The notes beneath the pieces are model-generated. The model was not told where the DNA came from and did no database searches. It was given only the letters and a program-made list of their open reading frames with translations. DNA of 64,000 nucleotides from Methylophaga marina (GTDB lineage: Bacteria; Pseudomonadota; Gammaproteobacteria; Nitrosococcales; Methylophagaceae), in contig NZ_AP027741.1 of assembly GCF_030296755.1 (NCBI RefSeq), positions 1,612,001-1,676,000 on the forward strand, given 5' to 3'. Shown here in pieces: positions 1-64,000 of the stretch. The translations under genes and the position numbers were made by a program. Positions within the stretch are counted from its first letter, which is position 1. Every line of letters begins with the position of its first letter.

Positions 1-339
1 ATTCATCTTGCTGTCGGCAATGGCCGATATTACGGTGGGGGCAATATTGTTGACCAGCGTTCTACCTTAGTAAACGGTCAGCTTCATTTGTTTTTTATCA
101 AGCCACGACCATGGTGGCAATTGTTATTATTGGGGCCTAATTTACGTGATGGGGCATTGGCAAATGAGCGTCATATCGTGCGTCACTCTGCTCAACACTT
201 TAGTATTTACACCTCTAAACCCAAAGAGCTGGAAGCTGATGGTGAATTTAAAACCACGACCCCTGTCGAATTTGAGATTATCCCTGAAGCCATAGAGGCA
301 ATTGTCGGGGACATACCTACCGATTCTGGAGACGTTTAA
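1..339 (+). CDS. YegS/BmrU-type lipid kinase, 3' end only
   Basis: The frame is open from base 1 and stops at 339, giving about 112 C-terminal residues. The start lies outside the window. The segment resembles the C-terminal beta-sandwich domain of diacylglycerol kinase-family lipid kinases (YegS/BmrU): an AVGNGRYYGGG stretch, then KPRPWWQLLLLGPNLRDG, HFSIYTSKPKELEADGE and a TTPVEFEIIPEAI ending. Family members phosphorylate lipids at the inner membrane using ATP. The ATP-binding GGDGT motif expected upstream is not in view. The next gene begins one base after this stop, so the two are probably co-transcribed. Confidence 0.8.
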   Translation: MHLAVGNGRYYGGGNIVDQRSTLVNGQLHLFFIKPRPWWQLLLLGPNLRDGALANERHIVRHSAQHFSIYTSKPKELEADGEFKTTTPVEFEIIPEAIEAIVGDIPTDSGDV

Positions 340-340
340 T

Positions 341-775
341 ATGTCGATAATACGAACAGATGCACAGGCTGATGCCCTGGAAATTCTGAAATTACTCATA
401 CAAACAGTCGATTTTTACCGTGCAATGGGTGAGGAATTAAGCAAAGAAAATATTCAGCACCCGCTATTTGATATTGCAGACGAACGTGAAGCGTTCATTA
501 CCTCTTTTCAGCAAGTCACCAAAGAACTCGGCGACTTACCCTCCACACCCGATGCCGACAGAGAATGGATTGAAGAAATTGGTGGGAAACTGACTCAACT
601 CTTTTCGGATGATCCTAAACAGACAATTGAAGAAAAATGCCTTGAGAAGGATGAAGTACTGGCCAACCTTGTTAACACCACCACACTCGGTGAACAATCA
701 GCAGAAATAAAGCAACGCCTAGACTCACTCGAGCAACACCTGAAAAGCTCAAAAGCGCGTTTAGCTGGTGACTAG
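341..775 (+). CDS. hypothetical helical protein
   Basis: A 144-residue protein, acidic and predicted largely helical (ALEILKLLIQTVDFYRAMGEEL near the N-terminus, then Glu/Lys-rich helices to the end). I do not recognise the family with confidence. The overall look, four amphipathic helices without signal peptide or membrane segment, is compatible with small four-helix-bundle proteins of the DUF2383/PA2169 kind, but this is a guess. The ATG at 341 is preferred over an in-frame upstream start at 302, because it has GGAG nine bases upstream and does not overlap the lipid kinase gene. It follows that gene at a one-base gap and may share its transcript. Confidence 0.6.
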   Translation: MSIIRTDAQADALEILKLLIQTVDFYRAMGEELSKENIQHPLFDIADEREAFITSFQQVTKELGDLPSTPDADREWIEEIGGKLTQLFSDDPKQTIEEKCLEKDEVLANLVNTTTLGEQSAEIKQRLDSLEQHLKSSKARLAGD

Positions 776-956
776 TTAGAACGCGATAGTTTGATATTAA
801 AACTGAACCCGAAGGATGCCAATGTGCTGGCACTATTTTTCACCCTACGCTTTAACGGTTGGCCTCATAACTCTCTAAATAAAAAATGACTTTCATTAAT
901 AATCAACGTGTTAGACTTTCTAGAAAGGAATTATAAGGCCGCCTGTTTAATATTTA

Positions 957-979
957 TTATGAGGCTAGTGGCCTCATAA
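957..979. repeat. inverted repeat (hairpin) between genes
   Basis: TTATGAGGC (957-965) and GCCTCATAA (971-979) form a perfect 9-bp stem with a 5-base loop. The same GCCTCATAA also occurs at 862-870, as a direct repeat 109 bases upstream. No T-tract follows, so a terminator is doubtful. It sits just before a GTTAGGC at 988-994, which matches the GTTRRRY integron core-site consensus. Confidence 0.5.
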
Positions 980-1020
980 AACACTCTGTTAGGCTAAAAA
1001 AATAATATCGGAGATTCAAA

Positions 1021-1782
1021 ATGCAAAATGTTGCAACGCCACTGTATCTAGACTGGTCATTTTGGGCTGTTGTAGTTGCATTTGCAGCGATGGTTCTATC
1101 TCAACTCCCTCCAATACATGTAATGTTAAAACGAGCCAAACTTGATTTAGAACTATATTCTAAGATATCTATTACGCATAAGCTTGGGAATCCGAATCTC
1201 CAATTGCATTTGATCCTTAATAATATTGGAGGTCGTCGAGTCAGAATAAAAGACCTAAAGGTGTCTATCTCAAAAGATGGAACGCATTTAGCAAATTTGC
1301 CAGCACAAAATTACTTGCAGAATCAAAATGATCAGAATACGGTCCTCTTTACTACTTTTGCTCTGGAGCCTAACGACGAATGGGCGCATATTACAAACTT
1401 TCTCAACTTTTTTAACAGAGACGACGAGAAAATTTATCAAAAAATTGAAGGCGACTTACTTACTGACTTTAGATCACACAAAAAAGAAACAAATGATGAA
1501 GGGAATAAAGAGGAATTATATGAGCATCCTGATGAGCTCGTGAGTCCTGCATTTGATTTTTTCGAAAAGCACTTCTGTTGGAATGCTGGTGAATATAATA
1601 TGTCGATTATCGTCACAACTGACACAAAATCAGCTGATATAACTAAAAACTACAGATTCACAATATTCGAGTCTCACACAGAAGCCCTGAGTGCTATAAA
1701 GGATTACTTTAAATACGGTGGCGGCTTGTATTGGAACCCAAAAATTCAAACAAGCGTAATCCTTGAAGTATCTGAAGCCTAA
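1021..1782 (+). CDS. hypothetical membrane-anchored protein in a cassette-like unit
   Basis: A 253-residue protein with one N-terminal membrane segment (about residues 12-32, WSFWAVVVAFAAMVLSQL). A soluble, probably cytosolic beta-rich domain follows with no family I recognise. It has a CGGAG ribosome site upstream and is AT-rich compared with the core genes of the window. The stop codon is embedded in GCCTAAC (1777-1783), the left end of a long imperfect palindrome resembling an integron attC site. The gene is preceded at 988-994 by GTTAGGC. Together these suggest a gene cassette: one promoterless ORF plus its recombination site. Function unknown. Confidence 0.65.
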   Translation: MQNVATPLYLDWSFWAVVVAFAAMVLSQLPPIHVMLKRAKLDLELYSKISITHKLGNPNLQLHLILNNIGGRRVRIKDLKVSISKDGTHLANLPAQNYLQNQNDQNTVLFTTFALEPNDEWAHITNFLNFFNRDDEKIYQKIEGDLLTDFRSHKKETNDEGNKEELYEHPDELVSPAFDFFEKHFCWNAGEYNMSIIVTTDTKSADITKNYRFTIFESHTEALSAIKDYFKYGGGLYWNPKIQTSVILEVSEA

Positions 1783-1894
1783 CAACCAGCTCTAGGCAGG
1801 CGCCCAAACGTACGTGCTTTTTGTGGGGTCGCTGTGCTCACTTTACCAAAAAAAGCCCTCCAGTTTAGGCGATGGTGAGCTGGGCATTATATGC
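1777..1894 (+). repeat. attC-like imperfect palindrome (integron cassette recombination site)
   Basis: The left end GCCTAAC (1777-1783) fits the RYYYAAC core consensus and contains the stop codon of the preceding gene. Nested complementary arms follow: CCAGCTC (1786-1792) with GAGCTGG (1877-1883); CGCCCAAAC (1801-1809) with GTTTAGGCG (1863-1871), one mismatch; GCTTTTTGTGG (1816-1826) with CCAAAAAAAGC (1846-1856), one mismatch. The apical loop is about 19 bases. The right end GCATTATATGC (1884-1894) is a poor match to GTTRRRY, so the site may be decayed. No integrase gene is visible, so this would be an integrase-less cassette remnant. Confidence 0.5.
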
Positions 1895-2050
1895 TTAGGT
1901 CATCCAGGTCTCATAAAACTTCAAGTTGACATCAAATTATCCGTCAATCAAGATACGCGAATGAACACAAATCGTACGCAAAATGTAGCTCGAATTATTA
2001 TCATCATTCCATAGGAATGGTGGGATTTTTGATGCGTTGAGAATTTATCA

Positions 2051-2078
2051 AACCCGCCCTAGAGGCGGGTTTTCTGTT
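2051..2078 (+). terminator. Rho-independent terminator
   Basis: CCCGCC (2053-2058), loop CTAGA, GGCGGG (2064-2069), flanked by AA/TT pairs and followed by a T-rich tract. It ends transcription from the left before the kinase-like gene at 2117. Confidence 0.8.
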
Positions 2079-2116
2079 TCTGCCTCCGGGGATTAATCTT
2101 ATTTGGAGGAGCTAGA

Positions 2117-2641
2117 ATGAAAAAAATAGCTGTATTCGGTAAGCCTGCTAATGGAAAGTCAACTTTAAGTAAGAAGCTAGCATTAGCTACAGGTATAAAA
2201 TTGTATGCCTTGGATTCAATTTTATATAAACCAAATGGAGAACAGGTAGACCGAAAGAGCTACGAAGAACTCCATGAGAGCATTCTTTCTTACGAAGAGT
2301 GGATCATTGAGGGCTTTGGCCCAATGGATTCAGTGGAGTCGTTTAATAAGCGGCTAGAAGAAGCTGATACTTTGATTTATGTAGAATTACCGTATTTTGT
2401 CACTTATTGGTTAGTGACGAAGCGCTTTCTAAAGGGCCTATTCATAAAGCCAGAGGGCTGGCCCGAAGGAAGCTCGGTTTTAAAGGGAACGCTGGAGAGT
2501 TATAAAGTGTTGAAGCTTTGTCCCAAATTTTGGAATGATCGGTTTATGCAAAGGTTAGAGAAACTATCGGCTGATAAATCACTACATGTTATTCGCACAG
2601 TTTCTGAGTTAAATAGCTTTGTAGAGAGACATGTGCAATAA
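2117..2641 (+). CDS. P-loop nucleoside/adenylate kinase-like protein
   Basis: A 174-residue protein with a Walker A motif GKPANGKST at residues 8-16. The LDSILYKPNGE region looks like the substrate-binding part of small P-loop kinases (adenylate kinase / FlaR 'topology modulation' type). A Walker B-like segment, DTLIYVELP, lies near residue 93. It probably binds ATP and phosphorylates a small molecule, but the substrate cannot be read from the sequence. GGAGG lies 7 bases before the ATG. The gene stands alone behind a terminator, in the AT-rich accessory strip where all genes but the last are on the plus strand. Confidence 0.7.
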   Translation: MKKIAVFGKPANGKSTLSKKLALATGIKLYALDSILYKPNGEQVDRKSYEELHESILSYEEWIIEGFGPMDSVESFNKRLEEADTLIYVELPYFVTYWLVTKRFLKGLFIKPEGWPEGSSVLKGTLESYKVLKLCPKFWNDRFMQRLEKLSADKSLHVIRTVSELNSFVERHVQ

Positions 2642-2756
2642 ACAGCACATAACAGACTGTTAAAATCAACAGAGTCAGAATGTTTGATTTTAGCCTTTTT
2701 TACACTGACCCAAATAATTAGGGATTTTAATTTCAATCATTAAGGACAACACTATC

Positions 2757-3350
2757 ATGCTAAAAAATTACATTAAGCACGCACATCATTTTCTTTTTAT
2801 TGTTCTGGCAAGCATCTCCATGCAAGCCCTCGCTTCGGATAGCCTTATTCCTGAGCGTATTGAGTCGTTTGAAATTAATGGTCTTTCGCTTAACTCCTCA
2901 GTCGAAGAGTTCAAGGAACTCACAAAGAATGGCTTTAAATGTAGAGTTAAGGATCGTTTTGATGTTAATTATTGGACATGTCGTTCTAACCAGAAACAAA
3001 AAAACAAGATAAAGCTAATAGTGGGCGTTGATAACAATAAAATCGTATCAATTAACTACTCCAGTCAAAGCACCACAAATTCATTTGCTCAGTTAAGAAG
3101 TGACACCGCAGAATTGAATCAGGTATTGCTCGAAGAAGGTTTCGCTCACACAGGAAGAAATCCGAACGACAAAGAAATCTTTTTTTATAACAATGATGAA
3201 TCGCCTGTCACGTCTAAGACAGAAATGTTTCTTAAGACTACGCTTGAGTGTTCAATGGAAAAACCAAGTATCTATGGCTTGGAAGTCACAATAATGACAG
3301 TTGGCCAGCTTGATAACGTCGGCGTGACGATGTACAAAATGCACTGCTAA
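2757..3350 (+). CDS. hypothetical secreted protein
   Basis: A 197-residue protein with a Sec signal peptide (HHFLFIVLASISMQALA, cleavage near residue 26). The mature periplasmic part has four or more cysteines (FKC near 62, WTC near 72, LEC and the terminal HC), which could form disulfides. Family not recognised. The FEINGLSLNSSVEEFKEL segment resembles small periplasmic proteins of unknown function. It has no obvious operon partner; the next gene, also secreted, starts 76 bases later with its own ribosome site. Confidence 0.6.
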   Translation: MLKNYIKHAHHFLFIVLASISMQALASDSLIPERIESFEINGLSLNSSVEEFKELTKNGFKCRVKDRFDVNYWTCRSNQKQKNKIKLIVGVDNNKIVSINYSSQSTTNSFAQLRSDTAELNQVLLEEGFAHTGRNPNDKEIFFYNNDESPVTSKTEMFLKTTLECSMEKPSIYGLEVTIMTVGQLDNVGVTMYKMHC

Positions 3351-3426
3351 CAAAATTAAGTTGGCAGACCTTTGAGCTAGTACTGTGTTTCCTGTTATCA
3401 ATCATATTTATATGAGAGGGTTTCCA

Positions 3427-3972
3427 ATGAATTCAGCATCATTTAGTCAAATCGTCAAAACCATACTGACACTGTTGTTCATAGCCACAAATCTGGTTCC
3501 AATCGCCTCTGCGCGACAGGACTTACCTGAGTTAACAGCGGAACTGAAACAGAAAGCTATGGAGTGTCGTGCTGCACGCAGCGACTGTTTGCAAGCGTGT
3601 AATTTTCCATCGCGGGAGCTTGAGCGTGGCAGGGAGGTAGCGGATGCCGATATTCAAGCCTGCCGGGACGCCCATGCCAAGCTCGTACCTCAAACAACAC
3701 CTGAACCAACATGGACGCCTGAATATGCTTCGATTCCGGATGTGGTTGGCGTCTTACGCTTTGGATCCTCAGTTAATGCAAAAGGGCGTGATGATTGGAA
3801 GCGTTATTGCCGGTCAGCCGCTATAGTCGGTGACGGTGCGCCGTTGGATATACCTAAAGGCGCCACCGTGAAGGTGTCAGGGATTCGTTATGTGACCAAT
3901 CCTATTAATACCTTTGACTGGAGTAAGAACGCCTGCCGTGCAGATAGTGTTGAGGTTCTCACGACCCCCTAA
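3427..3972 (+). CDS. hypothetical secreted cysteine-rich protein
   Basis: A 181-residue protein with a signal peptide (TILTLLFIATNLVPIASA, cleavage near residue 29). An N-terminal helical region of the mature protein contains spaced cysteines (MECRAARSDCLQACNF, then DIQACRDAH), suggesting a disulfide-linked helical hairpin. The C-terminal half is unrecognised. The ATG at 3427 is chosen over an upstream in-frame start at 3385, because AGAGGG sits 8 bases before it and the signal peptide begins properly there. Function unknown. Confidence 0.6.
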   Translation: MNSASFSQIVKTILTLLFIATNLVPIASARQDLPELTAELKQKAMECRAARSDCLQACNFPSRELERGREVADADIQACRDAHAKLVPQTTPEPTWTPEYASIPDVVGVLRFGSSVNAKGRDDWKRYCRSAAIVGDGAPLDIPKGATVKVSGIRYVTNPINTFDWSKNACRADSVEVLTTP

Positions 3973-4041
3973 TTATTGTGGAGCTTGGTACAACGGTGAT
4001 GAGACATAATCAGTTGAAGTGTTGCCTTTGCCAGAAGCTAG

Positions 4042-4654
4042 ATGAGCAAGATGACCGTAGGGATTGAAGGATATGAGAGACATATATCTCGCTTTATTGA
4101 AACCAGCCAAGCGTTGGATTTTCAAATTGTATGCAGAGATTTTGTTGAGTATTTACCCCTGAAAAAGTCATGTGCTGGATGTGGGGGCTGGCGCTGGCCA
4201 AAATGCAGCAGCATTAGATGAGCTAGGGTTTCATGTTACAGCCATAGAACCCATGCAGGAGTTCAGAATTGCCGCCCAGAATTTTTACAAAGCGTCATCT
4301 GTAAAATGGTTGGCTGGTAGCCTCCCTCATTTATCAATTCTGGATTCAGCGGATGCTCATAAATTTGAATTCGTTTTAATAGAAGGCGTTTGGCATCACC
4401 TAAACGACAAGGAAAGAGAGCAAGCAGCTGCCACAATTTCTAGCATCGTAAAGCGAAACGGGAAATGCGCTATCTCATTGAGAAACGGACCTGCCGGGAT
4501 GGGAACACGTATGTTTCCTACTGATCCCATGCAGACTAGCGAGCTATTTAAAAAATACGGTTTTGATTGTATTTTTATGGCAAAAAATCAAGATAGCATT
4601 CTACCTAATAAGGAGAATGTAAAATGGTCACGCATCGTTTTACAAAAGCAATAG
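4042..4654 (+). pseudogene. class I SAM-dependent methyltransferase, frameshifted
   Basis: The first frame (from ATG 4042) encodes RHISRFIETSQALDF and FVEYLPLK. A second frame continues with VLDVGAGAGQN, the SAM-binding glycine motif, then AIEP (acidic end of beta-2) and LIEGVWHHL. Removing one A from the run at 4162-4166 joins them as LPLKSHVLDVGAGAG and gives one 203-residue methyltransferase. The gene may therefore be intact in the organism, with an inserted A in the sequence. As it stands, only a fragment from GTG 4172 could be made, lacking the N-terminal helix. Substrate unknown. The stop is followed within 6 bases by GCCTAAC. Confidence 0.7.
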
Positions 4655-4820
4655 ATAGATGCCTAACGAGTGAGTGTTATTGACTCCCTCGACTGAGACT
4701 TTTTCTACGCTTTTATTAACTCTCAAATGCAGGCGTGACGATATTAATCTCCTGACCCTAACTATTCTGTATTAGAGAGTGGTTTGTCTTTAAACATCGA
4801 TCCCCCCAATTACTTTGCCG

Positions 4821-5039
4821 CTACGGTGGCGTCGGTGGTTGAGGCATAATCGGTGCCTTTTCGGCATCTTTTTGTTTTTTATCGTCAGGATCGTCTGGTT
4901 GATATGTTCCCTCTGAGGGCTTTGGCGCCTCAGGCGTTTCTTCTGCTTCTTTTTCTTCTTCATCTGAGAGCTTCATCGAAGCAGCGATAAAACTTGAAAC
5001 GTTTGTTGGGTTTTCTGTGTATATATTTTGTAGTGTCAT
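4821..5039 (-). CDS. small acidic, proline-rich protein
   Basis: A 72-residue protein with start ATG at 5039 (AAGGAA 8 bases upstream). This is preferred to an extended frame beginning at 5135, which has no ribosome site. The N-terminal ~22 residues (LQNIYTENPTNVSSFIAASM) look ordered. The rest is low-complexity: DEEEKEAEETPEAPKP, a DDPDDKK stretch and a tail of Pro/Gln (MPQPPTPP). This is probably intrinsically disordered. No signal peptide or cysteine. Family unknown. It is the only minus-strand gene of the accessory strip. Confidence 0.5.
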   Translation of the reverse strand: MTLQNIYTENPTNVSSFIAASMKLSDEEEKEAEETPEAPKPSEGTYQPDDPDDKKQKDAEKAPIMPQPPTPP

Positions 5040-5412
5040 TGTATTTTTCCTTGAATTAGTTAAAGAAGACTTCTCGCTATTACAAGAGTGAAACGACTTA
5101 TTTGATAACTCTGAGTTGAGTAGAGTGATAATCACTAATGAATGATATTGCGGTAGATATACATTATTGTTGAAGAGTGTTCTTCACTACCTATGAACTT
5201 TCACCCTAGCAAAATAGGACGCCTAACACAATTAACTGGGTTTACCATCAATAGATGTATCCTTGATTCAGAGTGAGATAAACAGTGTGATTGAATCTGT
5301 GGCATCTGTTTACATACGGGTATAAGATGAACTTACCCAAATAAAATGCTGGGGGAGTGAATGTGAAACGTAAAACATGCGTTTGTACTATTAAAGCTGT
5401 GTAGGTCGTCAG
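5040..5412. other. intergenic region, 373 bases
   Basis: It separates the small minus-strand gene from the plus-strand diguanylate cyclase gene and so should hold both promoters. I see no convincing gene. A GCCTAAC lies at 5221-5227 but without the nested arms of an attC site. A short inverted repeat (TGAAGA/TCTTCA) lies near 5170-5185. Confidence 0.4.
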
Positions 5413-6909
5413 ATGTGCCAGAGCAAATCTGACCAACCAGTTTACGTTGAAAGCGTTTTAGAACAGAAACTTAAACTGCTTTTTACGGCGAGCATTTTTT
5501 CTATCGCCATCAATGCCTCGCTAGGTTTGATACTGATTATTGTTCAACTCCCGGTGACGTCAATGTCGACCTCCTTGAGCTGGTACGGGGTGTTGGTGAT
5601 TGTTTTGATCTCAAGATGTATTTTGTTGGTGTGCTGGCATAGAGATCATAACAAAGCAGAAATTAATCAGACTAGATGGCTACAGTACTTTCGTTTCAGT
5701 GTTTTGATGTCGGGCACCATCTGGGGAATAGGTGGCGTCATCCTGATGCCTCATGACAATATTGCCTATCAGGCATTTTTGTCATTTACCATTGGCGGGA
5801 TAGCTTCGGGTGCAATGGCATCACTCTCAGTGGATCGGAGATCGGTAGTGGCTTTCGTTCTTCCCACCATGCTGCCACATATTGTCATTCTTATTGGGCA
5901 AGGTGAAACGATAACATACGGTATGAGCGCCATGCTGGTGCTTTTTTTATTGTTTATCTTTCTGGCGGCTAAAAAATCAGGCGAAACCTTCCTGGAAAAT
6001 GCAAGGCTACGTATCAAAGCATTAGAAAGCGAATCACGCTTGCGAATGATGTTGGACTTTAGCCCCACTGCGGCATCCATTATTGATATCGACACACAAG
6101 AAGTGGTCTTTGCGAATAAAAGTTATGCCGCTTTAATCGAAAAGAAACATCAGGAAGCTTTAGGAGTCACGCTTCGACGTTATTATGCAAATAAGGTTGA
6201 ATACGATGATACGGTGAAGTTAATTGAGTTCGGTCAGCAAGTGAATAATCAATTAGTTGAACTGCACTTCCCTGATAGCCAGCAAACAACGAAATGGGCT
6301 CTCGCCTCCTATCTTCAAATTGAATATCACAGCAAGCAAATGATTTTGGCTTGGTTTTACGATATTACAGATAGAAAAGTCATGGAGGAGCATGCCCAGC
6401 ATCTCGCTCATCACGATGCACTGACCGGGTTGCCAAATCGGATCTTATTCAGAGAACGGCTGCACTTGGCGATGACCATGGCAGAGCGGGATAAATACGC
6501 CTTAGCCTTAATGTTTATCGATTTGGATGAATTCAAACCGATTAATGATACCTACGGACACGATGTGGGGGATGCGGTGTTGATTCAGTGTGCCGAACGC
6601 ATCCGTGACTGTCTCCGTAAACCGGACTCCGTCGCCAGACTCGGTGGTGATGAGTTCGTCGTGTTGCTGCATAAAGTCAGTGATGAACAGGCAGCCATCC
6701 AGGTTGCTGAGAAAGTATTGGAGTCATTGCAAAGCCCCATGACATTTGAAGATTTAACTGTCAGCGTCGGAGCCAGCATTGGCGTGGCGCTCTACCCTGT
6801 GCATAGTACAGAAGAGGATGGGCTATTAAATTGTGCTGACTTTGCTATGTACGAGGCGAAAAGAAATGGGCGAAACCGGGTCAGGTTGTTTCAGAATGAG
6901 TATAAGTAG
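5413..6909 (+). CDS. membrane PAS-GGDEF diguanylate cyclase
   Basis: A 498-residue protein. The N-terminal ~200 residues form about six membrane segments (LLFTASIFSIAINASLGLIL, then MLVLFLLFIFLAA and others), a MASE-like sensory membrane domain. A PAS domain follows (about 215-325, MLDFSPTAASIIDID). The GGDEF domain (about 340-495) has DALTGLPNR, FIDLDEFKPIND and an intact RLGGDEF active site. It makes cyclic di-GMP from two GTP. RKPD five residues before GGDEF is a canonical RxxD inhibitory I-site, so product feedback is expected. It is transcribed alone. The signal sensed is unknown. Confidence 0.88.
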   Translation: MCQSKSDQPVYVESVLEQKLKLLFTASIFSIAINASLGLILIIVQLPVTSMSTSLSWYGVLVIVLISRCILLVCWHRDHNKAEINQTRWLQYFRFSVLMSGTIWGIGGVILMPHDNIAYQAFLSFTIGGIASGAMASLSVDRRSVVAFVLPTMLPHIVILIGQGETITYGMSAMLVLFLLFIFLAAKKSGETFLENARLRIKALESESRLRMMLDFSPTAASIIDIDTQEVVFANKSYAALIEKKHQEALGVTLRRYYANKVEYDDTVKLIEFGQQVNNQLVELHFPDSQQTTKWALASYLQIEYHSKQMILAWFYDITDRKVMEEHAQHLAHHDALTGLPNRILFRERLHLAMTMAERDKYALALMFIDLDEFKPINDTYGHDVGDAVLIQCAERIRDCLRKPDSVARLGGDEFVVLLHKVSDEQAAIQVAEKVLESLQSPMTFEDLTVSVGASIGVALYPVHSTEEDGLLNCADFAMYEAKRNGRNRVRLFQNEYK

Positions 6910-7018
6910 CTGACTTCTTGTCATGTAGCGTTTAAGTCATACAACAATTTCCACTCAAACCGGTCACTAACAGGCATAATTTGCAGAACAACTTCATTTA
7001 CCTGCATAGGATTCAGCT

Positions 7019-7855
7019 TTGTTAAGTTATCGTCATTCATTCCATGCGGGTAATTTCGCGGATGTGTTGAAACATATCGTGTTGATCGAATTGCTTCAGC
7101 ATATGGTGAAAAAAGAAAAAGCTTTTAGTTATATTGATACCCATTCCGGGGCGGGCTTGTATCATTTACGTTCGGACCACGCTGAAAAAAATCAGGAATA
7201 TCAAAAGGGTATTACAAAACTAATTGCGTTGGATTGGCCTGAGCTACTGTCCTATCAGACGGCAGTGAAAGTGGTGAATGCTGGCAATGATCTGACGTTT
7301 TATCCTGGCTCACCTTTGTTGGCGACGCAGTATTTACGGTCTCAGGATCAAGCCTGGTGCTTTGATCTGCACCCAGAAGACAGTGTGTTTCTGGCAAATA
7401 ATCTGCGGCCATTTAAACAAGCGCGTGTCAGACGGGAGGATGGTCTGAAAGGTTTGCTGAGTTTATTACCGCCTGATTCACGTCGGGCACTGGTATTGAT
7501 TGACCCATCTTATGAGATAAAGTCAGATTATGATGAAGTCTTTCAGACTGTGCTGAAAGCTCATAAAAAATTTGCCACGGGAACATATGCGATTTGGTAT
7601 CCGGTGGTAGACAGAGCGCGTATTAACCGACTGGATAAACAGTTAATAAGCAGTGGTATCACGAATATACAACGCTATGAACTTGGCTTAGATGCCGATT
7701 CCTCCAGACGCGGTATGACGTCATCTGGGATGTTTATTATCAATCCGCCCTGGCAGTTAATGGAAACCATGACGACATTATTGCCCAAACTGGTGAAAGC
7801 TTTGGGCGAAAACACCGGTGCGTTTTATCGGGCTGACATGCTGGTGGCGCAATAG
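7019..7855 (+). CDS. rlmJ: 23S rRNA (adenine-2030-N6)-methyltransferase RlmJ
   Basis: 278 residues, close to the E. coli protein (280). It begins LSYRHSFHAGNFADVLKH, the family's N-terminal signature, with initiation at TTG 7019 immediately before it. No in-frame ATG fits the homologous start. The catalytic motif is DPSYE (about residue 162), equivalent to the DPPYE of E. coli RlmJ. THSGAGLYHL and YPGSPLLA are SAM-site and core motifs. It methylates A2030 of 23S rRNA using SAM. Monocistronic. Confidence 0.95.
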   Translation: MLSYRHSFHAGNFADVLKHIVLIELLQHMVKKEKAFSYIDTHSGAGLYHLRSDHAEKNQEYQKGITKLIALDWPELLSYQTAVKVVNAGNDLTFYPGSPLLATQYLRSQDQAWCFDLHPEDSVFLANNLRPFKQARVRREDGLKGLLSLLPPDSRRALVLIDPSYEIKSDYDEVFQTVLKAHKKFATGTYAIWYPVVDRARINRLDKQLISSGITNIQRYELGLDADSSRRGMTSSGMFIINPPWQLMETMTTLLPKLVKALGENTGAFYRADMLVAQ

Positions 7856-8059
7856 AAAAGACGTTCTTCATCAGCGCTTCAATTATGGTGATATATCGGA
7901 TTTCGGCAAAGATCATAGCGCACGGTTTCTTTCGGTTCTGTCTTCAACTATTCTAGCGATAACAATTATTTAGCATGATCATGCGGATCATCGGTGGGAT
8001 GGCTGACAAATTTTCAGTAATCAGCATCTCTGAAACAAAAAGTTTACGGAGTAATAACA

Positions 8060-8733
8060 GTGCAGAAAGTAGCCATTTTGCAGCATGCAGAGGGTGAATG
8101 GATTGGCTCGATGCAGGGTTGGTTTGCTGATAAAGCGTTTGAGTTGCAGACATATCGCCTGGATTTTAATGAAGCATTACCGACGATTGATACCTTTGAT
8201 TGGTTATTAATCATGGGTGGTCCGATGAGTGTGAATGATGAAGACAATTATCCGTGGTTGCCCGCTGAGAAAAAGTTGATTAAAGAAGCGATTGAAGCCG
8301 GTAAAAAAGTGTTGGGCATTTGTCTGGGGGGCAACTGATTGCCTGTGCGATGGGGGCGAAAGTGTACCAGAATGAACAGCAGGAAATTGGCTGGCATACG
8401 GTTACAAAGACCGATGATACCGCTACCTGGATGCCTGATTCATTTGAACCATTAAGCTGGCATGGTGAGTGTTTTGAACTGCCTGTAAATGCATTTCCCT
8501 TCGCGAGTAGTCTGATTACTCCTTATCAAGGTTTTCATCTGGGTAAATACGTCTGGGCATTACAGTTTCATTTAGAGGCAGAGCACGGTACGGTCGATGC
8601 ATTTTATGCTATCGAGAAGTCCTTGCCTGAAGGCGAATATGTGCAGAGTGAAGCGGAGTTATTTGATGACACGCCGTACCTACAACAAAGCCGTGAAGCG
8701 ATTTTTGCGTTATTACATCAGATGAATGATTAA
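8060..8733 (+). pseudogene. class I glutamine amidotransferase, frameshifted
   Basis: The first frame (GTG 8060, GGAG 9 bases upstream) gives QKVAILQHAEGEW, MGGPMSVND and VLGICLG with the nucleophilic Cys, then stops at 8338. The second frame continues QLIACAMGAKVY and reaches the FHLEAEH His-Glu pair. Adding one G to the run at 8326-8331 rejoins them as GICLGGQLIACAMG, one 224-residue GMP-synthase-like amidotransferase with a complete Cys-His-Glu triad. The break falls right after the nucleophile, so as sequenced the enzyme would be inactive. An indel error in the G run is likely. The acceptor substrate is unknown. Confidence 0.8.
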
Positions 8734-8739
8734 ATAAAT

Positions 8740-8768
8740 AGTCTAGTGACGCCTTGCGTGACTAGACT
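8740..8768. terminator. bidirectional terminator-like hairpin
   Basis: AGTCTAGT-G-ACGC (8740-8752) pairs with GCGT-G-ACTAGACT (8756-8768), one mismatch and a 3-base loop. It lies between the convergent amidotransferase and MOSC genes and includes the MOSC stop codon. Confidence 0.6.
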
Positions 8769-9223
8769 GTTTCTATGACTTCAAACGTCATACCCGCATG
8801 GATTTCACCATCACTCAGCACGTCTGCACGTAATCCACTTTTATGCACAAAGGCTTTCACCACGTCTTTTTTAGCTATCGTGTCATTACTTAATAACTTG
8901 CCAAGTGTGGCGCAGGGCTCACACAGCTCGATACCCTTGAAACGCACACCACCAATCAGAAACTCTTTGCCGACCAGATCATTCAATCGGATGCCTTGGG
9001 TGATGACATTTCGTCGGGTATCGGCCAGTTGGATACGCTGCTGGTAATTATTGTTAAAGGCTTCGATTTCTTCCATTTCAATAAAGGTAATATTCTGCCC
9101 CGGCCACTGAGCACGATCAAAGTTACGGTCACCGACGATGCCTTTACCCATGATGAGGTCGACCTTATCGACTTTAAGCTGTTTTCCAAGATTGTGTTCA
9201 GCAATATAGATGGTATGAATCAT
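8762..9223 (-). CDS. MOSC domain protein
   Basis: 153 residues. The MOSC fold is recognisable: GIVGDRNFDRAQWPGQNIT near the N-terminus, DTRRNVITQGIRLNDL, then the conserved cysteine region ELCEPCATLGKLL (about residue 100), the usual sulfur/molybdenum-cofactor-associated position. MOSC proteins carry or transfer sulfur to diverse metal centres; the partner here is not evident. The start at 9223 is chosen because GAGG is 8 bases upstream, while the ATG two codons earlier is too close to it. It is the last gene of the tmm-cupin-MOSC set, all minus strand with gaps of 26 and 77 bases. Confidence 0.85.
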   Translation of the reverse strand: MIHTIYIAEHNLGKQLKVDKVDLIMGKGIVGDRNFDRAQWPGQNITFIEMEEIEAFNNNYQQRIQLADTRRNVITQGIRLNDLVGKEFLIGGVRFKGIELCEPCATLGKLLSNDTIAKKDVVKAFVHKSGLRADVLSDGEIHAGMTFEVIETV

Positions 9224-9300
9224 GGCCATGTCCTCAATAAAAAAAGGAGTGAACACCAAAGGTATCCACTCCAAGGAACAGATCGTTTAAAAACACTCAG

Positions 9301-9648
9301 TTAGAGCTTCAGCACAAAGTGTTTGGTTATCGGTTCGATGATTTCCCAAGTACCGACAAAGGTTTTTTCAAACACCATGGATTCGCCAGCACTTAGAGTA
9401 AGAGGTTCACCACCTTCAGCCGTGACAATCGCTTTACCGGCCATGATGTGGACAAACTCCCAACCACCATAGGTCGCATGATAGGTGCCTTGAGTCGCTT
9501 CCCAACGACCTGACAGTATGCTGCCATCTTCGCTTTTGTATTCAATCCATGTCTTCATGGTCGGGTTGCCCGTCTGTTTCACCCAGCCATCCAGATCGGA
9601 TTCAATCGGCTCAACGGTTTTATCGATAATCTTGGTGACGCTTGTCAT
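9301..9648 (-). CDS. cupin domain protein (cupin_3/DUF861 type)
   Basis: 115 residues making a single small beta-barrel: SGRWEATQGTYHATYGGWEFVHIMAGKA then LTLSAGESMVFEKTFVGTWEI. This pattern is typical of the DUF861/EutQ-like cupins. A tight RBS (GGAG) precedes the ATG. It lies directly downstream of tmm on the same strand with a 26-base gap, so co-expression with the monooxygenase is likely. The family rarely has a firmly assigned activity; binding or sensing of a small amine metabolite is an inference from context only. Confidence 0.8.
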   Translation of the reverse strand: MTSVTKIIDKTVEPIESDLDGWVKQTGNPTMKTWIEYKSEDGSILSGRWEATQGTYHATYGGWEFVHIMAGKAIVTAEGGEPLTLSAGESMVFEKTFVGTWEIIEPITKHFVLKL

Positions 9649-9674
9649 GATTTTCTCCAGTCCATATAAGTTGT

Positions 9675-11045
9675 TTAGGCTTCTTTCGCCACAGGAATTT
9701 CGCTCTTATCAGAGAGATAGGCTTCCAGTGAGTCATCCAGTGCATCTATCCAGGGAGTATGATGTTTAGGTGACATGGTGCCTGTCATCAGTGAACGGTA
9801 GGAGTGATCACGGAAGGTCATAATGTTTTCTTTTTTATGATGTTTCCATTCAAGGAAGGTTTGGTTGACTGCCGGAATATCGAATGACGGATAGTCGGTC
9901 ATGTCAATCAGTTCCTGAATGTAATCACCTTGATAGGTATACATTTCTTCAGCGGTTTCCAGCGTCAGTTCTTTTTCACGCCAAGCCATACTATCGGCTT
10001 TCATCTCTTCTTTTGATGGTAATGGGATACGTCCCATAATCACATCACGGGCATACCAGGCTTGAGCATCAAACATATTGAAGCTATACCATTGATCCTG
10101 CATACCAATGTAGAAGAATTTTGGATTGTCTTCCCACACCACGCCTTTGTATAGGTCGAGTGGCCATAAGCGGTTATTGGTCACCAGTCGCAGATCATCA
10201 TTGAGGAATGGGAAGTGGTGAATGTAGCCCGTGCATAAAATAATGGCATCAACGTTTTCAGAGGAGCCATCAGCAAAATAGGCTTTTTCCGTATCAACAC
10301 GAACCAGATTGGGTCTTTCATCCCAGTTTTCAGGCCATTTATAGCCCATAGGTGCCGTGCGATAGCAGCTGATCAGTTTTTTCGCACCGTATTTATAACA
10401 TTGCGAACCGATATCTTCGGCGGAGTAACTGCTGCCCACCAGTAAGACGGTTTTATCTTTAAATTCCAGTGCGTCTCGGAAGTCATGGGCATGCAGAATG
10501 CGACCACCAAATTTGTCGAATCCTTCAAACTCAGGCACATAGGGTGTGGAGAAGTGACCGGTACAACAGACTACATAATCAAACTCTTCTGAGTAAATCG
10601 TGTCAGTGCTATGGTCCTGCACAGTGACGGTAAACGTCTGAGTGCCTTCGTTGAATTCAACATGACGAACAGCGGTATTAAAACGGATATATTTTCTGAC
10701 GCCGGCTTTTTCAACACGTCCTTTGATGTAGTCCCACAACACTTCACGAGGCGGGTATGAGGCAATCGGTTTGCCAAAGTGCTCGTCAAAGGTGTAATCA
10801 GCAAACTCTAAACATTCTTTCGGGCCATTAGACCACAGGTAACGATACATACTGCTATGAACAGGTTCGCCATTTTCATCTAAGCCTGTGCGCCAGGTGT
10901 AATTCCACTGGCCGCCCCAATCAGCTTGTTTTTCAAAACAAACGAGTTCAGGAATATCTGCACCTTTTTCTTGTGCGGACTGGAATGCTCTCAGTTGTGC
11001 CATACCACTTGGGCCTGCACCAAGTATCGCAATACGAGTTGCCAT
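9675..11045 (-). CDS. tmm: trimethylamine monooxygenase (flavin-containing)
   Basis: 456 residues. FAD-binding GAGPSG is at residues 9-14. The FMO signature [11 protein letters not shown] is at about 179. The NADPH-binding motif VGSSYSAED is at about 200, and the LCTGY motif lies further on. From memory the sequence is nearly identical to the characterised bacterial FMO of Methylophaga, which oxidises trimethylamine to its N-oxide with NADPH and O2 and also oxidises indole to indigo. GGAG lies 8 bases before the ATG. It heads a likely operon with the cupin and MOSC genes. The 166 bases upstream should contain its promoter; a two-component operon ends there. The tdm-type gene for the next step is 3 kb away. 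Confidence 0.96.
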
Positions 11046-11211
11046 AGGGGTTCTCCATTAGTGTTATTTAGTCAATCATGCTGCGAAAATCGACAGCGCT
11101 TACCGACCAAAATAGCTCGCTGTGTTAGCGGGAGAAATCCTCTTGAGTGGGTATCCCAAAAGGGTAAAAGTGGGGGTAGATTAGCTTAGAAAACATCATC
11201 TTAATCAGCTG

Positions 11212-11994
11212 TTAAGACTCAGTAGTTAACAGTAGAATGCCCTCCACACCAAGCACCATGCCGCTTTCCGAATAAAGGCCTCGGCCTTTATCCTGCACAC
11301 TGACTTCTTTGCCATCTGCCCGGGTTAAACGGTAGTGAATATCAAAGGGTGAAAATGTTTCTAATGCCTGTTGTACATCCTCCCATACACGGGTGGCATC
11401 ATCTGGATGAATAATAGACCCGAGCGAGACTTGTGACTGGTTTAGCATGCTCTCAGCTGTGTAGCCGGTAATGAGCTCACAGCCCTCACTGACATATTCC
11501 ATGCTCCAACTGGCATTGTTCCTTGAGCGATACAACATAGCAGGCAAGCGGTCGACCAGGCTTTGTAAGCTTCGGTGGCTGGCATGGCGCACTTCTTCAT
11601 TTCGTACTTGTGGTGTGATGTCACACAAGGTGGCTGAAAGCGGATAGAGCTGGTCTTTATTGACAGATTGAATTCGCATTTCACACCAACGTAACTCACC
11701 ACTCGCACTAATTAGGCGAAACCAGACTGTTTCATGCTGGTTAGGTGTGATTTTATTGAGTAGCTGTGACCAGCTAGGGAGCTCTTCCGGATGCAGAAAA
11801 TCAGAAAATAAACGGCCAAGCGTTTGTTCAACGGGAATGCCGGTGATGGTTTCCCAATACTGATTAATAAATTGCACCTGATGCTGTTTGTCGAGTAACA
11901 ACACCACATCATTCAAACTATTAAACAGCTTCAGTAATTGCGCTTCTTCCGCTTGCGTTTGTGGCTGACGGCGAGGCCATTTCAACAAGGTCAT
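11212..11994 (-). CDS. tandem PAS domain protein without output domain
   Basis: 260 residues with two PAS domains: residues ~20-130 (LFNSLNDVVLLLDKQHQVQF, WCEMRIQSVNKDQLYPLSATLCDIT) and ~145-255 (PAMLYRSRNNASWSMEYVSEGC, IIHPDDATRVWEDV, FDIHYRLTRADGKEV). No kinase, GGDEF or transducer domain follows. Start ATG 11994 is 3 bases after the stop of the response-regulator gene, with AAGGA upstream. This makes it the third gene of a kinase-regulator-PAS operon. It may act as an accessory sensor for the kinase, which has no membrane sensor of its own (inference). Confidence 0.85.
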   Translation of the reverse strand: MTLLKWPRRQPQTQAEEAQLLKLFNSLNDVVLLLDKQHQVQFINQYWETITGIPVEQTLGRLFSDFLHPEELPSWSQLLNKITPNQHETVWFRLISASGELRWCEMRIQSVNKDQLYPLSATLCDITPQVRNEEVRHASHRSLQSLVDRLPAMLYRSRNNASWSMEYVSEGCELITGYTAESMLNQSQVSLGSIIHPDDATRVWEDVQQALETFSPFDIHYRLTRADGKEVSVQDKGRGLYSESGMVLGVEGILLLTTES

Positions 11995-11996
11995 TT

Positions 11997-12677
11997 TTAC
12001 ATTTCCTTGTCCAGTAGCTCTGCGGAGAGGTTGCGGTGAGCCCACGCTGCCAGTTCAAGTCGGGAATGCAGGTTTATTTTACGCAACAGACTTTTTACAT
12101 AGACTTTAACCGTGCCATCACTAATACCCAGTTCACGGGCAATCAGTTTGTTATTTAGCCCTTTAGCTATAAAAAATAGCGTTTCACGTTCACGCTCAGT
12201 GAGGTGAGACAATATAGAACTGGAGGGGGTGTCCTCATCTTCCTTATTTTCACGCAGATGGCTGGCAAGAGACGTAATAGCACCGGCATTCATGGCGACA
12301 TTCCCATGTAAAACCGACAGTAATTGCGACAAAATCTCATCAGGTGGTGTGTCTTTTTGCAGGTAACCATTAGCACCGTAGCGTAGAGCTTCGAGCAATT
12401 TATCCTGTTCATTACAGGCGGTGATAATGATGATTTTTAATTTATCGTCATGTTCACGTAGTTGTCTCAATACACCCAGGCCCGACTTGCCGGGCATCTG
12501 CATGTCCAATAGTAGGATATCCGGGTAAGTATTCTCTATGTTGTCGAGTAAGGCTTCAGCATTATCGTATTCAGCAATAACGGTCATTTCTTCACTGTCG
12601 TTGAGCAGTTCAACCACGCCACGACGAAATAAGGGGTGATCATCGACAACCACCACAGTAATTGGGGTATCACTCAT
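11997..12677 (-). CDS. NarL/LuxR-family response regulator
   Basis: 226 residues. The receiver domain is at 1-125, with acidic pocket VVDDHPL, phospho-acceptor Asp near residue 58 (LLLDMQMPG) and a conserved Lys (QKD, near 109). The LuxR/NarL helix-turn-helix is at about 158-215 (LTERERETLFFIAKGLNNKLIARELGISDGTVKVY). It should bind DNA when phosphorylated by the kinase encoded just upstream; the ATG overlaps that gene's stop by 4 bases. Targets are unknown. The flanking tmm and tdm-type genes are the natural candidates (inference from location). Confidence 0.93.
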   Translation of the reverse strand: MSDTPITVVVVDDHPLFRRGVVELLNDSEEMTVIAEYDNAEALLDNIENTYPDILLLDMQMPGKSGLGVLRQLREHDDKLKIIIITACNEQDKLLEALRYGANGYLQKDTPPDEILSQLLSVLHGNVAMNAGAITSLASHLRENKEDEDTPSSSILSHLTERERETLFFIAKGLNNKLIARELGISDGTVKVYVKSLLRKINLHSRLELAAWAHRNLSAELLDKEM

Positions 12678-13843
12678 TCATTCGCCTCCAGATCCAGGCT
12701 GAGATCAACCCGGGTGCCGCCTTCGGGACGGTTATTAATCTCTAAGCTGGCGCCGATACGATCAGCCCGTTCTTTCATAATCTGTAAACCAAAACTATCA
12801 CTTCGGGCGGCTTCTGGGTTAATGCCCGTCCCGTTATCTTCAATTTGAATATGAATGAGTGAGCTCGTTTTTAGGAGGAGTACCACACGTGCATGTGTGG
12901 CATGAGAGTGACGGACGATATTACTGAGGCTTTCACGAACGATATACAGCATTTGCATCGACTGCTGCGGTGACAACATATTTAGAGGCAGACGATTGTC
13001 CAGTTCGAATACGATAGCCGATTGATGTTCAAACTCTTTTATAGAATTAATCACACCCTGTGACAGATTCTCACTTTGCATGGTCAGACGTGAGGAGGTT
13101 ATGAGTTCGCGTGTTTGATGATAAGCGCATTGTGTATAGGAGGCTAAATCTTCAGTAATCGGTTTCAGTGAACTGAACTCATCCTGCTGACAGAGTTTAT
13201 CCAGTTTCAGGCTTTTTAGACGTAAGTATCCTAATACCTGTGCCAGTGAGTCATGTAGTTCAGCCGCATACATCGCACGCTCGGATTCCAGGGCCTTTTT
13301 TAATTTGCTTTCCTTGTGATACCAGGCTTGTAAGCCTTTATATAGGGTGTTTTCAATGCTGGCGGTTTTCCACTTTAATTGTTTAGTACTTGGCACCGTG
13401 TCACGAAATAAAAATAAGGACCAGACCGTCAGATTGTCGTGCTCGAATAAACGGTTGGGGGCGACAGTCAGGCCATCTACTTCCATCATGTCACTGGTAT
13501 CGGGTGCCTTACCGACAGTGAATAAGTGATGCAATGACTGCATCAGTTTTGCTGGTGGCGCTTGCTCCAGACCATGATGCATAAAGGTTTCAGAAGTAGA
13601 CGGGTTACTGAACAAAATCAACAGCTCTGCTTGCTGTTTATGCGGAAATAGATCCTCCATCAGGGATTGGAGTGATTTTAGTACAACGGGCAGGGTTTCA
13701 CTGATATGTTCAGCGGTGGCGAGTTTAAAGGCTAAGTCATTGAAGTCTAGAGAGGGTAATTCCTTATTTTTGGTGACAGCGCGTACTGTTTCACCAAACC
13801 AAGTCTGCCCATCTATCCAGCTTTTGAGTTTGATATTGATCAT
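12674..13843 (-). CDS. NarX-like cytoplasmic histidine kinase
   Basis: 389 residues from ATG 13843 (GAAGG 8 bases upstream). A GTG at 13867 would add 8 residues. No membrane segment is visible. The first ~190 residues look like a GAF-type input region. A HisKA_3 dimerisation box follows with the phospho-His in AAELHDSLAQVLGYLRLK (about residue 207). The HATPase domain has RESLSNIVRHSHA (N box), EDNGTGI and GLQIMKERA (G boxes). It is the kinase for the NarL-type regulator that overlaps its 3' end. Being soluble, it probably senses an internal or freely diffusing signal. Confidence 0.9.
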   Translation of the reverse strand: MINIKLKSWIDGQTWFGETVRAVTKNKELPSLDFNDLAFKLATAEHISETLPVVLKSLQSLMEDLFPHKQQAELLILFSNPSTSETFMHHGLEQAPPAKLMQSLHHLFTVGKAPDTSDMMEVDGLTVAPNRLFEHDNLTVWSLFLFRDTVPSTKQLKWKTASIENTLYKGLQAWYHKESKLKKALESERAMYAAELHDSLAQVLGYLRLKSLKLDKLCQQDEFSSLKPITEDLASYTQCAYHQTRELITSSRLTMQSENLSQGVINSIKEFEHQSAIVFELDNRLPLNMLSPQQSMQMLYIVRESLSNIVRHSHATHARVVLLLKTSSLIHIQIEDNGTGINPEAARSDSFGLQIMKERADRIGASLEINNRPEGGTRVDLSLDLEANE

Positions 13844-13987
13844 CTGTATTACCTTCGCAACGTCCACACCAGAAATGGAGTGGTCTGTCTTACGTTTGTT
13901 TTGTTCTGTAACAGCAGATTTTGTGCCATTTCACTGAGTATTTGCCGGGTTATAACTAATGGGATACTCCATCAGGAGGATTGAATT

Positions 13988-14014
13988 ATGTTTACTGAAG
14001 GTAAATATTGTTAA
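13988..14014 (+). other. mini-ORF with strong Shine-Dalgarno upstream of tdm
   Basis: AGGAGG at 13975-13980 sits 7 bases before ATG 13988, an unusually good ribosome site. The frame reads only MFTEGKYC before TAA. Skipping one T near 14008-14009 would extend it to about 32 residues (YVKPREIYFFVRQAEQY and on) ending at 14087. It could be a leader peptide or a small gene with a frameshift. It lies in the divergent region between the sensor kinase and tdm. Confidence 0.3.
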
Positions 14015-14146
14015 ACCTAGAGAAATTTATTTTTTTGTCAGACAGGCAGAACAATATTGTGCACTTTTCTGGTTCAGAGCCTGTTGAGCTTGCACCAGAG
14101 ATGAACAAAAATCACGCCGGCTTATCGCTGGAAGACAAGGTAAAAC

Positions 14147-16470
14147 ATGTTAGAAATGATCGAAGAAGAATGGGATGAAGAACGGTTTCTTAATCTGCAA
14201 TCGCCGATAGATAGCCAACAATTTCGAGTTGAGGGACAGCAAGCGATCCGCTTGTCGTTACATGTGGGGGATGTGCTTGAAATCAACAGTGTCGATGGTG
14301 AACAGCCCGGCGAATTAATTGTGTTGGATAAGCAAGGACAAGTGGCGCCTCAGTTATTAGATGCCCGCTCGCCAGTGAATGCAGATCATGTTCAAAGGCA
14401 GTTGCAGCAGGATGATCTGGCTGCGAAGGCCTTAGCCCAACAGTTCGAAAGCTGGCAGATTCATCCTGAGCAGTATCAGACGGTATTACGTGTTGAAGGT
14501 CATGAGTCTCCAAGCTTTGTTGCCTATGCTGACTTAACGGTCGTCATTGTCGCCGCTGGGGCCAGTATGTCTATCGAAGAACATACACCACCGACTGAAT
14601 TACAGGTAGTGGTGAAATATGCGGATCCGTTGGCCGAAGTGCTACCTGAGCCACTAGCTGAGATCAAAAAAGAGATACGCATTCCTCGTGCATCTGCTCG
14701 CACCTATGAAGTAAAAAAGGGCGAATGGATTCAGATTATCGATGTTTCTGGTAAGCAATGTTCTGACTTTATCGCCTTTGACAAACAGGCCTTAGAGAAT
14801 GGTGAAGAGGTCGGATTGGACGCCACCGCGACGCGAACCGTTATAGGCTTGAGTAATCCTGTGCCTGGTCTGCATTCCCGTTTTCTGGGACCGGACATGA
14901 TGTCGATGGTCGAAGTCGTACAAGACACCGTTGGTCGTCATGATAGTTTCCTGTTCGCCTGCACAGCCAAATATTACGAAGACAGTGGTTATTTTGGTCA
15001 CATCAGTTGTACTGAAAACTTCAATAACGTACTCAAGCCATATGGCATCAAGCCTCGTGCTGGATGGCCAGCGATTAATCTATTTTTTAATACTGGTATT
15101 GAGCCTTGCGGCACGGTATTTATGGATGAGCCCTGGTCTCGTCCTGGTGATTATGTCTTGATGAGGGCAGATAAAGATCTGATTTGTGCTTCATCAGCCT
15201 GTCCCGATGATATTGATCCGGCAAATGGCTGGATTCCGACAGATATTCACGTCCGCATTTATGGGGAAGAACACACTTTCCCTCGTTCAATAGCCCATCG
15301 AATTACTGCTGAGGAGCATCCTCGTATGACCAAAACATCTGGCTTTCATAGCCGTACATCTGCCTTAACCAAGAAATTTATTGAATATGCCGGCTATTGG
15401 GTCGCAGCTGAGTATGAAGGTTGGGGTGCTAATGCGGAATATCTGGCGTGTCGTGAACGCGTTGCGGTACTGGATTTAACCCCCTTCGTAAAATCGATAT
15501 TACCGGGCCTGATGCGGTGGCCTTTTTGCAGTATCTATTGACACAAAATGTACGACGTATGGCGGTGGGTGAAATCGCTCACTCGGCAATTTGTCTGGAA
15601 ACGGGCGGCATGATTGATGACGGTACTATTTTCCGTATGGCTGATCAGGCTTATCGCTGGTTCTGTGGTGATAGTTACACCATGGTCTGGATGGCTGAAA
15701 AAGCCAAAGAAAAAGGCTTTAAAGTCAGCATTCGTAACGCAACGGAGCAGATTCATAACCTCGCTGTACAGGGGCCAGATAGTCGCGAATTACTCAGCCA
15801 GATTATCTGGACATCAGAAAGTCAGACCTCAGTAGAAAAACTGAAGTGGTTTCACTTCACCATTGGGCGTTTAGGTGGGCCTGATGGTGTGCCCGTGATG
15901 GTGTCTAGAACCGGTTATACCGGTGAGTTAGGTTATGAAGTCTGGTGTCATCCGGATGCGGCTGAATCTTTATGGGATGCCGTGTGGCAAGCAGGGCAAC
16001 CTTTTGATATTGCTCCGATGGGATTTGATGCACTGGATATGTTACGTGTTGAAGCAGGTCTGAGCATGGCGGAATATGAGTTTGGTCCAGATGTGACACC
16101 GTTTGAAGCGGGAACCGGATTCAGTGTGCCATTGAGTTCAAAAGAGGAGGATTTTGTCGGCCGTGAAGCATTGGCTCGGGAGAACCCAGAAAGCCGACAC
16201 AAATTAGTTGGCCTGATTCTTGATGGTGGCGATCCTGCAGCTCATGGTGATTTGGTGTATCAAGGTCGATTCCCAGTAGGTATTGTGACAAGTGCCATTA
16301 TGTCGCCTTTGTTAGGTAAACAAATTGCGATGATTCGTGTAGCCCCGGAGTTTGCAAAACAAGATACACGGCTGGAAGTAGGTAAGCTGGATGGTATTCA
16401 GAAACGTTTGGGAGGTCTGGTCACAAAACTGCCTTTTTATGACCCAAAACGTGCCCGGCTGCTTTCCTAG
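14147..16470 (+). pseudogene. tdm: trimethylamine N-oxide demethylase-type DUF1989-GcvT fusion, frameshifted
   Basis: The N-terminal ~390 residues are DUF1989, with cysteines at about 205 (GKQCSDF), 272 (FACTAK) and 347-351 (CASSAC), likely metal ligands. The C-terminal part is an aminomethyltransferase (GcvT) tetrahydrofolate domain (LAVQGPDSRELLSQI, GYTGELGYEVW). This architecture and length match Tdm, which converts trimethylamine N-oxide to dimethylamine and formaldehyde. Its position near tmm supports that role. The frame breaks at the C5T2 tract 15480-15486: one frame ends at 15541 and another runs to 16470. One added base restores a 774-residue protein with LDLTPFRKIDITGPDAVAFL. AAGG lies 6 bases before ATG 14147. 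A sequencing indel is more likely than a real break. Confidence 0.85.
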
Positions 16471-16508
16471 GTTCAGCCTTTATAACTGTTTATAAAAGGA
16501 AACGTTGT

Positions 16509-17510
16509 ATGGGGTGGAAGCTGTTTAATACTGGGCGTTTACAGTATGTATCTGAGTCAATTTTATCGGTTGTTGATAAGTCGATTGAGTCGCCGTTTAA
16601 ACGTGTGCCAGTGTGGATGCATAGTTATTTGCGAGCCCCGATAGATCGTATTGGCGACTATCTGTCCTCTTTGCAAAAGGCGCATCAGGCTGAAGTAGAA
16701 GAGTTGAACCATAACCACCAACAGCTTTTGATAGAACAGCGGCAAACGTTTGAGCACGAACTGGACGCGCTCCGACAGCAATCGGATTCATTGAATCAAA
16801 CCTTATCTTCTTTGTATTCAGAAATGGATCATTTGCAAAGTGAAAACCGACGCTTATCAGGTGAGGTTGATAATAATAACTTAGCTAAGTCAGCGTTGAC
16901 TGAGGGTGTTTGGATGTTAACGCTGGTAAATGGTGATCCTGATAATGAGAAAAGTGTCATTACTTGGTCAGAACAATTCCGAGAGTTGTTAGGCCACAAA
17001 CGTCAGGAGGATTTTCCAGATGGGTGGGATAGCTGGTTAAATGCTATTCATCCTGAAGATATGGATGCGACCCTGGAAGCGTTCACAAAACATATCAATG
17101 ATAAAACGGGCAGTACACCCTATGTTGCCGAGTATCGTTTAAAAATGGCGACGGGTGAGTATGTCTGGTTTCGTGAGCGGGCGGCGACCATTCGTAATGA
17201 AGAGGGAGTGGCTGTGAAGTCAGCAGGAGCGATTCGCAATATCAGCCATGAGTACAGTGCTCGTGAGCTGCATACCATGGAAATGGAGCGTGCCGAAACC
17301 CGTATGACGGAAATCCTCACTGTTGCGGATGTGATCACCGAAATTACTCAGCAAACCAATTTACTGGCCTTAAATGCCGCTATTGAGGCTGCCCGTGCTG
17401 GTGAAGCCGGGCGCGGATTTGCTGTCGTGGCAGATGAGGTGCGTAAGCTGGTCTACCGTACCGAAGAGGCGAATGACAAAATACGGACAATGGCTCAGGC
17501 CGAACGTTAA
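16509..17510 (+). CDS. soluble PAS-containing minimal chemotaxis transducer
   Basis: 333 residues without membrane segments or HAMP. Residues ~60-125 are a coiled coil rich in Gln/Glu/Leu. A PAS domain covers ~130-250 ([46 protein letters not shown]). The C-terminal ~70 residues hold only the tip of the methyl-accepting signalling hairpin ([20 protein letters not shown], then [14 protein letters not shown]). The long methylation helices are missing, so it is far shorter than a classical transducer. The tip normally contacts CheA/CheW. It starts 38 bases after tdm with its own RBS and may be co-transcribed. Confidence 0.85.
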
Positions 17511-17627
17511 CTTATCCGAGTTTACATAACTTTACCCAGCTTAGCTGAACTATGTCTTACATAATCATGACGTACTTATGAGTCCTTCACTATTGGGATG
17601 TGAATTCATAATAAAAAGGAGAAAAAA

Positions 17628-18043
17628 ATGAGTACGTTAAGAAAAAGCTTAACTGTCATGACCTTGGCCACACTATTGATAAGTGGTGCAGCATTTGCAA
17701 AACAAACCACGGTGAAAGCGGAAGGCACGAAATTTGACCCACTGATTGTTAATGTAGAGCCTGGGGATACGGTGAACTGGACCAATATGGATATTCATAA
17801 TGTGCACTTTATGTTTCAGCCAGATGGGGCAAAAGATTTAAATCTGAGATTGGCCAAAATGTCTCAAGAGAATTTAGTAAAGAAGGTATTTATGTGTACC
17901 AGTGTGATCCGCATATTGGTCTAGGTATGGGGGACGCTGTGGTTGTCGGCCATGCCACAAACTTAGATGACTTAAAAGCAGCAAAATTACACGGTGGATT
18001 AGGCCGAATTGCACATAAAGTCATGAAAGCTGAATCGAAATAG
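17628..18043 (+). pseudogene. pseudoazurin/plastocyanin-like cupredoxin, frameshifted
   Basis: A signal peptide (MTLATLLISGAAFA) is followed by FDPLIVNVEPGDTVNWTNMDIHNVHF with the first copper-ligand His. The frame then drifts and stops at 17924. Another frame continues EGIYVYQCDPHIGLGM, containing the Cys, His and Met ligands, and ends at 18043. One extra base in the G4-C-A4 tract 17826-17834 restores FKSEIGQNVSREFSKEGIY and a 138-residue protein with all four type-1 copper ligands. Such periplasmic blue copper proteins shuttle electrons. AAAAGGAG precedes the ATG, and a terminator follows. Confidence 0.8.
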
Positions 18044-18072
18044 CCTATTTCCCTTCTGAATTTCTCTCTCGT

Positions 18073-18100
18073 AAAAAGGCGCTCGTTTGAGCGCCTTTTT
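18073..18100 (+). terminator. Rho-independent terminator
   Basis: AAAAAGGCGCTC (18073-18084), loop GTTT, GAGCGCCTTTTT (18089-18100): a perfect 12-bp stem ending in T residues, just after the cupredoxin gene. Confidence 0.92.
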
Positions 18101-18198
18101 GTATTTTGAGCGTTTATATTCCTGGCTGAGTAAACTAATTCCTTTTTTTGCTGACTTACACTCACGTCATTAAACACTTAAACGGATTCGGAATTCTG

Positions 18199-18975
18199 AT
18201 GAAAAAAATCTTCATTGGCCTCTTGGTCGCCATTTTTCTCGCAACGATTAGTTTTTATTTTCTCAACAAACAGTCTGATACGGCCAAGCAGGAAAATGTG
18301 TTGTCATACATCGAGCAGCAGGGTGTGACCATCATCGATAAGTTTGACACCCCCTCTGAACTGACTGGCTATGTGGGTACCTATAAAGACGAAGCAATGA
18401 GTATTTATGTCACCCCGGATAAACGCCATGCCGTTATCGGCGATTTAATCGATACAGAGGGTAAAAATCTGGGGGCAGATGCGATTAATCAACTGATAAC
18501 CAAACCGAAAAATGAAAAGTTATGGCAACAAGTAGAAGAAATGGACTGGGTGCAAGATGGTGATAAAAACGCGCCGCGAATTGTGTATACCTTTTCGGAT
18601 CCGTTTTGTCCTTATTGCCATAAATTCCGTGACATGGCTGAACCTTTCATTGCTGAGGGTCAGGTTCAATTTCGTCACATCATTGTAGGGATTCTCCAGA
18701 AAAACAGCTTAGCGGTTGCGGCGACGATTATGGGATCTGACTCACCCGAACAGGCATTTCAGCAACATCGCCAATTGGTTAGACAAGGCGGTATCGCTGT
18801 TGATAATGCGAAGGCTTCAAAAGGTAATGATGCGGTGATGGCAAATAATCAGCTGTTGGAAGAGATGCATACGCATGCCACGCCGACCAGTATATATCGG
18901 GATAAGGACGGTGAGATTCATGTCGTTGAAGGTATGCCAGTGCAGCAGGAGCTTAGTCGGATTTTTGAGGAGTAA
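18199..18975 (+). CDS. dsbG: thiol:disulfide interchange protein DsbG
   Basis: 258 residues. The N-terminal signal/anchor is IFIGLLVAIFLATISFYFL. A dimerisation domain follows, then a thioredoxin fold with the active site CPYC in FSDPFCPYCHKF (about residue 137) and a cis-Pro loop HATPTSIY. CPYC is the DsbG-type motif (DsbC has CGYC). Periplasmic DsbG reduces sulfenylated or misbonded cysteines. ATG 18199 is preferred to a frame start 17 codons upstream, because the signal sequence begins there. The preceding cupredoxin gene is separated by a terminator. Confidence 0.88.
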   Translation: MKKIFIGLLVAIFLATISFYFLNKQSDTAKQENVLSYIEQQGVTIIDKFDTPSELTGYVGTYKDEAMSIYVTPDKRHAVIGDLIDTEGKNLGADAINQLITKPKNEKLWQQVEEMDWVQDGDKNAPRIVYTFSDPFCPYCHKFRDMAEPFIAEGQVQFRHIIVGILQKNSLAVAATIMGSDSPEQAFQQHRQLVRQGGIAVDNAKASKGNDAVMANNQLLEEMHTHATPTSIYRDKDGEIHVVEGMPVQQELSRIFEE

Positions 18976-19020
18976 GGGCTTAAGCGAGATTGAGAAAGAA
19001 GCCATCCATGGCTGGACGTG

Positions 19021-19988
19021 TTAGTTGTGTCGACGTGAAATGGTAATAGACGGATTTTCGCCAAATAACTCCGTGTAGTCGTGAGTAAATTGCCCGGCAT
19101 GGGTAAACCCCCAGTGCTGAGCCACCATGGCGATGGTTTCATCTTCCTGCAAACCTTGTAATAGTCGTCGCCTGACAGCGTTTAATCGGGCCATTCGAAT
19201 AAACTTAACCGGGCTGATATCGAGCACATCTTCAAAACTGTATTGCAGCGTTCGCCGGCTGACATGAGCCAGATCACAGAGCTCTGTAATCGTCACATGT
19301 TTACTTGGGTTCGCATCCAGATAGGCCGTGACTTTTTCAACCACGGCGCGACGTTTACTAAAACTGGGCTTTTCGGTGCTGGGCCCATTTTGTTGAAGCA
19401 CTTCAAGCATAGCCATCATCAGATTGTCCTCTTGGATGCGTCTGCTGATATCACTTTGAGCGGGTGAAATGACGTCGTTCAAAACATGTCTTAATTGATT
19501 AAGTTTGTGTGACTCCCACACTTTAAGGGGGAATTGAGGGCATGGCTATCAAGCTTGATGCCTTGTTTTTCTGCAACCAACTGCAGACTGTCCTGATTCA
19601 CCACTAACCCATAAATATCAAAGTCTTCCGGGGTGATGAGTTCAAATTGGGTATTGCCAGGGCGTATCATCAGTTGATTCTTTTCAACCTGATGGCCGTT
19701 GATTCGGCATGACTTCTCATCGGCTGAAAATCCCATCCATATGGCATTTGGCCAAACATTACATTGCTGACGAATAGCTCGACTGGTGTGTTCACGAAAG
19801 GCATGAACATGCTCAAACATCACCTCTTCAATACGCCCGTAAAACTGACCCATACTGATTTGATCGAATTGTTGCTGCCAGGCTTTTAGGTTATGAGCTT
19901 GTTCATCGGCATCATCTGCCTCCAGTACGCACCAACGCGTAGCGGTTGCGCTCTGTTTCGGTGCAAATTTTATATTTTCCTCTGTCAT
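19021..19988 (-). pseudogene. eutR: AraC-family regulator, EutR-like, frameshifted
   Basis: The N-terminal part (start 19988) reads TRWCVLEADDADEQAHNLKAW, then FYGRIEEVMFEHVHAFREHT and WMGFSADEKSCRINGHQ. The C-terminal AraC domain (VEKVTAYLDANPSKHVTITELCDLAHVSRRTLQYSFEDVL) is in another frame. One extra base in the C5 run (plus-strand G run, 19527-19531) restores SPLKVWESHKL and a 322-residue protein, the expected size for EutR. It is divergent from eutB across 179 bases. EutR-type regulators activate eut genes in response to ethanolamine and cobalamin; whether this one does is inferred from position. As sequenced the DNA-binding half would be lost. Confidence 0.8.
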
Positions 19989-20167
19989 TTGCTCCCCTCG
20001 TTTATTTCGTTATGTCCACATTATGTGAATAAGTTGCTGAATCACAAACTAAAAAACATTTGCCAAATTTCGATAGTCACCCGGTATAAATCTCGCAAGT
20101 TCACATTAGGAAACTTTGTTTACTTAAAGGCAAAATTTATTCCAAGTATTGGGAATTAAAGCAGTTT

Positions 20168-21580
20168 ATGACACAGACATACCGTTACCAATTAGGCACA
20201 AAGACCTATCAGTTCGCTGATTTAGCTGAACTGATGGCCAAAGCCACGCCTGCTCGTTCAGGCGATAGCTTGGCCGGTGTCATGGCTGAAACGGCGGAAC
20301 AACGTGCTGTGGCTCAGTTGCTGTTGGCAGAAGTGCCATTAAAAAATTTCCTTAACGAAGCACTCGTGCCTTATGAAGAAGATGAAGTCACCCGACTGAT
20401 TATCGATGAGCATGATGTGACTGCGTTTGAGCCCATCTCACACATGACCATCGGCGACTTTCGGAATTGGTTGCTTTCGGATAAAGCCAGCAGTGACATG
20501 CTGAGTCAGATAAGGGCTGGTGTGACCCCAGAAATGGCGGCGGCGGTATCAAAAATTATGCGGAATCAGGATTTGATTCTGGTCGCACAAAAATGCCGGG
20601 TGGTGAGTGCATTCAGAAACACGATTGGTTTACCCAAACGATTATCAACACGTCTGCAACCGAATCATCCCACTGATGATGTGAACGGTATTGCGGCTAG
20701 TATTCTGGATGGCCTCCTTTATGGATCTGGTGATGCGGTGATTGGCATCAATCCGGCAACAGACAACGTGGCGCAAGCAACGCGTCTGATGCAATTGATG
20801 GATGAAGTGATTTCTTTATATGAGATTCCTACCCAGTCCTGCGTGTTAACGCATGTCACCAACACGATTGAGTGTATTGAAAACGGTGCGCCAGTGGATT
20901 TGGTATTCCAGTCCATTGGTGGCACGGAAAAAACCAACAGCAGTTTTGGCTTTAATTTAGCCACCCTGGCTGAAGCACAACAAGCAGCATTATCTTTGGA
21001 CCGAGGCACGGTCGGACAAAACGTTATGTATTTTGAAACTGGGCAGGGCAGTGCTTTATCGGCTAATGCTCATCACGGTCTGGATCAACAAACCTGTGAA
21101 GCCAGAGCCTATGCCGTTGCCAGAAAATTTAATCCTTTACTGGTGAATACCGTGGTGGGCTTTATCGGCCCTGAATATCTGTTCGATGGTAAAGAAATTA
21201 CTCGTGCAGGCTTGGAAGATCATTTCTGTGCCAAGTTATTAGGTCTGCCAATGGGCTGTGATGTTTGTTACACCAATCATGCTGAAGCCGATCAAAATGA
21301 TATGGATAATCTGCTGACGCTACTGGCGACAGCAGGATGTTCTTTCGTGATGGGCATTCCCGGTTCAGATGACATTATGCTCAATTATCAGACAACCTCA
21401 TTTCATGATGCTTTGTATGCGCGTCGCGTCTTAGGTTTGGGGGCGGCACCTGAATTTGAAAAATGGCTGGAAAAAATGCAAATCATGACCGATGCCGGTC
21501 ATGCCAAGTTATCAAACCAGTTACCACCAGCCTTTGCCGGCACCTTGAGAGGCTTAGCCACAGGAACGAATGATGGTTAA
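20168..21580 (+). CDS. eutB: ethanolamine ammonia-lyase large subunit
   Basis: 470 residues, full length for EutB. Recognisable blocks include ARSGDSLAGVMAE near the N-terminus, GLPKRLSTRLQPNHPTDD, IGINPATDNV and FQSIGGTEKTNSSFG. MGCDVCYTNHAEADQNDMDNL follows, as part of the substrate and B12 barrel. With EutC it forms the adenosylcobalamin-dependent enzyme that turns ethanolamine into acetaldehyde and ammonia. It overlaps eutC by 11 bases and is divergent from eutR. No microcompartment shell genes are nearby. The ribosome site is weak. Confidence 0.96.
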   Translation: MTQTYRYQLGTKTYQFADLAELMAKATPARSGDSLAGVMAETAEQRAVAQLLLAEVPLKNFLNEALVPYEEDEVTRLIIDEHDVTAFEPISHMTIGDFRNWLLSDKASSDMLSQIRAGVTPEMAAAVSKIMRNQDLILVAQKCRVVSAFRNTIGLPKRLSTRLQPNHPTDDVNGIAASILDGLLYGSGDAVIGINPATDNVAQATRLMQLMDEVISLYEIPTQSCVLTHVTNTIECIENGAPVDLVFQSIGGTEKTNSSFGFNLATLAEAQQAALSLDRGTVGQNVMYFETGQGSALSANAHHGLDQQTCEARAYAVARKFNPLLVNTVVGFIGPEYLFDGKEITRAGLEDHFCAKLLGLPMGCDVCYTNHAEADQNDMDNLLTLLATAGCSFVMGIPGSDDIMLNYQTTSFHDALYARRVLGLGAAPEFEKWLEKMQIMTDAGHAKLSNQLPPAFAGTLRGLATGTNDG

Positions 21581-22438
21581 GGAAGATAGACTCACTCATC
21601 TCAGAGTAAAAAAAGATGACGCTATCGTCACCGATAACCCATGGCGTCGTCTGCGTGAATTCACGGCTGCCCGTATTGGCTTGGGGCGTGCTGGTGTAAG
21701 CACACCGACGCGTGAATCACTTGAATTCCAATTAGCACATGCTCAGGCCCGAGATGCGGTGCATACCGAACTGGACTTTGATGGTTTACAACAAGATCTC
21801 ATGGCCTTAGCGGATAAATACCCGTTGTTAAACCGTGAAGCACCTTTAAAGCTGCATAGTCAGGCAACCGATCGCATGACGTATTTGCAGCGTCCGGATT
21901 GGGGAAGACAGCTGGACGAAGCCAGTCTTGCAGCACTTAAACCACACCAAGCTTCTGAACCTTACGATTTAGCCATTGTGATTGCTGATGGTTTATCAGC
22001 TACGGCGATTAAAGAAAACGCAGCGGTATTTATTGAGACCTTAGCTCAAGCCATGCAAGCCAGTGAACAAGCTTACTCACTCGCACCTATCGTTATGGTG
22101 GAACAAGGCCGTGTCGCCGTGGGGGACGATGTTTGTGAAGCCTTAAACGCCAAGGCCGTTTTAGTGCTGATTGGCGAACGTCCGGGGTTGAGTTCGCCCG
22201 ATAGCTTGGGACTGTACCTGACCTGGGGGCCAAACGTGGCCTGACCGATGACAAACGTAATTGTATTTCCAATGTAAGAAAGGCGGGACTTTCTTATTTT
22301 GCTGCGGCTCAGAAAAGCCTTTATTTGCTGACTGAGGCCCGCAGACTCCAGTGTTCTGGCGTTGCTATCAAGGATCGCTCTACCGATAAGATTATTGATA
22401 GCAACGCCGTTCAAACCAGCTTTTTGCTGGATAAGTAA
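21570..22438 (+). pseudogene. eutC: ethanolamine ammonia-lyase small subunit, frameshifted
   Basis: The N-terminal frame contains DNPWRRLREFTAARIGLGRAG, RDAVHTELDFDGL, YLQRPDWGRQLDE and LIGERPGLSSPDSLGLYLTW, then stops at 22244. The next frame carries RNCISNVRKAGLSYFAAAQ, LLTEARRLQCSGVAIKD and ends at 22438. One missing base in the G5CCA3 tract (22225-22234) explains it; restored length is 289 residues, normal for EutC. The lost part includes C-terminal B12-domain residues, so the sequence as given would not make an active enzyme. A homopolymer indel is the likely cause. Confidence 0.88.
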
Positions 22439-22491
22439 GCCAACCAACAAGGTGGATAGGTATTAATGTTAACTAATAAGAGGATAGAAAG

Positions 22492-23859
22492 ATGGACAAT
22501 GCGCCAACGCTAGAATCCTTGCAGGCAACGCTCGACGCCCAGCAAGCGGTTTTTCAAATGCATCAGTCTATGAATGTCGAAGTGTTCTACTGGTGGTGTA
22601 CCGCCATTATGATCATGATTCATGCTGGTTTCCTGGCCTATGAAATGGGGGCCTCACGTAGTAAAAATGCTTTAGCAGCGGGTATTAAAAATATTCTTGC
22701 TTTAGCGGTCATTATTCCCACGTTTTATTTGTTTGGCTGGTGGATATATAACGCTTTCCCGAATGGCTTTATTCCTATTGAGGCAGCGGGTGCCTTACCT
22801 TGGGCACAAAGTATGGGGCCTGATGTCACCGATATGGGAACCGGTATTTTCTGGGCAGCGTTTGCCATGTTTGGTGCCACCACCGGTTCGATTTTATCCG
22901 GTGCGGTTATCGAACGGATTCGTGTCAGTGCGTTTTTGATTCTGACTGTGTTCTTGGGTAGCGTGGTTTGGATACTGGCTGGTGCCTGGGGTTGGCATCC
23001 AGATGGTTGGTTACTGACTGACTTGGGCTATCATGATGTCGGCGCGTCTGGTGTTGTGCATGCTGTGGCTGGTTTCTTCACTTTGGGTGTACTGATCAAT
23101 TTAGGCCCACGTGTAGGTAAATTTATCAACGGTGTGGCACAGACTATTGCTCCACATAGCTTACCTATGACGTTAATCGGTTTGATGATGATCATCTTCG
23201 GTTTCTTCGGCTTCCTGGGCGGTTGTATCATCTTTAACGGTGGTGAAACAGGTTGGACAACCATTTACGGCAACCCAACTAACTTATCAGCGTTTGCCTT
23301 TAATACATTAATGGGCTTTGCGGGTGGTGTCATTGGTTGTTACATCGCTAGTCGCGACCCATTCTGGACAATGTCTGGCGGTCTGGTGGGTATCATTTCT
23401 GTCGCAGCCGGTTTAGATCTTTATGATCCTGAATTAGCGTTCATTATTGCTGTAGTAACAGGTGTATTAGCGGTTAAATTCGCTAAATTGATCGAAAATT
23501 TCGGTATTGATGATGCGGTAGGTGCTGTTTCAGTTCATGGCTTCACGGGTGTATGGGCAGTATTCTTAGTCGGTGTGTTTGCCGACGGTATGCCTAACGT
23601 GGGTGACTTGCCTGAGATTTCATTAATGGGGCAAACAATTGGTGCCATTGTCATGGCAGCAGTGGGCTTTATTCCAGGTTACGGTATTTCATTGATTCTG
23701 AAAAAAGCCAATGCATTACGCGTACCGAAAGAAGCGGAAGAGCTGGGCTTAGATGAAGTTGAAATCATTGCCAAGCCTTACCCAGAAGTGCATGGTGTCC
23801 CTGCGGTGACATCAAGTGACGTGCCAAATAAATTGGCTAACTCAGAACCAGGAGTGTAA
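22492..23859 (+). CDS. amt: ammonium transporter, Amt family
   Basis: 455 residues with about 11 membrane segments. Conserved features are FLAYEMGASRSKNAL, the first pore His in ASGVVHAVAGFFTLG, DDAVGAVSVHGFTGVWA with the second pore His, and GGLVGIISVAAGLDLY. Amt trimers conduct ammonium/ammonia across the inner membrane. AGAGGAT precedes the ATG. Placed 53 bases after eutC, it may retrieve or import the ammonia released from ethanolamine or methylamines. A short C-terminal tail (EIIAKPYPEVHGVPAVTSSD) extends beyond the core. No glnK follows; instead there is a tiny membrane protein gene 2 bases after the stop. Confidence 0.95.
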   Translation: MDNAPTLESLQATLDAQQAVFQMHQSMNVEVFYWWCTAIMIMIHAGFLAYEMGASRSKNALAAGIKNILALAVIIPTFYLFGWWIYNAFPNGFIPIEAAGALPWAQSMGPDVTDMGTGIFWAAFAMFGATTGSILSGAVIERIRVSAFLILTVFLGSVVWILAGAWGWHPDGWLLTDLGYHDVGASGVVHAVAGFFTLGVLINLGPRVGKFINGVAQTIAPHSLPMTLIGLMMIIFGFFGFLGGCIIFNGGETGWTTIYGNPTNLSAFAFNTLMGFAGGVIGCYIASRDPFWTMSGGLVGIISVAAGLDLYDPELAFIIAVVTGVLAVKFAKLIENFGIDDAVGAVSVHGFTGVWAVFLVGVFADGMPNVGDLPEISLMGQTIGAIVMAAVGFIPGYGISLILKKANALRVPKEAEELGLDEVEIIAKPYPEVHGVPAVTSSDVPNKLANSEPGV

Positions 23860-23861
23860 TT

Positions 23862-24029
23862 ATGGGAACATCAATTAGTTCATGGGAAAACGTAGGGGCT
23901 TATTTTACTTTTGCTGATAATCCACTTGCTCTAGGCCTGTTCACTGTTGGTGCTGCAGCCATCATAGTGGGTTTGATTATCTCGATAGCAAAACATGAAA
24001 ATGAAGCGTTCGAGAAAATTGAAAAATAA
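23862..24029 (+). CDS. small single-pass membrane protein linked to amt
   Basis: 55 residues, MGTSISSWENVGAYFTFADN at the start. A hydrophobic segment follows (ALGLFTVGAAAIIVGLIISI, about residues 24-43), then a charged C-terminal tail (KHENEAFEKIEK). It begins 2 bases after the amt stop, with GGAG inside the end of amt, and is followed by a strong terminator. Translational coupling to amt is therefore likely. I do not recognise the family. A role as an accessory or regulatory subunit of the transporter is inferred only from the tight linkage. Confidence 0.75.
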   Translation: MGTSISSWENVGAYFTFADNPLALGLFTVGAAAIIVGLIISIAKHENEAFEKIEK

Positions 24030-24065
24030 GCCAGGCTTAAACATGACCTAGTCATGTATCAAACA

Positions 24066-24097
24066 ATAACCCCGATCTTGTATCGGGGTTATTTTTT
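24066..24097 (+). terminator. Rho-independent terminator
   Basis: ATAACCCCGAT (24066-24076), loop CTTGT, ATCGGGGTTAT (24082-24092), then TTTTT. The perfect 11-bp stem closes the eutB-eutC-amt-small protein unit. Confidence 0.95.
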
Positions 24098-24599
24098 ATA
24101 AGCAGTAACTTTTTGTGGCATTCAAAGCAGTGTGATCCGACCTCTACCACTGATACCAATGAACTAGCACCCAGACTGAATACCATAATAAAGATTTCAC
24201 TTAATCACATTTTTAACAGTCAATATGGCCATTGTTTCTAGCATGGCTGATTTTGAAATTATTCTTCTCCAAATACCTTTCGATATCAAAAATAAGCGGC
24301 ATTTTGATTCTATTGATCGACTATCCAACATCTGTCTGAAAATAAGAGTGAAGACTGATAATCAATAAATCTAAATGCATATAATTATTATTTGATGGTA
24401 ATATCTACCTTTAAATTAATCCAGCTTTATAAAAAGTGAAAAATTGCACTTTTTATCTGCTTTAAACGACATAGATAGAGAGTACACGATTGTTCTCTTA
24501 TTTTACGGTCAGTCCTCTCATGTGAGTTGAGGACAGGCGTTCATGTCTATCTGCAGCTAAAACTATAATTAGATCAGCCATTTGAGAGTTATCTCCAAT
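24098..24599. other. intergenic region, 502 bases, with two hairpins
   Basis: I see no gene here. Two inverted repeats stand out. ATAAAAAGTG (24429-24438) and CACTTTTTAT (24447-24456) make a perfect 10-bp stem. GTCCTC (24512-24517) and GAGGAC (24529-24534) enclose a smaller CTCA/TGAG stem. The region is AT-rich and should carry the promoter of the DUF3649-PepSY-DUF3325 operon. A Fur box would be expected by function, but I could not find a convincing one. Confidence 0.45.
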
Positions 24600-24881
24600 A
24601 TGCAATTACCTTATCCACTCAGAATTCTGTCATTGGTTCTGGCCGCCACGGTAGGCGGGTATTTACTGACGTCCGCCGTTATCATTTTTTTATCAGCTAT
24701 TGTGCCAATGGAAAAACCACATGCCATCGTGGCCGTGAGCCTTTTTAGTTATGCAATTTATACAGCAGCTGTTATTTGGGTCTTTACTGTTAGAAATAGC
24801 AAGCGCGCTTGGTTAGGTATGTTGATTCCAACAGTCTTGCTCGGTGGTGCAGGGATGCTAATTTCCAAGGTGGCGTCATGA
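24600..24881 (+). CDS. DUF3649 family membrane protein
   Basis: 93 residues with three membrane segments (LRILSLVLAATVGGYLL, IVAVSLFSYAIYTAAVIWVF, LIPTVLLGGAGMLIS). Length, topology and position before a PepSY membrane protein and a DUF3325 protein fit DUF3649. This trio recurs in siderophore-uptake operons, where the PepSY protein reduces ferri-siderophore. ATG 24600 is favoured over an alternative start 6 codons upstream. The stop overlaps the next start as ATGA. Confidence 0.8.
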   Translation: MQLPYPLRILSLVLAATVGGYLLTSAVIIFLSAIVPMEKPHAIVAVSLFSYAIYTAAVIWVFTVRNSKRAWLGMLIPTVLLGGAGMLISKVAS

Positions 24882-26516
24882 GTGAGTTAACGAAGCCAGT
24901 GAAAGAACAGGAATCGTTTCGTCAGGCGATGGGCTGGTTACATACCTGGGGTGGGTTGCTTGCCAGTTGGGCCTTATTCACGATCTTCCTTACGGGCACG
25001 ATTGGTGTGTTTGATGTTGATATCACGAAATGGATGAAACCAGAGGCAGCCGTTGTATCCGATTTTGATCCAACTGCGATGACCGAACAGCAACGTGTTG
25101 ATACGATAAAGAAAGGTCAGGCTTATCTTGAAAAACATGTTCCTGATAGTCATTTCTGGGGGATTGGACTGCCAACGGAAACAGAGCCAGGAATACGTCT
25201 GTTCTGGCGGGATGAGCAGAATGAATTTCAACATGCCTTACTGAGCCTGGAGAATGGTGAACTCATGCCAGCCGCTGAAAATCGCGAAACGGAAGGGGGC
25301 ATCATTTTGTGCATATGCATTATGAGTTTCATGCGGGTATGGCAGGCATCTGGCTGGTCGGCTTTTTTACCATGATCATGCTGGTGGCCTTAATTACCGG
25401 CATCATTATTCATAAACGTATTTTCAAAGATTTTTTCACCTTCAGACAAAAGAAAGGTCAGCGTAGTTGGTTAGATGGACATAATGCCTCCGCTGTTTTA
25501 ACGCTGCCTTTCCAATTGATGATTGCTTACACCGGTTTGGTGGTCTTTTTATCGATTTACATGCCTGCAGGTGTATTAGCTAATTACAGCAATCCACAGG
25601 TATTCTTTTCTGAACTGCTTGATGAGCCCATGCACAGAGCAGAAACAGGCGTGAATGCAGATGTGGTGGATTTATCCATTTTGTTCCAGCGAGCAGAAGT
25701 GATGATGGGTAAACCCGGACGATTTATGAACGTAGAGCACCCGGGAGACAGTAGCGCTGTGACCAAGGTGTTTGGATGGTTTGATGAAAAAGACTATGAA
25801 GGGCAATTATTGAGGGATGAAATTGGCAGTGTTCAGTTTGATGCGACCAATGGTGATGTGATGCATCTGAACCCACCAGGTGAATACGATAAGGGCACGC
25901 CCATGGCATCACAACGTGTGATGCGTATCATGCACTTTGCCAACTTTGGTGGCTACAGCGTTCGCTGGTTATATTTCATTATGGGTATGGCGGGTGCGTT
26001 GATGATGGCAACCGGCGCCATCTTGTTTCTGGTGAAACGGCGTCAGAAATCATTGAATGAGTTTGGCTCGCAAACTGCTCACGTTTATCGGGTAATCGAG
26101 GTACTGAATATCGCTGCTATCAGTGGTCTTGCGGTGGCTTGTATGGCTTATTTCTGGTTGAATCGTTTGATTCCGGTCGATATCGCTGATCGGGCATCCT
26201 GGGAAATAAAAGGCTTTTTTATCTCTGGCTAGCCATGCTGTTTCATGCCGCTTGTCGACCTGGCATGAAAGCCTGGTTTGAACAATGGAGTCTCTTTACC
26301 TTACTGGCATTGTTGTTACCTGTCATGAACCTGCTGACAACCGGACATTGGCTACCATCCTACTGGCTGGCAGGAGACTTGAGCAGTGTCGGCTTTGAAG
26401 TGACCGTATTGGTGTTCGGTTTGATGAGTCTGGGGCTGGTGTTATTTTTACGCCGTAAATTAACTGCACCTGAACGCTACTCTAAGCCCGCAAAACGTTC
26501 GGAGGCGATATCATGA
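24878..26516 (+). pseudogene. PepSY-associated membrane protein (ferrisiderophore reductase-like), two frameshifts
   Basis: Start ATG 24878 overlaps the DUF3649 stop. The N-terminus has GWLHTWGGLLASWALFTIFL, typical of PepSY TM proteins. One break lies in the G5 run at 25295-25299 (restored: EGGHHFVHMHYEFHAG, with the His-rich heme/metal motif) and another in the T6 run at 26215-26220 (restored: FFYLWLAMLFHAACRP). With one base added at each, a 546-residue protein results, with several membrane helices and a periplasmic PepSY region (MNVEHPGDSSAVTKVFG). Relatives such as FpvG reduce iron-siderophore complexes. Both breaks are single-base losses in homopolymers. Confidence 0.8.
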
Positions 26517-26848
26517 GTGTGGCGATGATGATGAGCGTGGCTCTGTGTTATGCCGCGATGAGTGGTTTGAGTCTGGCGATGCCAAGACATTTAATGGATG
26601 TGACTGATAGACGTTTAACTGCTACACAGATACGGGTTTTACGCTGGACAGCAAGTCTTGTGCTGATATTAGCTTATTTACCCATGTGGCAGGTGTGGGG
26701 AGCAGGAACCGGCTTTGTGATTTGGGTATCGATATTGTCTGTGACCAGCGTAGTATTGGTGTTACTGCTGTCTTATTGGCCAAAGTGGGCGGTCAGAATC
26801 GCTTTTCTGATGATGTTATCGGCCAGCGTTTTGTGGTTGATGCAGTAA
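26513..26848 (+). CDS. DUF3325 family membrane protein
   Basis: 111 residues with three membrane segments ([32 protein letters not shown], and a final pair covering [16 protein letters not shown] and [15 protein letters not shown]). It matches DUF3325 in size, MPRHLMD motif and position as last gene of the DUF3649-PepSY-DUF3325 set. The ATG overlaps the PepSY gene stop (ATGA). Role unknown; probably supports the PepSY reductase. Confidence 0.82.
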
Positions 26849-28268
26849 CGACTAGATGATCGTTACTGCATCGGTGTAACTCTTGTTTAACGTTGACTGC
26901 GTGCTTTTTTATCGCCGCTTTAACCTGTTCTGGTGCTGTACCACCTAAGTGGTCACGAGCAGCGACAGAACCTTCCAATGTCAGCACGTCAAACACGTCT
27001 TCATCAATATTGGCAGAAAATTGCTGTAGTTCAGCCAAGGTGAGTTCAGACAGATCTTTTTTGTGTTTGATGCCATAGGCGACCGATAAACCCACCACTT
27101 CATGTGCATCACGGAATGGTGTGCCTTTACGTACCAGATAATCAGCCAGATCAGTCGCTGTGGCATAACCTCGTAATGCAGCCTGACGCATATTGTCTGC
27201 CTTCACTGTAATGACTGACATCATATCTGCATAAACGCGCAGTGAACCCAATAAGGTATCAATCGTGTCGAACAAGGGTTCTTTGTCTTCCTGGTTGTCT
27301 TTATTGTAAGCCAGTGGCTGGTTTTTCATTAAGGTCAGCAAGTTAAACATATTGCCGTAAACGCGACTGGTTTTACCGCGAATTAACTCAGGCACATCCG
27401 GATTCTTTTTCTGCGGCATGATGGATGAACCAGTGCAGAAGGCATCACCTAAATCAACAAAATCAAATTGCGCCGATGACCAGATAATTAATTCTTCTGA
27501 GAAACGTGATAAATGCATCATCAGAATCGATGCGAAGCTGTTGAACTCAATCGCAAAGTCACGATCACTGACTGCATCCAACGAGTTTAAACAGATACGA
27601 TCAAAGCCTAATAAGCTGGCGGTCATTTCACGATCAATCGGGAAAGTGGTGCCAGCAAGGGCGGCTGCACCCAAGGGCAGGCTGTTTGCTCGTTTAGCAC
27701 AGTCTTGCAGGCGTTCAGCATCTCTAACGAGCATTTCGTACCAGGCCATCATGTGATGACCAAACGTCACTGGTTGGGCTGTTTGTAAATGAGTAAAACC
27801 GGGCATGATAGTCTCGGCTTCACGTTCAGCAACGTTGAGTAAGGCTTCTTGCAAACGATTAAGCTGCTGACCGATAGGCTCAATCATATCGCGTAGATAA
27901 AGGCGCACATCAGTGGCTACCTGGTCATTACGTGACCGGCCAGTGTGAAGTTTTTTACCGACCTCACCGATCAGGACGATAAGACGCGCTTCGATATTCA
28001 TGTGCACATCTTCTTGAGCGATAGACCACTCAAAGTCGCCGTTCTCAATTTCTTGTTCGATTTGTTGTAAGCCCGCAATAATTTGATCGCGTTCGTCTAC
28101 TGTCAGTACCTTGACTTCAGCCAGCATGGTGGCGTGCGCAATTGAGCCACGAATATCCTGACGGAACATACGCTGATCAAATTGCACGGAAGCGGTAAAT
28201 TCTTCGACAAACTTGTCGGTAGGCTGCGTCAGTCTGGCAGATGAGAGTTTTTTATTGGCTGTAGTCAT
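26793..28268 (-). CDS. argH: argininosuccinate lyase, C-terminus frameshifted
   Basis: The enzyme cleaves argininosuccinate to arginine and fumarate. Family motifs are clear: [12 protein letters not shown]-type segment near residue 85, [13 protein letters not shown], the [17 protein letters not shown] block and the signature [12 protein letters not shown]. The reading frame as given runs to 26793 with an atypical 41-residue tail that crosses the convergent hairpin. One extra base in the A6 run (plus-strand T 26905-26910) would give AIKKARSQR and a stop at 26887, a normal 460-residue ArgH. The catalytic core is unaffected. It is divergent from hemC. Confidence 0.95.
26839..26872. terminator. 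bidirectional terminator-like hairpin
   Basis: GATGCAGTAACG (26839-26850) and CGTTACTGCATC (26861-26872) form a perfect 12-bp stem with a 10-base loop, between the convergent DUF3325 and argH genes. There is no T-tract on either side. Confidence 0.6.
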
Positions 28269-28390
28269 ATCAATCAGATTAGGCTCGTTGAAAACAGGGC
28301 GTCATTATAACGCGGATAGTCGAGAGTCAATGCGTGAAATGCTAGAATCGACTTTATTTATTAACGACAACGCTGAAGTGACCTTATTCC

Positions 28391-29320
28391 ATGACTAAAA
28401 GAATCGTTCGTATTGCCACTCGCAACAGTCCTCTTGCCATGTGGCAGGCTGAATTTGTTAAATCACGCTTATTAGAATTACATCAGAATATTGAAGTTGA
28501 ACTGATCGGTATGAAAACCCAGGGCGATATCATACTGGATACTCCCTTGGCAAAAGTGGGCGGTAAGGGGCTTTTTGTTAAAGAGCTGGAACAAGGCATG
28601 TTAGATGGACGTGCGGATATTGCTGTGCATTCTATGAAAGATGTGCCAGTTGAGTTTCCGGAAGGTTTGCATCTGCCTGTTATCTGTCAGCGTGAAGATC
28701 CGCATGATGCTTTTGTTTCCAATCATTATCAAAGTATCGATGAAATGCCTCACGGAGCCCGTTTAGGCACATCCAGCCTGCGTCGTGAATGCCAGGTGCG
28801 TACTCACCGTCCGGATCTGGAAGTACTGCCTTTACGCGGTAATGTGAATACCCGTTTACGTAAACTCGATGATGGTGAGTTTGATGCCATCATTCTGGCG
28901 ATGGCGGGATTAAAACGTCTCGGTTTTGATGACCGTATTCGCAGCGCATTAACACCAGAGCAAAGTTTACCTGCGATTGGACAAGGTGCGTTGGGTATTG
29001 AAACTCGCGTGGATGATGAAGAAATGAACGCGCTTATTGCTCCATTACATTGTGATCAAACCGCCATTGTGCTGCGTGCTGAACGAGCCTTGAACAAACG
29101 TCTGTCCGGTGGCTGTCAGGTACCCATCGCCGGTTATGCGATGTTAGATGATGATAACGTTTGGCTGCGAGGCTTGGTTGGTCAGCCAGATGGGACTAAC
29201 ACGGTCACAGCTGAAGTTCGCGGTAAAGCAACAGATGCTGAAAAATTAGGAATTCAAGTCGCTGAAATGTTGCTGGCGAAGGGTGCCGATAAAATTCTGG
29301 CAGATGTCTACGGTGAGTAA
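28391..29320 (+). CDS. hemC: porphobilinogen deaminase (hydroxymethylbilane synthase)
   Basis: 309 residues. [17 protein letters not shown] lies at the N-terminus, with [26 protein letters not shown] and [11 protein letters not shown]. The dipyrromethane-cofactor cysteine is in [13 protein letters not shown] (about residue 241). The enzyme polymerises four porphobilinogens to hydroxymethylbilane in heme synthesis. It is first of hemC-hemD-hemX-hemY, and its stop overlaps hemD. Confidence 0.97.
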
Positions 29321-30062
29321 ACTGCCATTGGCGGGGCAGCAGATTCTTGTGACCCGCCCTCAACATCAGTGCCAAGCACTGGCTGAGCTGGTTGAGGCCG
29401 CTGGCGGTAAGCCACTGATTCTGCCAGTGATTGATATTGAAACGGTTGCAAAAAAGCATTGGCAGACGATCAATATCGACCACTTTGACTGGTTGATATT
29501 TGTTAGTCGTAACGCGGTAGAGAGCTTTATTGCTGGCTGGGGACACGAACTGCCCAAGTTATGCCAATTTGCTGCGGTGGGTGAGGGGACCGCACAGGCT
29601 ATGCGTGAGCATGATATACCGGTCGATTGTCAGCCTGAAATATCAAATGGAAGTGAAGGTTTGCTGCAGATGCCTTTGATGCAGGCATCACAAGTCAGAG
29701 GTAAACAGATTCTGATTGTACGAGGTAATGGCGGCAGGGAGCATATGGCTGATACCTTAACAGCCAGAGGTGCTAATATTACTTATATTGAAGTTTATCA
29801 ACGTGTTTTAGCTCAACCAACGGCAGCAAAACTCAAGCAGGCCATGATGGCAGACAAAGTGATCTGTACCAGTGTGGCAGGTGTTGATAATCTTTGTAGT
29901 ATCTTCATGAATACATGGCCAGATTTGTTAGATAAACCATTGACGGTCGTCAGTGATAGGATAAAACAGCATGCCTCCTCACGAGGCTTCAAAACCATTT
30001 ATGTATCAGCCGATGCCAGCGATAATGCAGTTGTTGATACTCTGATAAATATGGACGATTAA
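29304..30062 (+). CDS. hemD: uroporphyrinogen-III synthase
   Basis: 252 residues from ATG 29304, inside the end of hemC. The two-lobed HemD pattern is visible: [22 protein letters not shown] with [33 protein letters not shown], then in the second lobe [26 protein letters not shown] and TSVAGVDNL. It closes hydroxymethylbilane to uroporphyrinogen III. A frame start 7 codons earlier exists, but the N-terminal motif spacing favours 29304. Confidence 0.93.
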
Positions 30063-30063
30063 C

Positions 30064-31092
30064 ATGGCAGATAAAGACGCAAAGCAAACGATTGATAACA
30101 ACGTGCAAGATGCGGAGTTACTGGAAAAAAATAAGCAGGATGCACAAGTCTATCGCTGGATTTGGGTTGCACTGGTCGTGGTGGTACTTCTCTCCGCCGC
30201 TAGCATCGCCTGGTTCTATCAACAGCTGCAGCAACAAAAAGCAGATATTCAATCTTCCCTGAACGAATTATCCAGCCAAAACGGAAACTGGCAATCAAGA
30301 GTAGAACAACACCGACAACAATTGGGACGACTCGATACGGATCAAAAGCAGTTAGCAGAAAAATTACAGCAACTGAATGATAAGCAGCAGTTATCGAATG
30401 CTGAGCTGCAAAAACGATGGGCTTTGCAGGAAGTGAAATATCTGCTCAACGTCGCCAACCAACGCGCTGTATTAGCACACGATGCGAAAGGCGCCATTCA
30501 AGCTTTGATTATGGCGGATAAACAGTTAGAAGCCCTCTCTGATTATCGACTTCATCCTCTGCGGGCTGAGATAGCAGAAGAATTATTAACATTACAATCA
30601 CTCACGACCTCTGATATTTCGGGCATGGCCATTCAACTGCAAACCCTAGCAGCTCATGTCAATCAATTACGTGTTAAAAAAGGCCCTGAGGTCGATTTTT
30701 CTGCTTCTTCAGAGACGGCTGATATAGCCGTGACAGACACACCTGCGTGGAAAGAAGCGCTCTCGGATATTTGGCAGCAATTGCGATCTCTGGTGGTGAT
30801 TCGTCATGAACAATCAGGTGAAGCGGCTGTTTTGGCGCCAGAGCAGCGTTACTTCCTATACCAGAACCTGCGACTACAGTTGGAAAGCGCAAGGCTGGCA
30901 TTACTGAATGCGGATACGGATAGTTTTCAGCACAGTTTGAAAACAGCTATCACTTGGTTGGAACATTATTTTACGGGTGACGAACGTGATGCCATGTTGG
31001 AAACACTGAATTCACTGGCTGAACAAAACATTGATGTATCTATTCCTGATATCTCAGGCTCACTGAACTGGCTAGAGGAGTATCGGCAATGA
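30064..31092 (+). CDS. hemX: HemX-like membrane protein
   Basis: 342 residues. A short cytoplasmic N-terminus precedes one membrane segment (IWVALVVVVLLSAASIAWFY, about 32-51). A long Gln-rich coiled coil follows (QQLQQQKADIQSSLNEL and on, to about 125), then the HemX helical domain (QEVKYLLNVANQRAVLAHD). It is annotated in many genomes as a uroporphyrinogen-III methyltransferase, but the family lacks the SAM methylase fold and its role is uncertain, probably scaffolding heme synthesis. It begins one base after hemD. Confidence 0.92.
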   Translation: MADKDAKQTIDNNVQDAELLEKNKQDAQVYRWIWVALVVVVLLSAASIAWFYQQLQQQKADIQSSLNELSSQNGNWQSRVEQHRQQLGRLDTDQKQLAEKLQQLNDKQQLSNAELQKRWALQEVKYLLNVANQRAVLAHDAKGAIQALIMADKQLEALSDYRLHPLRAEIAEELLTLQSLTTSDISGMAIQLQTLAAHVNQLRVKKGPEVDFSASSETADIAVTDTPAWKEALSDIWQQLRSLVVIRHEQSGEAAVLAPEQRYFLYQNLRLQLESARLALLNADTDSFQHSLKTAITWLEHYFTGDERDAMLETLNSLAEQNIDVSIPDISGSLNWLEEYRQ

Positions 31093-32285
31093 AAATGCTG
31101 ATTATCATCGCTTTAGCTTTAGCATTGGGTGTGGCGGCTATTTGGGCGGCTGATTTTGAACCGGGTTTTGTGTTACTCCAGTACGGACAATGGAGTCTCG
31201 AAACATCACTGGTCGTGTTTACCGCCATTTATGTCATTTTAGTTGTTGCAGGCTATTTAGCCTTACGAAGTCTGATTCTATTAAGACAGACGCCCAAAAG
31301 AATCAGTGCCTGGAAAACTACGCAAAGACAAAAACGTGCTAACCGTGCGCTGACACGAGGATTGATTACGCTCGAAGAAGGACGCTGGACCGAAGCTGAA
31401 CGGACTTTGGTTCGCCATGCGACCCATAGCGAAACGCCTTTGCTTCACTATCTGGCTGCTGCCCGGGCAGCGCAAAAACAACAGGCACCAGAGCGCCGTG
31501 ACAATTACCTCCGTTTAGCTCATGAAACCACTGAAGGCGCTGATATTGCCGTCGGTGTCGTACAGGCAGAACTGCAGTTGTCAGCAGGGCAAAAAGAGCA
31601 GGCCTTGGCGACACTTCAGCATCTGCGTGAAGTGGCTCCCAAACATCCTTATGTATTGCAGTTATTGCAGTCCTTATATCAGGACATGGAGCAATGGCAG
31701 GAAGTCCAGTCGGTTTTGCCCGATTTACGTAAACGCCATGTCCTTGAAAGAAAGGAAGTAGCGAGTTTGGATCAAGAAGCGGCAGTGGGGCAATTAGAGA
31801 CGGCTTTAGTGAAACAAGACTGGCAAAGAATGTCAGAGGTTTGGGAAAAATCATCCAGTAAATCACGTCAGACAGAAGCCATGCTCGTGCCTTATGTCAA
31901 TGGTTTGATTGAGCAACAGCAGGAAGAACAGGCGATTGCTCAGATTGAGCAGTACATGCGGCATAACTGGAGTGAAAAGCTGGTATACATCTATGGTGTA
32001 CTTACTCAGGGGGATGTGCTGGCTCGCCTGGCGACAGCAGAAAAATGGCTGAAAGCCTATCCGGATAATGCCTGCCTGTTATTGACGGTTGGGCGTCTGG
32101 CAGCAGCCAATGAGTTATGGACTAAGGCAGAAGAATATTTACAACAGAGTATTCGTCTCGGCGCCAAGGGTGAGACATATCAGGTATTAGCTGAAGTTCA
32201 GCTGGCACAAGATAAAAAAGAGGCCGCTGCCGATACCTACAAACAAGGACTGCTGTTAATGCTAAGTCCTCGTACCACGGTTTAA
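31089..32285 (+). CDS. hemY: HemY, TPR-containing heme biosynthesis protein
   Basis: 398 residues. Two N-terminal membrane segments (IIALALALGVAAIWA and VVFTAIYVILVVAGYLALR) are followed by a HemY_N region and TPR-like helical repeats (TPLLHYLAAARAAQKQQAPE, AELQLSAGQKEQALATLQHL, ALVKQDWQRMSEVW, AAANELWTKAEEYLQQSIRL). It is the proteobacterial HemY, not the Bacillus oxidase of the same name, and is probably a scaffold. It overlaps hemX by 4 bases. Confidence 0.93.
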   Translation: MKMLIIIALALALGVAAIWAADFEPGFVLLQYGQWSLETSLVVFTAIYVILVVAGYLALRSLILLRQTPKRISAWKTTQRQKRANRALTRGLITLEEGRWTEAERTLVRHATHSETPLLHYLAAARAAQKQQAPERRDNYLRLAHETTEGADIAVGVVQAELQLSAGQKEQALATLQHLREVAPKHPYVLQLLQSLYQDMEQWQEVQSVLPDLRKRHVLERKEVASLDQEAAVGQLETALVKQDWQRMSEVWEKSSSKSRQTEAMLVPYVNGLIEQQQEEQAIAQIEQYMRHNWSEKLVYIYGVLTQGDVLARLATAEKWLKAYPDNACLLLTVGRLAAANELWTKAEEYLQQSIRLGAKGETYQVLAEVQLAQDKKEAAADTYKQGLLLMLSPRTTV

Positions 32286-32303
32286 TTAGTAAAGGGATAA
32301 TTT

Positions 32304-34046
32304 GTGCAAGAAGCAGGCGGCCATTATCTGGTAGAAATTCTGGCTTTATTATTGGCCACGGTAATTATTATTCCGATGTTTCATGCCATTCGTTTGGGCG
32401 CGATTTTGGGGTATTTAACGGCCGGTATGATTCTTGGTCCATGGGGGCTGGGTGTTATTACTGAGGTTGAAGATATTCGCCATCTCGCCGAGTTTGGTGT
32501 CATTTTCTTACTGTTTGTTTTAGGGATAGAACTCAAGCCAGATAAACTCTGGCAAATGCGTAAAATGGTGCTGGGGCTGGGGCTTGCTCAGGTTTTGATT
32601 ACAGCAGGTGCTATTTATGGCATTGCTATCTGGTTAGGTCTGGATAATCACAGTGCCATCATCATTGGTTTTGGTTTAGCCTTATCATCCACCGCATTTT
32701 GTTTAAAACTCTTGTCGGAACGTGGCGGTATTTCCACTGTTATGGGCCGAATGTCATTCTCAGTACTGTTGTTGCAAGATATCGCGGTGGTGCCTTTATT
32801 GGCTCTGGTGTCCTATCTTGCCGTAGGCAATGGTGCAGAAGTGGTCGGGCCAGATATCAATCCACTGATCGGTATTCTGGTCATTATTGCTCTGTTGTTT
32901 GCTGGACGTTACCTGCTTAATCCGGTGTTAGCGAGAATAGTCGCCAGTCAGGATCCGGAAGTTTTCATTGCTGTCGCCGTGCTTTTGGTGCTTGGCGTTG
33001 CCTGGATTATGCAAAGTGTAGGTTTCTCTATGGCGCTTGGGGCTTTCCTTGCTGGGGTGATGCTGGCTGAGTCTCAGTACAGACACCAGATAGAAGCTGA
33101 TATTCTGCCTTTCCGCGGTATCTTGTTAGGTTTGTTCTTTATGACCGTGGGCATGGGGATTGATTTCAGTCTATTGTGGGATCGACTGGGTGATATTCTG
33201 TTGCTGACTTGGGGGCTGATGACCATTAAAACCGTTGTGGTTTACATCCTGGCCCGGATTGCAGGAGCACGTCACGATATTTCTTTACAAACCGGTGCTT
33301 TATTATCTCAAAGTGGTGAGTTTGGTTTTGTTTTGTTTAGCTTTGCGGCTTCATTAGGCTTATTGGAAACTACGGTCAGCGATATTCTGACGCTAGTCAT
33401 TGCTTTAACGATGGTCTTAACACCATTTGTTGTTCGCTCAACAAACTTCCTATTACTGAAGTTTTACACACCAGATGCTGAGAAAAGCGAAGAAGACTAT
33501 ACCACTGAGTTCATCGAACATGATCAGGAGCATGTGATTCTGGCCGGTTTTGGCCGGGTTGGTGCGCGTGTAGGTACCTTATTGGGCGCTGCCGGTGTAC
33601 CGTATATCGCATTAGATATGCGTCAGCATCGGGTAAAGGATGCCAGAGCGCAGGGATTTCCGGTTTTCTTTGGTGATGCCAGTAAAGTAAAAGTCTTACA
33701 GGCCGCTGGTGCCGACCGAGCCAAAATGATTGTTGTGGCTCTGGACAACCCTGCTCAGGTAGATAGATTAGTGGCTCAAGTGCGTCAGTATTATCCAGAG
33801 ATGCCAATACATGCACGTGCTCGAGATAGAAAACACTGTGCAGAACTCATTACTCAGGGTGCAACCACAACAGTTTCAGAGACATTAGAAACCAGCCTGA
33901 GACTCACAGAAGAAGTGTTGTTGGGAAGTGGTGTCGAGGATACAGTCGCCACACGGGTTATTAATGAGTTTAGAGATGATTACTACTCGAATGTGGTGAA
34001 AAAAGTTACGGATAATAAAGTGGTGCTGGGTGAGCTAAAACATTAA
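32304..34046 (+). CDS. Kef-type monovalent cation:proton antiporter with TrkA-N domain
   Basis: 580 residues from GTG 32304, with AAAGGG about 8 bases upstream. The first ~390 residues hold about 12 membrane helices of the CPA2 exchanger fold (LRLGAILGYLTAGMILGP-like segment, GFGLALSSTAFCLKLL, VLLLQDIAVVPLLAL, LSQSGEFGFVLF). The C-terminal TrkA-N/RCK domain starts near 408 with HVILAGFGRVGARVG and LDMRQHRVKDARAQG, an NAD(H)-binding fold. It is likely a KefB/KefC-type potassium efflux system. The glutathione-responsive ancillary subunit is not adjacent. It lies 18 bases after hemY. Confidence 0.9.
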   Translation: MQEAGGHYLVEILALLLATVIIIPMFHAIRLGAILGYLTAGMILGPWGLGVITEVEDIRHLAEFGVIFLLFVLGIELKPDKLWQMRKMVLGLGLAQVLITAGAIYGIAIWLGLDNHSAIIIGFGLALSSTAFCLKLLSERGGISTVMGRMSFSVLLLQDIAVVPLLALVSYLAVGNGAEVVGPDINPLIGILVIIALLFAGRYLLNPVLARIVASQDPEVFIAVAVLLVLGVAWIMQSVGFSMALGAFLAGVMLAESQYRHQIEADILPFRGILLGLFFMTVGMGIDFSLLWDRLGDILLLTWGLMTIKTVVVYILARIAGARHDISLQTGALLSQSGEFGFVLFSFAASLGLLETTVSDILTLVIALTMVLTPFVVRSTNFLLLKFYTPDAEKSEEDYTTEFIEHDQEHVILAGFGRVGARVGTLLGAAGVPYIALDMRQHRVKDARAQGFPVFFGDASKVKVLQAAGADRAKMIVVALDNPAQVDRLVAQVRQYYPEMPIHARARDRKHCAELITQGATTTVSETLETSLRLTEEVLLGSGVEDTVATRVINEFRDDYYSNVVKKVTDNKVVLGELKH

Positions 34047-34055
34047 TGTTGAGTT

Positions 34056-34090
34056 ATCCAATGTCTATTGAAAAGTAATAGACATTGGAT
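34056..34090. terminator. bidirectional terminator-like hairpin
   Basis: ATCCAATGTCTATT (34056-34069) and AATAGACATTGGAT (34077-34090) form a perfect 14-bp stem with a 7-base loop. It is located exactly between the convergent kef and diguanylate cyclase genes. Confidence 0.65.
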
Positions 34091-34095
34091 GGTTG

Positions 34096-35082
34096 TTAGG
34101 CATCGGTGTTGTCGTTAACAATGACCCTGTTTCTACCGGTGTCTTTTGCGCTATACAGCATGCGATCAGCCGTTTGAAGTAAACTCGATTGTGTTTGGCC
34201 TGGTTGATATTCCGTCAGTCCAATACTACAGGTCAATGAAATATCGTGTCCGTCTTGCTGACAAAATGAATGTTGCTCAACGTCCAGCCTAATACGTTCA
34301 GCGAGGCTTTTTGCCTCATTCATGTCCGTCTCTGGAAGAATTAATAGAAACTCTTCGCCCCCATAACGTCCAAGGTGGTCACTGTGTCTGGACACGTTGG
34401 ATATAATTTGAACAGCTTCCGTTAACACAACATCACCCTGTTGATGCCCATATTGATCATTGACGTATTTGAAGTGATCTAAATCAACCATTAATAGACT
34501 TAATGGACGTTTGTAGCGGGTCGCGCGATCAATTTCATCCGTCAAGCAGGACATCAAGCCCCCTCGATTTAACACGCCTGTTAATGCATCTGTGCGCGCT
34601 AACTCTTCTAGTTCTTTGGTTCGTGCTTCAACTCGTTGTTCTAATAATTGATTGGCTTCAAGTAACTCTTTTTTAGCCAGTAATAATTGCTCATTTTTAA
34701 CTTTAAAGTCTTTAATACTGGGAAAAGCAATGACTTTGGGAAGTAAATATACAATCATCACCGTGGTGGTAATAGAGACGATACCAGTGATGAGTTTTGC
34801 CATACCACTGATGTAGTAATACCCATGCCAGATATTAATCAGGTTAATGAGGTGAGTAACGCCGCAGAGAAAAATAAAAGCGGCAAACATGACAAAAATC
34901 CAGTTGAAAGCAAAATCATTTCTTTTTTTGACAAGCTGGATAAGGGCGATAGGGATGAGAAAGTAGGCCATCACCGTTAGTGCATCACCCACCACATGAA
35001 GAAAAAGTAAGTCACTCTGCCATTTGTAACAATGACCGTGGGGCATAAAACTGCCATCAAATAGCTCATTGATGATATTCAT
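34096..35082 (-). CDS. diguanylate cyclase with ethylene-receptor-like membrane sensor
   Basis: 328 residues. The N-terminal ~120 residues form three membrane helices that resemble the ethylene-binding domain of plant ETR1: HVVGDALTVMAYFLIPIALI then FAAFIFLCGVTHLINL. Asp33, Cys73 and His77 fall where ETR1 has Asp25, Cys65 and His69, with the same +8 offset. The Cys/His pair holds the copper ion that binds ethylene. A coiled-coil linker (about 125-160) leads to a GGDEF domain with DALTGVLNRGG, MVDLDHFKYVND and RYGGEEF. RHSD, five residues before GGEEF, is an I-site. It makes cyclic di-GMP, possibly in response to ethylene or another small olefin/copper ligand (inference). Confidence 0.88.
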   Translation of the reverse strand: MNIINELFDGSFMPHGHCYKWQSDLLFLHVVGDALTVMAYFLIPIALIQLVKKRNDFAFNWIFVMFAAFIFLCGVTHLINLINIWHGYYYISGMAKLITGIVSITTTVMIVYLLPKVIAFPSIKDFKVKNEQLLLAKKELLEANQLLEQRVEARTKELEELARTDALTGVLNRGGLMSCLTDEIDRATRYKRPLSLLMVDLDHFKYVNDQYGHQQGDVVLTEAVQIISNVSRHSDHLGRYGGEEFLLILPETDMNEAKSLAERIRLDVEQHSFCQQDGHDISLTCSIGLTEYQPGQTQSSLLQTADRMLYSAKDTGRNRVIVNDNTDA

Positions 35083-35211
35083 ACGCCCCCCAACAACGAT
35101 GAAGAAGATAAACCTACACTCGTCTTCTATATAGATTATGAATCATTAATAGCATAGTGCTACCAGTGCTTACAATTATTCATATTGATAGAGTGGAAGG
35201 AATGGATATGG

Positions 35212-35631
35212 CTAACGGGATTGTAGCTCTTGCTGACGCATGGGGATTCTATCTATCTCGCCAAAGAGCTCATCGAGTATTAACTGGGTCTCTGTGGCCT
35301 TAATACCACCATCTTTACCGATTAATAAAACCGCACTACTATGACTTTGTAATGTTTGACGGATCTCATCAGCGGCACTATCACTGAGCTTGCCGTTAAA
35401 ATTACTTATCACGTCCTTGTCGTTAACAATAAACCACGCAATATCACGATCAACGATGTCAGCATCGAGTCGGTCAAGTTCATCCTGATAGTGTTGGATT
35501 TGCTGATCAGCCTCTATCAGAATAAGCCGGTTTTTCCATTTTAAGTCTGAGAGTGATTCAAGGTTTTGCATCGGTTCTGCCCAGGATAGTGGACTCAATA
35601 GCATCAATAAAACCAGTACTTGACGAGTCAT
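35212..35631 (-). CDS. DUF4174 periplasmic protein
   Basis: 139 residues. A signal peptide (VLVLLMLLSPLSWA, cleavage near residue 18) is followed by KNRLILIEADQQIQHYQDEL, then VLLIGKDGGIKATETQ and a C-terminal FGEIDRIPMRQQE. This matches DUF4174, a thioredoxin-fold-like family lacking the catalytic CxxC. None is present here. Function unknown; predicted in the periplasm. Single gene. Confidence 0.82.
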   Translation of the reverse strand: MTRQVLVLLMLLSPLSWAEPMQNLESLSDLKWKNRLILIEADQQIQHYQDELDRLDADIVDRDIAWFIVNDKDVISNFNGKLSDSAADEIRQTLQSHSSAVLLIGKDGGIKATETQLILDELFGEIDRIPMRQQELQSR

Positions 35632-35713
35632 GTCTCAAGCTCCATTGTTGATAAACATAGTTGGATGAGCTTACGAAAGACGCTGTTAAGAACAAGTCAA
35701 TATTGACCGGATT

Positions 35714-37123
35714 TTATGCTTCAGACGACAAGCAGAGTGCTAATACCCAGTCGCGAAGTTTGATTAACTCAGCCTCGCTGAGGCCTTTGTGTGCTTTTTG
35801 TAATAAGCGAGTGAGCTGAACTTGATCGACTTTGGGTAGATGATTTATTCGTTCAGTAAGGTTGGTTTCAGGTAGTTCTGCAATTGAACGATCGGCATGT
35901 GTGCGTCGTAAGATCATTTCCAGAAAATCAACAGCACGTCCCAGCACGACAAAAATAAACGTCAGTTCTTTCATTGGACCCGCTTTTAATGTTTCACCCG
36001 CTATGGGAATGCCATTAATTTTGAGGTTTTCTGGTGCGGCGGTAGCGAAGAGTGATGCGGCGCCAGATACCAAGCCGCCGAAGAAGGCACCGGTCATCAG
36101 TGAGGTGCCACCCATGCCGACATCCACCACCACACCGGCAGCTGCACCGGCAGAAGCCGATAAGCCCACGATCTTTTGTCTGTCTAAGCCATAAATATAC
36201 CAATGACTGGTATCAAACAGGTCGGGATAATCAGCGTTGAGTTCCTGTACCTGCATCTTCATTTCAGGGTGAGCAAACAGGGATTGCAGCTGGCGTTGCA
36301 TACTGGCTTCAATATGACGCAGCGAGCTTTGATAGTCGTGTTTGAGCTTGTCCTTGAGACGTGACTTAACAAAGTCTGCAGGCACTTTGATTTCACTGAT
36401 ATGGCCAAGCATGCGTTGAATATGCTCTGCAACAACAAAAGCACCTTGTTGCTCTAGTGATTCGAAATACTGTTTCAGCAATTCAATGGTGTCTTCAATA
36501 GAAGGACGCCAGGGCTCATATAATTCAGCAAAGGCAGACAGGATGGTGAATTGTTTTTGGTGATCCGCTGTCATGGGGTTGAACACGCGAACAACACTAA
36601 AATATTGGCTTAACGCATCTTGCCACTCTTGCACATAAGCTTCACCACCTATCGGGTTAATCAGAGCCATACGAGGCTGCCCGGTCCATTGCAAAATGGT
36701 CATTTCTGCTTCAAATTCGGGACTGTAGGGAATAGAGCCATCCACAACATAGATAATGCCAGCACCACTCAGAATAGGCTGTAATAGCTCAACTTCATCA
36801 TGAAATTTATGACTGCCTATAACTGCCTGCTCATCTACAAAGGCTTGAATCGTGTTTCTACGCTCGGCAGCATTGGGGGCATGTTGCTGACACCAGGACA
36901 GGACTTGCCGTGGTCGTTGAAAACCCGGAGTATCAACCAGCGTGTACTGGGTCACCCCCTCTATATTCAAATCAAAGGTTTGCGACGACGTCGTGGTACC
37001 TGAAATTTCAGAGATCTTCACGGCATCCTGGCGTGTCAACGTGGCGACAATGCTTGACTTGCCTTTATTGGGATGTCCGACGACGGCAAAGACGGGATGT
37101 GACGTTGATTCAGCCATTGTCAT
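35714..37123 (-). CDS. DUF3482 GTPase
   Basis: 469 residues. The Era-like GTPase domain (1-180) has the G1 P-loop VGHPNKGKSSIVATL, switch SGTTTSS, G3 DTPGF and a degenerate NKxD region. The C-terminal DUF3482 part has amphipathic/hydrophobic helices around 320-370 (GLSASAGAAAGVVVDVGMGG, AFFGGLVSGAASLFATAA). These suggest membrane association. It overlaps the DUF2868 gene 3' end by 14 bases. The DUF2868-DUF3482 pair is conserved in Gamma- and Betaproteobacteria, but its job is not established. Confidence 0.88.
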   Translation of the reverse strand: MTMAESTSHPVFAVVGHPNKGKSSIVATLTRQDAVKISEISGTTTSSQTFDLNIEGVTQYTLVDTPGFQRPRQVLSWCQQHAPNAAERRNTIQAFVDEQAVIGSHKFHDEVELLQPILSGAGIIYVVDGSIPYSPEFEAEMTILQWTGQPRMALINPIGGEAYVQEWQDALSQYFSVVRVFNPMTADHQKQFTILSAFAELYEPWRPSIEDTIELLKQYFESLEQQGAFVVAEHIQRMLGHISEIKVPADFVKSRLKDKLKHDYQSSLRHIEASMQRQLQSLFAHPEMKMQVQELNADYPDLFDTSHWYIYGLDRQKIVGLSASAGAAAGVVVDVGMGGTSLMTGAFFGGLVSGAASLFATAAPENLKINGIPIAGETLKAGPMKELTFIFVVLGRAVDFLEMILRRTHADRSIAELPETNLTERINHLPKVDQVQLTRLLQKAHKGLSEAELIKLRDWVLALCLSSEA

Positions 37124-38404
37124 GCCCCTCTTTTAAACTGACAGCATGTCGTTGGGCAAAAAAGTGCCATGATTTCTGCTGCTGTTGGTAACGTGAGTCA
37201 TCCGTATTGATAGGGTATAACACTAAGCTGACAGAAGAATTATGTTGCTGTAACAACTCAATACTATCGGCCAGTTCACCTGTTGGTGTCTGCATCGGAT
37301 CAATCATGATCCAGACAGGCTTATCAAAATGACTGGCATCAGACATCAGCCACTTTTCATCTTTTAACCAGTCATCTGTGCCCAGATTTTTTGCTATGGG
37401 AAAAGACAAATCAGCCTGCTGCCAGCTAAGCAAGACAGTATTGGATGAGGGTAATTGCACTGACGTATTTTCGCTAGTCAGGTTCTCAGACTGAATAGGA
37501 TTGCGACTCATCTGATGTTGTTGAGCAACAATAAATTGTTCTACATCACTACTATGTTGGATGTTGTGACGTAATTGCTGGATAAATTGATGACGGAGTA
37601 ACAGTGCTAAGAGCAGACGAGGCAAAACTCCGTAAACCACAATAGACATCACCAAGGTCACCCACCAGTTATTGTTGGCCGTGACAGCTATATTAGCTGT
37701 CTGAACACTAAACCGTGTCTGCTGGATTAATTCAGCCATTGGTGCCTCAAATAACCACTGCCAGGGCCAACTGATCATATTCATCAGCTGAGTCATGGTG
37801 GCATTATCAGTGATGAAAGTGGATGACCAGCCAAATTGATAATCCTGAAATGTCGCCAATAGAAAAAAGACAGTAGCGCTGAGGCAGAAAACAAAATAGC
37901 CGCTGATTGTACTTGCCAAAAAAGCCAGGGTAATAACAGATTTTTATACGGAATAAAGGGTTGCAACTGCAGTTTATTGATGAGCCAATGCATCACGGGG
38001 TGATGATGTAAATGTTGTTTAGACGGTGATAAAAAAGACAAATAAAAGCTGCTCAGGCTGAGCAGCAGTGGTAAAAATGCAAACAGAGCGAGCGGAACCC
38101 AGATATTTATGAATGTGTGTTCTCGTACATTTAATACGCCTACCATGGCTGTAAATCCAATAATCATCGCGATAACGCTGAAAAGTCGTAAAATTCCTGT
38201 AGCGGGAGTTGTCAGAGAGGCCTGTTGCTGCCAGGCATGGAGATAATCAGTAGCTGATTGCGCCGTTGTATTTTTAGAGGATGTTAATTGGATATTCTGT
38301 TGCGAGACAAATAAACGAAAATCCAGCCAGCGGAATAAGGCCCGTGTGGCACCGTCTTTAAAGAAAAAATGCTCGATAGCGTGAGTTGCATGTTTAGAGG
38401 CCAT
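37110..38404 (-). pseudogene. DUF2868 membrane protein, frameshifted
   Basis: The N-terminal frame (start 38404) has FRWLDFRLFVSQQN, then membrane segments FSVIAMIIGFTAMVGVLN and WVPLALFAFLPLLLSLSSFYLSFL. The next frame continues from STISGYFVFCLSATVFFLLA to FGWSSTFI, a family hallmark, and a C-terminal domain ending EGHDNG. One base added to the run at 37918-37923 (A6 on the plus strand) joins them into a 431-residue protein. It is a partner of the DUF3482 GTPase downstream, probably an inner-membrane complex (inference from conserved pairing). Confidence 0.78.
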
Positions 38405-38560
38405 AAGAGCTAGTATACAAAATACCCTTAACTCAAGCTGAAATGAATTGCTAACGATAATGCAAATACTGCTTCCAAGCTTATCTAGACTGTAATACGT
38501 TAATAGCGACAGGTTTCAAGCAAGTATTATTCGGCTATCGACAGGCTGTAAGCCCTATTT

Positions 38561-39226
38561 TTAGTCGTTGGTCATACTGCGAAAACAGTGACCTAAGCTG
38601 GTTGAACAGGCCTCAAGCACAGCGCGGCCGATAAGCTCACCCAGCGTAGTGTGTTTGCCACAATAATGGTGCTGAGGTTCTGCATCAGGGCAAAATACAG
38701 CATGACTATCGGTGCCTGTACCACTGGCAGGGAGACCGGAAACCGGGCTGATAATATCCGTATCGCGAATGGCCGTGACTTTACTCTCAGTCAGTAATAT
38801 CAAGGCTTCTGCCAGTGCTGAATCGGACAGTGCTTGATTAATGTGTAAGCAGATATTGATGGTACCTGGCTCAGTCTTATCATCGGCTTTATCACCCACT
38901 CGTCTGACGTTACTGAGCCCACTCGTTACCCAGCATTCAACCGTTAAGTCACCGCGTTTCTCAATATGCTGCCCTAACGACTTCATGGAAGCCGCTGTCA
39001 TCATGCCGACAGTGGGAGAGGGTAGAGCGAGTTCTTCTGCTTTATTTAATAGCGTTTGCTCTGGCGCCAGACAGGGGAGTGGAGAGTGTTTCTCCACACG
39101 CATATTAAGTAAAGCATTGGCCTTTTGCAGTCCTCCGTGTAACACCGCAGAACTGAGAACTTTGCAGGGTGTCGTGGGTAATAGAATCAGGTAGTCTGGA
39201 TGCAGAACCTGTCGGACTGAGGACAT
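38561..39226 (-). CDS. cbiZ: adenosylcobinamide amidohydrolase CbiZ
   Basis: 221 residues with the CbiZ pattern: TVGMMTAASMKSLGQH, CWVTSGLSNVRRVGDKAD, GTINICLHINQALSDSALAEAL, GLPASGTGTDSHAVFCPD and YCGKHTTLGELIGRAV. The enzyme removes the aminopropanol tail of adenosylcobinamide, letting the cell remodel salvaged corrinoids into its own B12. This is relevant to the B12-dependent EutBC encoded 17 kb away. No other cobalamin genes adjoin it. It lies 4 bases downstream of the VC0807-like gene on the same strand. Confidence 0.88.
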   Translation of the reverse strand: MSSVRQVLHPDYLILLPTTPCKVLSSAVLHGGLQKANALLNMRVEKHSPLPCLAPEQTLLNKAEELALPSPTVGMMTAASMKSLGQHIEKRGDLTVECWVTSGLSNVRRVGDKADDKTEPGTINICLHINQALSDSALAEALILLTESKVTAIRDTDIISPVSGLPASGTGTDSHAVFCPDAEPQHHYCGKHTTLGELIGRAVLEACSTSLGHCFRSMTND

Positions 39227-39230
39227 ACGG

Positions 39231-39941
39231 TTATTTATTGGCGATTTTGGGTGATATCACCTCTTCCAGTTTCAAGCCAGTAAGATCATGAATCGTGCGC
39301 CATAAATAATAAAAAATACCAATCATCATCAGCATAGAGGGAATCGCGATCACTGGATAACTGTATAAAGTCAGTAAACCGAGTTGTTCATTAAACTCTT
39401 CACTGCCAGTTGGGCTGGTGACCAGCCATTTCACCAGCAGGAAATTCATGATGGCTGAAAATAAAAAGGTACCAGCTAATAAATAGGTGGCATTGAGTAA
39501 GCGTTTTTCAAACAAGGCTGTGCTGTTGTGCTCTTCAAGACGATCTTTAATCTTGTCTACGTCCATCATCTCACGGTTGTACAACAGCGCTCTGATAAGT
39601 GGGTAACGGGTGAATGTTGAGCCAAGCACGGCAAGACCGATAATCGCAGGAATGGCTGCTTCTTTGATCGCTAACCATTTCGTATCGAGCTCAAATAAAC
39701 CGATGCCACCAGTGAGTAAGACACTCACTAAACCGAGTAAGGCAATAAAGTTGAATTTACGGTATTTAATCAGCTCAAAAATACCCCAGCCAAGTGGAAA
39801 AGACAGCGCCGCGACTAATGCACCACTGGCACCTAAGTCTTCTGGACCACTCATCTTCATTAAAATAATGGATGGCAATACGATACTGACCATCAGGTCT
39901 ACGAACGGACGTGGCTTATGCGTGGGGGTACTATTCATCAT
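39231..39941 (-). CDS. VC0807-like six-helix membrane protein
   Basis: 236 residues with about six membrane segments (VDLMVSIVLPSIILMKM, ALVAALSFPLGWGIFELI, FIALLGLVSVLLTGGIGLF, AAIPAIIGLAVLGSTF, ATYLLAGTFLFSAIMNFLLV, VIAIPSMLMMIGIFYYLW). This topology and the FFDL-free core match the uncharacterised VC0807 family. Substrate or role unknown. It is upstream of cbiZ with a 4-base gap, so the pair may be an operon; whether it moves corrinoids is speculation. Confidence 0.7.
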   Translation of the reverse strand: MMNSTPTHKPRPFVDLMVSIVLPSIILMKMSGPEDLGASGALVAALSFPLGWGIFELIKYRKFNFIALLGLVSVLLTGGIGLFELDTKWLAIKEAAIPAIIGLAVLGSTFTRYPLIRALLYNREMMDVDKIKDRLEEHNSTALFEKRLLNATYLLAGTFLFSAIMNFLLVKWLVTSPTGSEEFNEQLGLLTLYSYPVIAIPSMLMMIGIFYYLWRTIHDLTGLKLEEVISPKIANK

Positions 39942-40042
39942 TGTGTTTTTGTTTGGCTCTATATAAATGAGTCAGTGATTATATAGGATGTAGATGATTG
40001 ATGGGATTACCTTTTTGTTTTGTTATCAAAGTCAGCATAAGG

Positions 40043-40528
40043 TTATGACTGATCGTCCTGACTATCCAAATATAACCAGACCATACGATCGACAAACCAG
40101 GCTTTGAACACCATCATCCAGATATTGCTGGCCAGCAGTAGCCAAATATTTAAACTGTAAAAGCCATAAATCAGAAAGGGTAAGCCGATGACAGACAGCG
40201 TCTGTAGCACAACACAAAATCGCTGATGATGAACAGGAATGGGGACATGTTGACGATTTAGATACAACCTTTCTCCAAAGGTCGCCATGGAGGCCCAGTT
40301 ATCGGTAGAGGATGGTGGAGGGAAGAGTCGTGGGTTGAGCCAAATCCAGACAAGAGCCAAAACAACAGGTATGAACGAATAAATCCCTATCCACTCGCGT
40401 GAATAAAAAGCCAGAGAGAGTAAGGGCAAAGTTGTAAAGCGTGAATACACACTCCAGGGATTGGCATGGCGCTGCCAACTCTCCTCATCCATCGACATCA
40501 GCTTTTCAGTCCACTTGATGATATCCAT
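40043..40528 (-). CDS. DUF6653 membrane protein
   Basis: 161 residues. Conserved features are MDEESWQRHANPWSVYSRF, LPLLSLAFYSREWIG, WIWLNPRLFPPPSSTDNW and FGERLYLNR. Two or three hydrophobic stretches follow (SFIPVVLALVWIW, LSVIGLPFLIYGFYSL, WLLLASNIWMMVF). This is the DUF6653 pattern; function unknown. Solitary gene, no signal peptide. Confidence 0.8.
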   Translation of the reverse strand: MDIIKWTEKLMSMDEESWQRHANPWSVYSRFTTLPLLSLAFYSREWIGIYSFIPVVLALVWIWLNPRLFPPPSSTDNWASMATFGERLYLNRQHVPIPVHHQRFCVVLQTLSVIGLPFLIYGFYSLNIWLLLASNIWMMVFKAWFVDRMVWLYLDSQDDQS

Positions 40529-40568
40529 TTCAATGCCTTATTTTTATAGCCAGTACTAGAGCTTAATC

Positions 40569-41005
40569 TCAGTTTAAATTTTCAGTTTGTTCGCTGCAAA
40601 GACTGGGTAATACTGCCATAGCCATATCAATCTGGTATGTATCTTTGTGGTGTTCTTTTAGAAAAAGTTGTTGAACACGATAGGCTTCACGTTCAATTTC
40701 TATGCGTGTTTTACAATCAAGCTCTTCGCTGTTTATTTTGCCGTTTTTATGCTGCAGAAAATGCACCATTTCATGCACTATGAAACTACGGGCTCCATCA
40801 TCAGTTTTGATGTCCATACGGTTATCAAAAAAATCGTTTCCGTGTTTTTGTCGTAATAGGCCACTGCGGTACAGTAACTGGATTTACACAATGTAGTGGC
40901 GAGTGTTTGATGACTGACTGCTTTTATATCAGGCAGATAATTCGGGTCTTCGTAGCCTGTTAAGGTAAGTGCCCAGACAAATAAACTTTGAATTAAAAAA
41001 TCCAC
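40569..41005 (-). pseudogene. secreted metalloprotease-like protein (HExxH), frameshifted
   Basis: Start GTG 41005 (AGGGAGG 7 bases upstream) gives a signal-like N-terminus FLIQSLFVWALTLTG. TLCKSSYCTAVAYYDKNTETIF follows, then the frame breaks at the A7/T7 run 40827-40833. The second frame holds FIVHEMVHFLQHKNGKI, an HEMVH zinc-metalloprotease motif, and ends at 40569. One added base restores 145 residues with FFDNRMDIKTDDGARS at the join. It is small for a protease and lacks a recognised family. It lies 16 bases after the lipoprotein gene, probably as one operon. Confidence 0.65.
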
Positions 41006-41021
41006 ATCACATCCTCCCTGA

Positions 41022-41558
41022 CTAGATAAGCTCAAACAACTGTTTCATGGCCTGGTCATGATTCATGTCTTGTTGTCGAAGATTGCTGTAGTTTGCAGTG
41101 AGTTCGCCAAATACATACTTACCATTCACACTAGGTAAATAGTGAGAAAAATCAATCAGCAATCTATCTTGGTCGGCATCAATGCCTTTGTCTTGTAACT
41201 GTCGTGTGACTTGTACTAATCGATTGCTGACAACGCGTTTATCCTCATGAACATGTGCCAGGACCTCATCAAGTAATTTCTGGTAATACATCACATCACG
41301 TTCAGGATCATGATTGGGTTTTTGCCGATATAAAGATATTAACCAGACTTCAGGTGGCGTGGGATCGGCAACTGACAGCATTTCTTTGGGTTTCTCCTCT
41401 GGTATCCCGGCCCGCAAATGATCTGGCACAGGTGTTACCGCTGTGAACTCGGCTTCATCTTGACCAAAATCGATTTGCGAGAACTCATCGTCACCACAAC
41501 TCGCCAATGTCAGGACTGAGACGCAAGCCATGATGTAATTCATGCATTGTTTTTTCAT
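41022..41558 (-). CDS. hypothetical lipoprotein
   Basis: 178 residues. The signal peptide ends in a lipobox, TLASC, with the lipidated Cys at residue 21; residues +2 and +3 are Gly-Asp. The mature part is acidic and helical (QKLLDEVLAHVHEDKRVVS, NRLVQVTRQLQDKGID). Family not recognised. It is followed at 16 bases by the HExxH protein gene, so the two secreted products may work together. Confidence 0.65.
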   Translation of the reverse strand: MKKQCMNYIMACVSVLTLASCGDDEFSQIDFGQDEAEFTAVTPVPDHLRAGIPEEKPKEMLSVADPTPPEVWLISLYRQKPNHDPERDVMYYQKLLDEVLAHVHEDKRVVSNRLVQVTRQLQDKGIDADQDRLLIDFSHYLPSVNGKYVFGELTANYSNLRQQDMNHDQAMKQLFELI

Positions 41559-41990
41559 AGTAGACCCTCCCTTGTTCAGGTTTGGCCGTTATCTGTGAAA
41601 TTTTTGTAGATAAAAAATGCTGCTGTTAATGCCAACGCTGAAATGCACTTTAATCACGTCACATTGTGCGGCTAGCTCTTTATTGAGAGGACTATTTCAT
41701 GACGTAATTAATGTCATACTCATGGGAGTTGTTGGGGGGTAGAACGGCTTTGTTGCGCTTTATTGGGTCAACCAGGCTTGGAGTGTAGGAATGTCTGCAG
41801 TTGGATAGCTAGGAGCTCACAAAGCATCAAACGGAGCCATCTTTAGCCTCACGCCGTTGGCCATCCGTTTGATGTGTTAGGACTTTATTGAGCACAGCCT
41901 GTATTCATACTGCTGATAGCGTTGCTGTTAATACGTACATCTATAAAAATCGCTTTAATGCCTACTAATAAAGAAATGTTTGAACATTTA
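41559..41990. other. intergenic region, 432 bases, with IS-end remnant and inverted repeat
   Basis: No intact gene. GGCTTTGTTGCGC (41746-41758) resembles the terminal repeat of IS5/IS903-group elements. On the minus strand, just inside it, 41810-41760 reads SYPTADIPTLQAWLTQ and a stop, like the tail of a transposase. A perfect inverted repeat, CATCAAACGGA (41825-41835) and TCCGTTTGATG (41864-41874), lies beside it. I see no DnaA-box cluster. Confidence 0.35.
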
Positions 41991-43094
41991 CTACAAGCGC
42001 ATTGGCATAACGACATATTGACGCTCAAATTTTTCATCAGCAGGTGTAACTAGGGCACTGCTGGTCTCGTCAGTGAAAAGCAGTTTCACTTGGTTATCCG
42101 GAATCGCGTTCAGTAAGTCCAGCAGATAGGCATTATTAAAGGCGATTTCTAATGGGGCACCTTTGTAATCGACGCTGATTTCTTCTTCTGCGGATTCTTG
42201 TTCCTGGTTAGTGACTGTGGCTTTTAATTGATCTGTCTCTAAATTGATACGCACGCTGCGATGTTTATCATTAGACAAAATAGCTGCGCGAGATAAGGCT
42301 TGTTTCAATTCATCACGATCAGCCAGGACTTCTTTATCGCCACCTAAAGGCAAAACGCGTTCGTAGTTCGGGAACTGGCCATCAATGAGTTTAGATGTGA
42401 AGTGAATATCCGGTAATTCCACTTTGATTTGCTGATTACTGAAGGCAACTTTAACCGTATCATCACTGTCATTAAGCAAGCGGCCAAGTTCAATAATCGC
42501 TTTACGTGGCACAATCACGCTGTTTTTCTCACTGACGGGTGTGGATGTCGTCAGGCTGCCCAGCGCCAGACGGTGACCATCGGTCGCAACAGCACGTAAT
42601 GTAGTGTCATCACGCTCCAGCAGTAATCCATTCAAGTAATAACGAACATCCTGACTGGCCATGGCAAAGCTGGTTTCGTCGAGTAAGGATTTCAGTGCCG
42701 ATTGTGGCAGTGAAATTTCGTCCATGTAATTGGCGCCTTCACTATCCGGAAAGTCATCACTGGACAATGTGGCTAATGAAAAGCGGCTTTTCCCTGCTTT
42801 CACCACTGCTTTACCTTCGCTGGCATTAACACTGATGGTGGCGTTACCAGGTAGGGCTCTGACAATGTCCAGCAGTTTACGGGCTGAGACGGTGGTTTTG
42901 CCTTCTTCTTCAACGGCGACCGGCAGAGTAGCAATCATTTCCAGTTCCATATCGGTGCTGGTCATGGATAGCTGGTCACCTTGAACACGTAATAAGACGT
43001 TAGACAGGATCGGAAGCGTAGCGCGTCGTTCAACAATACTGCACACCAGTTGCAGCGGTCGCACTAAAGTATCTTGGCTGACAGTAAATTGCAT
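41991..43094 (-). CDS. dnaN: DNA polymerase III beta sliding clamp
   Basis: 367 residues in three clamp domains. QFTVSQDTLVRPLQLVCSIVERRATLPILSNVLL is the N-terminal signature (split here between domains), DFPDSEG and LNGLLLERDDTTLRAVATDGHRLAL follow, and the C-terminal YVVMPMRL ends normally. The ring-shaped dimer tethers polymerase III to DNA. It lies 15 bases downstream of dnaA. The usual recF and gyrB do not follow; instead there is an intergenic region with an IS-like scar. Confidence 0.98.
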   Translation of the reverse strand: MQFTVSQDTLVRPLQLVCSIVERRATLPILSNVLLRVQGDQLSMTSTDMELEMIATLPVAVEEEGKTTVSARKLLDIVRALPGNATISVNASEGKAVVKAGKSRFSLATLSSDDFPDSEGANYMDEISLPQSALKSLLDETSFAMASQDVRYYLNGLLLERDDTTLRAVATDGHRLALGSLTTSTPVSEKNSVIVPRKAIIELGRLLNDSDDTVKVAFSNQQIKVELPDIHFTSKLIDGQFPNYERVLPLGGDKEVLADRDELKQALSRAAILSNDKHRSVRINLETDQLKATVTNQEQESAEEEISVDYKGAPLEIAFNNAYLLDLLNAIPDNQVKLLFTDETSSALVTPADEKFERQYVVMPMRL

Positions 43095-43109
43095 GATGAT
43101 TCTCTCGGG

Positions 43110-44477
43110 TTAACTCGACAGTGTTCGTAAAAGGTTACGGTAGTCTTCAGCCACACGGGGATCCGACTCTTTCAGTTCAGCAACTTTCCGGCATGCATGC
43201 AGGACAGTCGTATGGTCACGTCCACCAAATGATTCACCAATTTCTGGCAGGCTGTGACTGGTTAATTCTTTGGCTAAAGCCATGGCAATTTGCCTTGGGC
43301 GAGCGATAGAACGTGTGCGTTTTTTCGCCAGCAATTCAGATACGCGGACTTTGAAATATTCGGCCACTGTTTTCTGGATACTTTCTAGTGTGACCAGCTT
43401 TTGGTGCAGGGCCAACAGATCTTTCAATGCTTCCTGTGCCATATCAATTGACATGGGCTGATTGGTGAAGCGAGAAAAAGCCAGAACGCGCTGCAATGCG
43501 CCTTCCAGATCACGCACATTCGATTTTATACGTTTAGCAATGAAAAAGGCCACGTCTTCCGGCAGTGTAATCAGGTTTTGTTGCGCTTTCTTGATCAGAA
43601 TCGCCACACGAGTTTCGAGTTCTGGCGGCTCGATAGCAACAGTTAAGCCCCAACCAAGACGTGATTGTAGACGTTCATCGAGGTTGTCGACTTCTTTCGG
43701 GAAACGGTCGCAGGTCAATATGATTTGGCGCTGGCCTTCTAACAAACTATTAAAGGTATAGAAGAACTCTTCCTGAGAGCGCTCTTTTTTTGCAAAGAAC
43801 TGAATATCATCAATCAATAATGCATCGGCACTGCGATAGTGATTTTTAAACTGATCGATAGCGTTGTTGCGTAGGGCGGTAATCATGTCTTGAACAAAGC
43901 GTTCTGATGATAGGTAAATCACCCGTGCTTTTGGATTGTTTTGTTTGATCTTATTACCCACGGCCAGCATGAGGTGAGTTTTACCCAGACCAGTGCCACC
44001 ATATAAAAAGAGAGGGTTATAACCACTTGTCCCTGGCGCTTCTGCCACATGAAGCGAGGCGGCGCGAGCAATCTGATTGGACTTACCTTCGACATAACTA
44101 TCAAAAGTAAATAGTGGATTGATTGGACTCCCAAGTGCGGGTTCGGATTTAACAATTTCCGGCTTTTCTTCTTTATCGATGTTTGTTGTTGCGGCAGCAG
44201 GTACAACGCGTTTTGGGCGTTGTGGTGCCTGATCGATGGTGCCTACCTCAATGGATACCTGTTCTATAAGGCCTTGAGTTAATTGATGAACCAGCTGATT
44301 TATCTGTGTCTCAAGTTGCTCTTGTACCCAGGCTTTAACATACGGATTAGGCGCAAGTAGGCGTAAGTTCTCTTCGGTTTCGATCGCTTGCAGCGGCCTA
44401 AGCCAAGTATTCAGCTGCTGTGCCGACAAATCACCTTCGAGATGGGACAGACATTTTTCCCAAAGGGGTGATGACAC
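43110..44477 (-). CDS. dnaA: chromosomal replication initiator DnaA
   Basis: 455 residues. Domain I is [27 protein letters not shown] linker follows to about 110. The AAA+ domain has Walker [11 protein letters not shown] and Walker [10 protein letters not shown]. The C-terminal DNA-binding helix-turn-helix carries the signature [15 protein letters not shown]. It initiates replication at DnaA boxes. Divergent from rpmH across 270 bases, the standard gammaproteobacterial order. Confidence 0.98.
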
Positions 44478-44636
44478 ATTAACTCCTTGATTTATACCGG
44501 TTTAAACAAAAAAGAGGTGCGCTGGTTAGCTACGTATGAGAAATAGTATAGCTGGTAACGCAGGACGTCTAAAGTTATCCTTAAGCCAGCTTTTTGGCAA
44601 GTAAAATAACCACAGAAATAATAAAGTCACTCTGGT

Positions 44637-44666
44637 TTGACTTGTTATGCCTTAAAACTTTATAAT
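44637..44666 (+). promoter_or_regulatory. sigma-70 promoter for rpmH
   Basis: TTGACT (44637-44642) and TATAAT (44661-44666) are separated by 18 bases, a near-consensus promoter about 80 bases upstream of rpmH. It probably drives rpmH-rnpA and possibly the genes beyond. Confidence 0.75.
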
Positions 44667-44747
44667 CCCGTGTCTTTTGCCTCGGCGGTTTTTGCTGCTG
44701 TTAGCACCGCAGGCAGCAAAACAATCAATATTTCTGGAGTTGGTGAA

Positions 44748-44882
44748 ATGAAAAGAACTTTTCAGCCTAGCAATCTGAAGCGCAAACGTACTCACGGTTT
44801 CCGCGCACGTATGAAAACAGTTGGTGGTCGTCGCGTTATTAACGCACGTCGTGCAAAAGGTCGCGCAAGACTGTCAGCATAA
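44748..44882 (+). CDS. rpmH: 50S ribosomal protein L34
   Basis: 44 residues, [20 protein letters not shown] at the start and a basic tail ending GRARLSA; standard L34. The ATG at 44748 is preferred over an upstream in-frame extension to 44637, because L34 always starts MKRT and the promoter lies inside that extension. First gene of the conserved rpmH-rnpA-yidD-yidC-mnmE cluster. Confidence 0.98.
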
Positions 44883-44914
44883 TCTTCTCTGACATCCTTC
44901 AGGGAGGGCATGAC

Positions 44915-45268
44915 TTGGCAACATTTGGCCGAGCCATGAAAATGAATCGCCCGGGAGATTTTTCTCGGGTGTTCCGTCAAGGAAAACGCACTGGTGGTGG
45001 GGGCCTGACGGTTTTAACGGTTGAGAACTCAGTGGGGCATCCCCGACTGGGACTAGCGATAGCTAAAAAACACGTGAAATTAGCCAATCAACGCAACCGC
45101 TTAAAGCGGATTATTCGCGAATCTTTTCGACAGAATCAATCCGTCTTATCAAATATCGATATTGTTGTGCTGTCACGCCCCGGTGTGACAGAACGAGATA
45201 GCACTCAAATATGGGCAGCATTGGAGCGACATTGGTTAACAGTGGTGGCGCAATGGCAAAAATCCTAA
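44915..45268 (+). CDS. rnpA: ribonuclease P protein component
   Basis: 117 residues. [17 protein letters not shown] is the N-terminal region. [29 protein letters not shown] contains the RNA-binding RNR signature (quoted within two motifs: [19 protein letters not shown]). It starts at TTG 44915, with GGAGG 7 bases upstream; ATG codons further in would trim conserved sequence less convincingly. It assists the RNase P RNA in trimming tRNA 5' ends. It overlaps yidD by 16 bases. Confidence 0.95.
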
Positions 45269-45489
45269 TCATCCTCGTCCGAGGTTATAGACTTTTACTG
45301 AGCCCTTTCACTGGCATGCATTGCCGTTTTCATCCAACCTGCTCACAATACATGATAGATGCAATCGAACGTCATGGTGCCATCAAAGGAACCTGGCTTG
45401 GTTTGCGTCGACTATCCCGCTGTCACCCTTGGCATGAGGGTGGACTTGATCCTGTACCTGAACTAAAAACAAAGAAACATAATGGATAA
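45253..45489 (+). CDS. yidD: membrane protein insertion efficiency factor YidD
   Basis: 78 residues from ATG 45253. [21 protein letters not shown] then [16 protein letters not shown] and [19 protein letters not shown] are the YidD hallmarks, including three conserved cysteines. It sits at the inner membrane and aids YidC. It overlaps the 3' end of rnpA and the 5' end of yidC, so the three are translationally coupled. Confidence 0.96.
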
Positions 45490-47125
45490 TCTCAGAACCC
45501 TATTTATTTTTGGTCTGCTCATCGTGTCGTTATTGTTATGGCAGGCGTGGCAAACTGATTACGTCAGCCCACAGCAAACCGTGGAAAATACAACATCGAA
45601 TCAAGCAGCTGACCCAGCCGCTGTTACCAATGATGCTGAGTTACCGGATATGCCATCCGTCTCTGCAGAAGCGTTACCCGATGTGCCTGACGCTGCACAA
45701 TCAGTTGCTTCTAAACAAATGGTGAATGTGAAAACAGATGTCATGGATATCGACATCAGCACACAAGGCGGTGATATTCAAAACTTAGCTTTACTTAAAT
45801 ACGCTGTCAGTTCTGAACAGCCGGATACCCCGGTTCAATTTCTGAGTGATAAAAGTGATGCGTATTTCGTGGCTCAATCAGGTCTACGTTCTAATGACGA
45901 TGCGCCGACACATTACGCAATCTATCGATCTGAGCAACAGAGCTACCAGTTGAAAGAGGGTCAGGACGAGCTTAGCGTACCTTTCTACTGGCAAGCGGAT
46001 AATGGTTTAACAGTTATTAAAACCTATACATTTAAACGCGATAGTTATGTGGTAAACGTTGACTACAAAGTGGTCAATAACACATCAGAGGCTTTCTCAG
46101 CCTATCCTTATGCCCAATTTAACCGCAATAACGTCACTAACGGTTCCCACTTTATCTATACCTACACAGGCCCTGTATTTTCAAACACAGGTAATGAGTA
46201 CGAAAAAGTAAAATTTGATGATTTAGATGACAAGCCTTTTAACCAGAAAGCGACAGATGGCTGGGCGGCAATGATTGAGCATTATTTTGTGGCGGCGATT
46301 GTGCCTGAACAAAATACGGAAGAGAAAGGTTATTACGCTCGTTCAATCAATGGTACCAACTACACTGCTGGTGTCAGAATGCCTGCAATATCTGTTGCGT
46401 CTGGTAGTGAAGCGCAGGCCGATTATGAAATGTACCTGGGCCCTAAAAAGGCAGATCGTCTTGAAGCTGTAGCCAAGAACCTACAGTTAACGGTTGATTA
46501 CGGCATCTTTACCATTATTTCTGAACCATTATTTTGGGTCATGGAGTGGTTACATAAACTGACGGGTAATTGGGGCTGGTCAATTGTACTGCTGACAGTA
46601 TTAATTAAGTTAGTGTTCTTCAAGTTGTCAGCAGCCAGTTATCGTTCCATGGCCGCTATGCGTAAGTTGACGCCTAAGTTGGCAACACTGAAAGAACGTT
46701 ACGGCGATGATAAACAGAAATTTAATCAGGCGATGATGGATCTATATCGTACTGAGAAAATTAACCCATTGGGTGGTTGTTTGCCGATTCTAGTGCAAAT
46801 GCCAGTGTTCTTGTCTTTCTACTGGGTGTTGGTTGAAAGTATTGAGTTACGCCAAGCCGACTTTATCCTGTGGATTAATGACTTAACAGCGATGGATCCC
46901 TATTTCATCTTGCCAGTGTTGTTTGGTATTTCTATGTGGATTCAACAAAGCCTGAACCCTGCACCTCAAGATCCTGCACAAGCGATGATGATGAAGTTCT
47001 TCCCGCTGGTGTTCACGGTCTTCTTTGCGTTCTTCCCATCTGGTCTGGTGTTGTACTGGGTTGTGAATAACGTGCTGTCGATTGCACAACAGTGGTATAT
47101 CACTCGTAAGATGGACGCACTCTAA
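45482..47125 (+). CDS. yidC: membrane protein insertase YidC
   Basis: 547 residues. The N-terminal anchor is [18 protein letters not shown] large periplasmic beta domain (about 60-335) follows, then the five-helix insertase core from about 350: [38 protein letters not shown] and [20 protein letters not shown], ending near the C-terminus. It inserts and folds inner-membrane proteins with or without Sec. Length is typical of Gammaproteobacteria. Confidence 0.98.
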
Positions 47126-47134
47126 GCGACGCTG

Positions 47135-48478
47135 ATGGATACGATTGTTGCAGTAGCCACCGCGCCTGGGCGTGGTGGCGTCGGTGTCGTTAGAATCTCA
47201 GGCAAGCAAAGTGCTGAGATCGTGAGTGCAATTTGCGGCAAATTACCGACTCCTCGTTATGCGACCTTTACACACTTTCGCAGTGCCGAAAATGAAGTGA
47301 TTGATGAAGGTATTGCCCTTTATTTTCCAGGTCCGGCTTCATTTACAGGTGAGGATGTAGTCGAACTGCAAGGACATGGCAGCCCACTTGTGATGGATAA
47401 ACTCTGTCAGCGAGCCGTTGAGCTGGGTGCCAGAATGGCCAGACCGGGTGAATTTTCAGAGCGGGCTTTTCTGAATAATAAAATGGACTTGGCCCAGGCT
47501 GAAGCAGTCGCGGATTTAATTGAGAGCTCAACAGAGCAGGCTGCCAAAAGTGCAATGCGTTCACTGCAAGGTGATTTTTCTAATCGCATTAATGATTTTC
47601 TGCAAGAACTGACACACCTCAGAATGTACGTTGAAGTATCGATTGATTTCAGCGATGAGGAAATTGATTTCCTAGCAGAAGCGCAAGTCGACAGGCAACT
47701 TCAGGATTTATTAAAAACACTGGAAGGCATCACGGGCTCTGCCAAACAAGGCCGATTATTGCGTGAAGGTATCAGCGTCGTGCTGGCGGGTCAGCCTAAC
47801 GCGGGTAAATCCAGCTTGCATAATCAATTAGCGGGTCATGATGCTGCCATTGTCACAGATGTCGCTGGCACCACCCGTGATGTACTGCGTGAGCAAATTC
47901 ATCTTGGTGGCTTGCCATTACGTATCTCTGATACGGCCGGTTTGCATGATGCAACAAATGATATCGTTGAGCTTGAGGGCATTCGTCGTACCCAAAATGA
48001 ACTGGCTCAGGCCGATCATATTCTATTACTGATCGATGATAGCCAAGGGCTGACTGAACAGGATAGAAAAATCCTGGCTGAGTTACCGGCGAATAAACCA
48101 CTCACCATTATCCGTAATAAGATTGATAAAAGTGGTCACCTGACGCAATTGACAGAAGAAGAGGGGTATCCTACGTTGTATCTCTCGGCGAAGTCGGGCG
48201 ATGGACTTGAGTTATTACAACAACATCTTTATCAAGCCGTCGGGTTTCACCCAGAAGAAGAAGGTGTCTTTATTGCCAGACGCCGCCATCTTGATGCACT
48301 GGCACGCGCCAGACAGTCTATCGTCAATGGTTATGACTGCCTCTCAGGGATGGGCGCTGGTGAGCTGTTAGCAGAAGAGTTACGTCTTGCACAAAATGCA
48401 CTGGGTGAAATTACTGGTACCTTCACCACAGAAGACTTGCTGGATCATATTTTCTCCAGTTTTTGTATTGGCAAATAA
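47135..48478 (+). CDS. mnmE: tRNA modification GTPase MnmE
   Basis: 447 residues. The folate-binding N-terminal domain starts DTIVAVATAPGRGGVGVVRI. A helical domain follows. The embedded G domain (about 210-370) has G1 GQPNAGKSSLHNQL, switch VAGTTRD and G3 DTAGLHD. The C-terminal FCIGK bears the conserved Cys. With MnmG it makes the 5-carboxymethylaminomethyl modification of wobble uridine. It lies 9 bases after yidC. Confidence 0.98.
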   Translation: MDTIVAVATAPGRGGVGVVRISGKQSAEIVSAICGKLPTPRYATFTHFRSAENEVIDEGIALYFPGPASFTGEDVVELQGHGSPLVMDKLCQRAVELGARMARPGEFSERAFLNNKMDLAQAEAVADLIESSTEQAAKSAMRSLQGDFSNRINDFLQELTHLRMYVEVSIDFSDEEIDFLAEAQVDRQLQDLLKTLEGITGSAKQGRLLREGISVVLAGQPNAGKSSLHNQLAGHDAAIVTDVAGTTRDVLREQIHLGGLPLRISDTAGLHDATNDIVELEGIRRTQNELAQADHILLLIDDSQGLTEQDRKILAELPANKPLTIIRNKIDKSGHLTQLTEEEGYPTLYLSAKSGDGLELLQQHLYQAVGFHPEEEGVFIARRRHLDALARARQSIVNGYDCLSGMGAGELLAEELRLAQNALGEITGTFTTEDLLDHIFSSFCIGK

Positions 48479-48483
48479 GACTG

Positions 48484-49386
48484 TCAGAATTTGTCTTTAT
48501 GCATCTGTAGCGGCTGCAAGCTATTCAGTAAGAAGTCGATAAATAGTCGTATTCTGGCTGGTTGATGCTGATTTTTTAGGGTAATGATATTGATGGGGGC
48601 ACTGATAACGGCTTGCTCTGGTAAGACCTGAATTAATTTGCCTGCCATTAGATCTTCTGCCACATCCCAGTATGATTTCAGCACGATACCCATGCCTTGT
48701 AATGCCATGACATGTGCGGCCTCACCGTCATTACTGCTTATCGCTTGCTGGATATGTAAGGTGTGGCTTGGGAAAGCCCAGTTAATTTCAGTATGACGAC
48801 TAATAATAATGCAGTGATGTTGGTAGAGTTCGTCCAAGGTCTGAGGCGTACCGTTTTGAGCAAGATAGTCTGGTGACGCGCATAAAATACGATCATTATT
48901 CAACAGTCGACGTGCGACTAGTCTGGAATCTGGCAGCTCACCATAACGGATAGCTACATCAATACCTTCTGAAATCATCTCCTCAATGCTGTCACTTAAC
49001 AGCAATTGGATGGTGATATTAGGATGCAGTTGTCTGAACTCAGCAATCAGTTTGACCAAATGACGTCGACCAAAACTGTTGGGAGAGGTAATGGTTAATG
49101 TGCCAGATATCTGTTCCGACTTTTGCAGAATGGCTTCTTCGGCCTGTTCTAATTCCGACACAATCCGTTGTGCATAAACATAAAGCGTTTGTCCTTCATC
49201 ACTGACTGATAACCGTCGCGTACTGCGATGAATCAGTTGTACACCCAGATACTGCTCAAGCTTACTCAGTCGCTTACTGGCGGCAGCGAGCGAGATGCCT
49301 AAGGCTTGGGCGGCGGCTGTCAGGCTACCGAGTGTGACCACTTTCTCAAATACTCTTAATCCAAGCAGATCATCAATACGTTTCAT
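48484..49386 (-). CDS. LysR-family transcriptional regulator
   Basis: 300 residues. The N-terminal winged helix-turn-helix is LTAAAQALGISLAAASKRLSKLE (about 20-42); a periplasmic-binding-like effector domain begins near 90 (ISGTLTITSPNSFGRRHLV). It is closest in look to the CrgA/AaeR-type LysR group. It is divergent from the SDR-MFS pair across 97 bases, so it most likely controls those genes and itself. Effector unknown. Confidence 0.92.
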   Translation of the reverse strand: MKRIDDLLGLRVFEKVVTLGSLTAAAQALGISLAAASKRLSKLEQYLGVQLIHRSTRRLSVSDEGQTLYVYAQRIVSELEQAEEAILQKSEQISGTLTITSPNSFGRRHLVKLIAEFRQLHPNITIQLLLSDSIEEMISEGIDVAIRYGELPDSRLVARRLLNNDRILCASPDYLAQNGTPQTLDELYQHHCIIISRHTEINWAFPSHTLHIQQAISSNDGEAAHVMALQGMGIVLKSYWDVAEDLMAGKLIQVLPEQAVISAPINIITLKNQHQPARIRLFIDFLLNSLQPLQMHKDKF

Positions 49387-49483
49387 TGTTAACTAATCAG
49401 AAATAGTGAATTTACATTATATCTATTTAATCAATATTGTCGCTCACCTAAAATGGACACAAATAACTCATAAGGAGAGCATG

Positions 49484-50278
49484 ATGAAAATCGATTTCAA
49501 CGGTAAAAAAGCATTAGTCACAGCCTCAACGGCAGGCATAGGCTTTGCCATTGCATCTGGCTTAGCCGAGTCTGGAGCAGAGGTCGTTATCAATGGCCGT
49601 AGTGATGAGAGTGTAGAGAAGGCGATAGCGCGTATCAAACAACAACTGCCCGAAGCCAAACTTATTCCTGCTGCGGCTGATTTATCCACTGCGACTGGCT
49701 GTCAACAACTTGTCAATGTTGTGCCGGAAGTCGATATTCTAGTCAATAATGCGGGTATCTTCGGTCCAGCGGACTTCTTTGAGACAGATGATGAAACCTG
49801 GGATACGTATTGGGCAACCAATGTGATGTCCGGCATGCGATTGTCACGATCCTATCTGCCAGCAATGCAGAAAAAACAATGGGGACGTGTTGTGTTTATT
49901 TCGTCAGAGTCTGCTCGCAATATTCCTGATGACATGATCCATTATGGAGTATCAAAGACGGCTCAGTTATCACTGTCTCGTGGTCTTGCCAAACGTGTAG
50001 CAGGAAGTGGCGTGACAGTGAATAGTGTGCTGCCTGGACCGACTCTTTCTGACGGCTTTAAAGCGATGATAGCTGATGAAGTAGAAAAAACAGGCCAGTC
50101 ATATGAACAAGTCGGTCAATCATTTGTTATGGAAGCCAGACCGAGCTCAGTCATACAGCGACCTGCTTCGGTAGAAGAAGTGGCCAATATGGTGGTGTAT
50201 GTCTGCTCTGAGCAAGCATCGGCGACCAGTGGTGCTGCCCTCAGAGTCGATGGTGGTGTCGTAGACGATATTGTGTAA
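49484..50278 (+). CDS. short-chain dehydrogenase/reductase
   Basis: 264 residues from ATG 49484 (AAGGAG 6 bases upstream of it; the adjacent ATG 49481 is closer to the RBS). The cofactor motif is TASTAGIGFAIASGLAESGA. NNAG is at about residue 88. The catalytic set is Ser (FISSESARN) and Tyr-x-x-x-Lys (YGVSKTAQ). R in INGRSDES after beta-2 suggests NADPH. Substrate unknown. It lies 14 bases before an MFS exporter gene, under the divergent LysR. Confidence 0.92.
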   Translation: MKIDFNGKKALVTASTAGIGFAIASGLAESGAEVVINGRSDESVEKAIARIKQQLPEAKLIPAAADLSTATGCQQLVNVVPEVDILVNNAGIFGPADFFETDDETWDTYWATNVMSGMRLSRSYLPAMQKKQWGRVVFISSESARNIPDDMIHYGVSKTAQLSLSRGLAKRVAGSGVTVNSVLPGPTLSDGFKAMIADEVEKTGQSYEQVGQSFVMEARPSSVIQRPASVEEVANMVVYVCSEQASATSGAALRVDGGVVDDIV

Positions 50279-50292
50279 CTGACAGTCATGGC

Positions 50293-51720
50293 ATGCAGTT
50301 AGGGCCCATTCTAATCAACAGACGAATAGCGATTGCATTATTAGTGGCGTCGGCGTTTTTTATGGAAACGTTAGACGCCACGATAATCGCTACCGCTTTG
50401 CCGGCGATCGCTAAGGATTTTGATATTGCAGCAGCCCATTTATCTGTGGGGGTATCGGCTTATCTTGTGGCATTAACTATTTTTATGCCGCTAAGTGGTT
50501 GGGCGGCTGATCGTTTTGGTGCCCGACGAGTATTTTCTTTTGCTGTACTGATGTTTATCACATCTTCTGTGTTATGCGCATTGAGTACAGACTTATTGAG
50601 TTTTACGGCGGCGAGGGTATTGCAGGGGTTCGGTGGGGCCATGATGGTGCCGGTTGGTCGCTTAGTTGTTTTGCGAGATACGCCAAAAAGCGAGATAGTC
50701 AAAGCGGTGGCGATTCTGACCTGGCCGGCCCTATTTGGTCCTGTGTTGGGCCCGTTTTTAGGAGGATGGATTGCCACACATTGGAGTTGGCAATGGATTT
50801 TTCTGATTAATATTCCGATTGGATTATTGATCTTAGTTATTACGCATTTTTTGATTCAACCCCAATCAACGCCTGTTAGGCAAAAAGAACCTTTTGATGT
50901 CCGTGGTTTTTTCATGACTGGGAGCGGTTTCGGACTATTTATGGCCGGTGTGGAATGTCTCAGTGCTGGCAGAATCGGTATGGCCTATAGCCTGAGTTTC
51001 ATTACTGTTGGCATTATCTTGCTGGCTTTATCTGTTAAGCATTTGCTGGGTAGTCAGTATCCTTTATTCAGCTTGAGCCCTCTAACGATAAAAACGTTCA
51101 GAATAACGGCTGTGGGAGGCTCGTTTTTCCGTATTGCTGTCGCCTCAGTGCCTTTCTTATTACCTCTGATGTTTCAATTGGGTTTTGGTATGTCGCCCGT
51201 CGATGCGGGGACACTGTTGTTATGGTTATTTGTTGGTAACCTCTGCATGAAACCAGCCACCACCTGGATAATGAATACCTTTGGTTTCCGTCGAGTCTTG
51301 CTCGTCAATGGACTGATGGTGTCAGTCGGCTTCGCCGCGATGGCCATGTTTACTGTCAATACACCTCACTGGTTAATCGTATTGGTGTTATTTATCAGTG
51401 GTCTTAACCGATCCATGCATTTCACTGCACTCAATACTATTGGTTTTGCTGATGTAGGTGAGCAGCAAATGCGTGATGCCAGCACGTTGTTTTCTGTGCT
51501 GCAACAAATGAGCAGAGGTATCGGTATTGCTTTTGCTGCTCTGGTCTTGGTTTTTTCGATGTGGTTATTACATGGAACCACGCTGGTGGAAACAGGGGCT
51601 GAGGATTTCCAGTTAGCTTTCTGGATCATTGCTGTGTTGGCATTAATTTCAATTGCCGATACCTTGAGTTTGTCAAGAGAGGCTGGGGCTTCTATTCTGA
51701 AATCTAAAACAGTTTCATGA
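50293..51720 (+). CDS. MFS drug exporter, DHA2 (EmrB-like) family
   Basis: 475 residues with about 14 membrane segments. Motif ETLDATIIATALPAIAKDF in helix 1 is the DHA2 hallmark. Motif A-like GWAADRFGARRVF follows helix 2, and LQGFGGAMMVPVGRLVVLRD is helix 4-5. Proton-driven efflux of a drug or metabolite is expected. It has no clear ribosome site, so coupling to the SDR gene 14 bases upstream is likely. Confidence 0.9.
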   Translation: MQLGPILINRRIAIALLVASAFFMETLDATIIATALPAIAKDFDIAAAHLSVGVSAYLVALTIFMPLSGWAADRFGARRVFSFAVLMFITSSVLCALSTDLLSFTAARVLQGFGGAMMVPVGRLVVLRDTPKSEIVKAVAILTWPALFGPVLGPFLGGWIATHWSWQWIFLINIPIGLLILVITHFLIQPQSTPVRQKEPFDVRGFFMTGSGFGLFMAGVECLSAGRIGMAYSLSFITVGIILLALSVKHLLGSQYPLFSLSPLTIKTFRITAVGGSFFRIAVASVPFLLPLMFQLGFGMSPVDAGTLLLWLFVGNLCMKPATTWIMNTFGFRRVLLVNGLMVSVGFAAMAMFTVNTPHWLIVLVLFISGLNRSMHFTALNTIGFADVGEQQMRDASTLFSVLQQMSRGIGIAFAALVLVFSMWLLHGTTLVETGAEDFQLAFWIIAVLALISIADTLSLSREAGASILKSKTVS

Positions 51721-51824
51721 GCTGAGTTATACCGTTGATAGATTGATTGTTCTTAAAGTTTGACAGCGGTCTGCTTCTCACATAACTTCGAAAGCATTTA
51801 TCACTTCTCACAGGTTAGATATAC

Positions 51825-53150
51825 ATGGAATTTCTTTCACACTGGGTATCGGTTTTCTCAGGCTGGGTCTGGGGGCCGCCCATGCTGATATTGCTGGTTG
51901 GAACCGGTTTATATTTAACCGTCATTTTAAGAGGCTTACAGTTCCGAAAATTAGGTCATGCCCTGAAGCTTGTCTTTCACAAAGAAGATAAAGCTGATGG
52001 GGATATCAGTCATTTTGCTGCCTTAACTACTGCTCTCGCCGCTACGGTGGGTATCGGCAATATTGTTGGCGTGGCGACAGCGATTTCTTTAGGTGGGCCC
52101 GGTGCCGTGTTTTGGATGTGGGTGACAGGACTTGTGGGGATGGCGACCAAATATGCCGAAGCCATGCTGGCCGTGAAATATCGTGAAGAAGGTGAAAACG
52201 GTATGCGTGGTGGGCCGATGTACTACATTTCAAAAGGTGTGGGCTTGCCATGGCTTGGCAGCTTGTTTGCGGTTTTCACCATCGGTGCTGCGTTTGGTAT
52301 CGGCAATATGACCCAGGCAAATTCAGCGGCTGCTGCTGTAGAGCAAGTGTTTGGCGTGGAGACCAGCACAACCGGATTTGTGCTGATGGTGTTAACCGGT
52401 TTGGTATTAATCGGCGGAATTCGTTCAATTGGGCGCTTCACCTCAATGCTAGTACCTTTTATGATTGTGGCCTACTTGGGCGCTGCTTTTACGGTTATCG
52501 GGATCAATATTGACGAAGTGCCAGCGGCCTTTCATTTAATTTTCTGGCATGCATTTAATCCGATTGCGGCTGGCGGTGGTTTTGCCGGTGCTGCTGTCGC
52601 GGCGGCGATTCGTTATGGTGTGGCACGTGGTGTGTTTTCGAATGAATCGGGCTTGGGTTCAGCCCCCATTGCTGCGGCGGCAGCCCGGACGAATGATCCG
52701 GTGAAACAGGCATTGGTTTCTATGACTCAGACCTTTATTGATACTCTAGTGGTGTGTACTGCAACAGCGCTGGTAATCTTAACCGCCACAGCCTGGCAGG
52801 ATGGGGTGAAAGCTAATATCTTAACCAGTGTCAGCTTTGCTGAAACATTAGGTATGACGGGCACGTATATCGTCGCGATAGCCACGGCTCTATTTGCCTT
52901 CTCCACTTTAATTGGCTGGAGCTATTACGGTGAAAAAGCACTGGAATATTTACTGGGTGAGAAAGCCATTATCGTCTTTCGTGTCGTGTTTGTGGCTGCA
53001 GTCATTGTTGGCGCTACCCGGGAGTTGAAGTTTGTCTGGGACTTTTCCGATTTGATGAATGGTTTAATGGCCATTCCAAACCTTATCGGGATTTTATTGC
53101 TGTCGAAAGTCGTGAAAGAAGAAAGTCAGCGTTATTTCAATACTAAGTGA
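51825..53150 (+). CDS. alanine/glycine:cation symporter, AGCS family
   Basis: 441 residues with about 10-11 membrane segments. Motifs include SHFAALTTALAATVGIGNIVGVATAI, GPGAVFWMWVTGLVGMATKYAEAML and MRGGPMYYI. GVFSNESGLGSAPIAAAAA and FSTLIGWSYYGEKALEYL complete the AGCS signature (pieces quoted separately from one protein). It imports alanine or glycine with sodium. Monocistronic, 104 bases after the MFS gene. Confidence 0.93.
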   Translation: MEFLSHWVSVFSGWVWGPPMLILLVGTGLYLTVILRGLQFRKLGHALKLVFHKEDKADGDISHFAALTTALAATVGIGNIVGVATAISLGGPGAVFWMWVTGLVGMATKYAEAMLAVKYREEGENGMRGGPMYYISKGVGLPWLGSLFAVFTIGAAFGIGNMTQANSAAAAVEQVFGVETSTTGFVLMVLTGLVLIGGIRSIGRFTSMLVPFMIVAYLGAAFTVIGINIDEVPAAFHLIFWHAFNPIAAGGGFAGAAVAAAIRYGVARGVFSNESGLGSAPIAAAAARTNDPVKQALVSMTQTFIDTLVVCTATALVILTATAWQDGVKANILTSVSFAETLGMTGTYIVAIATALFAFSTLIGWSYYGEKALEYLLGEKAIIVFRVVFVAAVIVGATRELKFVWDFSDLMNGLMAIPNLIGILLLSKVVKEESQRYFNTK

Positions 53151-53205
53151 GCCATCGTCATAAGAATGGTCATAAATTTATCTGTTTTACATTAAGGAGA
53201 GCACA

Positions 53206-53760
53206 ATGAGTCGTCATTTTGACAATGCTGAAGGGGTAAGCGAGACACACGATCCCGCCACCCATGATTTTGTATTTAATCAAACCATGTTCCGCATCAA
53301 AGACCCGAAACGCACTCTGGCGTTTTACACTGAAGTGATGGGGATGACCTTAGTGAAACGATTTGATTTTCCAGAGATGAAGTTTACCTTGTACTTTATG
53401 GCGGCATTATCACCTGAACAAGTGAAAGCGATTTCAACGGATAACGATGAGCGTATCAAACAAACATTTGCCATGCCTGCCATGTTAGAGCTAACACATA
53501 ACTGGGGTGATGAAGATAACGACGAGGTTAGCTATCACAATGGCAATAGTGATCCGCGTGGGTTTGGCCATATCGGTTTTGCTGTGCCAGATATTGATGC
53601 GTCATGTGAGCGATTTGAATCCTTCGGTGTGCCGTTTGTGAAGAAACCGAATGATGGCAAGATGAAAGGCATTGCCTTTATTCAAGATCCAGATGGTTAC
53701 TGGATTGAGATTTTCACACCTGAACGTCAGCCAGAATTACTAAAAGATCACTTAGGCTAA
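53206..53760 (+). CDS. gloA: lactoylglutathione lyase (glyoxalase I)
   Basis: 184 residues. [21 protein letters not shown] begins the first half-domain; metal ligands include the Glu of [10 protein letters not shown], His of [11 protein letters not shown] and Glu in YWIEIF. The N-terminal extension (FNQTMF with ~25 residues before) is like the longer zinc-type enzymes of plants and Pseudomonas. It isomerises the methylglyoxal-glutathione adduct. AAGGAG is 6 bases upstream; a terminator follows 12 bases after the stop. Confidence 0.95.
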
Positions 53761-53771
53761 GCGCATGTATT

Positions 53772-53798
53772 AAAAAAGGGGCATTGAGCCCCTTTTTT
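53772..53798 (+). terminator. Rho-independent terminator
   Basis: AAAAAAGGGGC (53772-53782), loop ATTGA, GCCCCTTTTTT (53788-53798): a perfect 11-bp stem with flanking A and T runs, so it can act for gloA and for the convergent PLDc_N gene. Confidence 0.93.
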
Positions 53799-53815
53799 AT
53801 TTGAAATGGTCTAGT

Positions 53816-53995
53816 CTAGCTTTTGGGTCCAAGTAAGAACCATATTAATAGACCTAGCACAGGGAATAACAACAGGATAAGAATCCATAAGATTTTTGCA
53901 CCACCGCCAGCAGGACTATTGGCTACCTGGATAATGGCCCAGATAACAATGATTAACCAAATCAGACCTAATATGCCACCTACTTGTAAGTCCAT
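53816..53995 (-). CDS. PLDc_N-domain small membrane protein
   Basis: 59 residues, MDLQVGGILGLIWLIIVIWA at the start. Two membrane segments follow (residues ~7-22 and ~36-55, WILILLLFPVLGLLIWFLLG) around IQVANSPAGGGAK. This is the PLD-nuclease N-terminal (PLDc_N) two-helix module as a standalone protein, which is common. AAGGAG lies 7 bases before ATG 53995. Role unknown. Confidence 0.85.
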   Translation of the reverse strand: MDLQVGGILGLIWLIIVIWAIIQVANSPAGGGAKILWILILLLFPVLGLLIWFLLGPKS

Positions 53996-54056
53996 TCTTT
54001 TCTCCTTGCTTGATGAAATATAGCTAGCTTAAATTAAGCTGCTGACGGACACAAAA

Positions 54057-55478
54057 TTAATTCTGTGAAGGGGCGGCTGTGGGTGTCTCTTCATACAAAC
54101 CACCACCCAAAGCTTTATAGAGTGTTAATTGATTACGAAGCCTCAGCAGACGCGTATCAATTTGATTTAATTCACTGTTAATAGAGCTCCGTTGTGCATC
54201 CAATACATCCAGATAGCTATCTATACCAGCGTTAAAGCGATATCGCGCTAATTCTAAACTGCGTTTGGTGGAAGCAGTGAGATCGTTCTGCGCATCCAAC
54301 TGAGCATCTAGGGTATAACGGGCTTCCATTTCGTCACGGACTTCTTTGAAGGCTTCTTGAATCACTTGTTGGTATTGGGCGATATTAATATCTTTTTGTA
54401 ATTCGGCCACATTCAGGTTGGCCTGATTCACACCCCAGTCAAGTAAAGGCAGGGTGAACTGTGGTGCGATTGCCCATTGACGACTTGATGCTTCGCCTAG
54501 TTGACCAAAGCTCGTTCCCCCAAACCCAAGGGAGGTGGTGAGACTGATACGTGGGAAAAATGCTGCTCTGGCTGCACCAATATCAGCATTAGCCGATTTG
54601 ATGATGGATTCAGCCTGCATCACATCAGGACGTGATAACAAGACATCAGAAGTCAGGTTGGCAGGAATATCTCGCAGTGTCTTTATTTCATACCAGTCTT
54701 TTTTCCACTCATCTTTGTCTAAAGTTTGTCCTACCAGAAGTTGTAAATTGGTGAAGTTCTGATTGGCTTGTTGCTTATATTGGGCTTCCAGAACTCTTGC
54801 TTCATGTAACGCTGTTTCAGCTTGTCTGACATCGAGCTCAGAAGCTAATCCACTATTGAAACGTTTTTCGATCAGTTGATAACTTTCAGCACGTGCTTCA
54901 CGGGTTTCAGATGATAATTGCTGTTGAGCATCACTTGCTAACCAACTAAACCAGGCATCAGCCACTTGCGCAATCAGGGTTAATTGCATGCTGTCACGGG
55001 CGGATTTAGATGCCAGAAACTGTTGTAAAGCTGATTCTGACAGGCTATCGATTCGGCCAAAGAAATCGAGCTCCCAGGCAGATATACCCAGTCCAACACT
55101 ATAGGTATCCGTAATGCCACTACGACCTATGCCACTTAATGATTCTGGCGTACGCTGACGTGTCACTGAGCCTTCTGCATTGACCGTGGGTAATTTTGCC
55201 GCTTTCTGAATACGAAATTGCTCACGTAATTGTTCAACTGTGAGTGATGAGACTCTCAGATTTTGATTATTTGCCAGGGCTTTGCTGATTAACTGCTCCA
55301 GTTTTGGATCAAGATAAAAATCGCGCCAGCCAAGCTCTGCAACATTAAGCGTGCTTTCCTTTTGTTGATTGGCGATAGCAATCGTTGGCTCAGGCCTTTG
55401 ATAATCTGGCATGAGTGAACAAGCCGATATCGTTAATATTGTCGAAATCGCTATCGATAATTTAAGAGGTTTCATCAT
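54057..55478 (-). CDS. RND efflux outer-membrane lipoprotein (OprM/NodT family)
   Basis: 473 residues. The lipobox TISACSL puts the lipidated Cys at about residue 20. Duplicated TolC-like halves follow with long helices (VSSLTVEQLREQFRIQKAAK, FNSGLASELDVRQAETALHE, YRFNAGIDSYLDVLDAQRS). It forms the outer-membrane channel of the tripartite pump encoded upstream. Last gene of the minus-strand tetR-MFP-RND-OMF operon; 2-base gap from the RND gene. Confidence 0.94.
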   Translation of the reverse strand: MMKPLKLSIAISTILTISACSLMPDYQRPEPTIAIANQQKESTLNVAELGWRDFYLDPKLEQLISKALANNQNLRVSSLTVEQLREQFRIQKAAKLPTVNAEGSVTRQRTPESLSGIGRSGITDTYSVGLGISAWELDFFGRIDSLSESALQQFLASKSARDSMQLTLIAQVADAWFSWLASDAQQQLSSETREARAESYQLIEKRFNSGLASELDVRQAETALHEARVLEAQYKQQANQNFTNLQLLVGQTLDKDEWKKDWYEIKTLRDIPANLTSDVLLSRPDVMQAESIIKSANADIGAARAAFFPRISLTTSLGFGGTSFGQLGEASSRQWAIAPQFTLPLLDWGVNQANLNVAELQKDINIAQYQQVIQEAFKEVRDEMEARYTLDAQLDAQNDLTASTKRSLELARYRFNAGIDSYLDVLDAQRSSINSELNQIDTRLLRLRNQLTLYKALGGGLYEETPTAAPSQN

Positions 55479-55480
55479 AA

Positions 55481-58400
55481 TTAGGCCCTTTTCACTTCAT
55501 CATGTGATGATTTTTTAGTGAGTTTTTCTCGCAGACTAAATACCACAACAAAGAAGACAGGTATAAAGAATATCGCTAAAGCGGTAGCAGTGAAGACACC
55601 ACCAAAAACACCGGTTCCTATAGCGTTCTGACTACCAGAACCTGCACCGGTGGCGATCATGAGGGGTAACACACCCAACATGAAAGCAAGTGATGTCATG
55701 ATGATAGGACGCAGCCGCATTCTGACCGCTTCCATCGTGGCATCAATTAATGACATGCCGTCTTCGTACAGTGCTTTTGCAAACTCAACAATAAGAATCG
55801 CATTTTTGGATGCGAGACCAATCGTGGTTAGCAGGCCTACCTGAAAGTACACATCATTTGATAAGCCGCGCGCCATGGTGAATAGCACCGCTCCGATAAT
55901 ACCTAATGGTATAACCATCAGTACTGAGAACGGCACCGACCAACTCTCATAGAGGGCTGCCAGGCATAAGAACACAACCATAATAGAGATAGCATAGAGC
56001 AGCGGTGCCTGATCGCCGGATTCACGCTCCTGATAGGACTGTCCGGTCCATTCATACGCAAAGCCGGAGGGAAGCTTGGCGACTAACTCTTCCATGGCTT
56101 TCATCGCATCACCTGAACTGACACCTGGCGCGCCTTCACCTTGAATATTCACTGAAGAGACACCGTTGTAGCGCTCAAGTCTCGGTGAGCCATATATCCA
56201 ACGCCCTTCAGACAGAGAACCCAGTGATACCATTTCATTATCATCATTACGAACATACCATTTTGAGACATCTTCAGGCATCATCCGATAAGGTGCATCG
56301 CCTTGTACATAGACTTTTTTGACACGACCATTATCAATAAAGTCGTTAACATAGGTAGATGCCCAAGCGGTATTAAAGGTTTGGTTAATTTGATTTAAGT
56401 CCACTCCAAATGCCGCGGCTTTGGTATGGTCCACATCAATCTTGAATTGCGGTGTATCTTCCTGACCATTCGGTCTGACACCGGTTAGGCGTGGATCCTG
56501 TGCGGCCATACCCAGTAGTTGATTTCTGGCATTCATCAACGCAGCATGGCCTTGGCCACCCACATCTTTTAGCTGTAAATCAAAACCACTGGCATTACCC
56601 AGTTCGGTGATAGATGGGGGAATGATGGGGAAAATCATGGCATTCTTAATGGACGCAAAATATTGAAAGGCGCGTCCAGCGACCCCTTGCACACTCAACT
56701 CCTGACCGGGACGTTCATCCCAAGGTTTCATATCGGTGAAGGCCATACCATTATTCTGGCCACGACCAGCAAAACTGAAGCCGATGATCGAGAAAACGGA
56801 GTTCACACTGTCTTTCTCTTGATCTAGGTAATAGTCTTCAATTTTATTCATCACTTCAGCTGAGCGTTGTTTTGATGCATTGGCTGGTAATGTCATTAAA
56901 GTAAACATCGTGCCCTGATCTTCTTCAGGTAAGAAAGAGGTCGGAAGCTTGGTGAATAAAACCGCCAATACACCTACGATCAATAAATAGATCACCATAT
57001 ATCTGCCAGTACGGTGAATCATGTGACCGACAGAACTTTGGTATTTATTTGTTGCCCGGTTGAAGTTGCGGTTAAACCAACCGAAGAACCCTTTTTTATC
57101 ATTGTGTTCGTCATCGCCTGCTCTGAGTAATGTGGCACAGAGGGCTGGTGTCAGTGTTAGTGCGACGAGTACCGATAAGGCCATGGCAGAGACGATCGCT
57201 ACCGAGAACTGTCGGTAAATAACACCGGTCGAACCACCAAAAAAGGCCATTGGTATAAATACTGCTGAGAGTACCAAGACAATACCGACTAAAGCACTGG
57301 TGATCTGATCCATCGACTTTCGGGTCGCTTCACGAGGGGATAGCCCATCCTCATGCATTACCCGTTCTACGTTTTCTACCACAACGATGGCGTCATCAAC
57401 CAACAAACCAATCGCTAACACCATGGCAAACATCGTCAATGTATTGATACTGAAACCGAAGGCGAACAGCACAGCAAATGTACCTAACAAAACAATTGGC
57501 ACGGCAATAGTCGGAATCAACGTGGCCCGGATATTCTGCAAGAATAAATACATCACCAGGAACACTAAAACGATCGCTTCGATTAAGGTGTGAATAACAT
57601 TTTCTATAGAGATTCTGACCGAAGGTGTCGTATCGTAGGGATAAACCACTTGTAGGCTGTTTGGAAAATAAGGCGATAATTCGTCAATACGCTCACGAAT
57701 TTTTTGGGCTGTTTCCAGCGCATTTGCGCCTGAAGCTAAGTTAATACCAATACCGGCAGCGGGTTGTCTATTATATTCAGTTTCAAATTGGTAATTCTCA
57801 CCACCCAATTCAATACGAGCCACATCAGACAGTTTGATACGTGATCCATCCTCATTCACTCGCAAGATGATTTGGCCGAATTGTTCCGGTGTTTCCAGTT
57901 GAGTCTGCACAATAATACTGGCATTAAACTCTTGCCCTTTTACGGCAGGTGCACCGCCAAGTTCACCGGCGGCGATCTGCACATTTTGGGCACTGATTGC
58001 ACTGGTTACATCAGTCGTCGTCAGTTTGTAATGTGCTAATTTATCGGGGTTAAGCCAGATGCGCATGGCATATTGTGATCCAAAGACCTGAATTTGACCC
58101 ACACCATTTATACGACTCAATGGATCTTTAATATTAGCCGAAACATAGTCAGCAATATCGTATTTATCCATGCTGCCATCATCAGAATAAAAACCAAGCA
58201 CCATCAAAAACGCCGCACTTGACTTAGTGACTTCAATACCCTGGTTTTGCACGGCTTGGGGCAGCAACGGCATGGCAGATTGGAGTTTGTTCTGAACCTG
58301 TACTTGGGCAATATCGGCATCGGTTCCGGGATTAAAGGTGACCGTTAAGGAGCCTGCACCTGAGGAGTCACTGGTGCCTGACATATAGAGAACGTTATCA

Positions 58401-58615
58401 ATCCCCGTTAGGTTTTGTTCGATCACCTGAATAACGGTGTCCTCAACCGTTTTAGCAGAAGCACCAGGATAGGCAGTACTGATTTCTACTGAGGGTGGGG
58501 CGACCGTCGGATATTGGGATATCGGTAATTGAACAATGGAAATTATCCCTGCCAACATAATAATGATGGAGATTACCCAGGCAAAAACAGGGCGATCAAT
58601 AAAAAATCTAGCCAT
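55481..58615 (-). CDS. RND multidrug efflux transporter, HAE1 family (AcrB/MexB-like)
   Basis: 1044 residues with the standard 12-helix, two-large-loop layout. [20 protein letters not shown] is the N-terminus. Proton-relay aspartates lie in [18 protein letters not shown] (about 407-408), with [15 protein letters not shown] in the second half. Proton-driven export of drugs, dyes or solvents from the periplasm and inner membrane. It works with the periplasmic adaptor and outer-membrane channel genes on either side. Confidence 0.97.
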
Positions 58616-58617
58616 GA

Positions 58618-59781
58618 TTACGCTCCGTTACCTGCCGTTTGTAAGGTATTGTTATCAATCTTCACTGGTGCATCTGGTGCGACTTTTTGCAGGCCTTCAA
58701 CAATGATTTGATCGCCGGCAATGAGTCCTGACTTCACAATCCAGTCGTCATCAATAGCCCTGTCCAGTTCCAGTTGACGTAGCTCTACTTTATTTTCTTT
58801 GTTGACCACCAAAGCCGTGGCATTACCTTCACGGTCAAACGTGATGCCTTTTTGTGGTGCCAGGATGACGTTGTCCAGCTTCCCTTCTTCAATCGTGGCT
58901 TTCACGAACATGCCGGGCAAGAGCAGCTTATCTGGGTTTGGCATAATGGCCCTCAATACCACATCACCTGTAGTTGGGTCTACATTGGCCTCGGCAAATT
59001 GTAAGGTGCCAGTTTCTGAGTAAGGACTGCCATCTTCCAGTGTCAGAGTGACTTTAGGGGCTTTCTCTTTGTTTATCTGACGGGCAATGATTCGCTTACG
59101 TAAATCCAGTAGGTGTTTCGATGGCTGTGAAATATCAATGTATATTGGGTCGAGCTGGTTGATGGTGGTCAATACAGCAGCTTGTTGTGCGGTTACCAAG
59201 GCACCTTCAGTGAAGTTAGACTTACCTATCTGACCTGATATGGGAGCATAGACATGAGTGTAGTTCAAATTGGTCTCTGCCGTCTTTAATGTGGCTTCCT
59301 GCACTTTGATATCCGCTTCTGTTTGCTGATAAGTGGCTAAGGCATCATCGTAATCTTGCTGACTGATGGCATTATCAGCAAGCAGATTTTTGTATCTGGC
59401 TTCTTTAGACTTCGCTGTCTGGAAAGCAGCCTTGGCTCGCATTAATTGTGCTTTAGCATTGGCCACCTCAGCTTGATATAAAGCGGCATCAATTTGATAT
59501 AGCTGCTGACCTTCTTTTACTTGAGCGCCTTCTTCAAAAAGACGTTTCTCGATAATCCCATTCACCTGTGGGCGGACTTCAGCTTGTCTGAAAGCTGTAG
59601 TCCGAGCAGGTAATACACTGCGTAATGTTACTTTTTGTGGTGCCAGCGTGACCACATCCACATGACTGGTTTGCTTCTGGCCTGCCTGGCCAGCTTGCTG
59701 TTGTTGGTCAGACTGACATGCTGTTAATACAAGCAATACAGACAATGTTATGACACGAAGAAAAGAAGGTGAGATTTTCAT
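58618..59781 (-). CDS. RND efflux periplasmic adaptor (AcrA-like)
   Basis: 387 residues. Start ATG 59781 is chosen because GGAG lies 6 bases upstream; an ATG four codons earlier overlaps the tetR stop. The signal peptide and lipobox end in VLTAC (lipidated Cys near residue 22). [20 protein letters not shown] is the biotinyl-lipoyl region, with a coiled-coil hairpin ([20 protein letters not shown] and on) and a beta-barrel. It links the RND pump to the outer-membrane channel. Confidence 0.95.
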
Positions 59782-59792
59782 TAATAACTCCA

Positions 59793-60389
59793 TTATTGAG
59801 TCTCAATTTTTGACGTTGATATGGCATTCCATGAAGCATCCAACATGGTATTCAGATCATCCGGGGATATTTTGATAGTGCCTCGAAGCTGTTGCCCTGC
59901 AAGGTTGACATAGGGCTCTATACCAAAGCTGCTCAGTACGTCATTGGGTAAATTTTTCAAGATGCCTTGTTTACGACCTTGTTCATATAAGTCAGAAAGT
60001 GGCTGTAATTGACGCCAAGTGTCTTCATAAAGATCATCCAGTACGTTTTCAGGCAGGTGATCGAATTGAGGCTTACACAAAGTCATGCACTTATTATTTA
60101 GAAAAAATTGCCATAGCCGTATACATAGCTCCCGATACTGTTGCTCTAGTGGCAGAGTGGTATCGTGACTCTCAAAAATAGCGTCTGCGACTGTGCTAAT
60201 GATGTTGCTGTGTAAACTGACGATTAACTCATCTTTGTCTTTGAAATACAGGTACACAGTACCTGCCGCAACCCCGGCTTCTGCGGCAAGCTGCTTTATA
60301 GAAAAACCATGGAATCCTTTTGTAGCTAATAGCTTTAGCGTTGCCGATAAGATGGCTTGATGTTTATCCTTTGATGAGGATGCACACAT
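59793..60389 (-). CDS. TetR/AcrR-family repressor of the efflux operon
   Basis: 198 residues from ATG 60389. The N-terminal helix-turn-helix (FSIKQLAAEAGVAAGTVYLYFKDKDELI, about 31-58) is classic TetR/AcrR. A ligand-binding helical domain follows. An upstream in-frame ATG at 60425 would begin inside the 48-bp palindrome, so 60389 is preferred despite a weak RBS. It is the first gene of the efflux operon; its stop overlaps the adaptor frame. It likely represses the operon through the palindrome immediately upstream. Confidence 0.92.
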   Translation of the reverse strand: MCASSSKDKHQAILSATLKLLATKGFHGFSIKQLAAEAGVAAGTVYLYFKDKDELIVSLHSNIISTVADAIFESHDTTLPLEQQYRELCIRLWQFFLNNKCMTLCKPQFDHLPENVLDDLYEDTWRQLQPLSDLYEQGRKQGILKNLPNDVLSSFGIEPYVNLAGQQLRGTIKISPDDLNTMLDASWNAISTSKIETQ

Positions 60390-60391
60390 GA

Positions 60392-60439
60392 GTTTTACCC
60401 ATAAAATGAATGAACGTTCATTCATTTTATGGGTAAAAC
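60392..60439. promoter_or_regulatory. 48-bp perfect palindrome, probable TetR operator
   Basis: Bases 60392-60439 are a perfect inverted repeat with 24-base arms and no spacer, centred at 60415/60416. The core TGAATGAACGTTCATTCA (60407-60424) looks like a TetR/AcrR-family operator. It ends two bases before the tetR start codon, so a bound repressor would block transcription or initiation of the whole pump operon. Confidence 0.82.
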
Positions 60440-60477
60440 CCTTTTTAGTAAAGTGTCATTTTGTGATGCTTATCTAA

Positions 60478-61743
60478 CTATTCAGATTTGACCGCGTTAC
60501 GGAGATTTTGTAAACGCGCAATATCAGCATCGAGCTCTAATGCTAATAGAGCACGTTGATAGGCCAGATCAGAGTGCTTTTCAACACACTCTGCAAAGCA
60601 GTCAGGGGAGATTTGTTTTAAAGCGAGTAATGATTTTTGTAGGCGTAGATGAATTTCCAGCATACCAGCACCATCTCTACTGATGGGGAGGAATATATCG
60701 TCAAATAAACTATCGAGTTTGACTTCCGGCATGCGTACATAAGGGTAGGCAATATTGTCATTTGAATCGTCAAGTTTTTTATGATCACACCAGAGTGATA
60801 GTACTCTCACAGCACGACTCAATATATCGATGGCTGTTCCAGGATCATTAACAGCAGGAGACAGGGCTCTTGATGCAATCTCAGCTAATACGGTGAATCC
60901 AAAGCGGGGGTCCTGATCAAATGATCTCAAGTCATTAATGGACAGGGCTTTGATGACGGTTTCATCAATTGAATCAGACTGTTTACCATCATAATAAGCG
61001 ACAGCTTCACCGGGATGAACAAAATGCCCAGGCTCGATGTATAAACAAATTTCAGTTTCATTAGACTCGGCACAACGATTTAATCCGCCTAAATCGATGT
61101 GTTCAATATATCCCACCTTGTTAATATAAACTGCATTCTTGCCTTTCTTAGGTGGATTTTCTTTATCTAAGCGTTTTGCACCAAGACATGGATAGTCAAT
61201 ACGCTGTTTCATGGCTTGGGTGAGAGCATCTTCCACACGATTCGTGGTTTCACTCAACCGGCCTAACAATGATAGGTGTTCAATCCAACGTAGTATAGTG
61301 ACAACGATGAGGATGATAACGCCGATAGTGACGGTGAAGAGAATCAAACGTCCATTTTCACCATATACATCAGTGCTTAACGCGATAATACCGACCAAAC
61401 TATATAAAAAAGAACCAATGAAGGTGGCCAGCACATTTTGTGTGGTTGAGTCCTGCCTGACCAATTGCGTTGCTCGTGGTGTCGCACTTGAACTTGCAGC
61501 GGTATAGGCAGAGACCATGACACTGAGGGAAAAGGTGGTCACGGCAAGCATGCTGGAAGCCAGAATATTGAGAATGCCACGGACGGCTTCCGAACCAATT
61601 TCAAAGGGTAGTGGACTCTCAATTAAAGACTGCACAGGAATGGCAATGAGTGCCGTTACGATGGCGAGTACAGCGAATAGTGATGCCCTCAACCATAAAG
61701 TTCTCGTTAGTTGAGTTAACAACCATCGCCATTTCGAAATCAT
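60478..61743 (-). CDS. DUF2254 membrane protein
   Basis: 421 residues. Four membrane segments lie in the first ~145 residues (ASLFAVLAIVTALIAIPVQ, ILASSMLAVTTFSLSVMVSAY, VLATFIGSFLYSLVGIIAL, LFTVTIGVIILIVVTILRW). A soluble domain follows with FGFTVLAEIASRALSPAVNDPGTAI split motifs (ASRALSPAVNDPGTAID is the DUF2254 hallmark). Function unknown. Single gene; the palindrome and tetR lie downstream on the same strand. Confidence 0.9.
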   Translation of the reverse strand: MISKWRWLLTQLTRTLWLRASLFAVLAIVTALIAIPVQSLIESPLPFEIGSEAVRGILNILASSMLAVTTFSLSVMVSAYTAASSSATPRATQLVRQDSTTQNVLATFIGSFLYSLVGIIALSTDVYGENGRLILFTVTIGVIILIVVTILRWIEHLSLLGRLSETTNRVEDALTQAMKQRIDYPCLGAKRLDKENPPKKGKNAVYINKVGYIEHIDLGGLNRCAESNETEICLYIEPGHFVHPGEAVAYYDGKQSDSIDETVIKALSINDLRSFDQDPRFGFTVLAEIASRALSPAVNDPGTAIDILSRAVRVLSLWCDHKKLDDSNDNIAYPYVRMPEVKLDSLFDDIFLPISRDGAGMLEIHLRLQKSLLALKQISPDCFAECVEKHSDLAYQRALLALELDADIARLQNLRNAVKSE

Positions 61744-61810
61744 TGTTTGTCCTTATATCAGCTTCATTTCAGCATAATGAAGCAATTACCCTTAGGCAAC
61801 TCTGCAGGCA

Positions 61811-61840
61811 AAAAAACCGATGTCTAAGCATCGGTTTTTT
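61811..61840 (-). terminator. Rho-independent terminator after erpA
   Basis: AAAAAACCGATG (61811-61822), loop TCTAAG, CATCGGTTTTTT (61829-61840). This perfect 12-bp stem with A/T flanks closes the argC-to-erpA unit on the minus strand. Confidence 0.93.
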
Positions 61841-61858
61841 TCAGGGCTTAATTCGTTT

Positions 61859-62203
61859 CTATGGTGAGAAAGATGAACCACAACCACAAGTTGTTGTGGC
61901 ATTGGGGTTACGTATAACAAATTGAGAGCCTTCAATACCGTCTGTGTAATCAATCTCTGCGCCAACCAAGTATTGATAACTGGCTGGATCAATAAGCAAA
62001 GTGACACCGCTTTTTTCAACTTGTGTATCACCATCGCTGACATCTTCTTCGAAGGTAAAACCATATTGAAAGCCTGAGCAACCGCCGCCAGTAATGAATA
62101 CACGTAATTTGAGTTGTTCATTACCTTCTTCAGCAATAAGATCGCTGACTTTTGCTGCCGCTGCCTCAGTAAAGATAATTGGGCTGGGCATTTCGCTTGT
62201 CAT
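61859..62203 (-). CDS. erpA: iron-sulfur cluster insertion protein ErpA
   Basis: 114 residues, A-type carrier. Three conserved cysteines bind the cluster: one in [15 protein letters not shown] (about residue 42) and two in the C-terminal [10 protein letters not shown] (about 106 and 108). It delivers Fe-S clusters to apo-enzymes such as IspG/IspH. Last gene of the argC-DUF6776-bactofilin-erpA group, 64 bases after the bactofilin gene. Confidence 0.95.
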
Positions 62204-62267
62204 GTCATCACTCCGATAAATGGTTAATTAATAGCCATTATCCAATTCTGACTAAATTAGTCAAGAT

Positions 62268-62711
62268 TTAGCTTTTTTGCTCAAGATGGAATGACTCATT
62301 TTCATCAAATACTTCATGCTCAACGTTCAGTATGTCTTCTTCTTCGTCCTGAGCACGAATTAAGTGACCGTTCACTTCACTACCCATTGCCATCTCAATC
62401 ATGCGGTAATAAAGGTTGCCATTGATACGCGCCTTTGGTGCAAGCTCAACATGTTCGGAGGCAAAAACATTGCCATTTATTTCGCCATTGATAATCAGAT
62501 TAGGCACGCGAACCTCGCCTTCAATCTTACCTTGGTCACTGATGGTGAGTAGTGAGGAATCTTCGTTGGCGATAATCGAACCTTGAATACTGCCGTCAAT
62601 GCGTAAACCACCACTGAAATGAATATCACCTTTTATGTGAGTATCACGACCAATTAATGTATCGATACGTGTGGTTGTTTTTTTCTTTTTTGGTTTATCT
62701 TTTTTAAACAT
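62268..62711 (-). CDS. bactofilin
   Basis: 147 residues from ATG 62711 (GAGG 6 bases upstream). A lysine-rich N-terminus (FKKDKPKKKKTTTR) is followed by the right-handed beta-helix bactofilin domain: DTLIGRDTHIKGDIHFSGGL, IDGSIQGSIIANEDSS, KIEGEVRVPNLIINGEINGN and VFASEHVELAPKARING. An acidic tail follows. Bactofilins polymerise into cytoskeletal filaments that organise the cell envelope. Confidence 0.93.
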   Translation of the reverse strand: MFKKDKPKKKKTTTRIDTLIGRDTHIKGDIHFSGGLRIDGSIQGSIIANEDSSLLTISDQGKIEGEVRVPNLIINGEINGNVFASEHVELAPKARINGNLYYRMIEMAMGSEVNGHLIRAQDEEEDILNVEHEVFDENESFHLEQKS

Positions 62712-62723
62712 GATCAACCTCGT

Positions 62724-63414
62724 TTATGGCAGGGGCGGCGTGACTTCCCAGTTAAAAGTACGTGTAGTGAGTGTTTTTTTACCTTGTTTTAACTCAATTT
62801 TCAGGCTTTTGGGTTGTTCATTCTGTTCTATGTTCAATGTGCCTTCAAGCACTTGCACGTGTTTTAACTTTAACCCATGTGTGTTGATTAAGCGGGGGGG
62901 CTTTATCGTCATTGAATTGAAGCGCTACCAAGACATCACCCTTAATGGCTTTGGAAATTTTTTTCCCTTGAGTAATCACAATTCGGTAGAAATACTGGCT
63001 TGGATTATCCGGATTTGGCCTCAGGTGAAGTTCACGAATCTGAAGTTCACTACTGGCATTACCCTGGGTAATATTCTGGTAGAACAATAATTCTTTATTC
63101 AACTCGATAACTTGATTTTGTAGTTTTTCCAAGTTCGATTGAAGCTGCGAATCAGTGGCATCCTGCATAGCCTGCATTCTTGAAATGTCATTGACCTGAG
63201 CGGTGAGCAACTTATTTTGTTCGAGTAAATTCTGGTTTTCTGCGTGTAGCTGTTCGTTTTGTTCTTTCAATGCAGTGATTTGAGCATTTTGCTCATTCTG
63301 CCATTGCGTGGTCCAGTACCACAGTAATGCTGCTGATATTGCCAAAGTTATTAGCAATATCAACAAGGTACGATAAGGACGTCTATGATGAATTACATAG
63401 GGTTTATCAATCAT
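62724..63414 (-). pseudogene. DUF6776-like coiled-coil membrane protein, frameshifted
   Basis: Start ATG 63414 overlaps the argC stop. One membrane segment (TLLILLITLAISAALLWYW, about 16-34) is followed by a long periplasmic coiled coil (QITALKEQNEQLHAENQNLL and on), then a beta domain. The frame breaks at the G7 run 62894-62900. Removing one base gives KAPRLINTHGLKLKH and a 229-residue protein ending FNWEVTPPLP. Family assignment is moderate, based on architecture and on its place between argC and the bactofilin gene. The disruption looks like an inserted base in a homopolymer. Confidence 0.75.
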
Positions 63415-64000
63415 CAGGGCATCATCGCAATAACATTAATCCCTGTTTTTTCATCAAGGCCAAACATGATATTCATATTATGGATTGCCTGGCCTGAAGC
63501 ACCTTTCACCAGGTTGTCGATGACTGAAAGTACCACCACCGTATCACTATTTTGTGGCTGGTGAACGGCGATACGACACACATTACTACCTTGTACACTA
63601 CGTGTTTCCGGCATTGAGCCGTGAGGCATGACATCAACGAATGGTTCATTCGCGTAACGATCTTCAAATATTTTTTGTATATCCACATCCTGTGTCGTTA
63701 GACGACCATATAACGTGGCATGAATACCTCTGACCATTGGCGCTAGATGAGGAATAAACGTCAAATCCACTTTACGCTGACAATGCTCTGACAATACCTC
63801 GCGAATTTCAGGTAAGTGACGATGGCCATTGACACCATAAGCCTTAAAGCTGCCACTGGTTTCTGCCATTAACATGGGAATGGCTGCTTTTCTGCCAGCA
63901 CCACTGACACCGGTTTTGGCATCGGCAATTAAATGCATCGGGTCAATTAACCCTGCTTCCAGTAATGGTAAAAAGCCTAGTTCAGTAGCAGTAGGATAGC
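63414..64000 (-). CDS. argC: N-acetyl-gamma-glutamyl-phosphate reductase, 5' end outside window
   Basis: About 195 C-terminal residues are present and the frame is open to base 64000. The catalytic Cys is at the very edge in [31 protein letters not shown], the His in [28 protein letters not shown] and [21 protein letters not shown] (cited in parts) confirm ArgC. It makes N-acetylglutamate semialdehyde with NADPH in arginine synthesis. argH is elsewhere in the window, so the arg genes are scattered. Confidence 0.96.

Follow-up and report, generated by a model that had tools for sequence, protein, structure and literature searches.

An ETR1-type ethylene-binding domain joined directly to a diguanylate cyclase domain in Methylophaga marina and other Gammaproteobacteria

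What does an ethylene-binding domain (EBD) of the ETR1 type do when it is attached to an enzyme of cyclic di-GMP synthesis? The window analyzed here, the whole stretch of 64,000 nucleotides of Methylophaga marina DNA, encodes such a protein, and both bacterial ethylene receptors known so far are histidine kinases. An earlier note on this DNA had set the gene against ethylene sensing by a cyanobacterial histidine kinase, which is indeed known, and to this must be added the sensing demonstrated in Azospirillum brasilense (PMC11819568). Varied outputs of bacterial EBD proteins are recorded in a 2020 review, and among the titles, abstracts, and passages listed by searches of open-access full text we saw none describing an EBD-GGDEF fusion protein, most subscription papers lying outside that search. 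Both the input and the output are known, and it is their combination that appears to be new.

Domains of the fusion protein and the seven-residue site

The protein gives a strong match to the Pfam model ETR1_N (111.1 bits versus a curated cut-off of 27, E 3.3e-32), so the ETR1-type domain that the earlier note had recognized by eye is recovered by HMM search, and a match to GGDEF (156.1 bits, E 8.2e-46). No third Pfam domain appears at E 0.001, and no histidine kinase or kinase-like output was found, the Pfam matches being ETR1_N and GGDEF only. Across the whole 3.1-Mb genome the ETR1_N model matches a single place, the fusion gene itself, and it matches none of 14 control genomes; the score, the single place, and the empty controls together argue that this is not a chance match. 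Coordinates of all features are collected in Table 1.

Table 1. Features of the EBD-cyclase gene, with positions in the window
Feature	Residues	Position	Strand	Basis or conservation
EBD-diguanylate cyclase fusion gene	328 aa	34096..35082	-	Open reading frame with ATG start; Pfam ETR1_N and GGDEF
N-terminal motif FMPHGHCYKW, predicted periplasmic	12-21	35020..35049	-	HGxC kept in most bacterial EBDs examined
ETR1-type ethylene-binding domain (EBD)	25-119	34726..35010	-	Pfam PF25487; AF2 helices; hydropathy
Asp33 (ETR1 Asp25)	33	34984..34986	-	Invariant 16/16; D 86/88, E 2/88 in the A4 alignment
Cys73 (ETR1 Cys65), predicted Cu(I) ligand	73	34864..34866	-	88/88 in the A4 alignment; 56/59 in the HMM-found set
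His77 (ETR1 His69), predicted Cu(I) ligand	77	34852..34854	-	88/88 in the A4 alignment; 54/59 in the HMM-found set
Signaling helix, TM3 to GGDEF	123-163	34594..34716	-	AF2 helix
GGDEF diguanylate cyclase domain	163-319	34126..34596	-	Pfam PF00990; Foldseek to solved GGDEF domains
RxxD inhibitory (I) site, R232-D235	232-235	34378..34389	-	R232 and D235 invariant 16/16
GGEEF active-site motif	241-245	34348..34362	-	GGEE invariant 16/16; fifth letter F or Y

AF2 predicts transmembrane helices at residues 23-53, 60-83, and 89-118, followed by the signaling helix and a GGDEF fold, with a mean pLDDT of 89.8 and a pTM of 0.57, a value at which the arrangement of the domains in the full-length protein is not predicted. 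A second model, of residues 1-130, agrees with the first in keeping Cys73 and His77 together on the same helix, four residues apart, where the earlier note had asked whether the fold would separate them. Loop charges (the positive-inside rule) and hydrophobic windows place the N terminus outside. In Foldseek searches the GGDEF part of the model resembles solved cyclases, and no match to an EBD structure was seen at E 0.001 or better, the VIA-align rows being varied helical proteins; a profile sequence search likewise returned no solved EBD structure at E up to 1.

Asp33, Cys73, and His77, proposed earlier as the equivalents of ETR1 Asp25, Cys65, and His69, lie at a constant offset of +8, and the string CGVTHLIN is present as claimed. 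Four more binding positions of ETR1 fit the same offset (Y40, I43, P44, and I70), such that D33/Y40/I43/P44/I70/C73/H77 correspond to ETR1 25/32/35/36/62/65/69 and 7 of 7 are kept, in a comparison made by residue numbers and the Pfam model and not by the ETR1 sequence. We count both Tyr32 and Asp25 among the seven ETR1 binding positions. Ethylene binding is reported to need seven residues (PMC11819568, PMC6682694), with C65, H69, I35, P36, and I62 named as essential in ETR1 (PMC6586836) and the copper site given as Asp25/Cys65/His69 (PMC12643061). On the basis of its sequence, the membrane domain is a member of the ETR1-type EBD family with a complete seven-residue site.

Membership of this family alone is no proof of ethylene binding, since some relatives lack the copper Cys or His. 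Seven of the 59 HMM-found EBDs, all in other bacteria, are of this kind; the replaced residues are seen in L117, L120, L121, L129, L152, L153, and L155, the last a weak match that is perhaps no true EBD. With Cys or His replaced, these relatives are unable to bind copper as known EBDs do, and they have another role or are degenerate. The proteins that share the direct fusion also have residues of their own near the site. Gly32 stands beside Asp33 in 16/16 of them versus Ser in 64 of 72 other EBDs, and T36, L50, N83, G87, and G100 are likewise specific to the group, which suggests that the ligand of the fusion group may differ.

Just before helix 1 lies a further motif, HGxC (here MPHGHC), which is found in 49 of the 59 HMM-found EBDs, about as often as the seven known residues, whose counts run from 47 to 56 of 59. 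The string FMPHGHCY also served as one search seed for the first EBD relatives (L002-L081), so the conservation of HGxC in that set is biased. A raw table of HGxC against the copper pair CxxxH reads 47/4 against 2/5 (Fisher p 5e-4; 58 of 59 scored, L094 left out). Coupled loss of the two motifs was considered and is kept as a lead only, being not significant once relatedness is allowed for: the tree offers three independent pairs on starred branches (six on all branches), and on average 1.2 of the 3 go in the same direction. The motif is possibly a copper-entry or disulfide site, and no mention of MPHGHC was found in the literature searched.

The cyclase half appears intact at every position checked. 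The GGEEF motif and I-site read earlier from the sequence are both present, RxxD lying five residues ahead of GGEEF. D200, K205, N208, D209, H213, D217, K313, and R317, among which we assume the catalytic positions to lie, are invariant in all 16 EBD-GGDEF proteins and with R232 and D235 of the I-site make ten such positions; GGEE is invariant too, and the domain is predicted to make cyclic di-GMP. Between the two halves, the 50-residue linker P115-D165 is gap-free in 16/16 proteins at 50-98% identity to the window protein, and this fixed length would fit a rigid helix that signals from TM3 to a pair of cyclase domains.

Relatives and distribution of the EBD

An EBD scan of genome contigs gave 240 relatives among 274 pattern matches, and the best 80 of the 240 (L002-L081) were used. 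These 80 loci and 11 longer stretches of related genomes yielded 91 frames, of which seven (L003, L014, L040, L053, L070, L075, and L109) were excluded because the frame was short, cut, or interrupted, and the remaining 84 frames plus the window protein were grouped by reference-domain matches, followed by a Pfam check. Group A1, with EBD and GGDEF only, has both domains in 16/16 members. These are 316-336 aa long and come from Methylophaga, Arsukibacterium, Aliiglaciecola, Halioglobus, and other Gammaproteobacteria, including the non-pathogenic isolates M. aminisulfidivorans MP (L007) and Aliiglaciecola lipolytica E3 (L009). In group A2 (n = 12, mostly about 750 aa), EBD and GGDEF occur in 12/12 and EAL and PAS in 11/12 each, while among the 57 members of group A3 HATPase_c is found in 52 and HisKA in 44. 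The seven EBD residues, GGEE, R232, and D235 are invariant across the 16 A1 proteins, some of which are close kin: L002, from a Methylophaga MAG, shows 98% identity with the window protein over the full length and 99% within the EBD, and L007 (84% in the EBD) and L108 share an EBD.

In a tree of the EBD, the direct EBD-GGDEF form makes up one side of a branch with an SH-aLRT of 99 (17 rows), and the fusion is thus no singleton and forms one supported gammaproteobacterial clade. The tree is of the quick kind, built from 92 EBD columns with the seven binding positions left out; columns are scarce relative to rows, several of its branches are long, and many of its forks are open. The EBD-GGDEF-EAL group (15 rows, a label that includes L031, which has GGDEF without EAL) shows nine changes on the best tree, of which at least two are forced by starred branches, in a count that set aside 23 of 133 rows with cut frames and that does not separate gain from loss. 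These proteins, from Methylophilaceae and others, carry the same EBD joined to cyclic di-GMP enzymes, and they differ from the direct fusion in the PAS and EAL domains that most of them possess and in falling elsewhere in the tree. GGDEF and EAL matches were recovered for L115 and L110 in longer stretches, their first loci having been cut at about 3.3 kb, and a single genome of the wider family (L107) carries EBD-GGDEF-EAL. Members from Methylophilaceae, which are other methylotrophs, as is the source of the query itself, are L029, L034, L035, L041, L055, L068, and L073.

Among 370 genomes sampled from the class, 15 have an EBD over the cut-off (19 at E 0.001), and among 397 from the phylum 31 do (33 at E 0.001), own genome included in both cases. 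Within Methylophaga, 14 of 24 genomes have one EBD match each, 10 of GGDEF type (counting the same-species genome G779, typed by a 348-aa frame only, and G012, which carries the stop codon described below) and four of hybrid-kinase type, and both types in one genome were found in none of the 24. The EBD is absent from 10/24, and from 5 of the 17 genomes with a completeness of 90% or more and little contamination. In M. sulfidovorans DSM 11578 the orthologue has a TGA at codon 21, the position of Trp21 (L003 6061-6063; also L094), between the HGxC motif and helix 1, and the remaining frame is open. This could be a recent loss, a downstream restart, or a sequence error. The stop and the 10 genomes of the genus without an EBD indicate that the function is dispensable.

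The EBD hybrid histidine kinases of four other Methylophaga (L099-L102) share the input domain and the genus with the fusion protein, and they form a separate starred clade apart from it. The three that were scanned (L099, L100, and L101) have EBD, PAS, HisKA, HATPase, and receiver domains, with Hpt in two. In L100, the kinase gene (119-2917, minus strand) is divergent from a receiver-GGDEF gene (3073-4011, plus strand), a pair that is possibly a two-component route to cyclic di-GMP. No GGDEF gene adjoining the EBD kinase was found in L099, L101, or L102; L101 and L102 have GGEEF-bearing frames some kilobases from it. A CHASE-domain hybrid kinase directly follows the EBD hybrid kinase in L099 (9043-12075), which places two sensors of hormone-receptor type side by side, and a similar long frame occupies the same place in L102 (1410-4841).

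A search of plasmids with the EBD gave 18 records, seven of them from Azospirillum. We identify L163, from A. brasilense Sp7, as AzoEtr1 because its 525-residue frame begins with the peptide of the published primer. Its N-terminal EBD is 42% identical to that of the fusion protein, with all seven residues and HGxC common to both, and it also has Thr at position 36, like the fusion group. AzoEtr1 differs in its PAS and histidine kinase domains, its length of 525 aa, and a neighboring response regulator gene, whereas in the fusion protein GGDEF sits directly on the helix. Residues 1-130 of AzoEtr1, cloned from Sp245 and identical there to Sp7, show saturable ethylene binding (PMC11819568). Plant ETR1 and the Synechocystis receptor SynEtr1 (Slr1212), for which the comparison was by residue number and Pfam model only, likewise have the EBD in common with the fusion protein and differ in their kinase outputs (GAF, HK, and in some a receiver). 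The MHYT membrane cyclases resemble the fusion protein in joining a transmembrane sensor to GGDEF, with a different sensor domain. The same is true of the 5TMR-LYT membrane cyclases (PMC10653868).

Gene neighborhood and genome context

Six of the 17 loci, all of them Methylophaga and the window among them, have a GTPase gene and a gene of family F1, presumably DUF2868-like, upstream, and a DUF4174 gene occurs in five of these six. Outside the six, the neighbors of the EBD-cyclase differ, and no ethylene or copper genes recur beside it among the neighbors scanned. The gene neighborhood thus gives no functional support. In the promoter scan the gene showed one promoter-like site, on the opposite strand and below the shuffled mean, and the terminator scan found none.

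A TonB-dependent receptor gene is convergent to the EBD-cyclase in four relatives (L003 7084-9147, L007 7079-9112, L108, and L004), and at this place the window has an antiporter gene. Copper import beside the gene was considered and is not supported: the two full-length receptors scanned, those of L003 and L007, pass the siderophore model TIGR01783. That of L004 is a partial frame and scores below the TIGR01783 cut-off, and the receptor two genes upstream in Arsukibacterium (L006) reaches no NCBIfam family cut-off (copper model 21.7 bits versus 472).

GGDEF matches in the genome number 52 (one falls below the cut-off, and some are pieces of one frame) and PilZ matches seven, which makes the fusion protein one input among many. 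Matches to Cu-ATPase are also present, two of them over the cut-off. A second GGDEF domain lies within the window itself, at 6406-6879 on the plus strand, in a 504-aa open frame.

A proposed ethylene switch, its alternatives, and its meaning

We consider it probable, with some reservation, that the protein is a one-component membrane sensor-enzyme in which ethylene, in a Cu(I)-dependent manner, switches cyclic di-GMP synthesis. The domain scores, the complete seven-residue site, the likeness to AzoEtr1, the invariant cyclase positions, the gap-free linker, the predicted helices and loop charges, the fall of cyclic di-GMP under ethylene in A. brasilense, and the GGDEF, PilZ, and Cu-ATPase matches of the genome all support this reading. 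Weighing against it are the low pTM, the group-specific residues near the site, the uninformative neighborhood, the interrupted or missing gene in the genus, and the relatives without a copper ligand. In a dimer, the three-helix EBD would coordinate Cu(I) by Cys73 and His77, and Asp33 would lie close by. Ethylene would bind at the copper, and the signal would travel along TM3 and helix 123-163, whose length is fixed, to the paired cytoplasmic GGDEF domains, altering the rate of cyclic di-GMP synthesis, with product feedback through the I-site. An inverse-agonist model is described for the plant, Synechocystis, and Azospirillum receptors, with responses down to 1 ppb (PMC11819568), and by that rule we expect that the ethylene-free form would be on and that ethylene would lower cyclase activity. 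Cyclic di-GMP would then fall in the presence of ethylene, and cells would tend to motility.

The same site could instead report copper, with Cu(I) occupancy and not ethylene setting the cyclase of a membrane copper-to-cyclic-di-GMP sensor. In its favor, conservation among the seven positions is highest at Cys73 and His77, the second conserved motif, HGxC, is on the predicted periplasmic side, and Cu(I) alone is described as rigidifying ETR1 as far as its C-terminal part (PMC12643061). We nonetheless think it unlikely, since the equivalents of I35, P36, I62, and Y32, which are needed for ethylene binding, are invariant in 16/16 as well, no copper gene recurs beside the fusion gene among the genes scanned, and the Cu(I) Kd given for ETR1, about 1.3e-15 M (PMC12643061), is tight for a reversible copper sensor.

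It is also unlikely that the Cu(I) site of this marine clade reads some other small soft ligand, be it a different alkene, carbon monoxide, or a volatile compound of sulfur (dimethyl sulfide, for example). The group-specific residues beside Asp33 and in the TM2-TM3 turn (G32, T36, N83, and G87) speak for such a ligand, soft thioethers and carbon monoxide bind Cu(I), and several Methylophaga use methylated sulfur compounds; against this, all seven ethylene-binding residues are kept, as they are in AzoEtr1, which has Thr36 too. Many membrane cyclases have no known input, and the interrupted frame in M. sulfidovorans and the genomes of the genus without an EBD might be read as signs that the membrane part serves solely to anchor and dimerize the protein, with a cyclase that is constitutive or governed by transcription and product feedback. 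Neither the invariance of the seven binding residues over 16 proteins down to 50% identity nor the gap-free linker would be expected of a mere anchor, and we regard this explanation as improbable.

If the ethylene switch operates as proposed, the fusion protein would do in a single step what happens by an unexplained route in A. brasilense, where cyclic di-GMP falls on exposure to ethylene (PMC11819568). Because the EBD is physically joined to the cyclase, the link between ethylene and cyclic di-GMP becomes testable in one purified enzyme. More tentatively, and with less confidence than in the switch itself, the fusion protein may be a single-protein ethylene-to-cyclic-di-GMP switch and one of several separate ways in which bacteria have coupled ethylene sensing to cyclic di-GMP, the others being EBD-GGDEF-EAL proteins and possibly a kinase pair of the L100 type.

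For the organism, the fusion protein may let a marine methanol-eating bacterium sense a gas and change accordingly between a swimming and a settled state. Ethylene sensing, so far seen in cyanobacteria and plant-associated bacteria, would then extend to heterotrophs and methylotrophs of the sea, and marine Gammaproteobacteria that live on phytoplankton products could read ethylene from algae or from sunlit organic matter.
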